From positions 3,393,501-3,457,500 of the forward strand of contig NZ_CP012643.1 of NCBI RefSeq assembly GCF_001310085.1: DNA of 64,000 nt, written 5' to 3'. Positions 1 through 64,000 of this stretch are shown one piece after another. Numbering within the stretch: position 1 is the first letter of the stretch; the number at the start of each line of letters is the position of its first letter. Under the pieces are notes generated by a model that was not told the DNA's origin, did no database searches, and saw only the letters and a program-made list of their open reading frames with translations. The position numbers were made by a program, and so were the translations under genes. Source of the stretch: Rufibacter tibetensis. Lineage in GTDB: Bacteria; Bacteroidota; Bacteroidia; Cytophagales; Hymenobacteraceae.

Positions 1-99
1 AACAGGAAAGCGAACGTCATCAAGGCAAACAGTAATGTTTTGTCAAACAGGGCCATCATCCATCAGCTTGACAACTACTTACGGTACCGGGATAATTAA
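1..99 (+). CDS. Possible 3' end of an upstream gene (partial)
   Basis: One forward frame is open from the window edge to a TAA at 97-99 and encodes 32 residues ending in LDNYLRYRDN. It would be the C-terminus of a gene starting outside the window. A second forward frame is also open until about 119, so the frame choice is uncertain. The stop lies 28 bases before the SusC start, which fits an upstream operon member. No family is recognisable from so short a stretch. Confidence 0.3.
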   Translation, partial: NRKANVIKANSNVLSNRAIIHQLDNYLRYRDN

Positions 100-127
100 G
101 AATTTCGATAGTCTATAGATTATAAAT

Positions 128-3100
128 ATGAAAAGATTTTTAGGGAATTTCTCTTGTTTCTTTCTCTCTGCAGTTTTAGTCTTCTGCAGTGTGTTAGCCA
201 ATGCTCAAGATGGGCAAACTATAATCAGAGGCACTGTAACAGACAAGGTTACAAAAGAGCCATTGATAGGAGTGTCTGTGTATGAGATAGATAACGAAAA
301 TCGTACCCTTTCCGGGGTGAGCACTGATATCAACGGCAGTTATGCTCTGAGGATGAAAAGCCCTCAGAACAAGATCGTGGTCTCCTACATTGGTTACAAG
401 AACATGACGATCAATGTAAACAACAGATCTGTTATCAATGTGCCCCTGGAGTCTACCATGAACATGCTGAATACGGTTGAAGTTATCTCTCAGCAAAAAA
501 CAAGCACGGGGATGATGGACGTGGATACCCGAAACCAGACATCTGCTATCAGTACCATTGATGCTACGAAACTGGCTGAGTTACCCGCTGCCTCCATTGA
601 TGAAGCCTTGCAGGGCCGATTGGCAGGGGTGGACATTGTGGCAAGCACAGGTGACCCGGGAGCGGGTATGCAGATTCGTATTCGGGGTACCTCTTCCATC
701 AACTCTTCTTCTGAACCGTTGATTGTAGTAGATGGAATGCCTTACGACATTGAAATTGCCTCTGACTTCAACTTTGCCACTGCAGATGAGCAGGGGTATG
801 CCCAGCTTTTGAACATTGCCCCTTCAGACATCAAGGAGATATCAGTGTTGAAAGATGCCGCTGCTACTGCTATCTGGGGTGCCAGAGCCTCTAACGGGGT
901 ACTTGTTATCACCACTAAAAGAGGTAGAATAGGAAAGCCAGCGGTAAATTACGCCTTCAGAGGATCAGTAACCAAACAGCCAGATCCGCTTCCAATGCTA
1001 AGTGGCGACCAGTACTCCCAATACATTCCGGAAGCGTTCATGAACAGAACAGGAGCTCCTCTCAGACCAGATGTAAAAGAGTTTCAGTATGATCCAAATG
1101 ACCCGTATTGGTACCACAACTACAATAAGAACACTAACTGGATTGACGAAATCACGCAGTTAGGTCATATCCAAGACCATAACGTTTCATTATCAGGTGG
1201 TGGTGATAAGGCCAGGTACTATACTTCTCTTGGTTTCTTCAAGCAACGGGGTACTACAATAGGTACTGACCTTTCCCGTATTTCGGCCCGGATCAACCTG
1301 GACTTTACTGTATCAGACAGAATCAGATTCAGAACAGACTTATCTTATACCCACCTGGACAACAATCAAAATTACGCTAAAAATCTTAGAGGCATAGCAT
1401 ACAATAAGATGCCTAACATGAGTGTGTATGAATACAATGAATTTGGGGAACGCACGCCTAACTATTTTTCCCCAGCTAATAACGTGCAGGGGGGATTTAG
1501 CGGGTTAAATGGCAGAGGCGAAATAATTGGTACCCTCAACCCTGTAGCCATGGCGCTCGCAGGTATCAATAGACAGCTAGGTGAACGTATTATTCCAAAG
1601 TTCAACCTACAGTATGATATTTTGCCAAGCGTATTAATGGCCACTTCTGATATACAGTTTGATATTAATAACACCAAAACAAAAATGTTTTTGCCACAGA
1701 CGGCTACTGGCAGACCTTGGACAGAAACAACTGTAAACAGGGCCTCAGATTCAGACTCTGACCGGTTTAGTGTGGTTACAAAATCAAACCTGCTGTATAC
1801 CCCTAGATTAGGTGACAACCATAGCCTGCAAGGTATTTTCTCTTTCATGACCTTTGATGCCCGTAATGAGAGTTATGGGGTTCTGACTTCAAACACCGCT
1901 TCAGCTTATCTGCAAGACCCTTCTATTCCCGCCAGAATTCAGGGAGGTGAACACCAGTTAGGATCTGGATCTTCCCAAACCAGAAGCGTTGGAGCATTGC
2001 TTTCTGCACAATACGGATTCATGGACCGCTACATTGTGAACGTTAGTGTTCGCCGCGACGGAAGTTCAAGATTTGGAGAAAACAACCGGTACGGGACCTT
2101 TCCTGCCGTGTCTGCACGCTGGAGAGTATCTGGTGAGAACTTCATGCAAGGCGTGAAATTCATCAATGACTTAAGTTTAAGAGGAAGCTACGGGGCAAGC
2201 GGTAATGAGCCACGGGCGGCTTACGGGCACTATGATCTTTATCAAAACTATAACTACAACTACCTGGGTATGGCTGGTTTATACCAATCAACCTTGAAGT
2301 TGAATAACCTGAAGTGGGAGCAGGTATTGCAGTCAAACGTTGGTATCAACCTGATCATGCTGGACCAACGTGTTTCTATTGATGCAGATATCTATAAAAG
2401 ACGCACGAAGGACATGTTCTTCCAGGATCTGCTGATTTCTTCCATTACAGGTTTTACGGATATAGATATGAACGTAGGCACCATGGATAACATGGGGTGG
2501 GAGGTAGGATTAAACCTGACAGCTTACAAAACAAAGGACTTGACGGTTGATTTTGGTTTGAACCTTTCTCAAAACCAGAACATGATTAGAGAAATATCAG
2601 AGTTCTACCCACGTGAAAGAGGGAACCTGAATGCAAACGGGAACTACCTGATCACTATTCAGGAAAATAACCCATTTGGCTCCTTCTATGGCTACAAATT
2701 CAAAGGCGTTTACAAAGATGCTGAATCTACCATAGCGAAAGATAAAAACGGCAATGCTATCATAGGACCTAACGGGCAGGTGGTACCCATGCGATTTGGC
2801 TATCCTACAGTAGACTATGTATTTCAGCCAGGTGATGCCATGTATGAAGACATCAACCATGATGGAAACATTGACTACAAAGATGTAGTGTACCTGGGTA
2901 ACGCAAATCCTAGACTTACCGGTGGCTTTGGCCCAACCGTAAGATACAAGAACTGGAGATTGAACATGTTCTTCAACTTCAGATACAAGTATGACATTGT
3001 TAACCAGACCAAAATGTACACCGAGAACATGTATGATTTCTCCAATCAAAGCACAGCCATCCTGAGAAGATGGAGACGCTCAGGAGATGTAACAGACATG

Positions 3101-3406
3101 CCTCGTGCTTTGAACAACATGGGATATAACTGGTTGGCCTCTGACCGCTACGTAGAGGATGGCTCTTTCCTGAGATTTAAAACAGTTACCGTTAGATACT
3201 ATTTGCCTAAGCACCTTATCCAGAGACTCAGAGCAAATGATTTGAGCTTCTATGTGACAGCAAACAACCTGTTTACCTTCACAAACTATACAGGCCAGGA
3301 TCCGGAAGTAGGTCTGGCAGGTGGTGATCCGTTCAGAATAGGGTTTGATACCTCCAGAACTCCTCCGGTGCAAACCCTGACCCTGGGTTTTGATGTGAGG
3401 TTTTAA
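128..3406 (+). CDS. SusC/RagA-family TonB-linked outer-membrane transporter (first copy)
   Basis: This 1092-residue protein should form the outer-membrane barrel that imports glycans together with the SusD lipoprotein encoded next. An N-terminal signal peptide (residues 1-26, ending near ANAQ) is followed by a carboxypeptidase-D-like beta-sandwich at about 30-115 (RGTVTDKVTKEPLIGVSV). A TonB plug covers about 130-270 and contains IRGTSSINSSSEPLIVVDG and the SusC signature AIWGARASNGVLVITTKRG. The rest is a long beta-barrel ending in an aromatic-rich strand (LGFDVRF). Length and architecture are normal for SusC. The SusD gene starts 30 bp downstream, so they are probably cotranscribed. No anti-sigma factor, hybrid two-component or AraC regulator is visible next to it. 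The substrate cannot be told from sequence. Confidence 0.95.
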   Translation: MKRFLGNFSCFFLSAVLVFCSVLANAQDGQTIIRGTVTDKVTKEPLIGVSVYEIDNENRTLSGVSTDINGSYALRMKSPQNKIVVSYIGYKNMTINVNNRSVINVPLESTMNMLNTVEVISQQKTSTGMMDVDTRNQTSAISTIDATKLAELPAASIDEALQGRLAGVDIVASTGDPGAGMQIRIRGTSSINSSSEPLIVVDGMPYDIEIASDFNFATADEQGYAQLLNIAPSDIKEISVLKDAAATAIWGARASNGVLVITTKRGRIGKPAVNYAFRGSVTKQPDPLPMLSGDQYSQYIPEAFMNRTGAPLRPDVKEFQYDPNDPYWYHNYNKNTNWIDEITQLGHIQDHNVSLSGGGDKARYYTSLGFFKQRGTTIGTDLSRISARINLDFTVSDRIRFRTDLSYTHLDNNQNYAKNLRGIAYNKMPNMSVYEYNEFGERTPNYFSPANNVQGGFSGLNGRGEIIGTLNPVAMALAGINRQLGERIIPKFNLQYDILPSVLMATSDIQFDINNTKTKMFLPQTATGRPWTETTVNRASDSDSDRFSVVTKSNLLYTPRLGDNHSLQGIFSFMTFDARNESYGVLTSNTASAYLQDPSIPARIQGGEHQLGSGSSQTRSVGALLSAQYGFMDRYIVNVSVRRDGSSRFGENNRYGTFPAVSARWRVSGENFMQGVKFINDLSLRGSYGASGNEPRAAYGHYDLYQNYNYNYLGMAGLYQSTLKLNNLKWEQVLQSNVGINLIMLDQRVSIDADIYKRRTKDMFFQDLLISSITGFTDIDMNVGTMDNMGWEVGLNLTAYKTKDLTVDFGLNLSQNQNMIREISEFYPRERGNLNANGNYLITIQENNPFGSFYGYKFKGVYKDAESTIAKDKNGNAIIGPNGQVVPMRFGYPTVDYVFQPGDAMYEDINHDGNIDYKDVVYLGNANPRLTGGFGPTVRYKNWRLNMFFNFRYKYDIVNQTKMYTENMYDFSNQSTAILRRWRRSGDVTDMPRALNNMGYNWLASDRYVEDGSFLRFKTVTVRYYLPKHLIQRLRANDLSFYVTANNLFTFTNYTGQDPEVGLAGGDPFRIGFDTSRTPPVQTLTLGFDVRF

Positions 3407-3436
3407 AGTATTGTTTTTGATTAAGAACAAAATAGA

Positions 3437-4936
3437 ATGTTAAAGAAATACACATATAAAGCAGCGCTGGCACTTCTGATTTTAGTTTCCAGTTCATGTG
3501 ACAGCTGGTTGGATCTGAAACCTGAGAACGGGATTGTTGGGGATGAATTCTGGAAAACAAAGGAGCAGGTAAACTCTGCCGTAACCGGAATCTATTCTTC
3601 TATGTTGGATCCAGATTTAGCGGAAAAGCTTTTTCTATGGGGTGAGTTGCGAGCAGATATGCTCCAGGCTAACACCGGTATCCGGTCATATGAGTTGGAG
3701 GTGATGAACGGGAACATTGTAGATACAAACCCGCTTTCTAACTGGAGGCCCTTCTACAGAACCATCAACCAATGTAACACTGTGATAGAGCGTGCCCCCG
3801 GTGCGCTGGCAGAAGACAGGACGTTTACCCAGGAGCAGTTGAATGCCTATTTGGGGGAAGCCTACGCCATACGGGCGCTTATGTATTTCTATTTAGCCCG
3901 TAGTTTTGGAGATGTTCCGTTAAAACTAACAGCTACCATTAGCGATGACCAGGCTGTTGCTTTGGCTAAAACAAGCCAGGCGAAGGTGTTGGATCAAGTG
4001 GCAAACGATTTGTTAAAGGCGGAAGAGTTAGCTGTAATAACCTACGGCAACAGTACTTTCAACAAGGGTCGTATCACTAAGTACTCTGTAAATGCCATTC
4101 AGGCAGATGTGTACTTATGGAAAGAAAAGTATGATAGCGCGATTATTGCTACAAATAAAATAATCAATTCAGGACAGTTTGGACTAGTGCAGGGGGTAAA
4201 TAACCCGCAATGGTTCCAGCAACTCTATGCTCAGGGGAATTCCAGTGAGATCATTTTTTCACTGCAATTCAACCAGCAACGGACAAATCCTTTCTTCCCT
4301 ATGTTCAGCACAGTTACAGGCAGAAGATTTGTAGCGGCATCTCGCGTATTGGAAGACGTTTTTCCTCCTGATCCAGTTGATGTCTTGAATGCAGATATCA
4401 GGGCAAATGCTGCGGTAAGGGTTTCAACAGGTGCCGTATGGAAATATCTTGGCCTCACAGAAGAAGAGAGCAGAACCCAGGACCAATCTTTTGCGCACTG
4501 GATTTTCTACCGCTATGCAGATGTACTGCTGATGAAGGCCGAGGCGCTGGTGGCCCAGGATAATGGAAAAGGAGAAGAAGCACTGGAGCTGATTTACAGA
4601 GTAAGACGACGTGCTAACGCTCTTCCAGGAACAGATAATCCAGACATCAATCCTAATTCCATGAGAGATATGATTGATTTTATTCTGGAAGAACGTGCCC
4701 GCGAATTCGCCTTTGAAGGTAAACGCTGGTATGATGTTTTAAGAAATGCTAGAAGAGCTAACTACTCCCGCCAGGATTTGTTAAACCAGATGGTCATCGA
4801 TAGTGCTCCCGCTGACAGACAGCAATCCATTCTGAATAAATATAAAGATCAGAATAGTCATTACTGGCCTATTTTCCAGTACGAGCTTACTACCAATAAG
4901 AGCTTAGAACAGAATCCTTTCTACAAAGGCAGATAA
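3437..4936 (+). CDS. SusD/RagB-family glycan-binding outer-membrane lipoprotein (first copy)
   Basis: The 499-residue protein is the surface lipoprotein lid of the preceding SusC. A lipoprotein signal ends in the lipobox VSSSC with Cys21 as the lipidated residue. The N-terminal SusD-like region (SWLDLKPENGIVGDEFW) and TPR-type helices (AYAIRALMYFYLARSFGDVP) follow. The C-terminal RagB/SusD signature RAREFAFEGKRWYDVLR lies near residues 418-436. Length is typical of the family. The next gene begins 20 bp downstream, which supports one operon. Confidence 0.95.
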   Translation: MLKKYTYKAALALLILVSSSCDSWLDLKPENGIVGDEFWKTKEQVNSAVTGIYSSMLDPDLAEKLFLWGELRADMLQANTGIRSYELEVMNGNIVDTNPLSNWRPFYRTINQCNTVIERAPGALAEDRTFTQEQLNAYLGEAYAIRALMYFYLARSFGDVPLKLTATISDDQAVALAKTSQAKVLDQVANDLLKAEELAVITYGNSTFNKGRITKYSVNAIQADVYLWKEKYDSAIIATNKIINSGQFGLVQGVNNPQWFQQLYAQGNSSEIIFSLQFNQQRTNPFFPMFSTVTGRRFVAASRVLEDVFPPDPVDVLNADIRANAAVRVSTGAVWKYLGLTEEESRTQDQSFAHWIFYRYADVLLMKAEALVAQDNGKGEEALELIYRVRRRANALPGTDNPDINPNSMRDMIDFILEERAREFAFEGKRWYDVLRNARRANYSRQDLLNQMVIDSAPADRQQSILNKYKDQNSHYWPIFQYELTTNKSLEQNPFYKGR

Positions 4937-4956
4937 TTATCTTAAATAATTTTATT

Positions 4957-6615
4957 ATGGGAAACTCAATTTTTGCCAAAGCCTTGAAAGCTAGAATAAT
5001 GGCTTTTAGCCTTGTATTGATAACCTTTTTGTCTGGCTGTGAAAAGGAAGTATTAGATATCAATACAACCAGCGACGTGAACATGCTGGGTTATTTTGAG
5101 AAAAACGCGGAACAATTCTCCAGTTTGGTGAAAATTCTGGAAAAGACAGAGGTAGCCGGTTTCTTGGCAGCCTATGGTTCTTATACCCTGTTTGCGCCCA
5201 CAAATGAAGCCATTGATATCTTTCTAAAGGAGAAAGGCGCCACTTCTGTTGATCAGCTGGAAACAGATGAGCTTAAGCGGATAATACGGTTGCATCTTTT
5301 GGAAGATACTATTCCTACTTCAAGTTTCACGGATGGAAAGCTCCCTAAAATAACCATGTTAGGGCAGTATGTTATCACTGGAGCAGAGTTGGAAAATGGT
5401 GTTTCCAGAACCCGGGTAAACAGGCAGGCAAACGTGATAACTGCTAACATAAGGGTTGGAAACGGAATTATCCACACTATTGACCGTGTCTTGCAGCCCG
5501 CCAGCAAAACAGTAGCTCAAATGCTGGAAAGCAACCCTGAGTACTCCATTTTTACGGCTGCTTTGAAAGCGACAGGTTTATTTAACCAGCTAAACACAAG
5601 CACCAGTGGAACCTGGTACACTGTATTGGCCCAGAAGAATTCAGTCTATCGGAGCATGAATATCAACAGCTTTGAAGACCTGAAGGCAAAGTATTCGCAT
5701 ACGGGGAATCCAGCTGATAAAAGTGATAGCCTTTACCTGAACATGGCTTATCGCATTTTAAATGACAGTAAGTACCTGGCAGATTTGGTAACAGCTCCTT
5801 CCCATGTTACACTGGCTCCACAGGAGGTCATCACCTCCAAGCTGATAGGTGAACAGATATTGATTAACGAAGATGTTTTTAACGGTGTGTTGGAAGAAGG
5901 TGCACTGGTTGACAGAAGAGCCAGTGACAATACAGCAACCAACGGAGTTCTGCATGATGTAACAGAAAATTACCAGATTAAAAAGAGAAACCCAGTGCGG
6001 GTTTATTTTGACCTGGCAGATCAACCAGAAATTAGAATACTTCCGGCATTTAGAAGATTAGGAGCGCCTTTAGTAAGATTCCCGGTTGGGTCTTTTAAAG
6101 ATATTCATTTTGAAGGCTCCAATAACCCCACCATTACATACCAGCCTGGTTCTGCCGGGAACTCAGACGGATATGCTTTTGGAGACTACTTAGAGGTTAG
6201 GATGAGTGCGAACGTAGCCAGGCTGGTAGAATTTACTACTCCTACTATTGTGAAAGGAAGATACAGAGTATGGGTGGCTTACAGAACCATAGGAAGATCA
6301 GCGCCCTTACAAGTATATTTTAACAACCAAGTGCTGCCAAGAACCATTGATATGACGCAATTTTATCCTGGCGGAAACGAAAGAGAATTGTTGGCCCAGG
6401 GTATTAAGCGCTATATAGCCGATTCACCAGGTAACACCATGGCAAGGCTAGCCGGTACCATCACGGTAGAAACAACCGGAAGACACAAAATTAAATTCAT
6501 GGGCCTTACAAATGACATCGGGGTCCACAGGATTGATATGATTCAGTTTATTCCGGAAGACCAGGACCAGCTATATCCTAAAGTAGCAAGGGATGGTACC
6601 TTGGTTCAGGAATAG
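4957..6615 (+). CDS. Fasciclin (FAS1) domain outer-membrane lipoprotein, first of two
   Basis: This 552-residue lipoprotein has a lipobox ending at Cys28 (TFLSGC). A clear FAS1 domain lies at about 40-182, with the H1-type motif LFAPTNEAID near residue 78 and the H2-type motif NGIIHTIDRVL near 169-179. A second, weaker FAS1-like repeat at about 183-335 ends in NGVLHDVTENY. The last 200 residues are beta-rich (GRYRVWVAYRTIGRS; KIKFMGLTND) and look like a carbohydrate-binding-type module, but I cannot name the family. FAS1 domains mediate adhesion and can bind carbohydrate or protein. Its place between SusD and a second SusC pair suggests a surface glycan-binding protein of the uptake system. 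Met15 is an alternative start, but it would shorten the signal n-region. Confidence 0.85.
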   Translation: MGNSIFAKALKARIMAFSLVLITFLSGCEKEVLDINTTSDVNMLGYFEKNAEQFSSLVKILEKTEVAGFLAAYGSYTLFAPTNEAIDIFLKEKGATSVDQLETDELKRIIRLHLLEDTIPTSSFTDGKLPKITMLGQYVITGAELENGVSRTRVNRQANVITANIRVGNGIIHTIDRVLQPASKTVAQMLESNPEYSIFTAALKATGLFNQLNTSTSGTWYTVLAQKNSVYRSMNINSFEDLKAKYSHTGNPADKSDSLYLNMAYRILNDSKYLADLVTAPSHVTLAPQEVITSKLIGEQILINEDVFNGVLEEGALVDRRASDNTATNGVLHDVTENYQIKKRNPVRVYFDLADQPEIRILPAFRRLGAPLVRFPVGSFKDIHFEGSNNPTITYQPGSAGNSDGYAFGDYLEVRMSANVARLVEFTTPTIVKGRYRVWVAYRTIGRSAPLQVYFNNQVLPRTIDMTQFYPGGNERELLAQGIKRYIADSPGNTMARLAGTITVETTGRHKIKFMGLTNDIGVHRIDMIQFIPEDQDQLYPKVARDGTLVQE

Positions 6616-6652
6616 AATTGCCTAGCAAGAAACTTTAAGTTTACCCTATTAG

Positions 6653-6688
6653 GTACACTGGCAGTAATGGTTAGAACTGCCAGTGTAC
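6653..6688 (+). terminator. Hairpin between the two FAS1 genes
   Basis: A perfect 13-bp inverted repeat (GTACACTGGCAGT at 6653-6665 and its complement at 6676-6688) encloses a 10-base loop. No clean T-run follows, so it may be a leaky terminator, an mRNA-stabilising structure or a processing site setting the SusCD to FAS1 ratio. It sits in the only sizeable gap (109 bp) of the cluster. Confidence 0.5.
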
Positions 6689-6724
6689 TCTAAAGATGAT
6701 TTTGTCTATAATTAATCAATAGAA

Positions 6725-8182
6725 ATGGACGTATTTAAAAAATTGCTGATGCTCGCATTAATCCTGGCAGGTTTCTCAGCCTGTAAAGATGCTTGGGAGG
6801 ATCATACGAAGTTGAATGACCCTGCATTGAGTAGTAACTTAATGCAGGAGATTAGCATAAACCCTAGGACTAGCCGGTTTAGTGAATTGCTTGTTCAAAC
6901 AGGCTTATCTGAGGTGCTGGGATCTTCTAAATCATTCACAGTTTGGGCCCCTTCAAATGAGGCATTGCAGAATTTAGATCAGAATGTTCTCAATAACCCA
7001 GACAGGTTAAAGCAGTTTGTAAGCAACCATATCAGCTATCAGCAATATTTTACCCATACTACGCTGCCTGCTTCGTCTCAGATTAAGACGTTAAGCGGAA
7101 AAAATATTTTCTGGAATAAGTCAGCGGGTACGGTAGATGGGGCAAGAATCGCAGTCGCAAATTTGTATGCCGGTAATGGAGTATTGCATCTAATTGATGC
7201 GCCTCTTACTCCCCGCTTGAATTCCTGGGAGTTCCTGATCGGTACCAATCTTAGTCCCCGCCAGAAAGCCTACATGCAATCTTTGGAGGAAAGGGTTTTT
7301 GTAGATAGTCTAGCAGTACAAACAGGAGTAGATCCAACGACCGGAAAACCTGTGTATGATCCTGCTACCGGCTTTGTACAACAAAACCAATTTTTTCAAC
7401 GGGTATATAATATAGCCAATGAAGATTCTGTCTATACCTTCATCATGCTGACAGATGAAGCTTATACTGCAGAGTTTAACAGATTCCAGAAGTTCTTCGC
7501 CACCAGTACTGCTGATAGTACCAATGCGCTGACAAATTGGGCAGTAACTAAAGATCTTGCCTTCAGAGGAATCTATACAAAGGAGACTTTACCGCAGACT
7601 CTGGTTTCCAGATCTGGCGTGCAGGTAAGTATCAATAAGAATGCAGTTGTACGTGAAGAGCGTACCTCTAATGGGATAGTGTTGTTGGTAAATAGCCTTA
7701 CTGTTGCAAACCAGGAGAAAATCAGGCCAATCAGGGTAGAGGGCGAATCCATCTTTGACATTAGAGCCTCACGGTTAAGTCATCCTGATAGAGCAGGCAA
7801 TGTCTCCATTCAGACAAGAAGAAGCGCAATACCAGGTGAGACTTTCAGATACCTTCGTGCTACTGGTCACGGCATCTCTGGTTTATGGTTAAGGTATGTG
7901 ATTCCAAATGTGAACTCAACCAAGTACAAAGTTTATTGGAGCGTCATTAATGATTTCCAGGCTGCTTCTTTTAATCAAAGATTAGTACTTGGAACACCAG
8001 ATGCCACAGTATTCCCCTATAAAGCTGTAGAGGCTTCGTCTTTGCCCGTGCGTCAGGAACTGGGAGAGTATTCAGTGGCTAAATACGGCAATTTAAATGC
8101 CTTCCTCAGAAGTGCCATGTCTACTAACAATGCACTCAATCCGCTTACCCTGGATTACCTGGAATTAGTACCGGTATTTTAA
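6725..8182 (+). CDS. Fasciclin (FAS1) domain outer-membrane lipoprotein, second of two
   Basis: The 485-residue lipoprotein carries a lipobox ending at Cys20 (GFSAC). A FAS1 domain at about 40-160 contains VWAPSNEALQ near residue 73 and NGVLHLIDAPL near 151. A degenerate second FAS1-like repeat (about 160-340) is followed by a beta-rich C-terminal domain. It is a diverged paralogue of the preceding lipoprotein, with the same order of two FAS1 modules and a beta-rich tail, and probably shares its surface role. The next SusC gene begins 23 bp downstream, so it belongs to the same transcript. Confidence 0.83.
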   Translation: MDVFKKLLMLALILAGFSACKDAWEDHTKLNDPALSSNLMQEISINPRTSRFSELLVQTGLSEVLGSSKSFTVWAPSNEALQNLDQNVLNNPDRLKQFVSNHISYQQYFTHTTLPASSQIKTLSGKNIFWNKSAGTVDGARIAVANLYAGNGVLHLIDAPLTPRLNSWEFLIGTNLSPRQKAYMQSLEERVFVDSLAVQTGVDPTTGKPVYDPATGFVQQNQFFQRVYNIANEDSVYTFIMLTDEAYTAEFNRFQKFFATSTADSTNALTNWAVTKDLAFRGIYTKETLPQTLVSRSGVQVSINKNAVVREERTSNGIVLLVNSLTVANQEKIRPIRVEGESIFDIRASRLSHPDRAGNVSIQTRRSAIPGETFRYLRATGHGISGLWLRYVIPNVNSTKYKVYWSVINDFQAASFNQRLVLGTPDATVFPYKAVEASSLPVRQELGEYSVAKYGNLNAFLRSAMSTNNALNPLTLDYLELVPVF

Positions 8183-8205
8183 TAACTTAATAGCGAAGGA
8201 ATTAC

Positions 8206-11200
8206 ATGAGTAATTTTTATAAAAGAATTAAAGAGTTATCATTCCTTTTGGCTCTGGCCAGTACACCTGTTTGTGCTTTTGCTCAACAGACAGATTCAGT
8301 TCAAACCGTGTCTGATACTGTAGCGGTTGCCCGTAAACCAGTGGGTGGTGTAATGATAACAGGTACTGTAACAGCAGCGGCAACTAAACTCCCATTGGCT
8401 GGAATAAGTGTGAGTATACCTGGTTATTCTGCTGCGCTAACAGATGATAAAGGTAATTTCTCCCTCTCTGTACCCTCCACTGCGTCTACCCTTACCTTAG
8501 AAGGAGAAGGCTTTCAGCGGAAAGAAGTGCCAATAAAGGGGAGAAGCAATTTAGCGGTGAGTCTATATGAAGGAAACTTTACTTCTATTTATGATTTAGC
8601 AGTTCTACCCAACAGCATCAGTAAGCCAATCAACCAGGTAACTGGGGCAGTAGTGTCATTAGATCCTATTCAACAGAAGTGGAGTACCTCTGCTGAATCG
8701 CCGGAGAACTATCTGCAGGGAAAGGTGGCAGGCCTTAATGTGGTTCGTAGGTCTGGTACTCCCGGGATTGGGGCCAACCTTTTTTTAAGAGGCTATTCTT
8801 CTCTGTTTACCACTAACCAGCCCCTGATCATTGTAGATGGTATGATCTACGACATGAACGATTATGGTGGTTCCATCATCAAAAATCACTTCACCAACCC
8901 ACTCTCTAACATTGACATCAAAGACATAGACAACATTACAGTTATCAAAGACGCTGCTTCTATTTATGGTTCAAAAGGAGCAAACGGGGCAATTTTGATT
9001 ACCACTGGTAGGGCCCAGGAGTTGGCCACGAAGATTGACTTTGCTACTTACGCAGGCGTAAACCTGACGCCCAATCTTATTCCGGTAATGAATGCCTCTA
9101 ATTACCGCATTTATTTATCTGATGTATTAAAAAGCAGTGGGCTTACAGATAATCAGATCCAGGCGCGGCCCTACATGAATGATGATGTTTCCCGCCTTGG
9201 CTATTATACCTATCATAATAATACTAACTGGCAGGAAGAAGTATTAAAAAGAAGCTACAGCCAGAACTATTACATGCGGGTAGTGGGTGGTGATAACATT
9301 GCAAAATATGCCTTATCACTTGGAGTATTGGATAGTGACGGCATTGTCCAAAATACAGGTCTCCAGAGGTATAACACCTTGTTTAATGCAGACCTGAACA
9401 TGACGCCAAAGCTGACGGTAAATTCAAATCTTGCCTTTACTTACAGCGAGCAGAGTTTGGCTGACCAGGGCATCGCTCCGAGTACAAATCCTATCTTCTT
9501 AGGATTGATCAAGGCTCCGTTCCTGTCTAAGAATGAAATATCAGACGAGGGTATCACTTCTCCAAACCTTTCTGATACTGATGTATTTAACGTGGGTAAC
9601 CCCTCTGTTTTAACCAGCAATATCCAAACCAAAGGAATCAACTACCGGTTTTTTGGCTCCGCTAAATTCAACTATGCCTTTACTAAAAATCTGTCAGCCA
9701 GCACCCAGTATGGTATTACCTATGATAAAATACGGGAGAGTTTCTTTGTGCCACGCAGAGGAACAAGCGCAGAGCAGTTGGAAAATGCAATTGCTGAAAG
9801 CAGAATGGGGGCACAGGTACAAAGATTGTTTGCCACGTTCAGTGACACCCGGCTTGCCTATACCAACACTTTTAACAACATACACAGTGTTGACGGCAGC
9901 ATAGGCTTTAGATACAGTAAAAACGAAAGTGAATCTGATACTGGTTTAGGGTATAACTCAGCCACAGATGAATTAAGAACGATTAATACCGGAGCTGCTG
10001 CCTTACGCAGAGCAGGTGGTGAGATTGGAGATTGGCTTTGGTTGAACTATTATGCCGGTGCTAACTATGGCTTGTTAAGCAAATACTTCCTTTCTTTTAA
10101 TGTGGCAGTAGATGGTTCTTCCCGCTTCGGGAAAGAGGCGAAAGACGGCATTAGCTTGTTCAATAGAAAGTTCGGGGTATTCCCATCTGTGGGTGCTGCC
10201 TGGCTTGTTTCTTCTGAAAACTTTATGGCTGGCGTAGACTTCATTGATATGCTGAAGCTGCGTACCACCTACAGCATAAGCGGTAATGATGACATAGGGA
10301 ACTATACCGCCCGCCAATACTATGTTTCACAAAGCCTTTTGGATTTCCAGGGTTTGGTAAGGGGCAACATTGGCAACCCAGCCTTGCAATGGGAAACCAA
10401 CCGTAAGATAAATGCTGGAGTAGATCTGGGTTTTTTCAATGAAAGGCTTTCTGTTAGTGTAGATGCCTACCGTAACGTGACAGATAACATGCTGGTGCGT
10501 GAACAACTGATCTCTGCTACCGGATTTGATTTCATGTTTACCAATAACGGTAAAATGTTGAATAAAGGCCTTGAACTTTCTTTAAACAGCCGCCTTGTTA
10601 ACACGGGCTTCTTCAAATGGGACCTGGGTTTGACACTTTCCAAATACAAAAATGAAGTTACGGACCTGTCTTCTGATCAGTTCATAACTCAGTTTGCGGG
10701 TGCCAATATTCTTACCAGAGTGGGCCAGGAAGCAAACTTATTCTATGGTTACAAAACAAATGGTGTTTACACAACTAATGAAGAAGCTGCCCAGTCAGGA
10801 CTAAGAACCAGAACTCCAAGTGGCGAAGTAGTAGCTTTCCAGGGGGGAGATATGCGTTTTGTTAACTTCAATAACGAGGGTGCCTCTATGGGGGTGATTG
10901 ACGAAAGCGACATGGTAGTAATAGGAAATCCTAATCCTGATTTTACCGGCATGTTTAACACCCGCCTGGAGTATAAGAGGTTCTCCCTTGATACCTACTT
11001 TACTTTCAGCAAAGGCAACGACATTTATAATTATACTAGAGCACAGTTGGAATCTGCTTCCGGAACTGCTAACCAAACAGATGCTGTCATTAACAGATGG
11101 AGAACAGACGGCCAGGTAACAGATATGCCAAGAGCTAGCTGGGGAGACCCCGTAGGTAACGCCCGTTTCTCTGACAGATGGATTGAAGACGGCTCTTACC

Positions 11201-11424
11201 TGCGTTTAAGAACCCTGACCTTGAAATATGACCTGCCGCTGAACACTAAGTACATTAAATCAGCCTCCTTCTATGCTACAGGTAACAACTTGCTGACCTT
11301 CTCTAAATACAAAGGATATGATCCTGAGTTTAGCGCCGGAGAAACCATCTTTGCCCAAGGAATAGATGTAGGGATGATTCCTCAGTTTAGATCAGTCCTG
11401 CTGGGTGTAAGAATAGGTCTGTAA
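8206..11424 (+). CDS. SusC/RagA-family TonB-linked outer-membrane transporter (second copy)
   Basis: A 1072-residue SusC-type receptor. The signal peptide ends near residue 27 (PVCAFAQ) and is followed by an unusually long linker (about 28-48) before the carboxypeptidase-D-like domain (GTVTAAATKLPLAGISVSI). The plug spans about 135-275 and includes LFLRGYSSLFTTNQPLIIVDG and the SusC box SIYGSKGANGAILITTG near 253. A beta-barrel follows. It is only distantly related to the first SusC in this window, so the two pairs probably handle different glycans or different parts of one glycan. The partner SusD starts 36 bp downstream. Confidence 0.94.
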   Translation: MSNFYKRIKELSFLLALASTPVCAFAQQTDSVQTVSDTVAVARKPVGGVMITGTVTAAATKLPLAGISVSIPGYSAALTDDKGNFSLSVPSTASTLTLEGEGFQRKEVPIKGRSNLAVSLYEGNFTSIYDLAVLPNSISKPINQVTGAVVSLDPIQQKWSTSAESPENYLQGKVAGLNVVRRSGTPGIGANLFLRGYSSLFTTNQPLIIVDGMIYDMNDYGGSIIKNHFTNPLSNIDIKDIDNITVIKDAASIYGSKGANGAILITTGRAQELATKIDFATYAGVNLTPNLIPVMNASNYRIYLSDVLKSSGLTDNQIQARPYMNDDVSRLGYYTYHNNTNWQEEVLKRSYSQNYYMRVVGGDNIAKYALSLGVLDSDGIVQNTGLQRYNTLFNADLNMTPKLTVNSNLAFTYSEQSLADQGIAPSTNPIFLGLIKAPFLSKNEISDEGITSPNLSDTDVFNVGNPSVLTSNIQTKGINYRFFGSAKFNYAFTKNLSASTQYGITYDKIRESFFVPRRGTSAEQLENAIAESRMGAQVQRLFATFSDTRLAYTNTFNNIHSVDGSIGFRYSKNESESDTGLGYNSATDELRTINTGAAALRRAGGEIGDWLWLNYYAGANYGLLSKYFLSFNVAVDGSSRFGKEAKDGISLFNRKFGVFPSVGAAWLVSSENFMAGVDFIDMLKLRTTYSISGNDDIGNYTARQYYVSQSLLDFQGLVRGNIGNPALQWETNRKINAGVDLGFFNERLSVSVDAYRNVTDNMLVREQLISATGFDFMFTNNGKMLNKGLELSLNSRLVNTGFFKWDLGLTLSKYKNEVTDLSSDQFITQFAGANILTRVGQEANLFYGYKTNGVYTTNEEAAQSGLRTRTPSGEVVAFQGGDMRFVNFNNEGASMGVIDESDMVVIGNPNPDFTGMFNTRLEYKRFSLDTYFTFSKGNDIYNYTRAQLESASGTANQTDAVINRWRTDGQVTDMPRASWGDPVGNARFSDRWIEDGSYLRLRTLTLKYDLPLNTKYIKSASFYATGNNLLTFSKYKGYDPEFSAGETIFAQGIDVGMIPQFRSVLLGVRIGL

Positions 11425-11460
11425 GCTATAGAGTTCATAAAAGCATTAAGTTAGTAACAC

Positions 11461-13143
11461 ATGAAAAATAAATTTATCAGGTCCATAGCTCGTGTAGTGC
11501 CCATTGTTCTTCTTGGCTTAAGCACCTTCTCCTGTAGCGATATGCTTGATATAGCGCCTGAAACTACATTAGATGAAGGGCAGGCCTATCAGAATATCTT
11601 TGATGCAGATGCGGCGGTAATTGGAGTATATGGCAAGTTCATGAATCTGGCAGAACGGCACGTTGTCTTAAACGAGCTTAGGGCTGATCTGCTGAATGTG
11701 ACTCCAAACGCAGCTGGTACTCCTGATCTGCTGCAGATCAATTACCACACAGTACAGCCAGAAAATAGATATGCTGATCCAAGGCCTTTCTATGAAGTAA
11801 TCATCAACTGTAATGATGTTCTGCACAACTTCAACAAGATGGTTAGTGAGAACAAGATCACCAGAGATGAGTACAACCAGCGGTATTCAGATATAGCGGC
11901 CCTTAGAAGCTGGGTGTACCTGCAATTAGGTATTCAGTACGGGCGCATACCTTATATCACAGCCCCATTAGCAAAAGTAGATGACCTGACAGACCAGTCT
12001 AAGTTCCAGAAAGTTGAATTTGAGGTATTGCTGGACAGCCTAATCTCTGTGACTGAAAAGATACCGCACAAAGACCTGTATCCTACTGGGAGTTCCCTTA
12101 TGACCAACATAGGAGGATTCAATACCCAAAAGTTTTTTGTGAATAAGCGTCTGGTGTTAGGAGACCTGCATTTATGGAAGGGCAACTATACCCAAGCCGC
12201 TACACACTACAGAGTGATCATGGAAACAGGAGCTGCCGACGCCTCAAGAGGAGCCAGGTTCTATGACCAGTATAAAGTAAGCTGGAGCAACCCCTTTAAC
12301 CATTCAGTAGGTTTTAATGGTAGCCAGACAAACGTCTGGAACTATGAGTGGGTATGGGATTTGCCATTTAGCCCAAATTTTAGCCCTACAAACCCGTTCA
12401 TCAGGTTATTTGCGAATGCAGGAGGTTCTTATTTACTAAAACCTTCACAGACTGCCATTGATAAATGGGCAAGTCAAACTAGAAACAATTTAACCCCAGG
12501 TGATAACAGGGGTGAGTGGGCTGTCACGTACCAATTGGGGCAACCGGTAGTAGGAAAGTATCTGCAGAACTTTAATGCAGCCCTGCCTTTTGAAAACAGA
12601 GGCAACTGGTTTCTGGCACGTGCCTCACTGGTACACCTGCGGTTTGCTGAAGCAGCCAACCGGAATGGTCACTCCAAGCTAGCAGAGGCCTTTTTGCAAC
12701 GTGGTATCAAGGCTAATTTTACTGATCCCAACCTTCCCACAACAAATCCAGACGTAACTAATACCCAGCAGACCTTTTTACCGGCCCCGTACAATTTTGA
12801 TGCCCGCGAAGGAACATTTCCTTTCTTCAGGGGAGATTGGTACCGCCACATTGGCCTGAGAGAAAGAGCAGGTTTGCAAATCGTCAACTTCAACGTTCCT
12901 GGTGCGCAAGAGCCTTTAATGATTCGCATTGAAAATGCTTTGATTGATGAAGCTGCACTTGAGTTGGCTTTTGAAGGCCACAGATGGCAGGATTTATTGA
13001 GAATTGCCAGGAGAAGAAATGATCCGGCTTTCTTAGCAGATAAAGTGTATGATAAATTAATCAAAGCAAATGACCCAAGAGCAGCAGAGGTAAGAGCAAG
13101 ATTAATGGATCCAAATAACTGGTACCTACCTTTTAAGATGTGA
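11461..13143 (+). CDS. SusD/RagB-family glycan-binding outer-membrane lipoprotein (second copy)
   Basis: A 560-residue SusD homologue with a lipobox ending at Cys25 (STFSC). The N-terminal region (SDMLDIAPETTLDEGQAYQN), the helical TPR scaffold and the C-terminal signature LELAFEGHRWQDLLRIAR near residues 497-514 are present. It partners the preceding SusC. It is the last gene of the cluster, since a strong intrinsic terminator begins about 100 bp after its stop. Confidence 0.94.
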   Translation: MKNKFIRSIARVVPIVLLGLSTFSCSDMLDIAPETTLDEGQAYQNIFDADAAVIGVYGKFMNLAERHVVLNELRADLLNVTPNAAGTPDLLQINYHTVQPENRYADPRPFYEVIINCNDVLHNFNKMVSENKITRDEYNQRYSDIAALRSWVYLQLGIQYGRIPYITAPLAKVDDLTDQSKFQKVEFEVLLDSLISVTEKIPHKDLYPTGSSLMTNIGGFNTQKFFVNKRLVLGDLHLWKGNYTQAATHYRVIMETGAADASRGARFYDQYKVSWSNPFNHSVGFNGSQTNVWNYEWVWDLPFSPNFSPTNPFIRLFANAGGSYLLKPSQTAIDKWASQTRNNLTPGDNRGEWAVTYQLGQPVVGKYLQNFNAALPFENRGNWFLARASLVHLRFAEAANRNGHSKLAEAFLQRGIKANFTDPNLPTTNPDVTNTQQTFLPAPYNFDAREGTFPFFRGDWYRHIGLRERAGLQIVNFNVPGAQEPLMIRIENALIDEAALELAFEGHRWQDLLRIARRRNDPAFLADKVYDKLIKANDPRAAEVRARLMDPNNWYLPFKM

Positions 13144-13845
13144 TAGCTAAATGGTCATTAAAGCAGAAACACCTTAGTTGATATAGCAGTTTAACCTGCG
13201 TACTTTGAGGTCTGTTTAGATCTACTAAAAGCGATGATCTTAAACCCTGGCATGTACTGCACTTGCCAGGGTTTTTTTTCTGCTGCACGGGAGAAACGGG
13301 AAATATTGTGGGGTGATTATAAGTAGCGGCAAAATCTACAGTCCTGCTGCTGTGAAAATTACCTTCACAGGTTGCCTTTCCTGAATACCTAATTATTTGT
13401 TGTAACATCTGTTATAAGGCTGTTTTTTGAATAATGGCTTCAAAACGCATTCTCCTTTTCTTCTGAACAGGCAGTAAGCCACATCTTTTAGACTCATTTT
13501 TGCCTTGCTGTTCCTTTTCCCAAAAGCAATAAAAATTTATTCAATTAACGGAAAGTCAACTATACCCTTTTCGTAAATAAAGTAGCGCTAGAGCAATGAA
13601 AACCCATCCTATCTGGTCATATTTGGTTATCTAGATTCTGTCAAATAAACTAGCCCAATTAGTTGTTCATCTTTGCTGCAAAGTAGCAGTGCTGACTGCA
13701 GTATTCTATGGTGTAGAATAGTCATTAGAGTAAAACCTGTTACATCCGTTTAGATAGAAATGGCTTTTATGGAAGAGTTATTTCAAGAAGTGAAAGGTAG
13801 TTCTATCAACCCTTTTAAGGGGGTAACCTCATAATTAAGTTAGAA
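13144..13845. other. Intergenic region between the SusCD cluster and the GH2 gene
   Basis: 702 bp without a convincing gene. Its first part holds the terminator of the SusCD cluster. The remainder is AT-rich and presumably contains the promoter of the GH2 gene. I saw several near matches to the Bacteroidota -7 element TAnnTTTG but none with a convincing -33 partner. The only open frame here (minus strand, 13133-13408) has no protein-like features. Confidence 0.6.
13242..13279 (+). terminator. Rho-independent terminator of the SusCD-FAS1 cluster
   Basis: A perfect 11-bp stem (AAACCCTGGCA at 13242-13252, complement at 13264-13274) has an 11-base loop and is followed by a run of T. This is a textbook intrinsic terminator about 100 bp past the last SusD stop. 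Confidence 0.9.
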
Positions 13846-16830
13846 ATGAAAGTAAGATTGTTTTTCTCCCTTTTCCTTGTCCTCCTGGTGCTTGATGCCA
13901 CGGCCCAACGGACCAAATACAACTTCAATTCAGACTGGAAAGTACTGGTGGGTGACCCTGCCGGTGCCAAAGACGCCGGTTTCGCAGATCAATCCTGGAA
14001 AAAGGTGACCTTGCCGTATGCCTGGAACGAGGATGATGCCTTCAGAAAAGACATTGTGGATCATCCTACGGGTATTGCCTGGTACCGGAAGCGCTTTAAA
14101 CTACCTGCCTCAGCCAAAGGTCAGAAAGTGTTTCTGGAGTTTGAAGGCATCCGGCAGGCTGGTGATTTCTATTTGAATGGGGTGCATATTGGTCTGCACG
14201 AAAATGGCGTGACAGCCTTTGGTTTTGACGTGACCGATGTGGTAAAGACTGGAAACGAAGAAAACGTACTGGCGGTAAGAACAGATAATGACTGGAATTA
14301 CAGAGAGAAGGCAACCAATACAAAATTCCAGTGGGAAGATAAGAACTTCAACGCCAATTACGGGGGCATCAATAAGAACGTGTATTTGCATGTAATGCCG
14401 AAAGTGTACCAAACACTCCCGTTGTTCAGTAATCTGGGCACTACCGGGGTGTATGTGTACGCTGATAATTTTGACATCAAAGGCAAGTCAGCCACCATCC
14501 ATGCCGAGTCTCAGGTAAAAAATGAAACAGGTCAACCTCAGCAGGTAGCCTATGACGTCATAATCTCTGATCTGAAAAACAAGGTTGTGAAAACCTTCAG
14601 CGGAGAAAAGGTGACCTTGGCCCCCGGCGAAACGAAAATCCTACAAGCTTCTTCTAAAGTATCTGACCTGAATTTCTGGAGCTGGGGCTACGGGTACTTG
14701 TATGACGTGAAGACTGTGTTAAAAATAAATAACAAGCCGACAGATGCTGTCACCACCAAGACAGGTTTCCGGAAAACAGCCTTTAAAGACGGAATGATTT
14801 ACCTGAACGACCGGGTGATTATGGTGCATGGCTATGCCCAGCGCACCTCTAATGAATGGCCAGCAATTGGGTTGTCGGTTCCTGCCTGGCTGAGTGATTA
14901 CAGCAACGGGCTCATGGTTGAAAGTGGCGGGAACCTTGTGCGCTGGATGCACATTGCCCCCTGGAAGCAGGACGTGGAATCATGTGACCGCGTAGGCCTC
15001 ATGCAAGCCATGCCCGCTGGCGATGCCGAAAAGGATGTGGAAGGCGTACGTTGGGACCAACGGAAAGCTGTCATGCGCGACGCGATCATCTACAATAAAA
15101 ACAACCCCAGCATTGTGTTTTACGAGAGCGGCAATGAGAGCATCAGCGAAGCACACATGGCAGAAATGAAAGCCATCCGGGACCAATATGATCCCAAAGG
15201 CGGACGGGCCATCGGTTCGCGCGAAATGCTGGACAGCAAAATTGCCGAATACGGGGGCGAAATGCTGTACACAAACAAAAGCGCTGATATCCCGCTGTGG
15301 GCCACGGAATACTCCCGCGATGAGGGCTCCCGCAAGTACTGGGATGAGTTTACGCCTCCTTACCACAAAGACGGTGACGGACCCCTGCACAAAGGAGAAT
15401 CTGCCGCCGCTTACAACCGCAACATGGAAAGCCATGCCGCCGAGAACGTGAAACGCTGGTTTGAGTTCTGGAACGAAAGACCTGGCACCGGCAAAAGAGT
15501 GAGCAGCGGCGGAGTAAACATTATTTGGTCTGAAAGCAATACCCACCACCGCGGTGAAAACAATTACCGCCGCAGCGGCGAAGTAGATGCCCTCAGAATC
15601 AAGAAGCAGAACTTCTATGCCCACCAGGTGATGTGGGACGGTTGGGTAAGCCCCGAAAAGCAGGGCTTGCACATTGTGGGCCATTGGAACTACGCCCCCG
15701 GTATGAAGAAAGACATTCTCGTTATCTCCTCGGCAGAGAAGGTAGAATTAAAAGTAAATGGAAAGTCGCTGGGCTATGGTGCCAAAAGTGATGGGTTCCT
15801 GTTCACTTTCAAAAATGTAGAGTGGAGGCCAAGCAACATCAGCGCCGTAGGGTATGATGCCAACAACAAACAAATCTGCACGAATGTCATCCATACCGTA
15901 GGTGCTCCTGTGGCGTTACGGTTAACCCAGATCAAACGACCTACTGATTTTTTCGCCAACGGCCATGACTTGGCGTTAGTAGAAGTGGAAGTGGTAGATG
16001 CCAAAGGCAACCGGGTACCCACGGCTTTGAACATGGTCAACTATACCTTGGATGGTCCTGCTGAGTGGAGAGGCGGTATGGCCATGGGACCAGACAATTA
16101 CATCATGGCCAAAAGCTTCCCGGTAGAAGGAGGAGTGAACCGGTTTTTAATTCGCTCCACTACCACTCCTGGCACTATCAAGGTCAAGGCCACTGCTGAG
16201 GGACTCAAAGAAGCGGCTCTAACGCTAACTACCAAACCTTTTAAGGTAGAAGACGGACTGGCCACTACCTTGCCGTCTGCTGGGTTGCCCTCTATCTTAG
16301 ACAAAGGCCCTACTCCATCTACTCCTTCCTTCATCATGACCCGTACTCCACTTAAAGTCGTGGGAGCTACCGCCGGTGCCAATGCAGACAGTGCTTTCTA
16401 CAGCTATGATGACAATGAGCTTTCAGATTGGGTAAATGATGGAAAGCTCTCCACTGCTTGGATTGAGTACACCCTGGAAAGAGAAGCTATTGTGAGTGAA
16501 ATCACTGTGAAACTAAATAATTTCCGGTCTAGGGTGTATCCGTTAATCATCACCGTAGATGGTAAAGAAGCGTTCAGAGGCAATACCAAGAACTCACTGG
16601 GTTACTATACAATCAAATGCACTCCGCAGAAAGGTACCAAGGTCAGGATTCAACTGGCTGGTGCCACGGCTGCCAGTGGCGGCAATACAGGAGTGGAAGT
16701 GAACGGTAAAAAGCTTGATGATGGGGTAGCCCGGGACGATGCGAAAGCCAAAGGCACTATGAGCATCATAGAGGCTGAAATTTATGAAAGCCTTTCAGAT
16801 GGCGTGAAAACAGCTTCCCGCAAAAACTAG
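13846..16830 (+). CDS. Secreted GH2-family glycosidase (beta-galactosidase-like) with C-terminal discoidin-like domain
   Basis: This 994-residue exported enzyme (signal peptide 1-21, ending DATAQ) should cleave terminal beta-linked sugars in the periplasm or at the surface. A GH2 jelly-roll sugar-binding domain (about 25-190; GIAWYRKRFKLP, FYLNGVHIGLHENGV) and an Ig-like domain (about 200-300) precede a TIM barrel (about 305-600). In the barrel the acid/base is probably Glu431 (IVFYESGNES, Asn430-Glu431). The nucleophile is probably Glu488 (WATEYS). The C-terminal modules resemble the DUF4982 and GH2-C5 families, and a discoidin-like beta domain covers about 850-985. Substrate specificity (galactoside, glucuronide or other) cannot be fixed. 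It lies 700 bp after the SusCD cluster on the same strand and probably serves the same glycan, though it is a separate transcription unit. Confidence 0.88.
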   Translation: MKVRLFFSLFLVLLVLDATAQRTKYNFNSDWKVLVGDPAGAKDAGFADQSWKKVTLPYAWNEDDAFRKDIVDHPTGIAWYRKRFKLPASAKGQKVFLEFEGIRQAGDFYLNGVHIGLHENGVTAFGFDVTDVVKTGNEENVLAVRTDNDWNYREKATNTKFQWEDKNFNANYGGINKNVYLHVMPKVYQTLPLFSNLGTTGVYVYADNFDIKGKSATIHAESQVKNETGQPQQVAYDVIISDLKNKVVKTFSGEKVTLAPGETKILQASSKVSDLNFWSWGYGYLYDVKTVLKINNKPTDAVTTKTGFRKTAFKDGMIYLNDRVIMVHGYAQRTSNEWPAIGLSVPAWLSDYSNGLMVESGGNLVRWMHIAPWKQDVESCDRVGLMQAMPAGDAEKDVEGVRWDQRKAVMRDAIIYNKNNPSIVFYESGNESISEAHMAEMKAIRDQYDPKGGRAIGSREMLDSKIAEYGGEMLYTNKSADIPLWATEYSRDEGSRKYWDEFTPPYHKDGDGPLHKGESAAAYNRNMESHAAENVKRWFEFWNERPGTGKRVSSGGVNIIWSESNTHHRGENNYRRSGEVDALRIKKQNFYAHQVMWDGWVSPEKQGLHIVGHWNYAPGMKKDILVISSAEKVELKVNGKSLGYGAKSDGFLFTFKNVEWRPSNISAVGYDANNKQICTNVIHTVGAPVALRLTQIKRPTDFFANGHDLALVEVEVVDAKGNRVPTALNMVNYTLDGPAEWRGGMAMGPDNYIMAKSFPVEGGVNRFLIRSTTTPGTIKVKATAEGLKEAALTLTTKPFKVEDGLATTLPSAGLPSILDKGPTPSTPSFIMTRTPLKVVGATAGANADSAFYSYDDNELSDWVNDGKLSTAWIEYTLEREAIVSEITVKLNNFRSRVYPLIITVDGKEAFRGNTKNSLGYYTIKCTPQKGTKVRIQLAGATAASGGNTGVEVNGKKLDDGVARDDAKAKGTMSIIEAEIYESLSDGVKTASRKN

Positions 16831-17638
16831 TTAAGGAGAGCTTTAACTAGAAGCGCCTATACTAAGAACCTACCTTCAACTCAATTAAAATGGTTTAAAA
16901 CATGGCCAATGGGCTTATCTAGAGCTTCACTTTGAGAAAACTCAAAGTCTCTGAAGTATCAAAAGCTATAGACGTTGGTATAGGTGTTAAAGTGTTTGTA
17001 TTAAAAAAGAGGCTGTTCTCACTAGGAACAGCCTCTTTTGGTTTATAAGGTTTTGTCAATGGTTTATCAGAAAGATGAACGCTGATTTTTGATGATCAAC
17101 TAATAACTGTTTTAAGGTCATTTATATAAAAACTACTCAGATGCATGCTATGGTTAATAGTAATCTAACCAACATTTGCCTTTTGCTTTGGGAAATTGTT
17201 TATGCCTTCGATTTAATAAATTATTGATGGGGGCTTACAGGATAGAGCAGGATACAAATTGAATTTAAATAGATTAGTTTTCGTGTGCTAAGATACTTTA
17301 TCCATAGGTCCCGTAATTTGCTTTAGGAGCAATACGGGGTTCTAATGATTATAATTTATTATAAAAGTTTATGAAAGGTAATATTTGGTTTATATAGGTG
17401 TTGTAGTATCCAGTATGAGTAATCCTTATTATTAGGTAAATTGTTTATAGTGTTTTATTGGCTGAATAATAATGAATTGCTATTTGGGTGCTTATTGTTT
17501 TAAATATCATCGATCTGTCAATTAAAAAATAGGAATCAAATAGAGGAGGTTGAAAATGGTGTATGAAAGCGATAAAGCCTTAAAAGTTTTGTGTCCTTTT
17601 TGATGTAGGCCACTTCAGATTAAACGGAAAATGAAATT
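16831..17638. other. Intergenic region with terminator and a second imperfect hairpin
   Basis: About 800 bp, mostly AT-rich and without a recognisable gene. It contains the GH2 terminator and, at 17310-17338, an imperfect hairpin whose arms are CCCGTA-AT-TTGCT and AGCAATACGGG around a 5-base loop. That hairpin lies 300 bp before the next small gene and could belong to an untranslated leader or a small RNA; nothing more can be supported. Confidence 0.5.
17005..17039 (+). terminator. Terminator downstream of the GH2 gene
   Basis: A perfect 14-bp stem (AAAAGAGGCTGTTC at 17005-17018, complement at 17026-17039) with a 7-base loop. The right arm ends in four T and the left arm begins with A-rich sequence, so it could act in both directions. 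Confidence 0.8.
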
Positions 17639-17908
17639 ATGGATTCGCCAAAACATATAGTTGCTATTGCCTCCAGGTATGGTGTTGTAATGCAACATAC
17701 TTTTAAAGACCTGTACTCAGCAGTTTTGTTTCTGAAAAAAGGAGCAAGGGAGGGAAAGCATTTACCTTTAGGAGCATTTGATCCATCAAACGGAATCATT
17801 TATACCCTAAGTGACTGTGATACTAGTTCTTCAATGAAAGTATTGAGTAAAAGTTTAGAAGGCTTTCTCAACTTAGGAATAGATGCCAAAAGTATAGAGG
17901 TGTACTAA
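17639..17908 (+). CDS. Small hypothetical protein (89 aa)
   Basis: An 89-residue soluble protein with no signal peptide, membrane segment or family I recognise. It has a balanced composition and a plausible alpha/beta pattern (VVMQHTFKDLYSAVLFLKKG; GAFDPSNGIIYTLSD), and coding-like sequence stands out against AT-rich flanks, so I think it is real. It is isolated: 800 bp from the gene before and 540 bp from the next. A 16-bp hairpin lies about 200 bp downstream. No function can be given. Confidence 0.55.
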   Translation: MDSPKHIVAIASRYGVVMQHTFKDLYSAVLFLKKGAREGKHLPLGAFDPSNGIIYTLSDCDTSSSMKVLSKSLEGFLNLGIDAKSIEVY

Positions 17909-18452
17909 AAGCCTAGCGCACTACTCTCGCAGATACAAGCAATCAACTTTGTAATATATAGCTTTTCAATCATCTTAATGTTTGAGAATTAAAGAAGTAA
18001 CTTTTATTTATACCAATATTTTGGTATTCCTGGATAAAAGTGAGGCTTGTGTAATGGCTAAATAGAAGGTCGACTATTGTGTTTTAAAGTCTTACATTGT
18101 CTATGTTTTTATCTTAACCTTGTTTATAGCTTATTTTATAGAAATGGGCTATAAACAAGGTTACTTTATGTCTGATTTTTTATTCTTTATATTTTCTTCT
18201 CTTTAGATTATTGAAGTTATTTTTCCTTGTAAATATTTTTGAGCGTCTTATTAGTTTTATGTAGGATTTTTAAAAACCACTTCAAAACGTGAATAGTAAA
18301 TGTGTTAAATAAATGCTAAGAAAATTATAAGTAATTAAATGTGCAGTGTCTCTTCTGAAAGCAATACCAAAAAATATATTAAATTTTAACATATAGTAAA
18401 TAAACCATAGGAAGCTTTTTTGGTCTAACTCCAAAAAATCACCCATCCTCCT
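17909..18452. other. Intergenic region before the OMP gene
   Basis: About 540 bp of AT-rich sequence. The only distinct structure is the 16-bp inverted repeat at 18115-18163. No open frame looks coding. Confidence 0.5.
18115..18163 (+). terminator. Long hairpin, probable terminator
   Basis: A perfect 16-bp inverted repeat (TAACCTTGTTTATAGC at 18115-18130, complement at 18148-18163) has a 17-base loop and is followed after about 12 bases by a T-rich stretch. It may terminate the small gene ending at 17908 or a non-coding transcript in between. Confidence 0.5.
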
Positions 18453-21305
18453 ATGAAAGCATCTTTACTTCTCCTGTTATTTATAGCCAGTATAACCTTT
18501 GCACAGGCACAGGGCTACTCGGTAGCTGGTGCTGTTCATAGTGCGCAGAATAAAGAAACCTTACCCGGAGCCACCGTTCAGTTGATCAGGCTACCTGATT
18601 CTGTGAGGACTGCTACCGCAACCGACAAAGATGGAAACTTCGGGTTTCAGGGAGTAAAGCCGGGGCAATACTCATTGCAGGTAAACTATCTCGGTTTTAA
18701 AACTTACGCCCGTACGCTACAGGTGCAGAATGCGGCCGTGACTTTGGGGCAGCTGTTACTGGAAGAGTCTACAAATACTTTAAAGGAGGTACAAATTGTA
18801 GGGCAGATACCCCCCGGAAGCCAAAAAGGTGACACCACTGTTTTCAATGCAGCAGCTTTTAAGGTTGCCGCAGACGCGAGCGCGGAGGATCTGGTGACCA
18901 AACTGCCGGGAGTGACCGTAGTAGATGGCAAAATTCAGGCACAAGGCGAAGAAGTGCGGCAGGTGCTGGTAGACGGGAAGCGGTTCTTTGGGGAAGACGC
19001 AAATACCGCCCTCAGGAACCTGCCTGCCGAGGTAATTGAAAACATAGAAGTGTTTGACAAGAAAAGTGACCAGGCAGAGTTCAGCGGCTTTGATGACGGG
19101 AACCGGGCCAAAACCCTCAACATTGTGACCAAGAAAAACCGACGCCAAGGGCAGTTCGGGAAGGTGTCTGTGGGGGTAGGGCCAGACAAGAAATACATGG
19201 CGGGTATCAGCTTGAACATTTTTAAAGGCGACCGGCGCTTTACCATCAACGGGCTTACCAATAACATCAACATGCAAGACTTCTCGGTGGGGGAGGCTCC
19301 CGGAGGGGGCATGAGAGGACGCCGTGGCATGGGTGGCGGCGGAGCCGGGGGAGGAAACGGCATCTCTACCACCAGCAACTTCGGGCTGAATTACTCAGAC
19401 TTTTGGGGAAAGAAGATTGAGGTAAGCGGTAACTATAATTACAGCAACACCAGAAATGAGAACAACCGTCGGGTGTTCAGGGACTACTTCAATTCCCAAT
19501 TTTATGACCAGCAAAACAGCGACAACAGCTTTAATACTAATAGAAACGAAAACCACCAGTTCAATTACAGGCTGGATTACAAAATCAACGACCGAAACAG
19601 GCTTTTGATCACGCCAAGATTCTCCATTCAGAGAAGTAATTCCTACTCTAATACAATAGGCAGTTCTGTTTATGACGCAGATTCTACCAATGAATCTTAC
19701 GATGCGACAATCTTAACTTCCACTGATAATCTTACTGACGCAGACAACTACTCCTATAACTTAAGCAACGATATTAATTATAGTCATCGGTTCAGTAAGC
19801 CGGGCCGGACCTTTTCCGTTAACCTGAATACTGGGTACAATATCAACAACGGAGATACTTACCGGATCACCAATGTGGAGGATTATGACCGCCCTGACAG
19901 AAGCATTTACCTCAACCAGCAAATAAAGGCAGACAGAAATGGGCTAAACTGGCGTGGGAATGTTGCCTTTGGTGAACGGGTGGGAGAAAAAGCCCGTGTT
20001 CAGGCTGAGTACAACATCAGTAATCGGGTGGAAGACTCTGAGCGCCTGGCGTATGATTTTGACGAGGCAGACTACACCCAATTCAACGCCCGCCTTAGTA
20101 ACTCTTTTGAAAGCGAATACCTCACCCAGCAGGCTAAAACCAGTTATCAGTACAACTCTGACAAGTTACGCGTACAGGTAGAAGGGCAATACCAAATTGC
20201 AAATCTGCAGAACGAGCAAGAATTTCCAGCAGTTTATCAGGTAAATCGCACGTTCCACAACCTGCTGCCAACTGCTCAGTTTGAATACAAGTTTACCAAA
20301 ACAAAGAACCTTCAAATTGATTACCGCACCAACACCAATGCGCCCTCTGTCACTCAATTACAGGAAGTAGTAGATAACACTAATCCGCTCCGGTTCAGAA
20401 CCGGGAATGCAGGCTTGGTGCAGGCGTACCAAAATTCAGTAAATGTGCGGTACAGGTCCTTTAATACTGAGACCAATCGAAATTTCTCTTTCTTTATCAC
20501 CGCAGCCCGGGCGGACGACTTCATCACAAACAGCACGTTGGAGGTTGGTCTGGAGGATGAGCCGTTGCTAGAAGGTTTCGTGATAAGCCGGGGAGCACAG
20601 TTGATCAGGCCAGTGAACTTGGATGGCAATTGGAATGCCCGTACTTTCATTAGTTATGGCCAGCCTCTACGTTTTATCAAGTCTAATGTTAATCTCTTCG
20701 GCTCTGTGGGGTATAATAAAACTCCAGGCTTGTTCAATAATGCCATGTTCTTCTCTACCTCTACCAATTATGGTTTAGGAGGCTCTATTAGTAGCAACAT
20801 CAGTCAAAATGTAGACTTTAACTTATCTACCAACTCCAGCTACAATGTCATCACGAACACTCTGCGTGCCGAGCAGAACAACAACTTTTTCAACCAATCC
20901 ACTCAACTGCGGGCCAACCTGAGGTTTTGGAAAGGCTTTGTGTACCGCACTGAGTTCAGCCATCAGTTAAACGCTGGGTTGTCCAGCGGCTTCAACACCA
21001 ATTACACCTTATTAAATATGAGTTTAAGCAAGAAGGTGTTTAAAAGCCAGAAAGGGGAAGTAAGCTTGAGTGTGAATGACCTGTTAAGGCAAAACATCAG
21101 TGTGCAGCGCACAGTATCTGATGCGTTTGTCCAAGACGTGCAGTCTACGGTATTGCAGCGTTTCTTCATGCTTACTTTCTCCTATAACATACGCACGTTT
21201 AGCGGCCCAATGCCAGGTGAGAGAGGTCCCGGCCAAAAAGGACCAGGTGAAAGAGGCAACATGCGTCAGGGCGGCCAAGGCGGAGCAGGTAGGAGAAATC
21301 AATAG
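18453..21305 (+). CDS. TonB-dependent-receptor-like outer-membrane beta-barrel protein
   Basis: A 950-residue outer-membrane protein with a signal peptide (1-19, ending FAQAQ). A carboxypeptidase-regulatory-like domain (about 22-105; LPGATVQLI, YLGFKTYARTLQV) and a plug-like domain (about 120-225; LVTKLPGVTVVDGKIQAQG, VLVDGKRFFGED) precede a beta-barrel of the 'outer membrane beta-barrel family' type. A Gly/Arg-rich insert lies near 280-303. The C-terminus is a low-complexity Gly/Arg/Gln/Pro tail (PGERGPGQKGPGERGNMRQG) after the last predicted strand. That tail should lie in the periplasm or outside and is atypical for a barrel terminus. No partner SusD is present, so its cargo is unknown. 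It is transcribed alone. Confidence 0.85.
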   Translation: MKASLLLLLFIASITFAQAQGYSVAGAVHSAQNKETLPGATVQLIRLPDSVRTATATDKDGNFGFQGVKPGQYSLQVNYLGFKTYARTLQVQNAAVTLGQLLLEESTNTLKEVQIVGQIPPGSQKGDTTVFNAAAFKVAADASAEDLVTKLPGVTVVDGKIQAQGEEVRQVLVDGKRFFGEDANTALRNLPAEVIENIEVFDKKSDQAEFSGFDDGNRAKTLNIVTKKNRRQGQFGKVSVGVGPDKKYMAGISLNIFKGDRRFTINGLTNNINMQDFSVGEAPGGGMRGRRGMGGGGAGGGNGISTTSNFGLNYSDFWGKKIEVSGNYNYSNTRNENNRRVFRDYFNSQFYDQQNSDNSFNTNRNENHQFNYRLDYKINDRNRLLITPRFSIQRSNSYSNTIGSSVYDADSTNESYDATILTSTDNLTDADNYSYNLSNDINYSHRFSKPGRTFSVNLNTGYNINNGDTYRITNVEDYDRPDRSIYLNQQIKADRNGLNWRGNVAFGERVGEKARVQAEYNISNRVEDSERLAYDFDEADYTQFNARLSNSFESEYLTQQAKTSYQYNSDKLRVQVEGQYQIANLQNEQEFPAVYQVNRTFHNLLPTAQFEYKFTKTKNLQIDYRTNTNAPSVTQLQEVVDNTNPLRFRTGNAGLVQAYQNSVNVRYRSFNTETNRNFSFFITAARADDFITNSTLEVGLEDEPLLEGFVISRGAQLIRPVNLDGNWNARTFISYGQPLRFIKSNVNLFGSVGYNKTPGLFNNAMFFSTSTNYGLGGSISSNISQNVDFNLSTNSSYNVITNTLRAEQNNNFFNQSTQLRANLRFWKGFVYRTEFSHQLNAGLSSGFNTNYTLLNMSLSKKVFKSQKGEVSLSVNDLLRQNISVQRTVSDAFVQDVQSTVLQRFFMLTFSYNIRTFSGPMPGERGPGQKGPGERGNMRQGGQGGAGRRNQ

Positions 21306-22511
21306 GTTTTGTCAGAACTGTAGTTGCGTAGGGTTGCCTATGATATCTAGGATTCAAAAGAAAGGTTTTTTATTGGGCAGATTCTTTCTAGCAAGCCATG
21401 ATGTTGTAAAGTTTGACCATGATCCTTGCCTGTACTCTCTTTTGAAGTGCCGCTGAGAACTAGTTTAGCGTAAGAGCTAATCTACACCTTTGGAAGGTGT
21501 CTATGGGTACATGATGGGCAAGTGACTGGTTTATAAAAGGTCAGATTTCCCCCTTCTGTTTACATCGGATAAATAGAGGAGTTTATGGGACTGCTCCGTT
21601 TCCTCATATGAGCAGAGCCTTCTTGGTAATTTGTTTTTCATTACATGAAAAAGAGTCCCCAGACTCAACAGCTTTCATCTCCATTCTTCCATTCTAAAGA
21701 GCAGTCTGGTAACCTTCTGTTTATATTGACTAATTCCAATGCCATGTGTTGGAATGACTCACTACAATATATTTGAGCAGAAGGGGACAAGAAGCAGTAT
21801 TGGGTAAGGTCAAAATCAGCTTTTCTTTTCTGGATAGCTTTTCATAAACCTTCTTTAAAAGAGTTAAAGAAGAAGCTGAACATTTTCTATGGCATAAACT
21901 GGTAGGTTCTTAACAGGTGCCGGTCTACTTGAGTGGATTCTATGCCTCGAAAGACTGTTGGTTAAGGTAAAGGTGTCCTATGAAAAATCAAAAGAACATA
22001 GAACATATCTCAAACCAGTAAGAGGGCGGTTGCGTAAGTTACTTCACCCCCCAAGATAAGTATACTGTTATCTCTTAAAAGAGAGAAGATTGGAGAAAGA
22101 GGAGCCTTTTACGAGTATGCTTGCTCCAGGTTTCTGCTTTGTCTTTTTTGCTTAGGCCTATGGTAACGTGTGGAAAAAAAATCTTCGTAGCAGAGGTTTG
22201 TAATTCTTGAAATAAATAGTCTAAGATAGGTTTGTCTTGGAATTTGTAAAATCGTTAATGGATTAGGTATGAATTCGGATTCAATTAGATTCCTCCCAAA
22301 ATGGCAAACGTTTTAGATTGATTTTTTAAAAAATCACTTATAAATGGTAATGTAAAGAGTTTGTTAAAATATAATTATAAATAGATTTTTTAAAATGAAA
22401 TGCATTAAAACAACAATAAATATCCTTAAAAATTAAATAAAAAGTTTTAAAAATAAATAAAACTAATATTTACTTGTATATTTATGACGGGAATAAGTAA
22501 AAGCTTTTTTT
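21306..22511. other. 1.2-kb intergenic region
   Basis: No gene can be supported on either strand. A short perfect hairpin (ACACCTT, loop TGG, AAGGTGT) lies at 21484-21500. The last 200 bp before the histidine kinase are extremely AT-rich and probably hold its promoter. An open frame overlapping the end of the barrel gene (21100-21456) has no protein-like features. Confidence 0.5.
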
Positions 22512-24566
22512 ATGAAGTCTGCTCCAATCTCAGTAAATGAATCTCAGGGTTTGAATAATTGGTTGTCCTTGGAATCATCAAGAACAGCTAACAAAACATC
22601 TAAGTTCTTAGAGGGAATGGACGTGCGTTCTGTCCTTTCTTCTTCCTTGTTTATGGCCCGGCTGAAAAGGTATTTGTTTTCTGCTTTAGCCAATACAAAA
22701 GAGAAGGGAATTGCCCTTTTGGCTTTTTCATCTGACAAACTTTGGAAAAAAAACCTTTTAGGAATGAGTGAATTCATTTCTTCAGGAACCGTGTTCCAAA
22801 ATACACGTAAAGCAGACCTCGGTCTGTACATGTTTTCAAGTGATGTAGTTAAAGCAAGTATAGAGGAAGAGACGATTAATGCTCAAGAAATGATAAACAC
22901 ACCTCACATATTTTCTTTTCAAGGATTAAGAAGCAATGAAGCGTATCCGCTTAAGCCAGCTGTAAGTAAGTTTCATTCTATTAAGCTTCATGAACAACCT
23001 AACAAGCGGTTAACCCACCTCCATCAGTCGGGTGCCCTCAGCGTAGAGGTTGAATCTTTGTTAGAGGCAGGGTTTTGGGAATACTCCGTTAACTCAGGTG
23101 AGTTCTTTTGCACAGACTACGTTCATGAAGTATTAAACATATCGCCAGAGGCACCACTTTCCGGGTTTGAGTCTTTCCTGCCGTTTTTCGGTGAAGCTGA
23201 TCAGGCGGTTTTAAGCAACGCCTGGAAAACCCTTATAAATAAAGGAGAGCAGTTTAATCTTTTGGTTGAAGTGCAGGATGGTAGAAGCGAGGCAACCTGG
23301 CTTAGAATGAAAGGCAAGCCTTTAAGTAAAAATAATAAGGTAGTTAAATATGTAGGTACTATACAAAACGTGACGGACTGGGTGCTCCAGGAAAAGCAAT
23401 TAGAGGCGCAAAAAGCAAAGGCTGAACAAGGAGCAAAACTCAAGACCGAGTTTGTGTCTTACATGAGCCATGAAATCCGGACGCCACTTAATGCTATCAT
23501 GGGGTTGACGTACCTTCTTTTGCAGGATGAGGGATTAAAAGAAGAGTACAAGGACAACTTGAACTCTATCCATTTTTCGTCACAGTGTTTACTTGCTTTA
23601 GTTAACAATACCCTTGATTATTCTAAAATAGAAGCGGGTAAAGTTGAGTTAGAAAAAGTTAACTTCCACTTGAAGGACCTTTTGAAAAATACTCATCAGG
23701 CACTTTCCCTGCGTTCTATGGAAAAGAAAGTTAATCTTGAGCTTTCTATAGACCCACGCACTCCGGCCGAAGTAGCGGGCGATCCGGTTAGATTGATGCA
23801 AATCCTGAACAACCTTTTAAGTAACGCTATCAAGTTTACTGATAAAGGGTCTGTTAAGCTTAAGGTAGATGTGGTTTATCAAACCAACCAAGAGTGGGTG
23901 TTAGACTTTACTGTTTCTGATACTGGTATAGGTATACCGGTGGAAAAGCAGAAAAGTATTTTCGAGAGCTTTACCCAGGTAAACTCTTCAACTCACAGAC
24001 AGTACGGAGGAACAGGGTTAGGACTTTCCATCACTAAAAACTTGGTGGAACTCCATAAGGGTACCATCAGAGTAGAAAGCACTCCCGGAAAAGGATCTGT
24101 ATTCAGTGTTCGTCTTAAGTTTATCAAACCACAGGCGTCATTAGTAACGCTTCCAAAAACCAGTGCAACCAAGATACCTTTTACTAAACTGAAGGGGGTG
24201 AAAATACTGGTGGTGGATGATAACGTTATGAACAGAACAGTGGCTACGAAACTGCTCACCAACTGGCACGCAGAAGTTGAGACGGCAGATGATGGATTGG
24301 CTGCTTTGGAAAGAATCAATTCTACTGATTTTGATTTAGTCTTGATGGACTTGTATATGCCAGTTTTAGATGGTTTCCAGACGGTTGCCAGAATGCGAGA
24401 AGCAGGCCGTAACCTTCCTGTGATTGCTCTTACCGCTAATGCTAGTGAAGAAGAAAGAAAAAGGATTCTGAGTGCAGGGGTGAATGACTATTTAACTAAA
24501 CCGTTTGTGCCTCAAGATCTATTTAATAAGTTATTGCAGAATTTAGACGCTAATAGAATCCAATAA
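22512..24566 (+). CDS. Cytoplasmic PAS-containing hybrid sensor histidine kinase
   Basis: A 684-residue kinase without membrane segments, so the signal it senses is probably intracellular. An N-terminal region of about 180 residues of unknown fold precedes a PAS domain at about 185-295. A short coiled coil leads into a HisKA domain with phospho-acceptor His320 ([10 protein letters not shown]). The HATPase domain keeps the N box ([14 protein letters not shown]), the G1 box (DTGIGIP) and the G2 box ([15 protein letters not shown]). A C-terminal receiver domain has phospho-acceptor Asp613 ([13 protein letters not shown]) and the Lys of the DYLTKPF motif. All catalytic features are intact. It carries no Hpt domain, so phosphate leaving the receiver needs a separate Hpt protein; the gene at 26713 encodes one. 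A perfect 46-bp palindrome starts 3 bp after its stop. Confidence 0.93.
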
Positions 24567-25119
24567 ACAGCTTACTGGTTACAGGTTTACATGTAAACCT
24601 GTAACCAGTAAGCTACCAAAAGAAGAAACAGTAGAGTTTTATGTTTTGCACTTCTTTGTCCCGCACATTAAGTCCTTACATTCAGGGAGATTTCTCATAA
24701 ACAGTACATACTACACTGTATACAATAAGTGGAATGCAAAGAAGTATAAGGCTTTTTCACAAGCCTAAATAGTTGACCGGGTCTGAAAACCTTTAAGGTA
24801 CACTCTCTTCTGCTACTTTTTTATTTGACACGTTTGTACATGATACATAAAACAGTGTGAGTAACTAAGCAAAGTGCATTCTGAATCATTTTAGAAATTG
24901 AGCCTAGTTAGCTATATAAACCTTTTATTGATAAAGCATTAGAAATTATAAAGCAATAATCCAATTTCATTCTTAAGAAAAGATAAATTTACTTGAAATG
25001 TTTATTTTTTAAGTAAAGATAACCTCAGGGGCAGGTAATGCGATTAACGTATATCATAATACTTTCTTAAATTGGCAGGAAGTAATAGTTAATTGTTTTC
25101 TGTAATCTTTTTGGTCCGC
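24567..25119. other. Intergenic region with palindrome, upstream of the NtrC-type regulator
   Basis: About 550 bp. It begins with the 46-bp palindrome. Further on, ACTTCTTTG near 24650 and its complement CAAAGAAGT near 24738 could pair over about 80 bases, and a small hairpin AGGCTT/AAGCCT lies near 24750-24767. No gene is evident. Confidence 0.5.
24569..24614. repeat. Perfect loopless 46-bp palindrome
   Basis: Two 23-base arms (24569-24591 and 24592-24614) are exact reverse complements with no spacer. The centre is TTTACATGTAAA. It lies directly after the hybrid kinase stop and may act as its terminator hairpin, but it lacks a T-run on either side, and a perfect palindrome of this length could also extrude as a cruciform or be a protein-binding site. 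Confidence 0.85.
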
Positions 25120-26499
25120 ATGTCTAGTTTGCAAAATGAATCTGCTGCAAAAATCTTTGTTCTAGAAGATGATCTTTGGTATTCACAATTCCTTAGTTAT
25201 CATCTTTCAACCAACCCTGACCACCAGGTAGAGGTATTCAATTCCGTAGAGGAGTTTTTAGGTCGTCTCACAGAAGCTCCAACTATCATAACGCTGGATT
25301 ACCACTTGCCTTCTGTTACAGGCGAGGAGGTTTTACAACAGATTCTGCAAAAGAGCCCTAAATCATACATCATTGTTATCTCCGGACAGGAAGACATAAG
25401 GAAAGCTGTAAGCTTGATGAAAATGGGGGCGTATGATTACATCGTTAAAAACGAAGAAACCAAAGACCGCCTCTGGAGCATCGTTGAAAAAATTAAACAC
25501 AATAAATCACTGCAGCAGGAGTTGGAGGTGCTCCGGAGCGAGGTCAAACAGAAATATACCCTGGGCAGTGAACTGGTAGGATCTTCTGAGCCAATTAAGA
25601 AGGTCTTCCAATTAGTGGAAAAAGCTGCCGCAAACAATATAAACGTTACTATTACTGGAGAGACGGGTACTGGTAAAGAATTGATTGCGAAGGCAATACA
25701 TCAAAATTCCAGGAGAGCTAAAATGCCATTTGTGGCCGTGAATATAGCAGCTTTGCCCTCTGAACTACTGGAAAGTGAATTGTTTGGCCATGAGAAAGGG
25801 GCTTTTACAGGTGCTACTGCCCGCCGGGTGGGTAAGTTTGAAGAAGCAAACGGAGGTACCCTGTTTCTGGATGAAATTGGCGAAATGAGCTTTAATCTGC
25901 AGTCTAAACTTCTTCGGGTTTTGCAAGAGAGGGAAGTTACTCCTGTAGGGTCAAATAAAAGCATTCCTGTGGAGGTGCGGATTGTAACTGCCACCCACCG
26001 GAATTTGATGGATGAGGTGAAAAAAGGAAACTTTAGGGAAGACTTATTTTACCGTCTGCTTGGAGTTCAGGTGCATCTGCCACCCTTACGAGAAAGGGGG
26101 CATGATATTATACTAATTGCTAATAAAGTACTAAAAGACTTTTGCAAGCAGAATGATATGGAGGATAAAACCCTCACGGCAGAGGCGCAAAAGAAACTAT
26201 TAAGTCATCCTTTCCCAGGTAACGTAAGGGAGCTCAAAGCAGTAGTTGAACTTGCAGCAGTTCTTTCTGAGTCAAAAGCAGTGACAGATAGTGATATTCA
26301 GTTACAGTCGTTGGCTCCTACTTCTTCATCTGAAGAGAAAACACTTGATGAGTACATCCATGAAACAGTACAACGGTATCTAGACAAATACAATTATAAT
26401 GTTGTGTATGTCGCCGATAAATTAAAAGTAGGAAAGTCTACTATTTACAGAATGATCCAGAAAGGGGCTGTTCTTATTCCTGAACAAAAGAGGTATTAG
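25120..26499 (+). CDS. NtrC-family sigma-54-dependent response regulator
   Basis: This activator of RpoN-dependent promoters is 459 residues long from the ATG I prefer. A TTG at 25093 is in frame upstream, but its 9 extra residues (FSVIFLVR) precede the receiver fold and look untranslated. The receiver domain (about 10-125) has Asp60 as phospho-acceptor (ITLDYHLP). The AAA+ domain carries Walker A GETGTGKE (180-187, Lys186) and the sigma-54 contact loop GAFTGA (227-232). Walker B is LFLDEIGEM and an arginine-containing segment EDLFYRLLGVQVHLPPLRER follows. A C-terminal Fis-like helix-turn-helix (VADKLKVGKSTIYRMI) binds DNA. All motifs are intact. It lies between a complete kinase and a degenerate one and is a likely output of that pathway. 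Confidence 0.92.
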   Translation: MSSLQNESAAKIFVLEDDLWYSQFLSYHLSTNPDHQVEVFNSVEEFLGRLTEAPTIITLDYHLPSVTGEEVLQQILQKSPKSYIIVISGQEDIRKAVSLMKMGAYDYIVKNEETKDRLWSIVEKIKHNKSLQQELEVLRSEVKQKYTLGSELVGSSEPIKKVFQLVEKAAANNINVTITGETGTGKELIAKAIHQNSRRAKMPFVAVNIAALPSELLESELFGHEKGAFTGATARRVGKFEEANGGTLFLDEIGEMSFNLQSKLLRVLQEREVTPVGSNKSIPVEVRIVTATHRNLMDEVKKGNFREDLFYRLLGVQVHLPPLRERGHDIILIANKVLKDFCKQNDMEDKTLTAEAQKKLLSHPFPGNVRELKAVVELAAVLSESKAVTDSDIQLQSLAPTSSSEEKTLDEYIHETVQRYLDKYNYNVVYVADKLKVGKSTIYRMIQKGAVLIPEQKRY

Positions 26500-26712
26500 T
26501 AAATCAAAGTAATACTGTTTTGTAAGCTTAAATACTTTGTATTAAAAAATAAAATATCCGAGTGATTGAAATAAATAGGTTATCATGATTGGATGCCTGT
26601 CTTTCAGATATAAGTGGAAACTCAGTCAAGTAGATAGGTAATTCAATAAAAAATTAATTAATCCTGATGCGCTTTAGTTAGCGAAATCAAACGTAATCCG
26701 GTAAGGATTGGA

Positions 26713-28602
26713 GTGAATGAGTTCTTGAAAAAGCCTATGTTTTCTATTGACCAAATTTTTAAAGATAGCCCCAATCCAACTTATATCAAGGATTCTCAAG
26801 GGAAAATAGTTTGGGCTAATACTGCTTACGCCCAATTGCATAAATTAGCTTTACCTACTTTGCTCCATACGGGTGCCGTTGATTTCGACTTTTCCTATGA
26901 AAGAGATTTAGAAGTTCTCGCTTCTGAGGATGTGTACACCATAGAAGAGTTTTATAAACTAGACAATGGTAACGGAACTTGGTATCTTTCTGTTAAAAAA
27001 GCGGTTGTCCAGCCTAATGGCGAACGTTACTTATTATCAACTTCCTCAGAGATCACAAATCTGAAAGACACCATCCAGATTGCGGAAGATTCATTTGCAA
27101 GTAAAGAGAAATTTTTAGGAGATGTAAGCAGAGAGTTGGAAGCTCCTGTTAGTGCCATCATCAGCTTGATTAGGCTTTTGAAAAAAACCTTTATTAGCAA
27201 AGATCAGAAAAGGTATTTGAATTCAGTTCTCTCTATTTCCGACTATCTTTTAGACATTCCCAAAGATGTTTTAGAGTATGCCAGGGTAGAGGCAGGAGTT
27301 TTAGAATTAGCCACAGAAGTGGTAAGTATTGTAGATTTTATAAGAGAAGTCGTAAAATCATTAAACTCAAAGGCCGCTGAACAAGATGTAAAGGTTTATT
27401 TTTCCGAACCGTTAGCCAGGTTGCCGCTTATTGAGGTTAACCCCATTTATCTCGACCTGATTTTAGTAAAAATTCTTCGTTGTGCAGTAAGATACACGAA
27501 GAGTAAAGAAGTAGTGGTATCTGTCTTCCAGAAGGAAAGAATAGAAAAAACGCTATATCTGCAGTTTTCAATCAGCAATCTGGAGCTAGAGCAAAGCTCT
27601 GATATTTTAGTTAAACTTTTTGAGTCTGATGGTACACCCTACACAGAAGACAGATATAAAAAAGGTGGACTTGAGCTTGGTATTTACACAAGTAAAAAGC
27701 TAATTGAATTGCAAGGCGGCCGGGTTTGGCTTGATGAAAAACATGAGCAGGGAATGAGTATAGAGTTTATTCTGCCTTTCTCTATCAACCAGGAGCAGGT
27801 TGTAGAAAGTAAAGATCAATATGATCTGCCAGAACAAACAAATGCTTTAAGGCTTCTTTTGGTAGAAGACAATGAAAGCAGCCAAACCTTAGTAAGGCAT
27901 CAAATTCAAAACTGGAATACCAAAATTGACATAGCCACTAATGGGGAAGAAGGCATAAAATTAGCCCAGGAGAATGGGTACGATTTAATATTAATGGATG
28001 TGGAGATGCCAGGCATAAATGGCTTTGAGGCTACTTCTTTTATCCGTAATTCAGAAAACCCAAACAAAAATACTCCCATTGTAGCTTTCACTACAAACAC
28101 AGCAGATATTGATATAGATAGATTCAAGGAAGCTGGCTTTAGTGATTTTCTAAGGAAGCCTTATCATGCCTTTGACTTATATCTTTGTATCTCTAAAAAT
28201 ACGGGACATTACGCAAAAGAGCGGCTACTTTCTGAGAAGCAAACTTCTGAAGAGGAGTTGCCTTTATATGACTTCTCAGGTTTGGGGAATATGGCTGAGG
28301 ATGCAGTTTTCATCCATAAAATGCAGAAGTTATTTATAGATATTGTTCCCGGTCAGTTGTCAAAACTGTCACTTGCTATTCAGCAGCAAGATTGGGATAC
28401 TGTTGCTCTACTTTCCCATAGCTTAAAGTCAACCTTCGGGAATATAAAAGTAGTCAAAGCTGCGAATGCCATGAAGCAAATTGAGGAAGTAGCCAATACA
28501 AAAACAGGTTTGGCAAAATTGTCGAATCTAATGGACACTGTTTATGATGCTACTAACAAAGTTATTGCTGTGTTTTCAAGTGAACTAGCTGATAATAAGT
28601 AA
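26713..28602 (+). CDS. Degenerate hybrid histidine kinase (pseudokinase) with intact receiver and Hpt domains
   Basis: A 629-residue protein beginning at GTG; an in-frame ATG at 26737 is the alternative start. A PAS domain spans about 10-120. The HisKA-like region at about 130-195 reads FLGDVSRELEAPVSAI, where kinases have FL..[12 protein letters not shown], so Arg140 replaces the phospho-acceptor His. The ATPase-like region has lost the N-box Asn (LVKILRCAVRYTK) and the DxGxG box (SISNLELEQSSD), keeping only a G2-like remnant (KKGGLELGIYTSKKLIELQGG). In contrast the receiver is intact (VEDNES; Asp429 in LILMDVEMPGING; Lys in FLRKPYHAFD). A C-terminal Hpt domain has His569 in LLSHSLKSTFG. It should neither bind ATP normally nor autophosphorylate, but could still pass phosphate through Asp429 and His569. 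Confidence 0.88.
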   Translation: MNEFLKKPMFSIDQIFKDSPNPTYIKDSQGKIVWANTAYAQLHKLALPTLLHTGAVDFDFSYERDLEVLASEDVYTIEEFYKLDNGNGTWYLSVKKAVVQPNGERYLLSTSSEITNLKDTIQIAEDSFASKEKFLGDVSRELEAPVSAIISLIRLLKKTFISKDQKRYLNSVLSISDYLLDIPKDVLEYARVEAGVLELATEVVSIVDFIREVVKSLNSKAAEQDVKVYFSEPLARLPLIEVNPIYLDLILVKILRCAVRYTKSKEVVVSVFQKERIEKTLYLQFSISNLELEQSSDILVKLFESDGTPYTEDRYKKGGLELGIYTSKKLIELQGGRVWLDEKHEQGMSIEFILPFSINQEQVVESKDQYDLPEQTNALRLLLVEDNESSQTLVRHQIQNWNTKIDIATNGEEGIKLAQENGYDLILMDVEMPGINGFEATSFIRNSENPNKNTPIVAFTTNTADIDIDRFKEAGFSDFLRKPYHAFDLYLCISKNTGHYAKERLLSEKQTSEEELPLYDFSGLGNMAEDAVFIHKMQKLFIDIVPGQLSKLSLAIQQQDWDTVALLSHSLKSTFGNIKVVKAANAMKQIEEVANTKTGLAKLSNLMDTVYDATNKVIAVFSSELADNK

Positions 28603-28904
28603 TTAACAGCTAATTTATAGTTGGTTGTTGTACTGTTTTAAACGTTAATTGATTCAGTTGATTCTTTATTGATGTAGCAATTGGAAAATTTGGTTTTCTT
28701 ATGTTCTAAAGTAATATGCGAATTTAACTGCTGTATATATTAAAATTTAATTTGTTGCTTATAATTTTTAAATCAATAAATTACTGCACCAAAATTACTG
28801 AGCTCAAAGCTATTTCCCCAATCCAAAAACTCTCATTTATATTTTAGTTTTGGAGTTATTTATACAAAAGTAGCTTAAAAACACACCTCAAGTACCTCCT
28901 GCTT

Positions 28905-29026
28905 TTAAGGTAAATCAATGGTTTCGTCAATAGGAACCTCCTTTCTTTTAGTTCTTAGTTTCCCATCTGCAAGGCGGATCTCATCCCAAATTGAAATAGG
29001 TGTTCCCATAATGGGAACAAAAATCG
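28905..29026 (-). pseudogene. Possible C-terminal remnant of a lost gene
   Basis: On the minus strand about 40 codons are open between a TAG and a TAA at 28905-28907. They encode a protein-like tail including PISIWDEIRLADGKLRTKRK and ending PIDETIDLP. Base composition is less AT-rich than the flanks. There is no start codon context or N-terminal part. The family is not recognised, and chance openness is possible. Confidence 0.25.
29002..29018. promoter_or_regulatory. 17-bp palindrome, candidate operator
   Basis: GTTCCCAT-A-ATGGGAAC is a perfect inverted repeat with a single central base, about 100 bp before the response-regulator start. The size and symmetry fit a dimeric regulator site, but it lies inside the putative gene remnant, so it may be a coincidence. 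Confidence 0.35.
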
Positions 29027-29079
29027 CCTAGAATCCACCATTTTATACTCTTAAAGTAATAATTGATATATTTTTCAGA

Positions 29080-29096
29080 TTGGCATGGTAATTTCA
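29080..29096 (+). promoter_or_regulatory. Weak sigma-54-like (-24/-12) promoter candidate
   Basis: TTGGCATG-N4-TTTCA resembles the sigma-54 consensus TGGCACG-N4-TTGCA with correct spacing, 22 bp before the ATG of the response regulator. The nearly invariant GC of the -12 element reads TC, so the match is imperfect. The nearby sigma-54 activator gene makes it worth testing. Confidence 0.25.
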
Positions 29097-29118
29097 TAGT
29101 AATTATAAAAATAATAAA

Positions 29119-29499
29119 ATGAAGCAGTGTATATTAATCGTCGATGATGAACCTACTATAGGGCTGATTTTAGAGCATTACTTCTCTAAGTCTTACCATG
29201 TAGTAGTTAAGTCTAATGGTAAAGAAGCAATGAACTGGCTGGAAGAAGGCCATCACATTGATGCTATTGTTGCTGATTTCGAAATGCCATTCATGAATGG
29301 CTTAGACTTTATCGTGCAACTACGGGCAAGTACTTTGTTTAAAGACATCCCATTGATCATGTTGTCAGGGAAAGAGGAATCCAGAAATAAGATCCTCTGC
29401 CTTAAAAGCGGTGCCGATGACTATATGATTAAGCCTTTCAACCCAGAAGAGTTGGAAATAAGAATCAAGAATGTTCTTAGACGAGTAAAAATATCCTAA
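29119..29499 (+). CDS. Single-domain response regulator (CheY-like)
   Basis: A 126-residue stand-alone receiver domain. It has the acidic pair Asp9-Asp10 (LIVDDEP), phospho-acceptor Asp53 (AIVADFEMPFMNG), the conserved Ser of MLSGKEES and Lys of DYMIKPFNPEEL. There is no output domain. The sugar-transferase gene follows after 11 bp, so the two are cotranscribed. It probably links the upstream kinase/Hpt proteins to polysaccharide synthesis by protein contact. Similar single-domain regulators are common near such loci; the partner is inferred. Confidence 0.92.
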   Translation: MKQCILIVDDEPTIGLILEHYFSKSYHVVVKSNGKEAMNWLEEGHHIDAIVADFEMPFMNGLDFIVQLRASTLFKDIPLIMLSGKEESRNKILCLKSGADDYMIKPFNPEELEIRIKNVLRRVKIS

Positions 29500-29510
29500 A
29501 GTTTGCCAAC

Positions 29511-30671
29511 ATGAAGGTTGTTTATCTTTCACCAGATTTTCAGGAGGCAGCGGAATTCGAGAAGGAGTTCGGCCAAAGTTTTGAGGTAAAGCATTTTGAC
29601 AACCCTAAACTGTTTCTTAATTCATTAGAAAACGGCGATAGATACGATGTTATCATTGATGCTTCTTCGCCAGGCTCTCCTTTAGGAATTAACTTAATAA
29701 GAACCATCAAGAACAAGTTTACAGCGACCATCCCTGTCATTTGGATAGCTGATAGTTTGGTTCCGGCCACAGTGCAGAGGATGCTTATGGCTGCGGGTGT
29801 TTCTGATATCTTTTATCAAAAATATGATAAGGAGAAGTTAAGCACCAGAATCAATTACTTAGCAAGAATCAGTAAAATGGACATGCACCCCAGAGCAAAC
29901 AGTGCCTTCGCATACAAATATCCTTTAGGTAAAAGAATATTTGACATTGTGGTAGCTTCTACGGCTCTGTTGTTCCTTTCGCCCATATTGCTGGTGATTA
30001 CCCTGCTTATCAAACTTGAGTCTAAAGGTCCCGCTTTCTACTACTCATATAGAGTAGGCACTGGTTTCAAAATCTTCAAATTCTGGAAGTTCAGGTCTAT
30101 GCGACAGGATGCAGACCAACTTCTTGACTCCATAAAGGCCTTTAACCAGTATCAGACCCCAGCCAAGGAACAAGTTGAGGAGGGTTATTCGCTCTGCAAA
30201 ACCTGTGCAGAAGGTGGGGTGGAGTGTTCAAATAAATTGATTAATGAACAAGGGCAGTTGATCTGTGAGCAACAATACATTGAATCTAAGAAAACCAAGT
30301 CTGGTGCTGCTTTCATAAAAATTGCGAATGATCCCAGGATTACTCGGTTAGGGATGTTTCTCCGCAACACCAGTATTGATGAGTTGCCACAGCTATACAA
30401 TGTGCTCAGAGGAGATATGTCTATTGTAGGAAACAGGCCTCTGCCTATCTACGAAGCTGAAAAAATCACTACTGACGAATATGCTGCGCGCTTTATAGCC
30501 CCGGCTGGAATCACTGGCTTATGGCAGGTAAGTAAGCGTGGAAAAGGGAATATGTCAGAGGCTGAACGGAAAGCTTTGGATATTGAATACGCCCAGAAGT
30601 TTTCCTTTAGAAAAGACCTTTACATCCTTCTCAAAACTGTACCTGCCATGTTCCAAAAAGAAAATGTTTAA
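29511..30671 (+). CDS. Initiating sugar-1-phosphate transferase with receiver-like N-terminus
   Basis: This 386-residue enzyme should transfer a sugar phosphate to undecaprenyl phosphate, the first step of exopolysaccharide repeat assembly. Residues 1-120 look like a degenerate receiver: the acidic pair is replaced (VVYLSPD) but an Asp in the phospho-acceptor position remains (Asp50, YDVIIDASSPGSPLG). The bacterial sugar-transferase domain begins near 142 (KRIFDIVVASTALLFLSPIL, one hydrophobic hairpin) and includes KFWKFRSM, LGMFLRNTSIDELPQLYNVL and GDMSIVGNRPLP. An insert of about 70 residues carries four cysteines (229, 232, 239, 252) in a CxxC-x6-C-x12-C pattern. It lacks the N-terminal membrane part of WcaJ-type enzymes, so it is closer to the short PssY/PglC-like class. 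Confidence 0.9.
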   Translation: MKVVYLSPDFQEAAEFEKEFGQSFEVKHFDNPKLFLNSLENGDRYDVIIDASSPGSPLGINLIRTIKNKFTATIPVIWIADSLVPATVQRMLMAAGVSDIFYQKYDKEKLSTRINYLARISKMDMHPRANSAFAYKYPLGKRIFDIVVASTALLFLSPILLVITLLIKLESKGPAFYYSYRVGTGFKIFKFWKFRSMRQDADQLLDSIKAFNQYQTPAKEQVEEGYSLCKTCAEGGVECSNKLINEQGQLICEQQYIESKKTKSGAAFIKIANDPRITRLGMFLRNTSIDELPQLYNVLRGDMSIVGNRPLPIYEAEKITTDEYAARFIAPAGITGLWQVSKRGKGNMSEAERKALDIEYAQKFSFRKDLYILLKTVPAMFQKENV

Positions 30672-30674
30672 CAA

Positions 30675-31427
30675 ATGCTGAATATGAAAAAACTTTCACT
30701 TGCAATTCTCCTGGCCCTGAGCGGTCTCATGGCCGTTGCCCAGACAGATCCCAAGCAGGGAGGCGAATGGGAGAAAAAATTGTTCAATTCTGAATATGCC
30801 CTCCCAATCCTGATTGAAGCTGCTATTGGGAATGCTGCAGAATTAGAGAACGCTGATGCAGCGAAATTGATGGCGCAGGAAGAACGCAAAATTATTCGCA
30901 AAAACTTCTACAGCAACTTTGCCTTGAACTCGGCTTACCAATATGGTACCTGGGAGCAGTTTGGGATAGCGGGTGAGCCAGTTAATTCTTTCAATGCTTT
31001 TGACTCTCCTCTGCAGGCAAGATACACCATGGGTTTCACCATGGCCCTGCCTCTAGGACAACTGCTTAGCCGCCATAACCTGATCAAAAAGCAGGATTTA
31101 GCAATTGCTCAGGTAGAAGGAACCAGAAAATTAGCTGAAAGACAAGTAAGACAACAAGTGATCACTTTGTACCAGAACATGGTTTTGGCAAAATCACAAC
31201 TTGAACTTCAGCAGCAAGCCTACCAGTCGGCAGTGGTAACGAATAAACTAGCCGAGAAGCAGTTTAAAAGTGGTGATATTCTTATTGACGCTATGTCTAC
31301 TGTGCAACAAGCTCATACCAGCACAGCAGCTGCGCTTCGCACCGCGAAGATAAATTATGAAACCACTCTTATGATGATGGAAGAGCGAATTGGAATGAGA
31401 CTAATTGACTTAATAAAAAGCAAATGA
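30675..31427 (+). CDS. Short TolC-like outer-membrane protein of the polysaccharide locus
   Basis: A 250-residue exported protein with a signal peptide ending LMAVAQ. An alternative start at 30684 (MKKLSLAIL) is equally good. The mature part is alpha-helical with TolC-type heptads (AERQVRQQVITLYQNMVLAK, LAEKQFKSGDILIDAM). A central segment probably forms beta strands (YTMGFTMALPLGQ). It has about half the length of usual TolC proteins, matching a single structural repeat, so it would need more copies per trimer or a different architecture. Its last bases overlap the next gene by 4 bp (ATGA), indicating translational coupling to the Wzz/Wzc-like protein. It may replace a Wza-type channel. Confidence 0.75.
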   Translation: MLNMKKLSLAILLALSGLMAVAQTDPKQGGEWEKKLFNSEYALPILIEAAIGNAAELENADAAKLMAQEERKIIRKNFYSNFALNSAYQYGTWEQFGIAGEPVNSFNAFDSPLQARYTMGFTMALPLGQLLSRHNLIKKQDLAIAQVEGTRKLAERQVRQQVITLYQNMVLAKSQLELQQQAYQSAVVTNKLAEKQFKSGDILIDAMSTVQQAHTSTAAALRTAKINYETTLMMMEERIGMRLIDLIKSK

Positions 31428-33625
31428 AACTAACGGAAATCTTTAAAATCATCAGACGTAATTGGTTTATGCTGGTGGCAGTAACATCTGTAACAGCAGC
31501 ATCAATCTATTTCTTCGTGAAGGATGAAGATGATGAATATACCTCCTATACTACTATTTATACTGGTATAGCAACAGGTTACGATCTGAACAGCGTTTCA
31601 GCTAACAATAGCCAGCACAAAGCAGCGAACAATGCCTTTGCGAACTTAATCTCTATTATTGATTCTAGAGATATCAGACAGCAGTTAGGCTTCCGGTTAT
31701 TGGCTTCCCACTTGATGCTAAAAGCCCATGATCCTAATGTGTTGAAACTGAGCTCTTATGAGAAGTTGCAGGAGGCAGTGCCTGCTTCCCTTAAAAGCAA
31801 ATTAGTAGGTGCTACGGTTGAAGAAACAGCAGATAACATTGCTAAATTCTACAACGCAAGCAAGAGCAACGTAATCCGGGACATCATCTATTCAGATGAC
31901 TTTGACTACTCTGGAGCTGCTTCATCTTCTGAAGATGCCAAATCGGCGATTGAAGCATCAAGAATTACTGATAGTGATCTCTTACAGATTTCTTTTACCT
32001 CTAGTGACCCTGCTCTTTGTAAGAATGCTCTGGAGATTTTAACCCAGTTGTTTATTGAAAAGCACAGGAAACTGCATACTGCTCAATCTGAGTCTGTTGT
32101 AGGACACTTTAGCGCAGCAACTGAAAAGTCTTTGGAGAAGTTAAGGGTAGCAGAAGCAAATCTGCTTGAATTCCAGAAAGCCCATGGCATTGTTGATTAC
32201 AACTCTCAGGTGGAGAATACTTCTGCAGAGAAGAACGCTTTGCTTGGGAAGTACAACGATCTGGAAACGGAGTATGCTGGTGCTCTTGCTACTTTACGCT
32301 CTTTAGAGCAAAGCATGAAATCAAGAGGTGTGCCTAACCTGTACAGCCAAGAAGTTTTAAGATTGAAAAACAGACTTTCTGCTGTTCAGACCCAAATTGC
32401 TGAACTTGAACTACTGAACAGAGGCAATAACAATGGTGCTCAGGCTAGTAGAATGGCCGCCCTAAGAAAAGAAGAGGAGTCTCTTGAAACAAGAATGTTG
32501 AATTCAGTAGATAAGCATCATGCCAATACTCGCTCTAAAGAAGGCGTACCTATGGGTTCTGTGCTTACTGACTGGGTTAGAGCTACTTTCCTGGTAGAAG
32601 AATTGAGAAGTAAGTTAAGCTTAGTGAATAAGCAAAAAGGGGAGTATGCCCAGACTTATAACAAGCTTGTTCCTTTGGGTGGAGAAAACAAAAGGTTAAT
32701 CAGAGAGGTAGATCTTGCTGAAAAAGAATACCTGGCTCAGTTAGAAGGGTTCAACCAAAGTAAGTTAAACCAGCAAAATGTGGAACTTACGTCGCAACTA
32801 AAGGTGGTTGATCCTCCTTACCAGCCAAGCAACCCGGCCATTCTTACTCGCTTGCTGCTTATCCTTTTCGGTGCAATTAGTGTGTTCCTTGTAACTCTGG
32901 GGGTTCTGATTGCCAAGGCTCTGCTAGACCAATCTATCCGTAAGCCTTCAGTGGCAGTAAGAAAAATGCACTACCCAGTTTTCGGGATTTTGCCTGCAAG
33001 TGATACCACAAGCTCTAAGCAATTGCTGTTGGCTCAAAGTGCAGAAGACCACCTGGCTCGCCAGCTTATTCTTAAGATGAGAAACAAAGAAGGAAATGGT
33101 CCTTTTGTAGTGGGTGTATTAAGCAGCATGGCAGGTGAAGGCAAAACAGAACTTTGCAATGCCTTGGCCAGCAACCTGACCTCTATGGGAATTGAGACCC
33201 AGGTCCTTTTCCCGGAAAGCCACAAAGGCAAAATCAATCCGTTCACCAACAGCAGCTTCTATGCTCCGCTTCAAGGTGTTTTGACAGATGCCTCAGTAGT
33301 TGACCTGGCTGGATTGGATTACATGAACAATGCTGTTGTGCTGGTAGAATTCCCTGCCGTGCTAGAGGATACGTACCCAGTGTCACTGTTCAAGCACTTA
33401 GATCTGATTTTGTTGACTGTGAGAGCTAACCGCGTTTGGGAGCAAGCAGACAAAACTATTTTTGAAAGCATCCAGAAGGTTACTAACGCACCAATTGAAA
33501 CGGTACTTAGCTCCGTTAAGGCAGATGATGCAAAAGAAATGGTAGTGGTTCGTCCTGATAGTTACTTACAGGAGCAAAAAGTACTTCCATCTCCTAAAAG
33601 CTTACCTGCCCTGGAAACAGTTTAG
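31424..33625 (+). CDS. Wzz/Wzc-like polysaccharide co-polymerase with degenerate BY-kinase domain
   Basis: A 733-residue inner-membrane protein controlling polymer length or export. Membrane helices lie at about 14-31 and 480-505, enclosing a periplasmic domain with long coiled coils (about 215-450). The cytoplasmic C-terminal part is P-loop-like. Walker A (SSMAGEGKT, Lys574) is kept, but the Walker A' segment that normally reads like ILLDxDxR is replaced (TQVLFPES), and Walker B reads VVLVEFPAV. The C-terminal tyrosine cluster of BY-kinases is missing, with only one Tyr near the end. It probably binds nucleotide but is not a normal tyrosine autokinase. Confidence 0.88.
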   Translation: MKLTEIFKIIRRNWFMLVAVTSVTAASIYFFVKDEDDEYTSYTTIYTGIATGYDLNSVSANNSQHKAANNAFANLISIIDSRDIRQQLGFRLLASHLMLKAHDPNVLKLSSYEKLQEAVPASLKSKLVGATVEETADNIAKFYNASKSNVIRDIIYSDDFDYSGAASSSEDAKSAIEASRITDSDLLQISFTSSDPALCKNALEILTQLFIEKHRKLHTAQSESVVGHFSAATEKSLEKLRVAEANLLEFQKAHGIVDYNSQVENTSAEKNALLGKYNDLETEYAGALATLRSLEQSMKSRGVPNLYSQEVLRLKNRLSAVQTQIAELELLNRGNNNGAQASRMAALRKEEESLETRMLNSVDKHHANTRSKEGVPMGSVLTDWVRATFLVEELRSKLSLVNKQKGEYAQTYNKLVPLGGENKRLIREVDLAEKEYLAQLEGFNQSKLNQQNVELTSQLKVVDPPYQPSNPAILTRLLLILFGAISVFLVTLGVLIAKALLDQSIRKPSVAVRKMHYPVFGILPASDTTSSKQLLLAQSAEDHLARQLILKMRNKEGNGPFVVGVLSSMAGEGKTELCNALASNLTSMGIETQVLFPESHKGKINPFTNSSFYAPLQGVLTDASVVDLAGLDYMNNAVVLVEFPAVLEDTYPVSLFKHLDLILLTVRANRVWEQADKTIFESIQKVTNAPIETVLSSVKADDAKEMVVVRPDSYLQEQKVLPSPKSLPALETV

Positions 33626-33667
33626 TTACTGTTCATGGACTAAAGTCTGGAGCACTTTCATGATTGG

Positions 33668-33720
33668 ACTCTTCTTTTCACTTCCACGAATCCATTTTGT
33701 TTAGGAAGTAAAAGAAGAGT
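33668..33720 (+). terminator. Long hairpin inside the polysaccharide operon
   Basis: A 17-bp stem with one bulged base (left arm 33668-33685, beginning ACTCTTCTTTT; right arm 33704-33720) has an 18-base loop. It lies in the 143-bp gap between the co-polymerase and the ligase. No T-run follows, so attenuation or mRNA processing is as likely as full termination. Confidence 0.5.
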
Positions 33721-33768
33721 TCAATTCAACCAATTCGGTTACTAATAAAAGCACAAAGAGATATCTCC

Positions 33769-35214
33769 ATGGAGCAGATTGCAACCTCTTCTAATAAAAG
33801 ATTACTATCAAACTTTACAATACCCTTGTTGGTTATTGCAGCCATTGGAATTGGCTGGGTAACAGCTGAGGTTGGTTTTCTGCTGCCAGGCATTTTGCTG
33901 GTGGCTTTGCTGGTCATTCCATTGGTGTATGCAATATTTAGAGAGCCTAAAGTTGGTATCATCTCCTTCGTTGTCTATTGCTTTATTTATAACCTGTTTT
34001 CAAGAGAAATTGGTCATTTCCAGTACTTGTATGTAATTGATGGGTTGCTGGTACTCACCTGGCTGGCTGTTATCTTCCATACTTCAAAACATTACGACTG
34101 GTCTTACTTACGGAATGAAATCTTCATTTTGGGATCTATTTGGATGTTGATAAACTTCCTTGAGCTATTCAACCCTGCTGGAGCTAGTGTGCTGGGTTGG
34201 ATGGTAGATGCACGATACCAATTTATGTGGATCCTGATTGTTCCGCTTTGTCTGGTCATCTTCAATACTAACAAGAACCTAAACACCTTTCTGTTTCTAA
34301 TTATTGGAATGTCTCTTCTGGCAACCATCAATGGGCTAAAACAAAACTTTATTGGTTTATTTCCTGGGGAAAAGGAGTGGTTGTATTCTTATGGATATTT
34401 GACCCACCTTATCTGGGGTGATGTTCGGATATTTTCTTTCTATTCAGATGCCAGCCAGTTTGGTGCCTCTCAGGCCCAATTGTTTGTGATTGCTTTTACA
34501 TTGGCCTTAGGACCCTTCAAGAAGTGGAAAAGAATAATGTGCGGTATTGCTGCTCTTTTCTTCCTATACGGTGAATCCATGTCCGGAACACGGGGGGCTT
34601 TGTTTACCTTATTTGTTGGACTAGCCGTAGTATTAGTAGTTAACAAGAACCTTAAAGTGATAACCGTTGCTTTATTCATAGGTGTGTTAGGATTCTGTTT
34701 TCTAAAATTCACTTATATAGGAGAGAGCCATTTTGAAATTAGAAGGATGCGCTCTGCTCTTAACTCTAATGACCAATCCTTCAATGTCCGTCTTGAAAAC
34801 CAAATGAAAATTCAGGAGTACCTGAAGGCGCGCCCACTTGGAGGTGGTGTAGGCTCTATTGGGTATGCAGCTGAGAAATATAACCCAAATGGCTACTTGA
34901 CACCTATTCCACCTGACAGTTACTGGGTAAAGGTTTGGGCTGAGTACGGTATTGTGGGCTTTGTGATATGGATCAGTATGATGATGTATATCATTGGGAA
35001 AAGCTGCGGAATTGTCTGGAATACCCAAGACAAGGGGCTCAGGTTCAAACTCACCGCCTTGGTGGCAGGATTTACCGGGATCATTATTGCCAGTTATGGT
35101 AATGAGGTAATGAACATGATGCCTTCATCAATGATTGTTTACATTTCATTTGCCTTCGTTTTTCTTGGCCCCAAGCTAGATAAAGAAGCGCAACAACTGA
35201 ACGCTCATGCCTAG
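33769..35214 (+). CDS. O-antigen ligase / Wzy-type polymerase family membrane protein
   Basis: A 481-residue integral membrane protein with about 11-12 hydrophobic helices and a larger periplasmic loop around residues 310-400. The Wzy/WaaL superfamily pattern is visible in GESMSGTRGALFTLFVGLA and in the loop segment ARPLGGGVGSIGY. It should polymerise or ligate lipid-linked repeat units in the periplasm. It is the only polymerase candidate in the locus, so polymerase is the more likely role. The stop overlaps the next glycosyltransferase by 8 bp, so the two are coupled. Confidence 0.85.
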   Translation: MEQIATSSNKRLLSNFTIPLLVIAAIGIGWVTAEVGFLLPGILLVALLVIPLVYAIFREPKVGIISFVVYCFIYNLFSREIGHFQYLYVIDGLLVLTWLAVIFHTSKHYDWSYLRNEIFILGSIWMLINFLELFNPAGASVLGWMVDARYQFMWILIVPLCLVIFNTNKNLNTFLFLIIGMSLLATINGLKQNFIGLFPGEKEWLYSYGYLTHLIWGDVRIFSFYSDASQFGASQAQLFVIAFTLALGPFKKWKRIMCGIAALFFLYGESMSGTRGALFTLFVGLAVVLVVNKNLKVITVALFIGVLGFCFLKFTYIGESHFEIRRMRSALNSNDQSFNVRLENQMKIQEYLKARPLGGGVGSIGYAAEKYNPNGYLTPIPPDSYWVKVWAEYGIVGFVIWISMMMYIIGKSCGIVWNTQDKGLRFKLTALVAGFTGIIIASYGNEVMNMMPSSMIVYISFAFVFLGPKLDKEAQQLNAHA

Positions 35215-36160
35215 TAGTCCACTTGTTTCTATTATCTCAGTAAACTATAACCAAGCTACTGTGACCTGTGAGATGGTGGCTTCCTTGAAAAAGGTGAGTT
35301 ATCCAAATATTGAGATAATAGTAGTTGATAACGCTTCTCCCTCAGATGATCCTACCTTGATTACTGATCTGTACCCAGAGGTAAAACTCATCAGGTCTGA
35401 AGTAAACCTGGGATTTGCCGGAGGAAACAACCTGGGGATAGCTCAGGCAGCCGGAGAATACCTCCTTTTCCTGAACAATGACACTGAGGTGGAGCCTGAT
35501 TTTCTGGAGCCATTGGTCAACCTGTTCCAGAAAGACAGTAAAGCAGGTATAGCCTCTCCCAAGATTATCTATTATGGAACCAAGGGATTAATTCAATACG
35601 CAGGTTCTAAAGGAATTAATTCTTGGACGGGGCGTAGTGTCACTATTGGGCAGCTGGAAACTGATAAAGGGCAGTACAATACCTCAGCTCCTACTATTCT
35701 GGCAGACGGTGCCGCAATGATGGTGCCCATGAAAGTAGTCAAGAAAGTGGGTTTAATGCCAGAACTGTACTTCCTGTATTATGAGGAGCTAGACTGGTGC
35801 GAGATGATTAAAAGAGCTGGTTACTCCTGTCATTATGTAGGCGAGTCAACCATCTACCACAAGGAGTCAGTTTCAGTAGGGAAGGCATCTGTCCTGAAAA
35901 CCTATTACATGAACAGAAACAGGCTTCTTTTCATAAGAAGAAACATTACCGGAGGAGCATTATGGACAAGTATCCTGATTTTCCTTCTGGCGGCCATACC
36001 TAAGAAGGTGCTGGAGTTCGGCTTGAGGCTGGAAGGAAAGCATTTGAAAGCATTAGCGCGTGGCTTATGGTGGAATCTTACCCATTACAAGATTCACGAA
36101 ACAAGTTACCCTGGCTTAACCGTCAAAAACAAAACAGAAGGCTTAGGTCTTCCCGCTTAA
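35207..36160 (+). CDS. GT2 glycosyltransferase, rhamnosyltransferase-like
   Basis: A 317-residue GT-A enzyme of the WbbL-like group. It contains SIISVNYNQA at the N-terminus, nucleotide-binding Asp in IIVVDNAS, the group motif NLGFAGGNN and the metal-binding LFLNNDTEVEPDFLEPL. The catalytic-region motif is LYFLYYEELDWCEMIKRAGY. A C-terminal amphipathic or hydrophobic stretch (TSILIFLLAAIPKKVL) may bind the membrane. It should add one sugar, often deoxysugar, to the lipid-linked repeat. It overlaps the polymerase gene. Confidence 0.9.
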   Translation: MPSSPLVSIISVNYNQATVTCEMVASLKKVSYPNIEIIVVDNASPSDDPTLITDLYPEVKLIRSEVNLGFAGGNNLGIAQAAGEYLLFLNNDTEVEPDFLEPLVNLFQKDSKAGIASPKIIYYGTKGLIQYAGSKGINSWTGRSVTIGQLETDKGQYNTSAPTILADGAAMMVPMKVVKKVGLMPELYFLYYEELDWCEMIKRAGYSCHYVGESTIYHKESVSVGKASVLKTYYMNRNRLLFIRRNITGGALWTSILIFLLAAIPKKVLEFGLRLEGKHLKALARGLWWNLTHYKIHETSYPGLTVKNKTEGLGLPA

Positions 36161-36242
36161 CAGAATAGATTAGACAGATTGCTAGAACCTAATTCGCTGT
36201 TTAGACACTAATATTTACAAAAGTAAGGAGTTGAATACATTT

Positions 36243-37448
36243 ATGTTTCTTTTAGAATTATTAGGGAATAGCATCCTGTATGCCATAGGGGTTTATCTTC
36301 TGTTTAATTGCTGCTATCTGCTTTTCTTTTCCCTGGCCGGTCACAAAAAAATTAAGCCCCTTCAGGTGACGGTGAAGAAAAATCGTCGGATCTGTGTCTT
36401 GATTCCGGCTTACCGTGAGAACGAAGTAGTCCTGGAAACAAGCAGGGCTGCAATGAATCACCAGTACAATGGGGAGTTTGATGTGTATGTGATTGCAGAT
36501 GGATTGCTACCGGAAACTGTCTCAAAACTAAAAAGCTTTGGTGTAAACGTTATTGAGGTGTTTTTTGAAAAAAGCACCAAAGGCAAAGCACTCTCAACCG
36601 CCTTGGACCAAATTCCTGCAAATAAGTATGATATAGCAGCCATCCTGGATGTAGACAATATCATGGGGTCTGATTTCTTGCAGGAAGTGAACAATGCGTT
36701 TGGAGCTGGGTACAGAGTTGTGCAGGCGCATAGAACAGCCAAGAACATGGACTCCTCCTTCGCCTTTTTAGATGCCTGCAACGAGGAGATCAACAACCAC
36801 ATCTACCGAAAAGGGCACTTCGCGGTTGGAATGTCATCTGCATTGATTGGATCTGGAATGGCTTTTGGATTCTCATACCTTAAAGATTTGCTGAAAGGTA
36901 TTGGGGAAACAGTTGGCGAAGACAAGGAACTGGATTTCAGAATTGTAAAAGACCAGGAAAGAATCTGCTACTTAGATAAGGTCTATGTGTATGATGAAAA
37001 AATTGAGAATGCCAAAGTCTTCACCCAGCAAAGAACAAGGTGGATTGCAGCCCAGGTAGAGTTCCTGAAAAAGTATGCAGGTGAAGGAGTAGTGCAGTTA
37101 GTGAAGCATGGCAACTTTGAGTTTTTCAACAAGGTGGTGCAAGCGTTCTTGGTGCCCAGAGTTCTGCTGATTGGTATTCTAGGATTGTTTTTCTTGTCTT
37201 CGTTTCTTCTGCCTGTAGGACCATCTCCTCTCTTCTGGGGAATTCAATTAGTCATGTTGAGCGCCGCTCTTTTTATAGCATTGCCTGCAAGATTTTACAA
37301 GAGCAAGCAATTAGTGCAGGCCTTGGTTCAGCTTCCGTATGCATTGTTTTGCATGGTAAAAGCCTTGTTTCAAATCAAGAAAGCCAAGACCTCTTTCCTT
37401 TCAACTCCTCACAAAGTGAAAAGCGTTTCAGCAGAAGTAAATGTATAA
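36243..37448 (+). CDS. Membrane GT2 glycosyltransferase, processive-synthase-like
   Basis: A GT2 enzyme of 401 residues from ATG 36243. A TTG at 36231 is in frame, but the purine-rich AAGTAAGGAG abuts it and is better spaced for the ATG. An N-terminal membrane helix precedes the GT-A domain (ICVLIPAYRENEVV, VIADG, AILDVDN with a DxD-type motif, GEDKELDFRI). QQRTRW matches the QxxRW motif of membrane-bound processive GT2 enzymes. Two or three C-terminal membrane helices follow. It may be processive or act once on the lipid-linked repeat. Confidence 0.88.
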   Translation: MFLLELLGNSILYAIGVYLLFNCCYLLFFSLAGHKKIKPLQVTVKKNRRICVLIPAYRENEVVLETSRAAMNHQYNGEFDVYVIADGLLPETVSKLKSFGVNVIEVFFEKSTKGKALSTALDQIPANKYDIAAILDVDNIMGSDFLQEVNNAFGAGYRVVQAHRTAKNMDSSFAFLDACNEEINNHIYRKGHFAVGMSSALIGSGMAFGFSYLKDLLKGIGETVGEDKELDFRIVKDQERICYLDKVYVYDEKIENAKVFTQQRTRWIAAQVEFLKKYAGEGVVQLVKHGNFEFFNKVVQAFLVPRVLLIGILGLFFLSSFLLPVGPSPLFWGIQLVMLSAALFIALPARFYKSKQLVQALVQLPYALFCMVKALFQIKKAKTSFLSTPHKVKSVSAEVNV

Positions 37449-37466
37449 CCCCTAATTTTTAAAAAT

Positions 37467-37556
37467 ATGCCTTTCGAAATTTTTATTGTTCCAGCTTTAG
37501 TTTTTCTGGTGATAGGTTTCATAAGTGGTTTGAAAGCCAGCAAAAAAAGTCAATAG
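37467..37556 (+). CDS. 29-residue single-pass membrane peptide
   Basis: ATG at 37467 to TAG at 37554-37556 encodes 29 residues: a short N-terminus, a hydrophobic helix (IFIVPALVFLVIGFISG) and a positively charged tail (KASKKSQ). This gives a clear N-out/C-in single-pass topology. It fills the 132-bp gap between two membrane-linked glycosyltransferases of the same operon. The composition is too regular to be an obvious accident. It may be a stabilising subunit of one of the flanking enzymes; no family is known to me. Confidence 0.5.
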   Translation: MPFEIFIVPALVFLVIGFISGLKASKKSQ

Positions 37557-37580
37557 TCATTCGCTTAAGCATTCAACCAC

Positions 37581-38768
37581 ATGGAAGTTCTTGAAATTAC
37601 ACTTTGGGCAGCTTTTGCAATTGTGTTCTACACGTATTTTGGATACGCTCTTGTTGCCTGGATTTTAGCGAAAGCTAAACGTGCCTTCAGCAAATCAAAT
37701 CCTTTGCAGGAATATGAGCCTGAGGTAACCTTGGTAGTGCCGGCTTATAATGAAGCACCAATCCTGGAAAGCAAAATTGTTAATAGCCTAGCTTTAGATT
37801 ATCCAGCCGATAAGCTGAAGGTTATATTCATTACAGACGGATCAACTGATAACGCCGCAGAAGTATTAATGAAATACCCGCAGGTGGAACACCTGCACTC
37901 TCCTGTAAGGGGAGGAAAGGCATTGGCTGAGAACAGAGCCATGCAATTCGTGAAAACTCCTTACGTAATTTTCACCGACTGCAACTCTTATTTAAACAAA
38001 GAGGCCGTAAGGGAGATGGTAAAGCATTACCAAGATCCTAAAGTTGGGGCTGTATCTGGAGAGAAGAAAGTTTTAGCGCTTGACTCTGCCCCAGGAGCGG
38101 GAGAAGGCTTGTACTGGAAGTATGAGTCGTTCCTGAAACGCTGTGATTCGGAAATTTACAGCCTGATGGGAGCCGCCGGAGAGTTGGTGTCTTTTAGAAG
38201 TGATTTGTTTAAACCGCTGGAAAAAGACACAATTCTGGATGACTTTGTGCAATCACTTAGAATAGTGGAGCAGGGGTACAAGGTAGTATATGAACCTAAT
38301 GCATATGCCTCAGAAACTCCTTCTACCTCTATTGCCGAGGAAATGAAGCGTAAGGTAAGAATCTGTGCAGGTGGCTGGCAGTCAATGGTGCGTTTGGGTT
38401 CGCTTTTGAATCCCTTTAATCAACCATTGGTGACGTTCCTTTACGTGTCGCATCGGGTATTGCGCTGGAGTCTGGCTCCTCTCATGCTGGCGCTCTTGCT
38501 GCCAGTTAACTTTCTGCTTGCCTGGAATAAAGGTGGTTTGTACACCTGGCTTTTTATAGCGCAAGTGTTCTTCTACTCTGCCTCTTGGTTAGGTTGGCAA
38601 GCTGAAATGAGAGGTAAAAAAATAAAAATTTTACTCTTGCCTCTGTACTTCAGCATGATGAACGTGGCAGTTTTTGCAGGATTCTTCCGGTTTATCCGGA
38701 ACGCTCAGCCTGCTGCTTGGGAGAAGGCTGAAAGATCAGCTATTCCAGTGACAAGCATTAGCCAGTAA
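37581..38768 (+). CDS. Membrane GT2 glycosyltransferase
   Basis: A 395-residue GT2 enzyme with an N-terminal membrane helix (ITLWAAFAIVFYTYFGYALV). The GT-A domain has TLVVPAYNEAP, IFITDGSTDN, FTDCNSYL as the DxD-equivalent and ILDDFVQSLRIVEQGYKVVY as catalytic acidic region. EEMKRKVRICAGGWQSM stands where QxxRW would be. Three C-terminal membrane helices follow. The architecture resembles ICA/BcsA-like glycosyltransferases. It should extend the repeat unit at the inner face of the membrane. Confidence 0.88.
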   Translation: MEVLEITLWAAFAIVFYTYFGYALVAWILAKAKRAFSKSNPLQEYEPEVTLVVPAYNEAPILESKIVNSLALDYPADKLKVIFITDGSTDNAAEVLMKYPQVEHLHSPVRGGKALAENRAMQFVKTPYVIFTDCNSYLNKEAVREMVKHYQDPKVGAVSGEKKVLALDSAPGAGEGLYWKYESFLKRCDSEIYSLMGAAGELVSFRSDLFKPLEKDTILDDFVQSLRIVEQGYKVVYEPNAYASETPSTSIAEEMKRKVRICAGGWQSMVRLGSLLNPFNQPLVTFLYVSHRVLRWSLAPLMLALLLPVNFLLAWNKGGLYTWLFIAQVFFYSASWLGWQAEMRGKKIKILLLPLYFSMMNVAVFAGFFRFIRNAQPAAWEKAERSAIPVTSISQ

Positions 38769-38824
38769 GTTGGAGATTCAATAAAGGTTATCAGGAACTG
38801 TTTAGAACCTAAAAAGACAAGACA

Positions 38825-39466
38825 TTGAGCTACGTACAAAAAATAAAATCAGATCCCCGGCTGAAAGCCTTTGCTCTTTATCTGCTGATGCCTAAAAACC
38901 AGGCAAGACCCAGATGGTGGGTTCAACAGTTTATGAATCCTTTTTACCATAAAAAGGGTACAAACGCCGTGTTCTGCCGCAAGTCTAGGTTAGATGTTTT
39001 ACCATTTAACCCCTTCACCATTGGTAGTGGCTCGGTAGTTGAGGACTATGCCGTGGTGAATAACGGGATGGGAGCTGTACATATTGGTGATAACACCTTT
39101 GTAGGTCTTTTTGATGTGGTCATAGGGCCTGTTACCATTGGCAACAATGTCATCATTGCCCAGCACGTAGTCATTTCAGGGTTAAATCACGGATATGAAA
39201 ACGTTCTGGTGCCTATAAAAGACCAGCCATGTACTACTGCTGAAATAGTGATTGAAGATGATTGCTGGATTGGGGCAAATGCGGTGATCACCGCCGGTGT
39301 ACGCATAGGGAAACACTCTGTGGTAGCGGCAGGGAGCGTGGTGACCAAAGATGTTCCCCCTTTCTCTGTGGTAGGAGGAAACCCCGCCCGCATTTTAAAG
39401 GAGTATAACCCAGATGTTGCCAAATGGGAGAGGTTCCAAAAGGTAGATAAAGGGCAGCTGGTCTGA
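38825..39466 (+). CDS. Left-handed beta-helix (hexapeptide) acyltransferase
   Basis: A 213-residue acyltransferase, probably an O-acetyltransferase decorating the polysaccharide. It appears to start at TTG; residues SDPRLKAFALYLLMPKNQAR look conserved and lie upstream of the first good internal ATG. Hexapeptide repeats (IGDNTFVGLFDVVIG, IGNNVIIAQHV, IEDDCWIGANAVITAGVRIG) fill residues 70-195. The catalytic His lies in VISGLNHGYE. It matches the xenobiotic/maltose acetyltransferase group that uses acetyl-CoA. Confidence 0.85.
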   Translation: MSYVQKIKSDPRLKAFALYLLMPKNQARPRWWVQQFMNPFYHKKGTNAVFCRKSRLDVLPFNPFTIGSGSVVEDYAVVNNGMGAVHIGDNTFVGLFDVVIGPVTIGNNVIIAQHVVISGLNHGYENVLVPIKDQPCTTAEIVIEDDCWIGANAVITAGVRIGKHSVVAAGSVVTKDVPPFSVVGGNPARILKEYNPDVAKWERFQKVDKGQLV

Positions 39467-39570
39467 ATTAGTAAGAGAAATAGAAATACAGAAATTATCT
39501 AGTTTTCTAAAATCACATTAAAAATATAAGGCTGAAAAGGCCTGATTTCATTGTAAATAATGCTGTTGTT

Positions 39571-40428
39571 ATGAGACAATTCAAGAACCCAACCTGGATA
39601 AATGACATAAAATTTGAGTACGAGAGCTTTGATCAAATACCCGCCCATGTATTTGATCAAATAAACAGAGACTTGGATAAGGTGCAAAGCAAGCAACCCT
39701 TGGTGAGCATTGTGATGTCTGCCTGGAATGAGGAGGTGAACTTGCTTAGAACAATTGCAAGTATGTCCAGAATGAAAACCAAATATCCTTTTGAGATCAT
39801 TGTGATTAACAATAACTCACAGGATAGAACCCAGGATACAATGGACAGGCTGCACGTAAAACGTTTGTTCCAACCTAAACAAGGATGCGGGTTTGCGCGC
39901 CAAATGGGGATGGAGCATGCCGCTGGCAAATACATTCTTTTAGCTGATGCAGACTGCTATTATCCTTCCTGCTGGATAGACGAAATGATAGATGTTCTTA
40001 CCCAACCAGACGTGGTATGTGTGTATGGCAGGTATTCTTTCATAAGCGAAAAAGGCTTCCCAAGATGGAAACTGTCATTGCTTGAATTGATGAAGGATGC
40101 CTTTGCAGAAATTAGACACATCAAACGACCATATTATAACTCGTTTGGATTAAGCATGGGCTTTATCAAAGAGTATGGGATGAAGATAGGTTTCGTCCCT
40201 TCAAAATGGAGAGGCGATGACGGGATGCTTTGCCTTGGCCTCATGAAGTATGGTAAAATAAAGCAGGTTCGGTCAAACAAAGCAAGAATCTGGACAGCAC
40301 CCAGAACTTTGCAACGGAGCGGATCCTTCTCGCAAGTTTTAAAAGAAAGAATCTTAATAGAAGCCAAACGCTTCAAAGGCAATTTCAATAACAAAATGCC
40401 AAAGGATCTAAGCATGCAGGATGAATAG
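39571..40428 (+). CDS. GT2 glycosyltransferase
   Basis: A 285-residue soluble GT-A enzyme. It has SIVMSAWNEEVNL, IIVINNNSQDRT, GFARQMGMEHAAGKYILLAD and the metal-binding ADADC. The acceptor region includes WRGDDGMLCLGLMKYG, where GDD is the likely catalytic acid. No membrane helix is seen. It probably adds one sugar to the repeat unit. A 155-bp gap separates it from the tandem mosaic glycosyltransferases. Confidence 0.87.
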   Translation: MRQFKNPTWINDIKFEYESFDQIPAHVFDQINRDLDKVQSKQPLVSIVMSAWNEEVNLLRTIASMSRMKTKYPFEIIVINNNSQDRTQDTMDRLHVKRLFQPKQGCGFARQMGMEHAAGKYILLADADCYYPSCWIDEMIDVLTQPDVVCVYGRYSFISEKGFPRWKLSLLELMKDAFAEIRHIKRPYYNSFGLSMGFIKEYGMKIGFVPSKWRGDDGMLCLGLMKYGKIKQVRSNKARIWTAPRTLQRSGSFSQVLKERILIEAKRFKGNFNNKMPKDLSMQDE

Positions 40429-40572
40429 TTAATAGCGCATAAGAGCTCCTTTTAATGGTTCTTTTCTGAAAATCGTTATGAAACTGAATAAGGTTGTTTG
40501 AAGAAGGAAAGGATGTTTCTGGCGAAATGAAATGAGGAAAGCTTTTGATAATCATCAATGCATTTTTCACAT

Positions 40573-40964
40573 AACACTGAGATATGACTAACACCGAAGC
40601 ACCCTTTTATTTTCCTGGCGTCACGCTACTGATCACGCACTACAACCGGAGCGGCTCTTTGGAGCGGCTGCTGAGCGCCTGCCGCGAGCGGGGCTGCTCC
40701 TTCGACGACATCGTGGTCTCCGACGACGGGAGCAAGCCCGAGCACCTGGGCGCGCTGAAGAGGCTGCAGGGGCAGTACGGCTTCCAGCTGGTGACCACGC
40801 CGGTGAACCGGGGCCTGGGCAACAACATCAACAAGGGGCAGGACGCGGTCAAGACGCCCTACACGCTCTACGTGCAGGAGGACTTCGTGCCCACCCCCGC
40901 CTTCCCCGGGCACTTCCGCGACGCGCTGGAGATCATGAAGGCTGAGGACAAATGGGACCTGATT
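40573..40964. repeat. 392-bp direct repeat, copy 1 (GC-rich glycosyltransferase 5' half)
   Basis: This block, from AACACTGAGATATG to GACCTGATT, recurs at 41585-41976 with only 4 mismatches that I count by eye. It covers 11 bp of leader plus the first 127 codons. Its core (about 40618-40950) is strikingly GC-rich, with codons such as CTG, GGC, GAG and GAC dominating, whereas flanking sequence is AT-leaning. Composition switches abruptly at both ends. Confidence 0.95.
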
Positions 40965-41396
40965 ACCCTTTATGGTTATTCAGCCTACCCGTACATGAAG
41001 CCTTACAAGAAGGGCTTCTCCGAAAAAATCTTCAAGCCATGGCATACCAACCACCTAAAGTTTTATTATTACGGAGATCACCCTCATCTGAGAAGAAGTG
41101 ACTTCCTGAAAAAATTTGGAAGGTATGTAGAGGGCAAGAATGTAGATGTAACGGAACTCACCATGAGCCTATCCTTCATAAAGAACCAGGGGAGAGGGCT
41201 TATGTTCGATCAATACAAGGCCTTGTTTGATCAGGTAAACACAAGCCAGGAGCCCAGTACGGCTACTTACCGACAGAACTGGAGAGAGCGTAAACATGCA
41301 GCCGTCCTTTTTATGAGATGGTTGTATTTGAAATACAAATTCTTAAACCTGAACTACAGATTATTACTCACAAACAAGATTGAACATACAGTTTAA
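40584..41396 (+). CDS. GT2 glycosyltransferase with GC-rich, duplicated catalytic half (copy 1)
   Basis: A 270-residue GT-A enzyme. Residues 1-127 hold the nucleotide-sugar binding half (TLLITHYNRSGSLERLLSAC, IVVSDDGSK, VNRGLGNNIN, YVQEDFVP as DxD-like motif). They are nearly identical to those of the next gene, both in protein and DNA. Residues 128-270, the acceptor-side half, diverge (YSAYPYMKPYKKGFSEKIF, DHPHLRRSDFLKKFG) and use the AT-leaning codons of the neighbourhood. This suggests a recently replaced or homogenised donor half joined to an older acceptor half. Donor specificity should match its neighbour while acceptor may differ. Confidence 0.88.
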   Translation: MTNTEAPFYFPGVTLLITHYNRSGSLERLLSACRERGCSFDDIVVSDDGSKPEHLGALKRLQGQYGFQLVTTPVNRGLGNNINKGQDAVKTPYTLYVQEDFVPTPAFPGHFRDALEIMKAEDKWDLITLYGYSAYPYMKPYKKGFSEKIFKPWHTNHLKFYYYGDHPHLRRSDFLKKFGRYVEGKNVDVTELTMSLSFIKNQGRGLMFDQYKALFDQVNTSQEPSTATYRQNWRERKHAAVLFMRWLYLKYKFLNLNYRLLLTNKIEHTV

Positions 41397-41584
41397 CTTA
41401 GAATTAAAACATCAGATAGAAAAGTTGGTAAGACAGGAGTAGAATTTAGATAAGCCACACATGCTCCAGTATAGAGCATAGATTACGGAAAGATCTACTG
41501 GCCTTGTGCGAAGAAAACACTCTTAAACAAACCAAAATTGAGGAAACAGCACCGCTTATACTTACAAGCTTGTTGGTTCCACAA

Positions 41585-41976
41585 AACACTGAGATATGGC
41601 TAACACCGAAGCACCCTTTTATTTTCCTGGCGTCACGCTGCTGATCACGCACTACAACCGGAGCGGCTCTTTGGAGCGGCTGCTGAGCGCCTGCCGCGAG
41701 CGGGGCTGCTCCTTCGACGACATCGTGGTCTCCGACGACGGGAGCAAGCCCGAGCACCTGGGCGCGCTGAAGAGGCTGCAGGGGCAGTACGGCTTCCAGC
41801 TGGTGACCACGCCGGTGAACCGGGGGCTGGGCAACAACATCAACAAGGGGCAGGACGCGGTCAAGACGCCCTACACGCTCTACGTGCAGGAGGACTTCGT
41901 GCCCACCCCCGCCTTCCCCGGGCACTTCCGCGACGCGCTGGAGATCATGAAGGCTGAGGACAAGTGGGACCTGATT
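41585..41976. repeat. 392-bp direct repeat, copy 2
   Basis: Near-identical second copy of the block at 40573-40964. The four differences are ACT to GCT in the second codon, CTA to CTG, GGC to GGG, and AAA to AAG. Three of the four are silent. Identity ends abruptly after the codon for Ile127. Confidence 0.95.
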
Positions 41977-42378
41977 GCCTTTTACTCTTATGCCGCTTAC
42001 CCGTACTTAAGGCCTTACAAGAAGGGATTTTCTGAGAAACTATATAAGCCCTGGTATATCAACTACAAGAAGATATATGCTTACTCAGATCACCCTCATC
42101 TAAGGAAAAGCGATTTCCTGAAGAAGTTTGGCAGATATGTGGAGGGAATCAAATCTGATAAAACGGAGTACCTGATGTGTGTGTCTTTCATCAAAAACAA
42201 GGGCCAAAGTTTATTCTTCAATGAATACAAAAGCTTGTTTGACCAGGTAAACCCAGAAGATGAGCCAAGTACAGTAACAAGAACCAAGTGGACTCAGAGT
42301 AATAATCTTTTTATTGTAGTGGTGAGAGATATTTATAGACAGATAAAATATAATTATGATCTTCACGTGGCAAAATGA
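41596..42378 (+). CDS. GT2 glycosyltransferase with GC-rich, duplicated catalytic half (copy 2)
   Basis: A 260-residue paralogue of the preceding enzyme. The first 127 residues differ at only one position (Ala2 for Thr2). The C-terminal half is clearly homologous but diverged (YAAYPYLRPYKKGFSEKLY, DHPHLRKSDFLKKFGRYVEG, then a different tail). The GC-rich core lies within codons 12-120. The 199-bp spacer between the genes is unique except for the 11 leader bases that belong to the repeat. It probably transfers the same donor sugar to a different acceptor position. Confidence 0.88.
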   Translation: MANTEAPFYFPGVTLLITHYNRSGSLERLLSACRERGCSFDDIVVSDDGSKPEHLGALKRLQGQYGFQLVTTPVNRGLGNNINKGQDAVKTPYTLYVQEDFVPTPAFPGHFRDALEIMKAEDKWDLIAFYSYAAYPYLRPYKKGFSEKLYKPWYINYKKIYAYSDHPHLRKSDFLKKFGRYVEGIKSDKTEYLMCVSFIKNKGQSLFFNEYKSLFDQVNPEDEPSTVTRTKWTQSNNLFIVVVRDIYRQIKYNYDLHVAK

Positions 42379-42434
42379 GGTCTAAAATAGTTTTATTTCG
42401 ATATTTGAAAAGTAGTGCAGTAACAGAATTTTAA

Positions 42435-43871
42435 ATGGACAACAAAAAGAAAGCAATAAATGGAGGAAAATGGGTGACTATCTCAACGGTAGTGACAACG
42501 TTGTTCCAATTTTTGCAGATTGCCATTCTTGCCAGACTTTTAGATCCTTTAGCTTTTGGTGTAGTTAGTATTAGTACCCTGATTATCAACTTTTTTAACA
42601 TTTTTGCTAATCTTGGTTTCTCAAATTCTATTATTCATAAACAGGAGAGCGATAGAAATATTCTGTCAACGCTTTATGGGCTAAACATCCTTTTAGGAGT
42701 GATTATCTTTCTGGTAATCAACTTTAGTTCATTTTTGGTGGTTGATTTCTATGATGAGCCAAGACTGACCAGTGTGTTGAGGGTATCATCCTTCTATTTC
42801 CTGATAGTGTACATTGGACAGATATATTCCATTTTGTTACAAAAGGAATTACTGTTTAAATCAGTAGCAATTGTAGATATAGTAGGAGCCTTGTTTGGCA
42901 CGTCAGTAACTGTAACCCTCGCCTATAATGGATTTGAGGAGCTTTCCTTGATCTATGGGCAGTTGGTCATGCAGACGGTTAAATCAGTCCTGCAGGTCTA
43001 TTATGGCCGTAAGTTCTTTCTGCCAGCATTTTATTTCAACATTAAGAAAGTCAAAGACCATTTGATGTTCGGGGTGTATAATGTGGGAGATGGACTCTTT
43101 AGCTTTTTTCAAAGTAATCTGGATAACATAGCCATCGGGGGGGTGTTGGGGGTGAAGATGCTAGGGTATTATACCATAGCCTATCAGTTGGCTATATTCC
43201 CAATCTCAAGACTTAACCCAATTGTATTGCAGGTGGCTTATCCGGTTATTGCTAAAATGAAGCAGGATGCGGCTGAGCTAAAGAGATCTTATCTTAAGAT
43301 ATTGGATTTGATTAGCTATGTGAACTTCCCTTTGCTAGCGGGCTTGTATATTACCGCTGAAAGTGTTGTTCCATTGATTTACGGGCCAGGCTGGGAACCT
43401 ACTATCTACTTAATCAAGATCTTTGTTTTTGTAAGTGCTTTCACTTGCCTTAGTCACCCATTGTTTACTTTAGCTTATACAAAAGGAAAACCTAATCTGC
43501 TATTTTACCTGAACCTGATCACCTTAGCCGTGAAATTGCCCTTAGTGTATTTTCTAGGTAAATACTGGGGAGTTACAGGAGTTGCATTCGCCTTTTTATT
43601 AGCTACGTTCATCAATTTCGCCTTGAATTTTGCTATAGTTCATCACCTGATAGGAAGCTTCCTGATGGATTTTGGTAAAATCATCATAAAGCCTATTGTG
43701 TATTGTTCCTTGCTAATCGGGATGGTTTTCCTGTACAAGTCTTTTGTTGGCTATCAGGGTTTAGTAAATACCATTGCTGAGATTGTAATAGGAGGGCTTG
43801 TTTATGGTGGCTTAACACTTGCCTTCAAATTGTCCTTTGAAGAATTAAAAGCACTTAAAAAGCTGGTTTAA
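42435..43871 (+). CDS. Wzx-type oligosaccharide flippase
   Basis: A 478-residue integral membrane protein of the MOP/polysaccharide-transport family with about 12-14 helices. The N-terminus reads KKKAINGGKWVTISTVVTTL and the first helix region ends ILARLLDPLAFGVVSISTL, a classic start for lipopolysaccharide flippases. It should translocate lipid-linked repeats across the inner membrane for the polymerase encoded at 33769. Together with the polymerase and the co-polymerase it makes this a Wzx/Wzy-type pathway. Confidence 0.9.
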   Translation: MDNKKKAINGGKWVTISTVVTTLFQFLQIAILARLLDPLAFGVVSISTLIINFFNIFANLGFSNSIIHKQESDRNILSTLYGLNILLGVIIFLVINFSSFLVVDFYDEPRLTSVLRVSSFYFLIVYIGQIYSILLQKELLFKSVAIVDIVGALFGTSVTVTLAYNGFEELSLIYGQLVMQTVKSVLQVYYGRKFFLPAFYFNIKKVKDHLMFGVYNVGDGLFSFFQSNLDNIAIGGVLGVKMLGYYTIAYQLAIFPISRLNPIVLQVAYPVIAKMKQDAAELKRSYLKILDLISYVNFPLLAGLYITAESVVPLIYGPGWEPTIYLIKIFVFVSAFTCLSHPLFTLAYTKGKPNLLFYLNLITLAVKLPLVYFLGKYWGVTGVAFAFLLATFINFALNFAIVHHLIGSFLMDFGKIIIKPIVYCSLLIGMVFLYKSFVGYQGLVNTIAEIVIGGLVYGGLTLAFKLSFEELKALKKLV

Positions 43872-43956
43872 AACCTATTTAAAAAACAGATTAGATAATA
43901 CTAGTTGTACTTAACTCTAGGTGCACTAAAGAAAGAGTAGATAAAATTCAATTTTT

Positions 43957-44913
43957 ATGAAAAGGTTAGTCCTTAGATCTTTATATGTGGTTGCCTTGGT
44001 GAGATATCCCAAGCTTAGAGATGATCTGCGGTTTTTTATGAGGGATAATTATTTTAGCAGATTAGCCCAAACCAAGTTTTTCTTCAAAGATTATCTTAAA
44101 AAAAAGAAGTATAAGGTCATAAAATATCAAGGTGAGTTTGACCAGGAACTAAGGTATGTTTTACCATTCGCCTACTGGCATTTTTTGAATGGTACATTAG
44201 ATAAAACTATTTCGTCAAAAGACACTAAGGAACTATACTTCTTTAGCGAAAACCATGAGGAAAGATACCAGAAGCGTGTTTGGAATGAAACCTATATGCA
44301 TTATGATGTGCCAAACATGACCCATAGCTTAACTTTTAGTTACAAAAAGTGGGCGCAGGTACCTTATAAAGCGCACTTCGCCAACAACATCTTCAAGTAT
44401 GAAAAACCTATTCTGGTAATCGCCAATAAGTATAACATTGAATGGGATCAGCCACCTATCAATTTCCTGGACATCCCAACACTTGATAAGATTGTTTCTA
44501 AGTACAAAGACAAGTACCAAATCATCTATAACAGACCTCTGTCAAACCAGATTGTTTTAGACAACAGTGAAGTTCTTGACCTGAATGAATACCCTTGGTT
44601 TAAAGAGAAGCATCCTGAGGTCATTTTGATGAATGATCTGTATGAAAAGTACAAAGGTTCAGTGGTGAATAACTTTAATCACCTGCAGTTAATGGTGTAT
44701 GCAAACTCAAACCGGTTTGTCTCTATTCACGGAGGAACTGCTATTCTTGCTTCCTATTTTGGTGGTACGAATATTATTTTATCAGATCCTAATTGGGGAA
44801 TGGAGTATCCCTTTAAAGAGTATTCAACCATAATGCCTAGGCTATCTGGTGCTAAAATCCTACATGCTAAAAATAAGGGTGAGGTTTTGGAGCATGTTTT
44901 TAACAACTATTAA
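43957..44913 (+). CDS. Unassigned protein of the polysaccharide locus, possible GT-B glycosyltransferase
   Basis: A 318-residue soluble protein I cannot place with confidence. The last third (LMVYANSNRFVSIHGGTAIL, ASYFGGTNIILSDPNWG) resembles the nucleotide-sugar binding half of GT-B enzymes, where a Gly-rich loop follows a Ser/His. The N-terminal half is Lys/Tyr/Phe-rich without a signal peptide or membrane helix. It lies between the flippase and a GT4-type enzyme in the same orientation, so a glycosyltransferase role is likely by context. Confidence 0.6.
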   Translation: MKRLVLRSLYVVALVRYPKLRDDLRFFMRDNYFSRLAQTKFFFKDYLKKKKYKVIKYQGEFDQELRYVLPFAYWHFLNGTLDKTISSKDTKELYFFSENHEERYQKRVWNETYMHYDVPNMTHSLTFSYKKWAQVPYKAHFANNIFKYEKPILVIANKYNIEWDQPPINFLDIPTLDKIVSKYKDKYQIIYNRPLSNQIVLDNSEVLDLNEYPWFKEKHPEVILMNDLYEKYKGSVVNNFNHLQLMVYANSNRFVSIHGGTAILASYFGGTNIILSDPNWGMEYPFKEYSTIMPRLSGAKILHAKNKGEVLEHVFNNY

Positions 44914-45002
44914 TCTGAAGGTAACTCTTTTAGTTTGATTGGTCTCAGGATAGTTTTAGTTGGTTAAGCAGATACAGCAGTGTCTATTAAATTTTACTTT
45001 AC

Positions 45003-46217
45003 ATGAGCAGGAATTACGATATTATACTGGTTAGTACGTCGCGTTGGGATAATCCTTATTCTTCTGTTGGTTTTAGTTTTGCTAAGGAATTCTCTAAAAA
45101 GAACCGTGTATTTTATATTGATCACCCTATTTCCATAAAGGAGTTTGTGTCTGAGTACTCTAATGGAGACATGATCAAGTCCCGTAAACCTGCTTTGTTG
45201 TATGGTAAAAATAAGTACCGCAAAATCGAAGGTACTTCCGATAACTTAACCGTTGTTACTCCTAAATTAACATTGCCAATTAACTGGCTAAATGAGGGAG
45301 TGGTATATAACTACCTTTCTAAACTAAATGATAAGATTGTCAATTCCACTATCAGGGAACTGGTAAAAGATTATAACATAAAGGATTATGTTTTTTTCAA
45401 TTCCTATGATCCTTTCTTCTTTGTGAATATTCCTGAAGATATCAAACCAAAGGTAAAAGTCTATCAAACAATTGATGACATCAGCCAGGAAACCTACATT
45501 GCTAGACATGGTATTCGTTTGGAAAAGGAACAGGCTTCCGGGGCTGATGTGACCTTGGCAACATCACGGGAACTAAGCAGATTGATGTCTAAATACTCAA
45601 ACAAAGTGTACTGTGTACCAAACGCAGCTGATTTTTCACTGTTTCAACGGGCTGTAAGTGAAAAGCTTGATAGACCAAAAGAATTAGTGGGTATAGATAA
45701 AAAGATTATCACCTATACCGGTAATATTGGCACTAGAATCAATTACGCTTTGCTGAAACAAGTTGCCTTAACTTATCCAGAGAACGTGCTGTTGATGGTA
45801 GGACCTACCAGTACCGAAGACTACAAAAAAGTAGGACTGGAAAAACTGCCCAACGTTATTTTTACGGGAGCAAAAGACATCAATGATTTACCTGCATACC
45901 TGCAGTACAGTAATTGTTTGCTTATTCCTTTTGAATACAGTTTATTGACCAAAAGCATCTACCCCCTCAAAGTCAATGAATACTTAACCTCAGGTAAACC
46001 GGTTGTTTCTACTGCTTTTTCTGATGACATAAAAGACTTTGCCGATGTTGCCTACATAGCAGAGAATGAAACCCAATTTGTATCTCTGGTTGGTCTGGCA
46101 CTTCAGGAAGATACCGATGAATTAATCCGAAAACGGATAAGTAAAGCCTTGACCAATACTTGGGAAGCAAGAGTTAACCAATTCTGGAATATCATAGAAG
46201 AAGTAGAAGCAACTTAA
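45003..46217 (+). CDS. GT4-like (GT-B fold) glycosyltransferase
   Basis: A 404-residue GT-B enzyme. The N-terminal acceptor domain starts YDIILVSTSRWDNPYSSVGF. The C-terminal donor domain includes ITYTGNIGTRINYALLKQVA, VLLMVGPTS, NVIFTGAKDINDLPAYLQYS and the acidic donor-binding segment KVNEYLTSGKPVVST (E-x7 type). The order and length resemble TuaH-like glycosyltransferases. It should add one residue to the repeat unit from a nucleotide sugar. Confidence 0.87.
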   Translation: MSRNYDIILVSTSRWDNPYSSVGFSFAKEFSKKNRVFYIDHPISIKEFVSEYSNGDMIKSRKPALLYGKNKYRKIEGTSDNLTVVTPKLTLPINWLNEGVVYNYLSKLNDKIVNSTIRELVKDYNIKDYVFFNSYDPFFFVNIPEDIKPKVKVYQTIDDISQETYIARHGIRLEKEQASGADVTLATSRELSRLMSKYSNKVYCVPNAADFSLFQRAVSEKLDRPKELVGIDKKIITYTGNIGTRINYALLKQVALTYPENVLLMVGPTSTEDYKKVGLEKLPNVIFTGAKDINDLPAYLQYSNCLLIPFEYSLLTKSIYPLKVNEYLTSGKPVVSTAFSDDIKDFADVAYIAENETQFVSLVGLALQEDTDELIRKRISKALTNTWEARVNQFWNIIEEVEAT

Positions 46218-46383
46218 ACTCAATTATAACTCAATTAATTTTTCAAATATTACAGCACATGTATTAAGTATATTTTATAATATAAAGTATTTATTATATT
46301 TAATATTAATTTGAACTAACTATACTGTTCATTCTTTTTTACCCTTTTTCATAAATCTATAAACAAACTTTACGCTTATACAT

Positions 46384-47307
46384 ATGGATGCAGCAAATAC
46401 AATCACAATGGTGTGTGTGTGTGATGATCATTACTTTGTTCATTTAGCTGCTTTGATAAAATCTGTAGAGGTAAACCATGCAACGGAAGAAAAGCTGGTC
46501 TTCTATATTGTAGAAGATGCCGTTTCTGAGTTAAGTAAGAGAAGACTCTTAGATTCCATCAATCACGAAGTAACCACTCTAAACTTCGTTAAAATGGAGG
46601 AATGTACTCCAGATGATTTTAAGCTCCCGGTAGATGGCAGTTCCTATCCTCTTAATATATATATGCGGCTTTTCATTCCTTATTTTCTGCCGCAAAACAT
46701 TGAAAGAGTTATCTACCTGGATGTAGATATGGTGCTTCAGGAAGATATAAGTGTTCTCTGGAAACAAGACTTGAAGGGGCTCACCGTTGCTGCCGTCCAA
46801 GATCCATGGGTACGAATCGTGAGCAAATGGGGCGGAATAGAGAACTACAAGGAGTTTGGTTTGCAGGAGGATACAAAGTACTTCAATACTGGCCTACTGA
46901 TAATGAACTTAGAGCAATGGCGAGAAGATAATATCACTGCAAAAGTAATAAAGTGTATTAACTCAAATAAAGAACATGCTCACTTCCCTGACCAATATGG
47001 ATTGAATGTGGTTCTGGCAAACAAATGGCTTGAGCTAAATGCATTGTGGAATTGCTTTGCATATCATGAAGGAGATGAACCTTACCTGATTCATTTTACT
47101 GGCCGAAAACCTATTTATAAGTCTTATTACTTTAGAGAAGATTATAAAAGTACCTTTTATAAGTACCTGCAATTAACCCAATGGTCTGACTTTAAGCCAA
47201 TAGGGGAGACTAAACGGTATTTGAAGAAGATAAATAACTTTTTAAGTAAATTCAATAAAATAAAAAAGGTGAATAAAATGGTTTATTTATTTTCATTCTT
47301 TTCTTAA
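46384..47307 (+). CDS. GT8-family glycosyltransferase
   Basis: A 307-residue enzyme of the LgtC/glycogenin type. It contains the N-terminal VCVCDDHYFVHLAALIKSV and the DxD metal site Asp113-Val-Asp115 (IYLDVDMVLQEDI). YFNTGLLIMNLEQWR, FPDQYGLNVVL and IHFTGRKPIYK complete the family pattern. It should transfer galactose or glucose with retention. It is preceded by an AT-rich gap of about 165 bp that may hold an internal promoter. The C-terminal 30 residues are Lys/Asn-rich and probably touch the membrane. Confidence 0.9.
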   Translation: MDAANTITMVCVCDDHYFVHLAALIKSVEVNHATEEKLVFYIVEDAVSELSKRRLLDSINHEVTTLNFVKMEECTPDDFKLPVDGSSYPLNIYMRLFIPYFLPQNIERVIYLDVDMVLQEDISVLWKQDLKGLTVAAVQDPWVRIVSKWGGIENYKEFGLQEDTKYFNTGLLIMNLEQWREDNITAKVIKCINSNKEHAHFPDQYGLNVVLANKWLELNALWNCFAYHEGDEPYLIHFTGRKPIYKSYYFREDYKSTFYKYLQLTQWSDFKPIGETKRYLKKINNFLSKFNKIKKVNKMVYLFSFFS

Positions 47308-47532
47308 GTGTGTGTTTTCTGTTTTGTTTACTTGAATGGATAGTTTTTTAAAGGTGCAAATTTATAAATCCGGTATTTAATGCCCTTTTAAATAATCTGT
47401 ACTGTTTGTAAATGCGCATTGTAGTTTTTTTTAAAAAGGCTTGATTAATCAAAATTGCCTTATATTTTATGTCTATCTCTCCAGATAAATGTAAATGCAG
47501 TTTTAATCTGCTTTTCTAAAAAGTTGATTGAA

Positions 47533-47666
47533 ATGGAGGGTTTTTTGGAAAACAAGGTAAAACAAATTGCTCCTATTCACTTAGAGTACCTAGATGGACT
47601 TAGGGCGCTAGTAGCTCTCTATATGTTGAACTAACCCAAGCCGCTGTAGAACTGGAATTAGGATGA
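47533..47666 (+). pseudogene. N-terminal fragment of an acyltransferase-3 (OafA-like) gene
   Basis: An ATG at 47533 opens 33 codons ending in LEYLDGLRALVALYMLN, which is the start motif of acyltransferase family 3 (YLDGLRALAALYVV). It hits TAA at 47632. Shifting the frame continues the homology (LTQAAVELELG) until TGA at 47664, so at least one frameshift is present. The rest of the gene is gone. The remaining 150 bp before the next gene show nothing else. Confidence 0.7.
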
Positions 47667-47817
47667 TAGGCTAGATGTTAAATTTTCATTTAGAGCTACT
47701 CAATCAAGTGGGTTTCTAGCATACTATCTTCATAAGTGATTAAAGCTCTTAGGTGAATTCATTTTGTTGTAGTGAGCGTTACCTGCAATTTATAGTGTAC
47801 TTAAAGTATTTATTTAT

Positions 47818-48213
47818 TTGAAAACGTTCAATCCTAAGAGGTTTTTTGAAGTAGGTCGTTTCGTGCTTGTTGGTGGGGTATGCGCTGGTTTTGATTTTGC
47901 CTGTTATGCCATCCTTGTTGACTACATGCATATCAACTACCTGGCAGCTAATATTATCTCAACTACACTGGCGATCATATTGAATTACTTCATGTCTAAG
48001 AAGTGGGTCTTCAACACAAGTAAATATTCATTTAAATATGAGTTTGTGTCTTTCGTCATACTTTCTTTGATTGGTTTACTTCTTAACCTGGGGTTAATTA
48101 TCGTATTTGTGGAGCGTTTACACTTAGATCCATTAATAGGAAAGTTGCTGGCTATTGGTTTGGTTGCGGTCTTCAACTTCGTTTCTAAGAAGAAAATAGT
48201 CTTCGGAGGGTAA
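47818..48213 (+). CDS. GtrA-family membrane protein
   Basis: A 131-residue protein with four hydrophobic helices and the GtrA pattern (RFVLVGGVCAGFDFACYAIL, NYFMSKKWVF). It starts at TTG, as no ATG precedes the first helix. GtrA proteins help translocate polyprenyl-linked glucose or similar monosaccharides for polymer decoration. A matching GtrB-type polyprenyl-phosphate glycosyltransferase was not obvious among the neighbours, so the partner may lie elsewhere. Confidence 0.85.
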   Translation: MKTFNPKRFFEVGRFVLVGGVCAGFDFACYAILVDYMHINYLAANIISTTLAIILNYFMSKKWVFNTSKYSFKYEFVSFVILSLIGLLLNLGLIIVFVERLHLDPLIGKLLAIGLVAVFNFVSKKKIVFGG

Positions 48214-48228
48214 GCACTAAGTTTAAGT

Positions 48229-48294
48229 AGTACCTCCAAAAGAGAAAGCCTAGGGGAATAGATAATTACCTGGGCTTTCTCTTTTGGAGGTACT
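48229..48294. terminator. 22-bp perfect inverted repeat after gtrA-like gene
   Basis: Arms at 48229-48250 (starting AGTACCTCCAAAAG) and 48273-48294 are exact complements around a 22-base loop. It sits between the GtrA gene and the convergent decayed acyltransferase, so a bidirectional terminator is the simple reading. It lacks a terminal T-run, so another role is possible. Confidence 0.7.
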
Positions 48295-48314
48295 TTCAGA
48301 ATAGTAGCCTTCTA

Positions 48315-49670
48315 CTATTCCTGGTCACCCTTATCTATCTGGTTGTTTTGGGCCTTACTTAAATCTATAGTAGAAATAAGTTTCTGAGATAGTCTGTTTT
48401 CATTTGCTTGAATAGGCCCCATGACCTTTAGGAAATCTCTAACATTAGAATCAGCTAGTATTTTATCTACGATCAGATCAGCTCCGTATTTTGTTACATG
48501 GTGTTTGTCTGCCATGTACGGTTCGTTTTTGGACACAGAGGGGGAAAGACTTTGAATTGATTACGTTAAAGTATGAAGAGCCCGAATTTTGTTTTAGGAA
48601 GTCATCCACTTCATAGGCTAAACTCTCTAGATAAAAGTTGCTGGCTTTGATTGATTTTCAAAATCCTTAGCTGTTATGGTATGGAACGGTGTAGTGCTCG
48701 GTCTGGCTTATTATTATGACGGGTATCTTGTAGTTTCTTTAAATATCTGATTGTCTCCTGTAGTCCGTAAAGAACACTGTCCTGTGTCATTCTAGAAGTT
48801 TCGTCCTGCATTCCGCCCAGAATAACTCTGTCTATTTTAGAAGCGTTTTTCGGAATGAAATCAAACAAGGTGTATTCCATCACTCCCCTCAAATTTGTTT
48901 TCTTGTGCTGGTAATCCTTCGAGGTCGGGAATGTTCCCTCAGCAGTGGCCTGTAGGAGGTTGATGTCCTCTTTTTGTATGCCGCTCCCATAAAGATTGTA
49001 AGAGATGGCCCATATGGCTATCTCCAATGAGCAGAATGTTCTTTTTACCTTCTATTATGCAAAGGCAATTCTCTTTTTTTGAATTCCTCTACTTCGCTAA
49101 TAAAGCAGATGCCTTTGTTATACTGTTGCGCTATTTCTTCCTTATGGGTTGCTTCATAATTGGCAATCCCTAGGGTTAAAATTTTGTCAGAAAACCTTGT
49201 TCAGCATCACTAAAGTAAATAGGTAAGAGAAGGTAAAAATACCACCCGACTGATAGAGATCAGATATGGGCAATAGCATTTGCTTCTTAGGAAGGAGCAA
49301 AATATGAGTTGGAAGTCTGCCAATATAAGGTATTCGAAAGAATAGGATGCTTCCAGCGGCGTTCCTTTGGTTCATCTTGTAACCCTTTGGGAGATAAATA
49401 AAAAAACAGCTACGGAAAATGCCAGAACAAGAAATAGCAGCGCGGGTAACTATTCTTTTTAATCTTTTGTCAAAGTAGTCTCTAAATGAGAAATCATTTT
49501 TTCAAGGGAATTGGTGATGATCCTGCTCATCAGATAACCAGAGATCACAAAGAAAATGTCCACTCCGGCACCCCCCTGATAAGACTTCCACCTTGTAATG
49601 GTAAAACAGCACACCAGTGTTATGGTGCTATTGGTTATTATAACAAGTAAAATCAAATGTAGTAGCTTGT
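48315..49670 (-). pseudogene. Decayed OafA-like acyltransferase with SGNH domain
   Basis: Pieces of one gene are strewn over the minus strand in the right order. GVDIFFVISGYLMSRI (about 49580) marks the N-terminal membrane part. It is followed after a frameshift in a short A-run (49497-49502) by FSFRDYFDKRLKRI. WQTSNSYFAPS, then TAA, then AHI-TGA-SLSVGWYFYLLLP marks the family's HxWSLSVEEQFY motif with the Trp codon turned into a stop. The SGNH catalytic block KNILLIGDSHMGH lies at 49014-49025, then a frameshift, then INLLQATAEGTFPT and RVILGGMQDE. The final SGNH block ADKHHVTKYGADLI lies near 48500. Most membrane helices are deleted. It once O-acetylated a surface polysaccharide. Confidence 0.85.
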
Positions 49671-49696
49671 TCTATATTGATATGTAAATAAATGAC

Positions 49697-49760
49697 AAAG
49701 AGTAAAGCGTTACAAGGAAGGTGTCAGTAGACTATCTTCCCTTGTAACGCTTTACTCTTT
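49697..49760 (-). terminator. Terminator hairpin of the first HTTM gene
   Basis: A perfect 21-bp inverted repeat (49697-49717 and 49740-49760, arm beginning AAAGAGTAAAGCG) with a 22-base loop lies 8 bp past the HTTM stop. On the minus strand it is followed by T-rich sequence. Confidence 0.75.
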
Positions 49761-49767
49761 CTTCCTG

Positions 49768-51258
49768 TTAGTGCGTACAGCGTTGTTCGCCTGCCTTATA
49801 GAAGTGTCTAAAATCCATGACCTTGTCTAAGACGTAAGAGCCTGAAAACAACTCGTCATTGTATTTAGCTTTGCTCAATTCAAATGTTTTCTTTTCACCA
49901 TTCCGAATGTAGGTGACATTAGCGGGCAGGTTCTTTTTCACATGTTTTCTGAATTGGAAGAAGACAAGCATTTTACCTTCCTGTGCCATCCTATTTAAAT
50001 AAGGATCAGAAGAAGAAACCACTTCCACTACGTCTTTCTGATAGTCAAAGATCTGGGTACTGGCAGGTACTATGAAGTGATTCGTAACACCACCCTCTGT
50101 ACGCAGGTTGGAAAACATAGCGTAAGAAGACTCTGTCTTTAGTCCCAGGTAAGGACATAGCCCGTTTAAAAACACCAGAATAGGGATAATCAATAAGGAG
50201 TAATGCGCGTAGGTAAACGTTTTCTCCTCTTTATCATCGTCTCTCGCTCTCATTGATAAGATGAAAACAATGATGAAAGAAACGCTGTAGGCTGTCCAGA
50301 TAACGTGACGGAAATAGTCGTCAAACTTTTTCGTGTAGATGTTGATTAAAACTAGCGCGAACAAGATGGAGAGCGAGAAAAGAGCAAAGTTGACCACATT
50401 GAATTTGAGCAACTGGTTCTTGATCCCTTTTTTACGTTGCAGGGTCTTTTTATAGACGGAGTAGATCTTATTGCTAAAACTGTTGCTGGTGAATAGGAAA
50501 TAGAGAGCCATAATGCTGGCCGAGAAATCATAAAAACCATTCAACGGATTATAGGCAAGTACCCAATGGAAGAGTAGCCCAAGTAAAATCCCCCAGTACC
50601 TGGTTTTTCTGAAACAGATGAGAAGGGGAATCAATGCTTCAACCGCTATGGTCGCATAAATGTTGAGTGTCAACAGCGTCTTGCTGGAAGGCAGGAAATT
50701 ATAATAACTGTTCTGCAGCATCAGGAACTCCACCGCGCAGCTGGCTTCGGCATTGAAAAAGCCGGAATTAAGTTTATGGAAAACGGCAAAGAAATAAACG
50801 GCTATTACCATGATCTTCGCCAACGGTGCAAACGTCTCCAACAACTCTACCTTGTCAATGTAGAAGCTCTTGCGCTTAAGGATCAGGTACACGTAAGACT
50901 GGATGATTGTTAGGTTCACACACGCAGCCAAAACCCAGTGATTTGGGGTCTTGGGCATGTCAGTGGCAGCCTGATAAATCTGCAGCGAAATGAAGATCAG
51001 CAGCCTTACAGTGGAAGATGGCTTAACCATAAGACCAATAGCCGATGCGGTGAGCAGGAAATAGGTCAGGTTAATAGAGAAGCCATGAAAGTTGGCCATG
51101 TGGAAGATAGAGGAGATGGCCCACAGACAGCAGAAGATTTTATACTTAAGTTGGGAAGAGGCATACTTCTCGGGTGAGGCAGACTCATTAAGGAAACTGT
51201 AGTAGTTTATTCCCTGAGCCGTGAACGCCTGCTTAAAGGAGAGTAAAGGAATGCTCAT
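49768..51258 (-). CDS. HTTM-domain membrane protein (vitamin K carboxylase-like), copy A
   Basis: A 496-residue integral membrane protein with about 10 hydrophobic helices. It belongs to the HTTM/vitamin-K-dependent-carboxylase-like superfamily, judged from the helix pattern and the segments ICCLWAISS-like N-terminal helix, YFFAVFHKLNSGFFN and LLGLLFHWVLAYNP, which carry the conserved His and Asn positions. The C-terminal 110 residues form a soluble domain (YAMFSNLRTEGGVTNHFIVP). It is a tandem duplicate of the next gene, with the same length and most residues identical. HTTM proteins are often linked to quinone chemistry or lipid partners, but the function here is unknown. It ends the minus-strand dehydrogenase cluster. 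Confidence 0.82.
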   Translation of the reverse strand: MSIPLLSFKQAFTAQGINYYSFLNESASPEKYASSQLKYKIFCCLWAISSIFHMANFHGFSINLTYFLLTASAIGLMVKPSSTVRLLIFISLQIYQAATDMPKTPNHWVLAACVNLTIIQSYVYLILKRKSFYIDKVELLETFAPLAKIMVIAVYFFAVFHKLNSGFFNAEASCAVEFLMLQNSYYNFLPSSKTLLTLNIYATIAVEALIPLLICFRKTRYWGILLGLLFHWVLAYNPLNGFYDFSASIMALYFLFTSNSFSNKIYSVYKKTLQRKKGIKNQLLKFNVVNFALFSLSILFALVLINIYTKKFDDYFRHVIWTAYSVSFIIVFILSMRARDDDKEEKTFTYAHYSLLIIPILVFLNGLCPYLGLKTESSYAMFSNLRTEGGVTNHFIVPASTQIFDYQKDVVEVVSSSDPYLNRMAQEGKMLVFFQFRKHVKKNLPANVTYIRNGEKKTFELSKAKYNDELFSGSYVLDKVMDFRHFYKAGEQRCTH

Positions 51259-51383
51259 GGTGCATCAGATTTTGATAGTGCTTTAAGTATAAATGGGTTT
51301 GGAAAACAGGTAAGTAGTGACGGAAGAGCGAGCCCTGTTTAGAGCCTTTTTTATAAAAGCCGGGTAAAGCCTTTACTTCTTTA

Positions 51384-52874
51384 TCAATGGCTGCAAGGAG
51401 GCTCACCTGAAGGGTGGAATGCCCTGAATTCCATCGTTTTGTCTAGTAGGTAGGAACTTTGCAGTAGTTCATGTGTGTGTGCAGCTTTGCTCAATTCAAA
51501 AGTTTGCTTCACTCCGTTCCGGATGTAAGTGACATTTGCAGGCAGGTTCTTTCTCACATGCTTACGGAAGTGCAGGAACACGAGCATCTTTCCTTCCTGA
51601 GCTACCTCTTGTAGAAATGGATCAGAGGAGGAGACTACTTGCACCACATCTTTCTGGTAGTCAAAAATCTGGGTGCTGACAGGTACTATAAAGTGGTTTG
51701 TAATACCACCCTCGGTACGCAGGTTGGAGAACATGGCGTAAGAAGACTCCGTCTTCAGCCCCAAATAAGGGCTGAGCCCGTTCAGGAACACCAGCACAGG
51801 AAAGAGTAGCAAGGAGTAATGGGCAAAAGTGAAGGTGCGGGTATTATCACTTTTTTCTTTCTTCCTCATGGAAAGCACGAAGACAATAATGAACGTCAAA
51901 CTATATGCTGTCCAGAGTACATGGCGGAAATAATCCTGGAAGGCTCTGGTGTAGACATTGATTAAAAATAGCACGAACAGAATGGAAAGTGAAAAGACCG
52001 CAAAGTTTACGATGTTGAACTGCAACAAACGTTTCTTCAGAGCAGACTTACGCTGAATGGTTTTCAGGTAAAGGGTGTGAATCTTATTGCTGAAGCTATT
52101 ACTGGTGAATAGGAAATAGAGCGCAAAAACAGTGGATGAGAAGTCGTAGAAGCCATTCAATGGGTTGTAGGCAAGTACCAAATGGAACAACAAGCCTAAA
52201 AGAATACCTGCATACCTTGTTTTGCGGAAGCAAATCAATAGGGGAATGAGCGTCTCCACCACAAGAGTGAAGTATATATTAAGCGTCAGCAGCGTTTTGC
52301 TGGAAGGCAAAAAGTTGTAATAGTTGTTTTGCAACATCAGGAACTCCACCGCACAGCTGTTTTCCGTGTTAAAGAATCCGGCGTTTAGTTTGTGGAAAAC
52401 GGCAAAGAAATAGAGGGCAATCAGCTCCATTCTCACAAGAGGAGCGAAGGTCTCCAGCAACTCCACCTTGTCAATGTAGAAGCTTTTGCGCTTGATGATC
52501 AGGTACACGTAAGACTGCAGGATTGTGAGATTCACGAACGTGTATAGAATCCAGTGATTACTAACCCTAGGCATGTCAGTGGCGGCCTGGTACATCTGCA
52601 GCGAAATAAAAATCAGCAGCCTGACAGTAGAGGAGGGTTTGGCCATGAGGCCAATGGCCGAGGCGGTAAGCAAAAAGAAGGTCAGGTTGATAGAGAAGCC
52701 GTTGAAATTGGCCATGTGGAAGATGGAGGCGATGGCCCACAGGCAACAGAAGATCTTGTATTTGAGCTGGGAAGAGGCGTACTTCTCGGGCGAGGTAGTC
52801 TCGTTGAGGAAGCTGTAGTAGTTAATGCCCTGAGCGGTGAATGCTTGTTTAAAGGAAAGTAGAGGAATGCTCAT
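51384..52874 (-). CDS. HTTM-domain membrane protein (vitamin K carboxylase-like), copy B
   Basis: This 496-residue paralogue has the same topology and motifs as copy A (YFFAVFHKLNAGFFN, LLGLLFHLVLAYNPLNGFYD, YAMFSNLRTEGGITNHFIVP). The N-terminal 60 residues and the soluble C-terminal domain are the most alike; helices 4-6 and the basic loop (KTIQRKSALKKRLLQF) differ more. The His of the HWVLAYNP segment in copy A reads HLVLAYNP here, so that His is kept in both. It lies 125 bp upstream of copy A and 199 bp downstream of the Tat protein gene. Confidence 0.82.
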   Translation of the reverse strand: MSIPLLSFKQAFTAQGINYYSFLNETTSPEKYASSQLKYKIFCCLWAIASIFHMANFNGFSINLTFFLLTASAIGLMAKPSSTVRLLIFISLQMYQAATDMPRVSNHWILYTFVNLTILQSYVYLIIKRKSFYIDKVELLETFAPLVRMELIALYFFAVFHKLNAGFFNTENSCAVEFLMLQNNYYNFLPSSKTLLTLNIYFTLVVETLIPLLICFRKTRYAGILLGLLFHLVLAYNPLNGFYDFSSTVFALYFLFTSNSFSNKIHTLYLKTIQRKSALKKRLLQFNIVNFAVFSLSILFVLFLINVYTRAFQDYFRHVLWTAYSLTFIIVFVLSMRKKEKSDNTRTFTFAHYSLLLFPVLVFLNGLSPYLGLKTESSYAMFSNLRTEGGITNHFIVPVSTQIFDYQKDVVQVVSSSDPFLQEVAQEGKMLVFLHFRKHVRKNLPANVTYIRNGVKQTFELSKAAHTHELLQSSYLLDKTMEFRAFHPSGEPPCSH

Positions 52875-52958
52875 GGTATCAATTTTTGTTTCTCAATAAA
52901 GTTTTATGTGCCACTTTGCCCGGCAGCTGGGTTTCCACTCGATAAGCTTTTGAATTTA

Positions 52959-53005
52959 GGTTGCCTAAGGGCTTGCAGCTTTTGCCGTTCAGCCTTTAGG
53001 CAACC
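52959..53005 (-). terminator. Hairpin between the Tat-protein gene and the HTTM pair
   Basis: GGTTGCCTAAGG (52959-52970) pairs with CCTTTAGGCAACC (52993-53005) with one bulged base and a 22-base loop. It lies 70 bp past the Tat-protein stop. There is no strong T-run, so partial termination is likely, leaving the HTTM pair partly independent. Confidence 0.5.
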
Positions 53006-53073
53006 ATGAATTTGATATTTGATAGAATGTTCTTTAGTATATGTTAGGCTATAGTTGATATATGATTGCTTCT

Positions 53074-53553
53074 TTAAGTTGAAACCTGAGGATAGTAAAA
53101 AGATGAAAATGGGTTGGCGCAAGGCCTCTTGTAAGGTGTGTAAACCCCCATGTATTTCACCGTTTTAGTTTCATCCATTTTGTTCATGAAAAAGTCAGTG
53201 GAGAGCAGGTAGTCCTGCACCATTTTAGTGACCATTTCTGATTTCTGAATGTTCAGGTCTAAGAAATAAATAGACTTTAAGTTAATCTGAGCTCTTAAAC
53301 TGTCTTTGACATAGTGGTTCTGGAAGTAATTCTGCACAAACTGCTCCACTCCCTTTTTGTCTAGCTTCAGGTATTTAAGTTCATCCAGAATGATTCCAAC
53401 AGCTGCATCCTGGTTTGAGGTATACACATACCCCAGGCTAGGAAGCGTGATCAGGGCAGCTCCGGCAAGGCCTGTCAACTTCAAAAAGGACCTTCTGTTC
53501 ATATTGCCCTTCTTTTTCTTATCCTCTGTAGGCGAGTCTTTCAGCTGTGTCAT
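53074..53553 (-). CDS. Tat-exported small subunit of a GMC dehydrogenase (inferred)
   Basis: A 159-residue protein with a twin-arginine signal (NRRSFLKLTG, Arg20-Arg21) and a hydrophobic stretch (AGAALITLPSLG). The mature part is helical without Cys pairs or metal motifs. It follows the GMC oxidoreductase by 41 bp. In known membrane-type FAD glucose and gluconate dehydrogenases, a small Tat-signal subunit carries the flavin subunit, which lacks its own signal, across the membrane. Position, size and signal fit this role, but I could not confirm sequence similarity to that subunit. Met18 is an alternative start. Confidence 0.72.
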   Translation of the reverse strand: MTQLKDSPTEDKKKKGNMNRRSFLKLTGLAGAALITLPSLGYVYTSNQDAAVGIILDELKYLKLDKKGVEQFVQNYFQNHYVKDSLRAQINLKSIYFLDLNIQKSEMVTKMVQDYLLSTDFFMNKMDETKTVKYMGVYTPYKRPCANPFSSFYYPQVST

Positions 53554-53594
53554 AGTAGGGTTCTGTTTCTGACCTGTTTTTGGTAAAACACTCC

Positions 53595-55031
53595 TTAAAA
53601 GCTTTTATCAGCGGCGTGCAACGACAACGCAGATAAGGTAAGCGTTGGATTAGCGGGAGTGTAGGTGGTAAAGCTTCCACTGCCCAGCACAAACAGGTTG
53701 CGGTACTGGTGATGAATCAAACGGCTGTCAATAACTCCTTCGGTTGCAGTTTTGCTCATCCTGGTAGAGCCAAGAATATGGGCCTCAGATTCATAAGGTT
53801 CCGCGAACTCAATTTTCTCCACTGGTAAACAAGACAAGATGCCGGGCAGCTTTGCTTTCATGTTTTCAATGCCTCTCATGGCATACTCTGAGTGGCCCTT
53901 AAAGTGAATGGCAGGCTTGGTTCTGTCAGCGGTTGTTGCCACATAATTATGTGCCTGGGGCAAATCCTCAAAAACTAACCTGAAATTGACTATATGGCGC
54001 CATTTGCCTCGTTCCATCCTGAAATAAGGAGCATTGTTGGATTCCATCAGGCAGGCGGCGAAGTCTTTCCGGTGATCTCCGTCATATAACATGTAGCCAT
54101 TGGCGCTTACCCAAGTGCTGCCTCCTACATTTTCTAAATTGTCAAGGTAAACAGAAGCTTGTAAGCCAATCTGTTCTCCTATGCCTTTCCCGGTGAAAGG
54201 ATTGGAGTCTCCAGAATTCAGTAGGATGTTGGCGTTGAACAAGGCGTTAGTACCCAAGGCAATTACCTCGGCGGCCACGTGGTGTTCCTTGCCATCTTTC
54301 AGGAAGTTGGCCTTGCGGGCTACATTTCCCTCTAGGTCTAAACTATACACCTGGGCTCCATAGAGTAACTCTACCCTAGGGTCATCATACACCCCTATGC
54401 CTGAGTTTTCAATGGTAAACTTGGCATCTACGGGGCAAACATGGCAGACTGTACTGGCGCAGCAGACACCTCTTCCTTTTACCGGAGCGCTGGCCCGGGC
54501 CGTAGGCTGGCTGATGTATAAGTTGCCGTATTCCTTATGCAGAATCTTGTCTACCGTGGTAAAGGTATGCGGAGGTAGGGGGTAAGATGCATTTTTTGGG
54601 AAAGGAGTCGCTGCCGGTCCTGCAATAGACATCAACTCTTCTACCTGTGCATAGTAAGGGTCAAGATCATCGTATTGTATCGGCCAATCGTTTCCGATGC
54701 CGTACAAAGTTTTCATCTTGAAATCAGAGGGCATGAATCGGGGAGTACAGCCATACCAGCAGTTTGAACTGCCGCCAAAGCCTTGTGAAAAAACCCAGCC
54801 TTTCTTTTCGTTGTGGTTTTCAAAAGTATCTTTTGAGGCGGGATTAAGCTTGGAAAAGGGAGTTTCTTCCCCTCGCATCTCTTTCACCCGTTCAGCGTGA
54901 GCATAAAAATGGCCTTTCTCTAAAACAAGAACCTTTGCTTTAGGAGAAGCTTTGCTCAAGTACTTATGCAGGAAAAAAGTTGATGCGAAACCAGTGCCTA
55001 TTACCACCAGATCATAAGACGTATGCTTCAT
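53595..55031 (-). CDS. GMC-type FAD dehydrogenase with CCx4CxxC motif
   Basis: A 478-residue flavoprotein (ATG at 55031; an in-frame TTG at 55037 would add two residues). The FAD-binding Rossmann motif is VVIGTGFAS (10-17) and the GMC second signature lies in VFSQGFGGSSNCWYGCTPRF. The GMC C-terminal domain includes AHILGSTRM, the likely catalytic His, and YTPANPTLTLSA. Cys190-Cys191, Cys196 and Cys199 form CCx4CxxCP. A similar Cys group binds a 3Fe-4S cluster in bacterial FAD glucose dehydrogenase catalytic subunits. It has no signal peptide, so export with the Tat protein encoded next is likely. No cytochrome c subunit gene is near. It should oxidise a sugar or sugar alcohol and pass electrons onward. 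Confidence 0.85.
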   Translation of the reverse strand: MKHTSYDLVVIGTGFASTFFLHKYLSKASPKAKVLVLEKGHFYAHAERVKEMRGEETPFSKLNPASKDTFENHNEKKGWVFSQGFGGSSNCWYGCTPRFMPSDFKMKTLYGIGNDWPIQYDDLDPYYAQVEELMSIAGPAATPFPKNASYPLPPHTFTTVDKILHKEYGNLYISQPTARASAPVKGRGVCCASTVCHVCPVDAKFTIENSGIGVYDDPRVELLYGAQVYSLDLEGNVARKANFLKDGKEHHVAAEVIALGTNALFNANILLNSGDSNPFTGKGIGEQIGLQASVYLDNLENVGGSTWVSANGYMLYDGDHRKDFAACLMESNNAPYFRMERGKWRHIVNFRLVFEDLPQAHNYVATTADRTKPAIHFKGHSEYAMRGIENMKAKLPGILSCLPVEKIEFAEPYESEAHILGSTRMSKTATEGVIDSRLIHHQYRNLFVLGSGSFTTYTPANPTLTLSALSLHAADKSF

Positions 55032-55094
55032 TACCAAGAGTAAATGTTAGGGCTGTACTCCACCGAGTGACAATTCATCTGTTAATTTTCAGTT

Positions 55095-56120
55095 CTAGAA
55101 AGACTGTTTCAGGAACCAGTTCAATGCCGGTATGTCTATGTACACTAGGGCCATCAGCAGAGCGGTAAATAATACCACATACAGCATGAAAGCAGTTTCT
55201 TTATGCAGTTTCTCAGGTCCCTGCACTACTGAATCTTTGCGCAAGCCTATTTTCAAATACCAGGCAAACAACAAAGCAAAGAATGGGAAGCTAATCAAAA
55301 GCTCTATTTTGTTTTTGATCAGGAAAATACCCAGGAAGAAAGCAGAGGTAAGGGCGTAGAAGAACATTGAAATAAGGAGGTTGTTCTCTGTGTACTTCTT
55401 GAATGATTTGCGGTACAAACCGGCAAGCTCAGGGTTGTTGATATAACGGTACTCCGCAAACCGTTTGGTGGCCATTAAGAAAGCGCCACCCATCCAGTAA
55501 GCCAGGATGATACTGCTTGGCGGGATGAACGCCCAGGCCGGATCTAAAAGGCTGGCGGGGAGCAAAGCGGCAGGAACAAAGATAAACCAGCCTAGCGCAA
55601 GTCTGATTGGGTTGTTTACAGACTCAGATAAAACATCTAAGTATACCCGCTCTTTGGTGCGGAATGGTCTTACATTGTACATAATGCCCATGAAGAGCAA
55701 AAATGCCTCTAAGGCAAGAAACTGCATAGAGATGAAATAGGAAAGACCAAGGCCCAGAGCTGCTAATGCAAAGTACTCAATGGCGACATAGGCCGGGCTC
55801 AATACGGTTACTACCGCAGATCTCTTCTTTTTCTCTGGATGAAACCGATCAAATTCAGCATCCAGGTACTCATTAATGGTGTAGTTAGCAGAAGCAATAA
55901 GGCAAGTGCTGGCTATACCTACTAAAATTCTGAATAATAAAGTAAAGTCCAGGGTTGTGTCATACACTAGAAAGGCGAACAGCATGCCCGGAAGCATGAA
56001 AATGTTTTTAAACCAATGGTCTGGTCGGGCAATGGCCACATACTCTTTAAAACCAGCTGGTCTGAGCACTACCTCCTGATTAGGTGGTTCGGGATACGTA
56101 ACGGTTGGGTTCATTGGCAT
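55095..56120 (-). CDS. UbiA-family prenyltransferase, DPPR-synthase-like
   Basis: A 341-residue integral membrane prenyltransferase with about 9 helices. The first Asp-rich motif reads NEYLDAEFDRFHPEKKKR (Asn83, Glu84, Asp87, Asp91), where the HP-x-K-x-x-R continuation is typical of decaprenyl-phosphate phosphoribosyltransferases. The second motif reads YLDVLSESVNNPIRLALGW. DPPR synthases join phosphoribosyl diphosphate to a polyprenyl phosphate to make a lipid-linked pentose precursor. A quinone or other aromatic prenylation role is less likely given these motifs. It lies 63 bp upstream of the GMC gene in the same direction. Confidence 0.82.
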   Translation of the reverse strand: MPMNPTVTYPEPPNQEVVLRPAGFKEYVAIARPDHWFKNIFMLPGMLFAFLVYDTTLDFTLLFRILVGIASTCLIASANYTINEYLDAEFDRFHPEKKKRSAVVTVLSPAYVAIEYFALAALGLGLSYFISMQFLALEAFLLFMGIMYNVRPFRTKERVYLDVLSESVNNPIRLALGWFIFVPAALLPASLLDPAWAFIPPSSIILAYWMGGAFLMATKRFAEYRYINNPELAGLYRKSFKKYTENNLLISMFFYALTSAFFLGIFLIKNKIELLISFPFFALLFAWYLKIGLRKDSVVQGPEKLHKETAFMLYVVLFTALLMALVYIDIPALNWFLKQSF

Positions 56121-56629
56121 ATTACTTTGTGGAAAGGTTCAATTGATTAATGAGGTTGGTTGAGTAAATTAAGTTTAAAACATTCAAAACAAACTATAGT
56201 ATATCATATCTAAGCGTTTAATAGGGTTCAAAATCGTGCCAGTGTTATATTTTTTATGTGATTATTATTAAAACAATATAAAAATATGGTTTATAGTATA
56301 AAAAGGTATACCAACGGTGTTGTAGTTGAATGGTGATGTAAGAGAAAAGTGATAAGTTTTCCCAAAATGAATCTAAATATCCCAATCTGAATTGTGGGTT
56401 ACTCTGGAATTTGTGGGGGGTGAGCGCAAGCCAGAGTTTTTTTATTTGTTTTAAATCAGGAATACTGCCCAACTGGAAATGAAGGATAGTAAGGTGGAAC
56501 AATAAATTGAGAGGATTGAGTGGGCCTGTACTAAAGCAAGCATCTTTTTCTGATCAAACTTTTGCCAGGATAATCCTTTAAGCTTTGATGGTTAGAATTC
56601 AAATAACCCCACCAGGTGTTAAAAGAGAG
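56121..56629. other. Intergenic region between HAD and UbiA genes
   Basis: About 500 bp, AT-rich. No gene is supported; minus-strand frames here look random. A terminator-like hairpin in + orientation lies at 56401-56448. The region should also contain the promoter of the UbiA-GMC-Tat genes. Confidence 0.45.
56401..56448 (+). terminator. Orphan terminator-like hairpin (+ orientation)
   Basis: ACTCTGG (56401-56407) pairs with CCAGAGT, extended inside by TTTG/CGCAAG-type pairing, and is followed by seven T on the + strand. No + strand gene precedes it, so it may end a small antisense transcript or be a remnant. Confidence 0.4.
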
Positions 56630-57343
56630 TTACCCAACAGGTTGTGGCGTAGGTGTCTTGTTCTTTACAAGTTGTTGTGTCAGAATATTATAGAAGTCGA
56701 AATCTTTGAAAGGTTTTTTGTCTACTATCAAATAGGGCATATTTGCTTGAATAGCGCATTGGCCGTCTAATTCTTGCCTGTCCCCAATAAACAAACACTC
56801 TTCAGGCTGCACCTTCAGTTTCTCAGTTATGTAAAACAGACCTCTAGGGTTAGGCTTTAGATTATCTACTTCCTTATCTGTGGAACTAACAATAATATCA
56901 GCCTGCAAGCCCATTGCTTTTAATTTGTCAACTGCCTTATAATCAGAGTAGATCCCTATTTTGATGTTCTTTTGTTTTAAAGCTTCAAAGAAGGTTTTCA
57001 CTCCAGGATACATAGTGCCTGTAAGGTATTTGTTAGGATAGTTGAACATCCAGTAATCTACCACCTTTTTTATTCTGGGAATGGGGAAGTTACCTTTGCT
57101 GGCGCACCATTCGTACTGGGCATCCTCTAAGTTTTTGCAAGGGATGCCAGACTTCTTTTCGCGTTCGGCTCTAAAATGGTGTAAGATTAAAAGGTCTTTC
57201 CAAGACCAAGGCCTTAAGGCATAATGACTTAGTAGAGAGAATAACATTTTTTTTCTTAATGGAGATTGGGTATATAAGGTCCCATCTACATCAAAAATCA
57301 CCACTTTGATTTTGTTCCAGTTTAAGTTGTAGCCTTGATTCAT
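56630..57343 (-). CDS. HAD-superfamily phosphatase
   Basis: A 237-residue cytoplasmic hydrolase. Motif I is VIFDVDGTLY, with nucleophile Asp18 and acid Asp20. Motif II Ser lies in IGIYSDYKAVDKLKAMG, motif III Lys in NLKPNPRGLF, and motif IV is FIGDRQELDGQCA. A helical cap domain fills residues 35-110. It resembles phosphoglycolate-phosphatase-like enzymes. Because it lies next to a DPPR-synthase-like gene in the same direction, dephosphorylating the 5-phosphate of a lipid-linked pentose, or its precursor, is a plausible job, but this is inference. Confidence 0.85.
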   Translation of the reverse strand: MNQGYNLNWNKIKVVIFDVDGTLYTQSPLRKKMLFSLLSHYALRPWSWKDLLILHHFRAEREKKSGIPCKNLEDAQYEWCASKGNFPIPRIKKVVDYWMFNYPNKYLTGTMYPGVKTFFEALKQKNIKIGIYSDYKAVDKLKAMGLQADIIVSSTDKEVDNLKPNPRGLFYITEKLKVQPEECLFIGDRQELDGQCAIQANMPYLIVDKKPFKDFDFYNILTQQLVKNKTPTPQPVG

Positions 57344-58304
57344 AGTCTATTATAGAAGGTTGTTTGTCTGTTTCATTAAAGCTTACACTAAGCTAACTAT
57401 TAGGTGCACCGTTTTGTAAATGCTTGATCAGCTCTACTTCACATATATTTTACAGTGCATACCTTCTAGTGGGAAATGTCAATACCGTCTTCAATTAAAA
57501 AGAAGATTTATATTTTGACAGTATTTTCTACAATTCAGCTCTAAAACGCAAAATGAAGTTTCTGGTTGGTTTAATTAAGTGTAGAAAAAGAAGATTTATG
57601 AGGCTTCTTTTTGTAAGCAGTTATGATTCAATTTGATATCTATAATGTGATACCTTGTCAAAGGTTAGTTGTGATAAGCTGCGAAAGGCAGGCTTGGCAG
57701 TCCACAACTGTTTATTCCTGTTCTAACCTGCGGAGAGGTAACTAGAGACGGTATTTCAAACTAAAAGCTTCTAAAAGAGCCTGTTGTTAACAATAATCTG
57801 CCTTTTTAATAAATATTTTAATAAATATTTTAATAAATAACTTCTCCTTTGTTGACCAGCTTACTTGATTTCTCTATCTAATAGGGGACATCAAGAGTGC
57901 GCTCTTGAAACCTTGCTCCAAGCTCCTTCCTCTCTAAGTCAAAAATAAAAGTTGGTTTTTAGCCGAATTAGGCCCTTTTCGACTAAAAGTTTTTAGCTCC
58001 TAATAATTCCTTCAGCACATATATATAGTAAGAAAGATGCATGAAAAACCAAAGTAAGTTATATCGCGTAGAAGCATAGTTCAAAACTAAACTATATTTT
58101 GTAAGGAATTTATATTATATATAAAAATATTGGTATCGTTTTTGTGTATTGTTGTCCGATTGTAAATGTTTAAGGAATGCGGACGGACACCAGAAGTTTT
58201 AAGGTAAAATTTTTGCAGTTCCCCATTCTTACTTTTTGTACCCTAACAGCTTGAAAAGCCATCTTGTAAGATGAGCCTTTTTGAAAAAGAACCACCCCTA
58301 ATGT
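57344..58304. other. Divergent intergenic region with AT-rich tandem repeats
   Basis: About 960 bp between the minus-strand HAD gene and the + strand GT-C pair. It should contain both promoters. It holds three perfect 12-bp repeats at 57804-57839. AGTTGTG near 57664 and CACAACT near 57702 could pair around a small inner stem. No gene was found. Confidence 0.5.
57804..57839 (+). repeat. Three tandem copies of a 12-bp AT repeat
   Basis: TTTTAATAAATA occurs three times head to tail (57804-57815, 57816-57827, 57828-57839) without mismatch, about 465 bp before the first GT-C start. Such a repeat can vary in number by slippage. Confidence 0.85.
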
Positions 58305-59984
58305 ATGCAAGTATATTATAAAGCTGCTCCTGTATTAGTTGAAAAAGAATTGAAGGCTCCCGCTCCTGCTTATAAGGCAAGACTTGGATGGGAGACGGTA
58401 GCATGGTTGTTTATAGGATTAGGGGTATTTGTAAGGCTTTTCCATTTTTTTGATAACAGATCACTGTGGCTGGATGAGATTTATCTTGCTTCTAGTTTGG
58501 TGAAAATGGATTTGTTTAAGCTTACTTTTTCTTCTCTTGAGTATGAGCAGAAAGCGCCAATAGGTTTTTTATGGATGTGCAAGTTTGCTGTGTTTCTTTT
58601 TGGGAATGGTGAAATGGCGCTGAGATTATTCCCGCTCTTTTGTGGCATTCTGGCTCTATTCGCATTTTTACCTGTTGCCCGGCACTTTTTGCGACCTTTG
58701 GGTGTAAGTGTTGCCCTTGGTATTCTGGCGTTGGCACCTCCCTTAGTTTACCACTCCGTAGAGATTAAGCAGTATAGTGCTGAGTTACTGGCTACTGTGC
58801 TTTGTTTGTTGTGGTATACCTGGTTCAATAAAAAAGAATCTTATTCAGCTTTGGTTGCATGGGGAGTTCTGGGGGCGGTCATTATCTGGTTTTCTTTTAC
58901 TTCAATCTTTGTTTTAGCGGGCATGGCGATGGGTGCTGGCCTTTACCACCTCCTGAAAAAAGAGTGGTCTACTGTATTTAAGTTGGCTATTCCGTTCGGG
59001 CTGTGGTTTGTCAGCTTTGTGGTCAACTACTTTCTGTTTACGCAAAAGCATGCCGACTCAGAATGGCTTCTCCACTTTTTCAGAATAAGAGGCTCTTTTA
59101 TGCCTTTCCCGGCTACTTCTTTTGAAGAGCTGATATGGCCAATTCAGCGTGCAGGAACCAGGCTTCTAGATTACCCGCTTGGTTTGTTATGGGATGTTTC
59201 TGCCATTCCAAGCGACGTTTTGCAGTTCTTTTTAAGACGGCCGGTATTTGCCATTATCTCTACTCTCGTTGGTTTCGTCCTTCTTTTTAAAAGAGACAAG
59301 AAGTTTTTAATGACGTTGGTGTTCTCTTACGTGCTGGTATTGATAGCTTCAGCTCTTGAAATGTATCCTGTTTATGAAAGATTGACGGTTTTCCTGGCTC
59401 CCTTGCTCATTATGATTGTTGCGGTAGGGTGCGAACGTATTGCCCTTCAATTCTGGACAGTGAGCAAAGGGCTGTCATTTGCAGTGGCCATGTTGTTGGT
59501 AGCCGCTCCATTTTGGGCCTCGGCAAAACAGATTGTAAATCCTGGTGAATTTGGAGGGTACAAGAAAGCTTATTATAGAGAGGCGCTTCTACAAATTGAA
59601 AATAACTACCAGGAAGGCGACCAGGTATACGTTTACTGGAATATGCTGGCCCCATACCATTTCTATAAAGACACTTATTACTTGCCCTATGACGCCATTG
59701 AAGGAAGTGACTTCAGAGCCGTTTCTAGCAATGCGCCAGATTATCTAAACAAGCTAGGTTCAGAATTGAATGGACTTAAAAAGAACAAAAGGGTTTGGTT
59801 GTTCTACAGTAAAAAGCTGAGCATGAACATCGGGGACTTTGATAAAAAGCCTGTTTGGTACATCAATGAGGTTCTTGGAGGGAAAGACATGCACAAGAAG
59901 TTTTCCGAAATGGGTAAGGAGGTTTATACCTATGACACCCATGATTTGAAAGTAAGCTTATTTGAAATGAAGCCTTCAGAATAG
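58305..59984 (+). CDS. GT-C membrane glycosyltransferase, GT39/ArnT-like (first)
   Basis: A 559-residue membrane protein with about 11 helices and a C-terminal soluble tail. The first periplasmic loop after helix 1 has the GT-C catalytic motif in FFDNRSLWLDEIYLA (Asp57-Glu58). The following segment EQKAPIGFLWMCKFA and the motif NGEMALRLFPLFCGIL match GT39/ArnT-like enzymes. These transfer a sugar from a polyprenyl-phosphate carrier to an acceptor in the periplasm. It is followed 200 bp later by a clear paralogue. A polyprenyl-phosphate sugar donor could come from the UbiA/HAD genes across the divergent region. Confidence 0.85.
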   Translation: MQVYYKAAPVLVEKELKAPAPAYKARLGWETVAWLFIGLGVFVRLFHFFDNRSLWLDEIYLASSLVKMDLFKLTFSSLEYEQKAPIGFLWMCKFAVFLFGNGEMALRLFPLFCGILALFAFLPVARHFLRPLGVSVALGILALAPPLVYHSVEIKQYSAELLATVLCLLWYTWFNKKESYSALVAWGVLGAVIIWFSFTSIFVLAGMAMGAGLYHLLKKEWSTVFKLAIPFGLWFVSFVVNYFLFTQKHADSEWLLHFFRIRGSFMPFPATSFEELIWPIQRAGTRLLDYPLGLLWDVSAIPSDVLQFFLRRPVFAIISTLVGFVLLFKRDKKFLMTLVFSYVLVLIASALEMYPVYERLTVFLAPLLIMIVAVGCERIALQFWTVSKGLSFAVAMLLVAAPFWASAKQIVNPGEFGGYKKAYYREALLQIENNYQEGDQVYVYWNMLAPYHFYKDTYYLPYDAIEGSDFRAVSSNAPDYLNKLGSELNGLKKNKRVWLFYSKKLSMNIGDFDKKPVWYINEVLGGKDMHKKFSEMGKEVYTYDTHDLKVSLFEMKPSE

Positions 59985-60184
59985 CTTTTGTTTATCTTCT
60001 GTTTTAGCCAAAAGAGCTCAATAAGCTTTACTTCATTTTAAAGGCGGTCTCCGGAAAACAGGTGTAAAACATATAGAATGTTCCTTGTGATTGACCTACT
60101 GGTTGATGATAGACTTATTGTAAAAACAAGCATTCAGTAAGGATTACATAAAGGTTTAGTGTTGGCCTAACAACAAAGTTTGCT

Positions 60185-61855
60185 ATGTTTCTATTTTACA
60201 AAGTAGCTTCTCCCGTTCTTGCGCATGAAAGTGAAAACACCACATTCTCCAGGTCAGTTTCTACTCAACGACTTACCTATTACCTAACGGCCTTTATCAT
60301 TGCTGCCGGGGTTCTTGTTCGGCTTTACCATTACATAGATAACCGGTCTTTATGGTTAGACGAATTGTATCTGGGGGTCAGCTTGATCAAAATGAACTTT
60401 TGGGAGCTTGCCACTCAACCTTTGGCTTATGAGCAAAAAGCACCTTTAGGGTATTTATGGGCGGTAAAGACTTTTGTGGTTCTTTTTGGAAAAGGGGAGA
60501 TGGCGCTTCGCCTGTTTTCATTGATAACTGGCTTAGCTTCTCTGTTTTTCTTTGTTCCGGTAGCCCGATATTTCCTAAAGCTATGGGCAGCGCTTTTGGC
60601 ACTGGCAATCCTGGCATTGGCTTCCCCGGTGGTGTACCACTCCGTAGAGGCGAAACAATATAGCGTAGAGCTGTTTGCTTCTATTTTGGCATTATACTTT
60701 TTTCTGCGGTATCACACCCGTACAGATACTATGTCCCTCCTAAAGTGGGGAGTGGCAGGAGCGGTGTTAGTCTGGTTTTCTTTTTCAGTGATTTTTGTGC
60801 TGGCAGGTATTGCCTTTGCCGTCTGCCTGAATGAGTTACTTAAAAAGAATTGGAATGACCTGTTTAGGTACGTTGCCGCCTTCAGTGTCTGGCTATGCAG
60901 CTTTGCCGCCATTTACCTCATTTTTATGAGTAAGTACAAGGATTCAGCCTGGCTTATTCATTTTTTTGAAAACTATTACAATGCCTTTCCTCCATTTCCT
61001 CCTTCTTCCGTCTCTGATTTGAAGTGGTTTCCAGAAAGAGCCATCTCTATACTGAAATATCCAATGGGGCAAAATGCGCTGCATCTGCATTTGCCCTATA
61101 CCTACTTGATTGAACACCTACGGGTATTCCCATTTTTGCTGATGGTGGGAGGTTTGGTCTTGTTGTTAAAGAAAAACAACTTGAAATTCAGCATTCTGGT
61201 TTTCCCGGTAGGGTTAGCGTTTTTGGCTGCGGGATTGAAGCTGTTTCCATTTCATGAGCGCTTCATTCTGTTTCTGTTCCCAATGTTCACCTTGCTTACT
61301 TGCTACGGGGCGCAGGCGGTGGTTAGTTATTTCTCTGGTAAGGTAACGTTGAAGCTTTTCTTTGCTTTGCTTCTTTTAATACCTGCCCTTTGGAACAACA
61401 CATGGGAAATCATAAAGCCCACTTACTTTCTCAGAAGTGAATCAAACCGGGAGGCGCTTCTCTTTATAAATAAGAATTACAAAGAGGGTGATGTGGTGTA
61501 CGTGAATTGGAACATGTGGCAAGCATATGCCTATTACAAAGATGCCTATAATTTAAAATTTAATGCTATTAGGGGCAAAGACGTGAAAAAGATCTCTGCC
61601 AATAAAACAGAGTATATCAAGAACCTGGCTTCTGACTTTGAAAAGGTGAAGGGGCATAAACGGTTGTTGTACCTATATAACATATACATCAGAAGCGATA
61701 TCGGGGAATTTGTAGGCCAACCAAAATGGTACTTTGATGAATCAACAGTTCCCGGGAAGGTTCTGGAGCCTTCCTTTGAACGCTTCGGAGTAAAAGTTGA
61801 CAAGGGGTTCAATTCAATAGGGGCGGTGGTCTCCATCTTTGAATTAGCTCCTTGA
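60185..61855 (+). CDS. GT-C membrane glycosyltransferase, GT39/ArnT-like (second)
   Basis: A 556-residue paralogue of the preceding gene with the same layout: catalytic Asp59-Glu60 in DNRSLWLDELYLG, then YEQKAPLGYLWAVKTF and GKGEMALRLFSLI. About 11 helices and a C-terminal soluble domain (DVVYVNWNMWQAYAYYKDA) follow. The two proteins are similar throughout but not recent copies. Both probably use polyprenyl-phosphate sugars, perhaps on different acceptors. A terminator lies about 40 bp past the stop. Confidence 0.85.
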   Translation: MFLFYKVASPVLAHESENTTFSRSVSTQRLTYYLTAFIIAAGVLVRLYHYIDNRSLWLDELYLGVSLIKMNFWELATQPLAYEQKAPLGYLWAVKTFVVLFGKGEMALRLFSLITGLASLFFFVPVARYFLKLWAALLALAILALASPVVYHSVEAKQYSVELFASILALYFFLRYHTRTDTMSLLKWGVAGAVLVWFSFSVIFVLAGIAFAVCLNELLKKNWNDLFRYVAAFSVWLCSFAAIYLIFMSKYKDSAWLIHFFENYYNAFPPFPPSSVSDLKWFPERAISILKYPMGQNALHLHLPYTYLIEHLRVFPFLLMVGGLVLLLKKNNLKFSILVFPVGLAFLAAGLKLFPFHERFILFLFPMFTLLTCYGAQAVVSYFSGKVTLKLFFALLLLIPALWNNTWEIIKPTYFLRSESNREALLFINKNYKEGDVVYVNWNMWQAYAYYKDAYNLKFNAIRGKDVKKISANKTEYIKNLASDFEKVKGHKRLLYLYNIYIRSDIGEFVGQPKWYFDESTVPGKVLEPSFERFGVKVDKGFNSIGAVVSIFELAP

Positions 61856-61897
61856 TGATAAACCAATGTAGGGGTTCGTTTTTAGGTTAATTTTCAG

Positions 61898-61939
61898 AAA
61901 ACGGAGGTAAAGAAGCGTTAGTCTTTTTGCCTCCGTTTT
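61898..61939 (+). terminator. Terminator of the GT-C pair
   Basis: AAAACGGAGG (61898-61907) pairs with CCTCCGTTTT (61930-61939). The stem closes on A/T at its base, giving a T-ending hairpin about 40 bp past the stop. Confidence 0.75.
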
Positions 61940-62000
61940 GTATAAAATAGAATGAATCTCTGCAATACTCTCTTCGCCTGAAGCACAATTTCAGTGCAAG

Positions 62001-62044
62001 TTTATGCCTTATCTACATGCTTTTACATATAGATAAGGCATAAA
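62001..62044. repeat. 15-bp perfect hairpin between convergent genes
   Basis: TTTATGCCTTATCTA (62001-62015) and its complement (62030-62044) enclose a 14-base loop. It abuts the minus-strand terminator of the next gene and may add bidirectional termination. Confidence 0.6.
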
Positions 62045-62046
62045 AA

Positions 62047-62081
62047 AAAGGATAGAGCCTTTTTAAAAGACTCTATCCTTT
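62047..62081 (-). terminator. Terminator of the T9SS glycoside-hydrolase gene
   Basis: AAAGGATAGAG at 62047-62057 pairs with CTCTATCCTTT at 62071-62081. On the minus strand the hairpin is followed by eight T, a standard intrinsic terminator about 55 bp past the stop. Confidence 0.85.
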
Positions 62082-62134
62082 GGATAAGTTAACTGCTTTG
62101 AATAGTTAACCAGGTGTGGACAACATTCTAAGGG

Positions 62135-64000
62135 TTATTTGACTTTAAAGAACTTCTTCACTTCTTTTTTATCTCCCTGGATTACCTCAATCACATAACC
62201 ACCTACTGGCAGTGATTTCAGATTTAACTTCTGTTGGAAGGAAAGGGAAGTTTTCTCAAAGTTGAACGTATTGTAAAGTTTACCAGAGGTAAGGTGAGTA
62301 ATTTTCACTTCCACCTTGTTATCTGTATCCTCGCTCTGAAGCTCAATGTTGATAGACTCTGAGGTTGGGTTAGGGTATAATTTGAATGACCCTAAGTCAG
62401 TGTTCAGCATGCGAGTCCCGGTAGACGAAATGGTAGTTGCAGTTTCCATTGTTTTAACGAAGATAGGTGTCTCAGTTACATTGATGGTCACTTTGCCGCC
62501 TGCCGTTGGAACCTTCTGCATGGTCATTGTAGCGCTTCCGGCTTTAGGAGTGTAGATGTACGCATAAGCAGCACCTCCTAAGTCTAACTGGTAGGTAGCT
62601 GTTCTGCCTACTTCATCAGGAATCCAGCAAGCATATACTTTCTCAGCACCATTTACGCCTTCAATAATGTAAGGATCTGTATTAAGGGTTCTGTTGTATG
62701 TGAATTTGCCTATAAGATCGCCTGTTTGCTTGAAGAAATCAGCCGCCGCACGTGGGGTTTGGTCGTTGTTTACAAAACCTGAACGTGTGTAAAGATCCCA
62801 CTCAGTGTTTAGAGGTGTGTCATACAGCATGTAGTACATGGTTCTGTCTATTCCCAACTTCCAGTTGATCAAAGAAATTCTCAGGTTCCAGTCTGCCTGG
62901 GTTATATCCTGGCTTTTAGAGCCAATGGCAAGTGCTGCCTGAGAAGAAGTAGAACGGGTGTCGTATCCTGCTTCTGTTTGCCACAATTCTACACCTGGTA
63001 GTTTCTCCTTTACAAACTTCACAAAACGACCACTAATCTCTTCAATCTTGCCAATCTCTGGCGCTACGCCTCTTGAGCCGCTGTGTTGCTGACCGCCGTT
63101 GTTGAGGTAGTTGTGGAAGGCAATGACATCAGCAGGGAAGTCGATGATGGCAGCTCCGTTTTTATCAAGTAATATATTGCCATTGCGGTCTTTCTTGTAC
63201 CCTCTGTGCTCTCTGCACCAGTCAAGCATACCTTGGTAGTAATAAGTGTTAGCCAAAGCAATGCCAGTCGTCACTACTTTCATGTTAGGATCTGCGTCTT
63301 TTACGCCTACTCCTGGTCCTAAAGCTCCTTTGTGACCATCATAGAAAGCACTCATGTTAGCGGCGTACTCACGGCCAGTTTGGTAGCCTTGTCTTCCTTT
63401 CCACCACTTGTCGCGCTCATTGTCATGCTGAACGTAGGTCAAGGTTCCTAAGCCAACTTTCACATCATTGATACAAGAGAAGTTTTCGCCTTCGCTGTTG
63501 GTGAACTTGGTTGTCTGCACTTTTACTTTAGAAAGCAGGTAAGCACTTCTATCAGATCCATCGGCATTTAAACCTGTTCCGTAACGGGCTGCCGTCTGGA
63601 ATCCTAGCTGAGCGTTATCCTTGTAAGAAGCTGGGTCTTCATAGTTGCTGCCATAGTAAACCGGTACTTTTTCCATGTCGCGTTCTCCGGAAGGGTAGGA
63701 ACGCAGCATCGGAATAGATTGACCGCGAACACAGGCTAACGCTGGAAGATTATTTTCTTTCAAAGTAGAGAACAACAAGTCATAATTCCACCAGCCGGCA
63801 GAGGTAGGGTTAAAGGTGTAAACCTCGCGGTTCGCCTCAAATGTGGTGGCATCCATGTAAAACCTGAAGCCTCCCTTGAACGTTTTCGCCACTTCCAATT
63901 TGGCTGGAACTACATAGTTCTGAGCGTCTCCGTTGGTGAAATCCCAAACGAAACTGTTGATGCCTAATTGGTTTTCAAATGGTTTCTTTTCTCTGGCTTC
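62135..64000 (-). CDS. Secreted glycoside hydrolase with type IX sorting domain (partial, N-terminus outside window)
   Basis: The frame is open to the window edge, so the last 621 residues are seen. A TTG at 63898 is not a credible start, because protein-like sequence (QLGINSFVWDFTNGDAQNY) continues upstream. The visible part is a (beta/alpha)8-type hydrolase. A likely acid/base Glu lies in YVQHDNERDKWW (codon at 63416-63418) and a likely nucleophile Glu in LWQTEAGYD (codon at 62972-62974), as in clan GH-A. A small beta domain (GGAAYAYIYTPKAGSATM) and a T9SS type A sorting domain (FKLYPNPTSESINIEL to KKFFKVK) follow. The sorting domain sends it to the surface or outside. The GH family and substrate are not resolved. 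Confidence 0.85.
   Translation of the reverse strand, partial: EAREKKPFENQLGINSFVWDFTNGDAQNYVVPAKLEVAKTFKGGFRFYMDATTFEANREVYTFNPTSAGWWNYDLLFSTLKENNLPALACVRGQSIPMLRSYPSGERDMEKVPVYYGSNYEDPASYKDNAQLGFQTAARYGTGLNADGSDRSAYLLSKVKVQTTKFTNSEGENFSCINDVKVGLGTLTYVQHDNERDKWWKGRQGYQTGREYAANMSAFYDGHKGALGPGVGVKDADPNMKVVTTGIALANTYYYQGMLDWCREHRGYKKDRNGNILLDKNGAAIIDFPADVIAFHNYLNNGGQQHSGSRGVAPEIGKIEEISGRFVKFVKEKLPGVELWQTEAGYDTRSTSSQAALAIGSKSQDITQADWNLRISLINWKLGIDRTMYYMLYDTPLNTEWDLYTRSGFVNNDQTPRAAADFFKQTGDLIGKFTYNRTLNTDPYIIEGVNGAEKVYACWIPDEVGRTATYQLDLGGAAYAYIYTPKAGSATMTMQKVPTAGGKVTINVTETPIFVKTMETATTISSTGTRMLNTDLGSFKLYPNPTSESINIELQSEDTDNKVEVKITHLTSGKLYNTFNFEKTSLSFQQKLNLKSLPVGGYVIEVIQGDKKEVKKFFKVK

Follow-up and report, generated by a model that had tools for sequence, protein, structure and literature searches.

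Gene conversion between duplicated genes is a recognised source of concerted evolution in bacteria. The tuf, rRNA and nifH genes, for example, are more alike within a genome than expected from their history, and their conversion tracts span a few hundred nucleotides (PMC8223754). In gene-conversion antigenic variation, silent cassettes are copied into homologous surface-related genes (PMC8223754). A separate line of work concerns GC-biased gene conversion, which predicts higher GC content where recombination is frequent, as well as interference with preferred codons ending in A or U (Lassalle et al. 2015, PMC4450053). Whether recombination raises GC in bacteria is disputed: one paper argues for it in most species (PMC4450053), while Bobay and Ochman 2017 reportedly reject it outright (cited in PMC6867656). 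A preprint on Mycobacterium tuberculosis paralogs reports no association of GC content with conversion counts. In primate X-chromosome palindromes, paired copies are kept alike by intrachromosomal conversion and have GC above their flanks (PMC8981503).

A tandem pair of glycosyltransferase genes in Rufibacter tibetensis can be compared with each of these. The window analysed is a 64,000-nt stretch (contig NZ_CP012643.1, positions 3,393,501 to 3,457,500), and coordinates below refer to it unless stated otherwise. Unlike in the concerted evolution of tuf, rRNA and nifH, mainly one half of each gene is homogenised while the other keeps an ancient split, and the homogenised half shows an extreme GC shift of a kind not seen described in the text consulted (PMC8223754). 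Lassalle et al. relate the GC content of genes to evidence of intragenic recombination, whereas here the contrast lies inside one gene and between paralogs; the word stems paralog, duplicat and ectopic do not occur in their text. The primate case involves large palindrome arms on sex chromosomes, compared with short tandem gene halves in a bacterium. In contrast to cassette variation, there are two intact genes with no further copy in the genome, and the outcome is uniformity rather than variety; expression was not examined. In the literature examined, no description of GC-biased conversion between bacterial paralogs was seen.

Copy A (40584..41396, + strand, 270 aa) and copy B (41596..42378, +, 260 aa) both belong to glycosyltransferase family 2 (GT2; PF00535), with 48.4 and 47.7 bits (E 1.3e-12 and 2.2e-12) against a gathering cut-off of 23.3. 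NCBIfam gave no name above cut-off for either. An AF2 model of copy A (pLDDT 86.9) matched TarS, TarP, RmlT, WrtF, SpsA and K4CP, which are GT-A enzymes, with Foldseek probability 1.00 and query TM of about 0.5-0.6, supporting a predicted GT-A fold. A sequence search for a close solved relative returned only chondroitin synthase at E about 0.01. The genes lie in a polysaccharide cluster with other glycosyltransferases, including an upstream GT2 gene (39571..40428, +, 285 aa), a hexapeptide acyltransferase (38825..39466, +) and a polysaccharide flippase (Polysacc_synt_3; 42435..43871, +).

The sequence-only reading had described a 392-nt block shared by the two genes with four differences, three of them silent, and this observation is confirmed. 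At an offset of 1012, positions 40573-40964 and 41585-41976 differ at 40587 (codon 2, T/A), 40628 (codon 15, silent), 40814 (codon 77, silent) and 40952 (codon 123, silent). The match reaches a little further upstream, from about 40565, with two more mismatches, and breaks at codon 128 to roughly 60-75%. The converted tracts are 40565..40964 (+) in copy A, from about 19 nt upstream of the ATG to codon 127, and 41577..41976 (+) in copy B. The last 19 nt of the 199-nt spacer between the genes (41397..41595) belong to the repeat. This is the only repeat of 40 nt or more reported in 38-45 kb, and a search of the genome found only these two copies. GC is 0.65-0.67 in the core windows and mostly 0.30-0.48 in the other 200-nt windows of 38-45 kb. 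An assembly error, which had been named in advance as a possible refutation, is unlikely, as the R. tibetensis genome (G000) has 3 contigs and completeness 100, and the copies still differ at 4 sites.

The pair is ancient. A search for related loci kept 80 of 168 relatives, which together with the window and six further genomes gave 87 entries: 69 with two copies, 5 with three or four, and 13 with one copy in the fetched stretch. Entries carry L numbers and genomes G numbers below. In 65 two-copy Bacteroidota entries (the window, L003, G015 and L016 were set aside), the first gene has the A-type C half (the 3' half) in 60; for G002, G011 and G014 the order rests on locus coordinates, and in L031 the second copy is on the other strand. 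Typical A-B identity is about 0.65 aa in the N half (the 5' half) and 0.58 in the C half, with similar GC3. Of the 30 positions that best separate A from B, 25 lie in the C half, among them 157-158 and a three-residue gap at 249-251. Trees were built from 27 pairs chosen out of the 69 two-copy entries, and their C halves separate A (27) from B (27) at 99/93. Arrays of three or four tandem copies of this GT2 family occur in L041, L026, L047, L060 and L079.

However, three Rufibacter-group genomes depart from this pattern: G000, G009 (taken to be Rufibacter sp. XAAS-G3-1) and G015. Their N halves are 0.98-1.00 identical at DNA level within each genome but only 0.79-0.86 identical between genomes. 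The 100% identity in G009 is weaker evidence, since its copy A is cut by a contig end (L003 starts in codon 6). In the N-half tree, the copies of these genomes pair within the genome, and all six form a clade at 100/98. Approximately unbiased (AU) tests on 9 genomes rejected A-copy N halves held as one clade (p 1.4e-80, with one set of identical rows left free) as well as C halves of the own genome held together (p 5.5e-6). Paralogs are therefore closer than orthologs over the tract, while the remaining sequence keeps its orthologous relationships. In window numbering, the main tract ends at codon 127 in G000, 157 in G009 and 156 in G015 (with a few mismatches in G015). Codons 158-164, which differ between A and B in the same way in all three genomes, are spared; in the window these are LKFYYYG in copy A (41055..41075, +) and KKIYAYS in copy B (42067..42087, +). 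Codons 165-181 are again 98% identical in G009 and 100% in G015, against 82% in G000. In codons 153-253, silent sites differ less within a genome (pS 0.51-0.64) than like with like between genomes (0.75-1.05), indicating that conversion also reaches the C half. The upstream GT2 gene lies between A and B in the non-converting G002, G011, G014 and G060, but upstream of A in G000 and G015, where A and B are adjacent. Adjacency is not sufficient: G061 has the same order without conversion, and many adjacent pairs elsewhere are not homogenised. Larkinella rosea (L016) shows a separate, weaker N-half homogenisation (82% against 68% nt) with ordinary GC3.

The homogenised halves are extreme in composition, with GC3 of 0.93-0.97 against 0.48-0.72 in the 3' halves of the three genomes. 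In the window, the GC3-extreme core covers codons 16-120 of copy A (40629..40943, +) and copy B (41641..41955, +), with GC3 of 0.93-1.00 per 15 codons and 1.00 from codon 31 to 105; values are 0.25-0.80 after the tract. The first 15 codons lie in the tract but have GC3 of only 0.47-0.67 (about 0.5 in the window). GC3 of the N half minus that of the C half is +0.24 to +0.47 in the six copies, compared with a mean of 0.001 (sd 0.064, max 0.17) in 161 other family copies, none of which has an N-half GC3 above 0.78. Amino acids are shifted too: GARP residues make up 0.26-0.30 of the N half, against 0.183 (sd 0.028, max 0.254) in the 161 others. Windows of 119 codons with GC3 of 0.90 or more were found only in these two genes in a 464-kb sample of G000 (7 of 8,622) and a 189-kb sample of G009 (9 of 3,016). 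In G015 there were 22 of 2,410, and the top 12 all lay in these genes or in a gene with PA14 repeats.

The evolutionary rates of the halves also differ. Between genomes, dN is alike in both (N 0.08-0.21; C, like with like, 0.14-0.19), while silent change is low in N (pS 0.28-0.34) and saturated in C (0.75-1.05). Two-fold sites change at 2-4 of 35-41 places in N, and at about half in three of four like-with-like C comparisons (15 of 53 in the fourth). Fourfold sites in N differ less between genomes (0.17-0.34) than saturation would give (0.45-0.51), so a shared origin younger than the C halves is not excluded. Translational selection is rejected on codon adaptation, a check proposed by the sequence-only reading. 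Genes of the ribosomal-protein region (25 ORFs recognised by sequence around the L2 gene) have GC3 of 0.36, and measured against them the N half has a codon index of 0.38, lower than each of 7,954 other windows, some of which are counted twice where sampled segments overlap. Another gene with a very low codon index (G000:C1:2831754-2832696) lies between two 72% identical repeats but was not examined.

GC does not rise with every conversion. Codons 128-152 are diverged in the window, with GC3 of 0.64/0.52, but converted in G009 and G015, with 0.76 and 0.88. In the codon 165-181 patch, however, GC3 is 0.94 in G015 but only 0.59/0.53 in G009, as expected if many rounds are needed, but also as expected without any bias; non-converting G002 reaches 0.93 there without conversion. 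The C half, which conversion also reaches, has GC3 of 0.42-0.68 in codons 153-253. GC is raised in the main tract of all three genomes, relative both to unconverted sequence of the same gene and to unconverted homologs, with exceptions. Since the six N halves form one clade, the GC rise at this locus may be a single event. Recent AT-to-GC and GC-to-AT changes were not compared, as one genome per species was available and sites between species were too diverged to polarise safely.

To find out whether other loci show the same association, 857.5 kb of G000 and 800 kb of G015 were scanned for same-strand duplicates within 15 kb at 88% identity or more over 100 nt. This gave 13 pairings (six loci in G000, seven diagonals in G015), not all independent: three are among the same three SusC-like genes. 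One G015 pairing (601224) may not be real genes. In 11 of the 13, mean GC3 inside the duplicate exceeds that of the rest of the gene, but identity and GC3 excess gave a Spearman correlation of 0.42 (p 0.16), which leaves a general relation across loci undecided. Three pairings among SusC-like genes in G015 and one in G000 show only -0.06 to +0.09 per copy. Besides GT2, there are two strong cases. PA14 tandem repeats in a large protein (G000:C1:2986044-2987000 (L175), L177 4359-5156 and L176 5338-5864; 498-nt spacing in G000 and G009) are 98% identical in G009 and G015 where measured and about 85-87% in G000. Their GC3 is 0.83/0.90 against 0.50 in the rest of the gene in G000, 0.96/0.87 against 0.68/0.54 in G015, where the locus holds a run of 91 N, and 0.88-0.96 in most repeat windows against 0.12-0.52 in G009. 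A GT61 tandem pair in G015 (L256:16660-19017) shares a 641-nt, 95% identical block with GC3 of 0.62/0.64 against 0.25/0.34.

The reverse search, for genes with a 75-codon window of high GC3, used chosen thresholds. In G000 (0.88 or more) it returned A, B, the PA14 gene and a UXS-like gene, and in G015 (0.94 or more) the PA14 gene, UXS, UGD and a SpoIIE-like gene; of the NCBIfam matches behind the last three names, only the UGD subfamily passes its cut-off. The SpoIIE-like gene (L243:3099-5174, -) is single-copy in G015 and has an unexplained GC3 0.96 stretch within codons 151-230. UXS and UGD are single in G000, G009 and G015, and UXS (GC3 up to 0.97 in 75 codons) therefore first appeared to be a counterexample. 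However, the UGD-UXS module (L291-L297, G000:C1:3224413-3226760) is duplicated in six sister genomes, mostly with one GC-rich and one GC-poorer copy and mosaic patches; the UXS copies are 4.7-6.2 kb apart in five and on different contigs in G010, with UGD beside each. Seven genus members with one UXS match have GC3 of 0.30-0.49, while 9 of 12 copies in the duplicated group have 0.82-0.95, and the single copies of G000, G009 and G015 have 0.83-0.85. In G003, the poorer copy has GC3 of 0.25-0.55 over codons 1-140, where it differs from its partner, and 0.90-1.00 over codons 141-260, where it matches; G014 shows a similar patch. Yet in G003, G004 and G014 (and for UGD in G011) one copy has GC3 of 0.91-0.95 over nearly its whole length, although its partner is diverged and GC-poor over long stretches. 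GC-rich patches in the poor copy may therefore have been copied from a copy that was already rich: copying of GC-rich sequence is clear there, its origin is not, and the module supports the link only in part.

Taken together, A and B are best read as an ancient tandem pair of GT2 enzymes in a surface-polysaccharide cluster whose 5' halves, which bind the nucleotide sugar in GT-A enzymes, entered a regime of recurrent ectopic gene conversion in the ancestor of the three genomes. In this view, conversion that overwrites the 3' half is mostly purged, because that half carries most of what makes A different from B, so that the main tract ends where it does and further downstream conversion shows as a patch that skips residues 158-164. 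Mismatches would be repaired preferentially to G or C, and over many rounds this would have driven third positions to 93-97% G/C and shifted amino acids towards G/A/R/P. A rough calculation, from a background GC3 of 0.554 to 0.95 in the tract, gives about 94% of mismatches resolved to G/C in a simple two-copy model, or a population-scaled bias about 2.7 above background. The analysis itself demonstrates the age of the pair, the repeated homogenisation, the extreme GC3 of the main tract in all three genomes, the conflict with preferred codons and the existence of further loci with the same association; that repair bias rather than another GC-favouring force is the cause, and that selection sets the boundary, are inferences. 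Recurrent gene conversion concentrated in the N half is close to certain, while GC bias of that conversion as the cause of the GC rise is given a probability of about 0.7. The idea of a shared donor and different acceptors is inferred from the predicted fold and from where A/B differences lie; donor and acceptor activities were not assayed.

The interpretation in the sequence-only reading was partly supported. Old duplicates with diverged 3' halves and gene conversion of the 5' halves hold, and conversion is also recurrent, since three genomes each homogenised their own version. Import of a donor-binding half from a high-GC relative is not supported: the proposed search for a GC-rich source found no donor, and outside these genomes the best N-half match in 390 genomes of the order is about 70% amino-acid identity, none of the 161 other family copies has an N-half GC3 above 0.78, and GC3 has stayed at 0.93-0.97 while 3'-half silent sites between genomes saturated, which an old import alone would not do. 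Nor is the suggested shuffling of acceptor halves, since the C halves fall into two old types on the 27 pairs treed and conversion makes the copies alike instead of diversifying them. The same GC-rich 5' half in a single gene, which would have counted against that reading, was not seen in the 13 entries with one copy in the fetched stretch.

Other explanations remain possible to differing degrees. A single import into the ancestor followed by unbiased conversion is unlikely, although the sharp composition contrast, the sub-saturated N-half fourfold divergence, the GC-poor converted patch in G009 and the coexistence of one GC-rich UGD-UXS copy with a diverged GC-poor copy, which looks like two origins, would fit it. 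Besides the missing donor, N-half dN between genomes resembles C-half dN while C silent sites are saturated, so an import should have drifted towards the genomic GC3 of about 0.55 unless a force maintains it, and in codons 128-152 GC3 is higher in the two genomes that converted them. Some conversions (the G009 patch, Larkinella rosea) show no GC rise, and some GC-rich copies are single or diverged from their partner, so import plus another GC-favouring force stays possible. Selection for G/C-ending codons, RNA structure or an identical donor half is very unlikely. Both copies keep the same fold family and possibly the same sugar donor, and the boundary falls near the middle of the protein, but genes of the ribosomal-protein region prefer A/T-ending codons, the homologous copies elsewhere show no mean N-half GC3 excess, and silent sites are identical too, which protein selection does not need. 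The reverse cause, in which DNA that was GC-rich for another reason pairs and recombines more, is equally doubtful; GC-rich copies do exist beside a diverged partner (G003, G004, G014) and as single copies, yet conversion also occurs at ordinary GC in Larkinella rosea and the G009 patch, and the seven genus members with a single UXS match have GC-poor UXS.

A further reading, about as likely as not once the GC-poor G009 patch is taken into account, is that conversion between neighbouring duplicates in this bacterial group is so strongly G/C-biased that over many rounds it drives silent sites to near fixation of G/C and changes protein composition. GC islands inside genes would then mark long-standing conversion tracts, and single-copy GC-rich genes such as UXS would be fossils of lost duplicates.

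In summary, this locus suggests that DNA copying between duplicate genes is biased towards G and C in bacteria, and makes this disputed idea testable. One half of a gene converts and the other mostly does not, in the same gene, genome and operon, with 65 unconverted pairs in relatives as controls, so that population size, mutation, expression and codon preference are largely held constant. It also warns that GC islands inside genes need not mean horizontal transfer, and the spared residues point to where A and B may differ in function.
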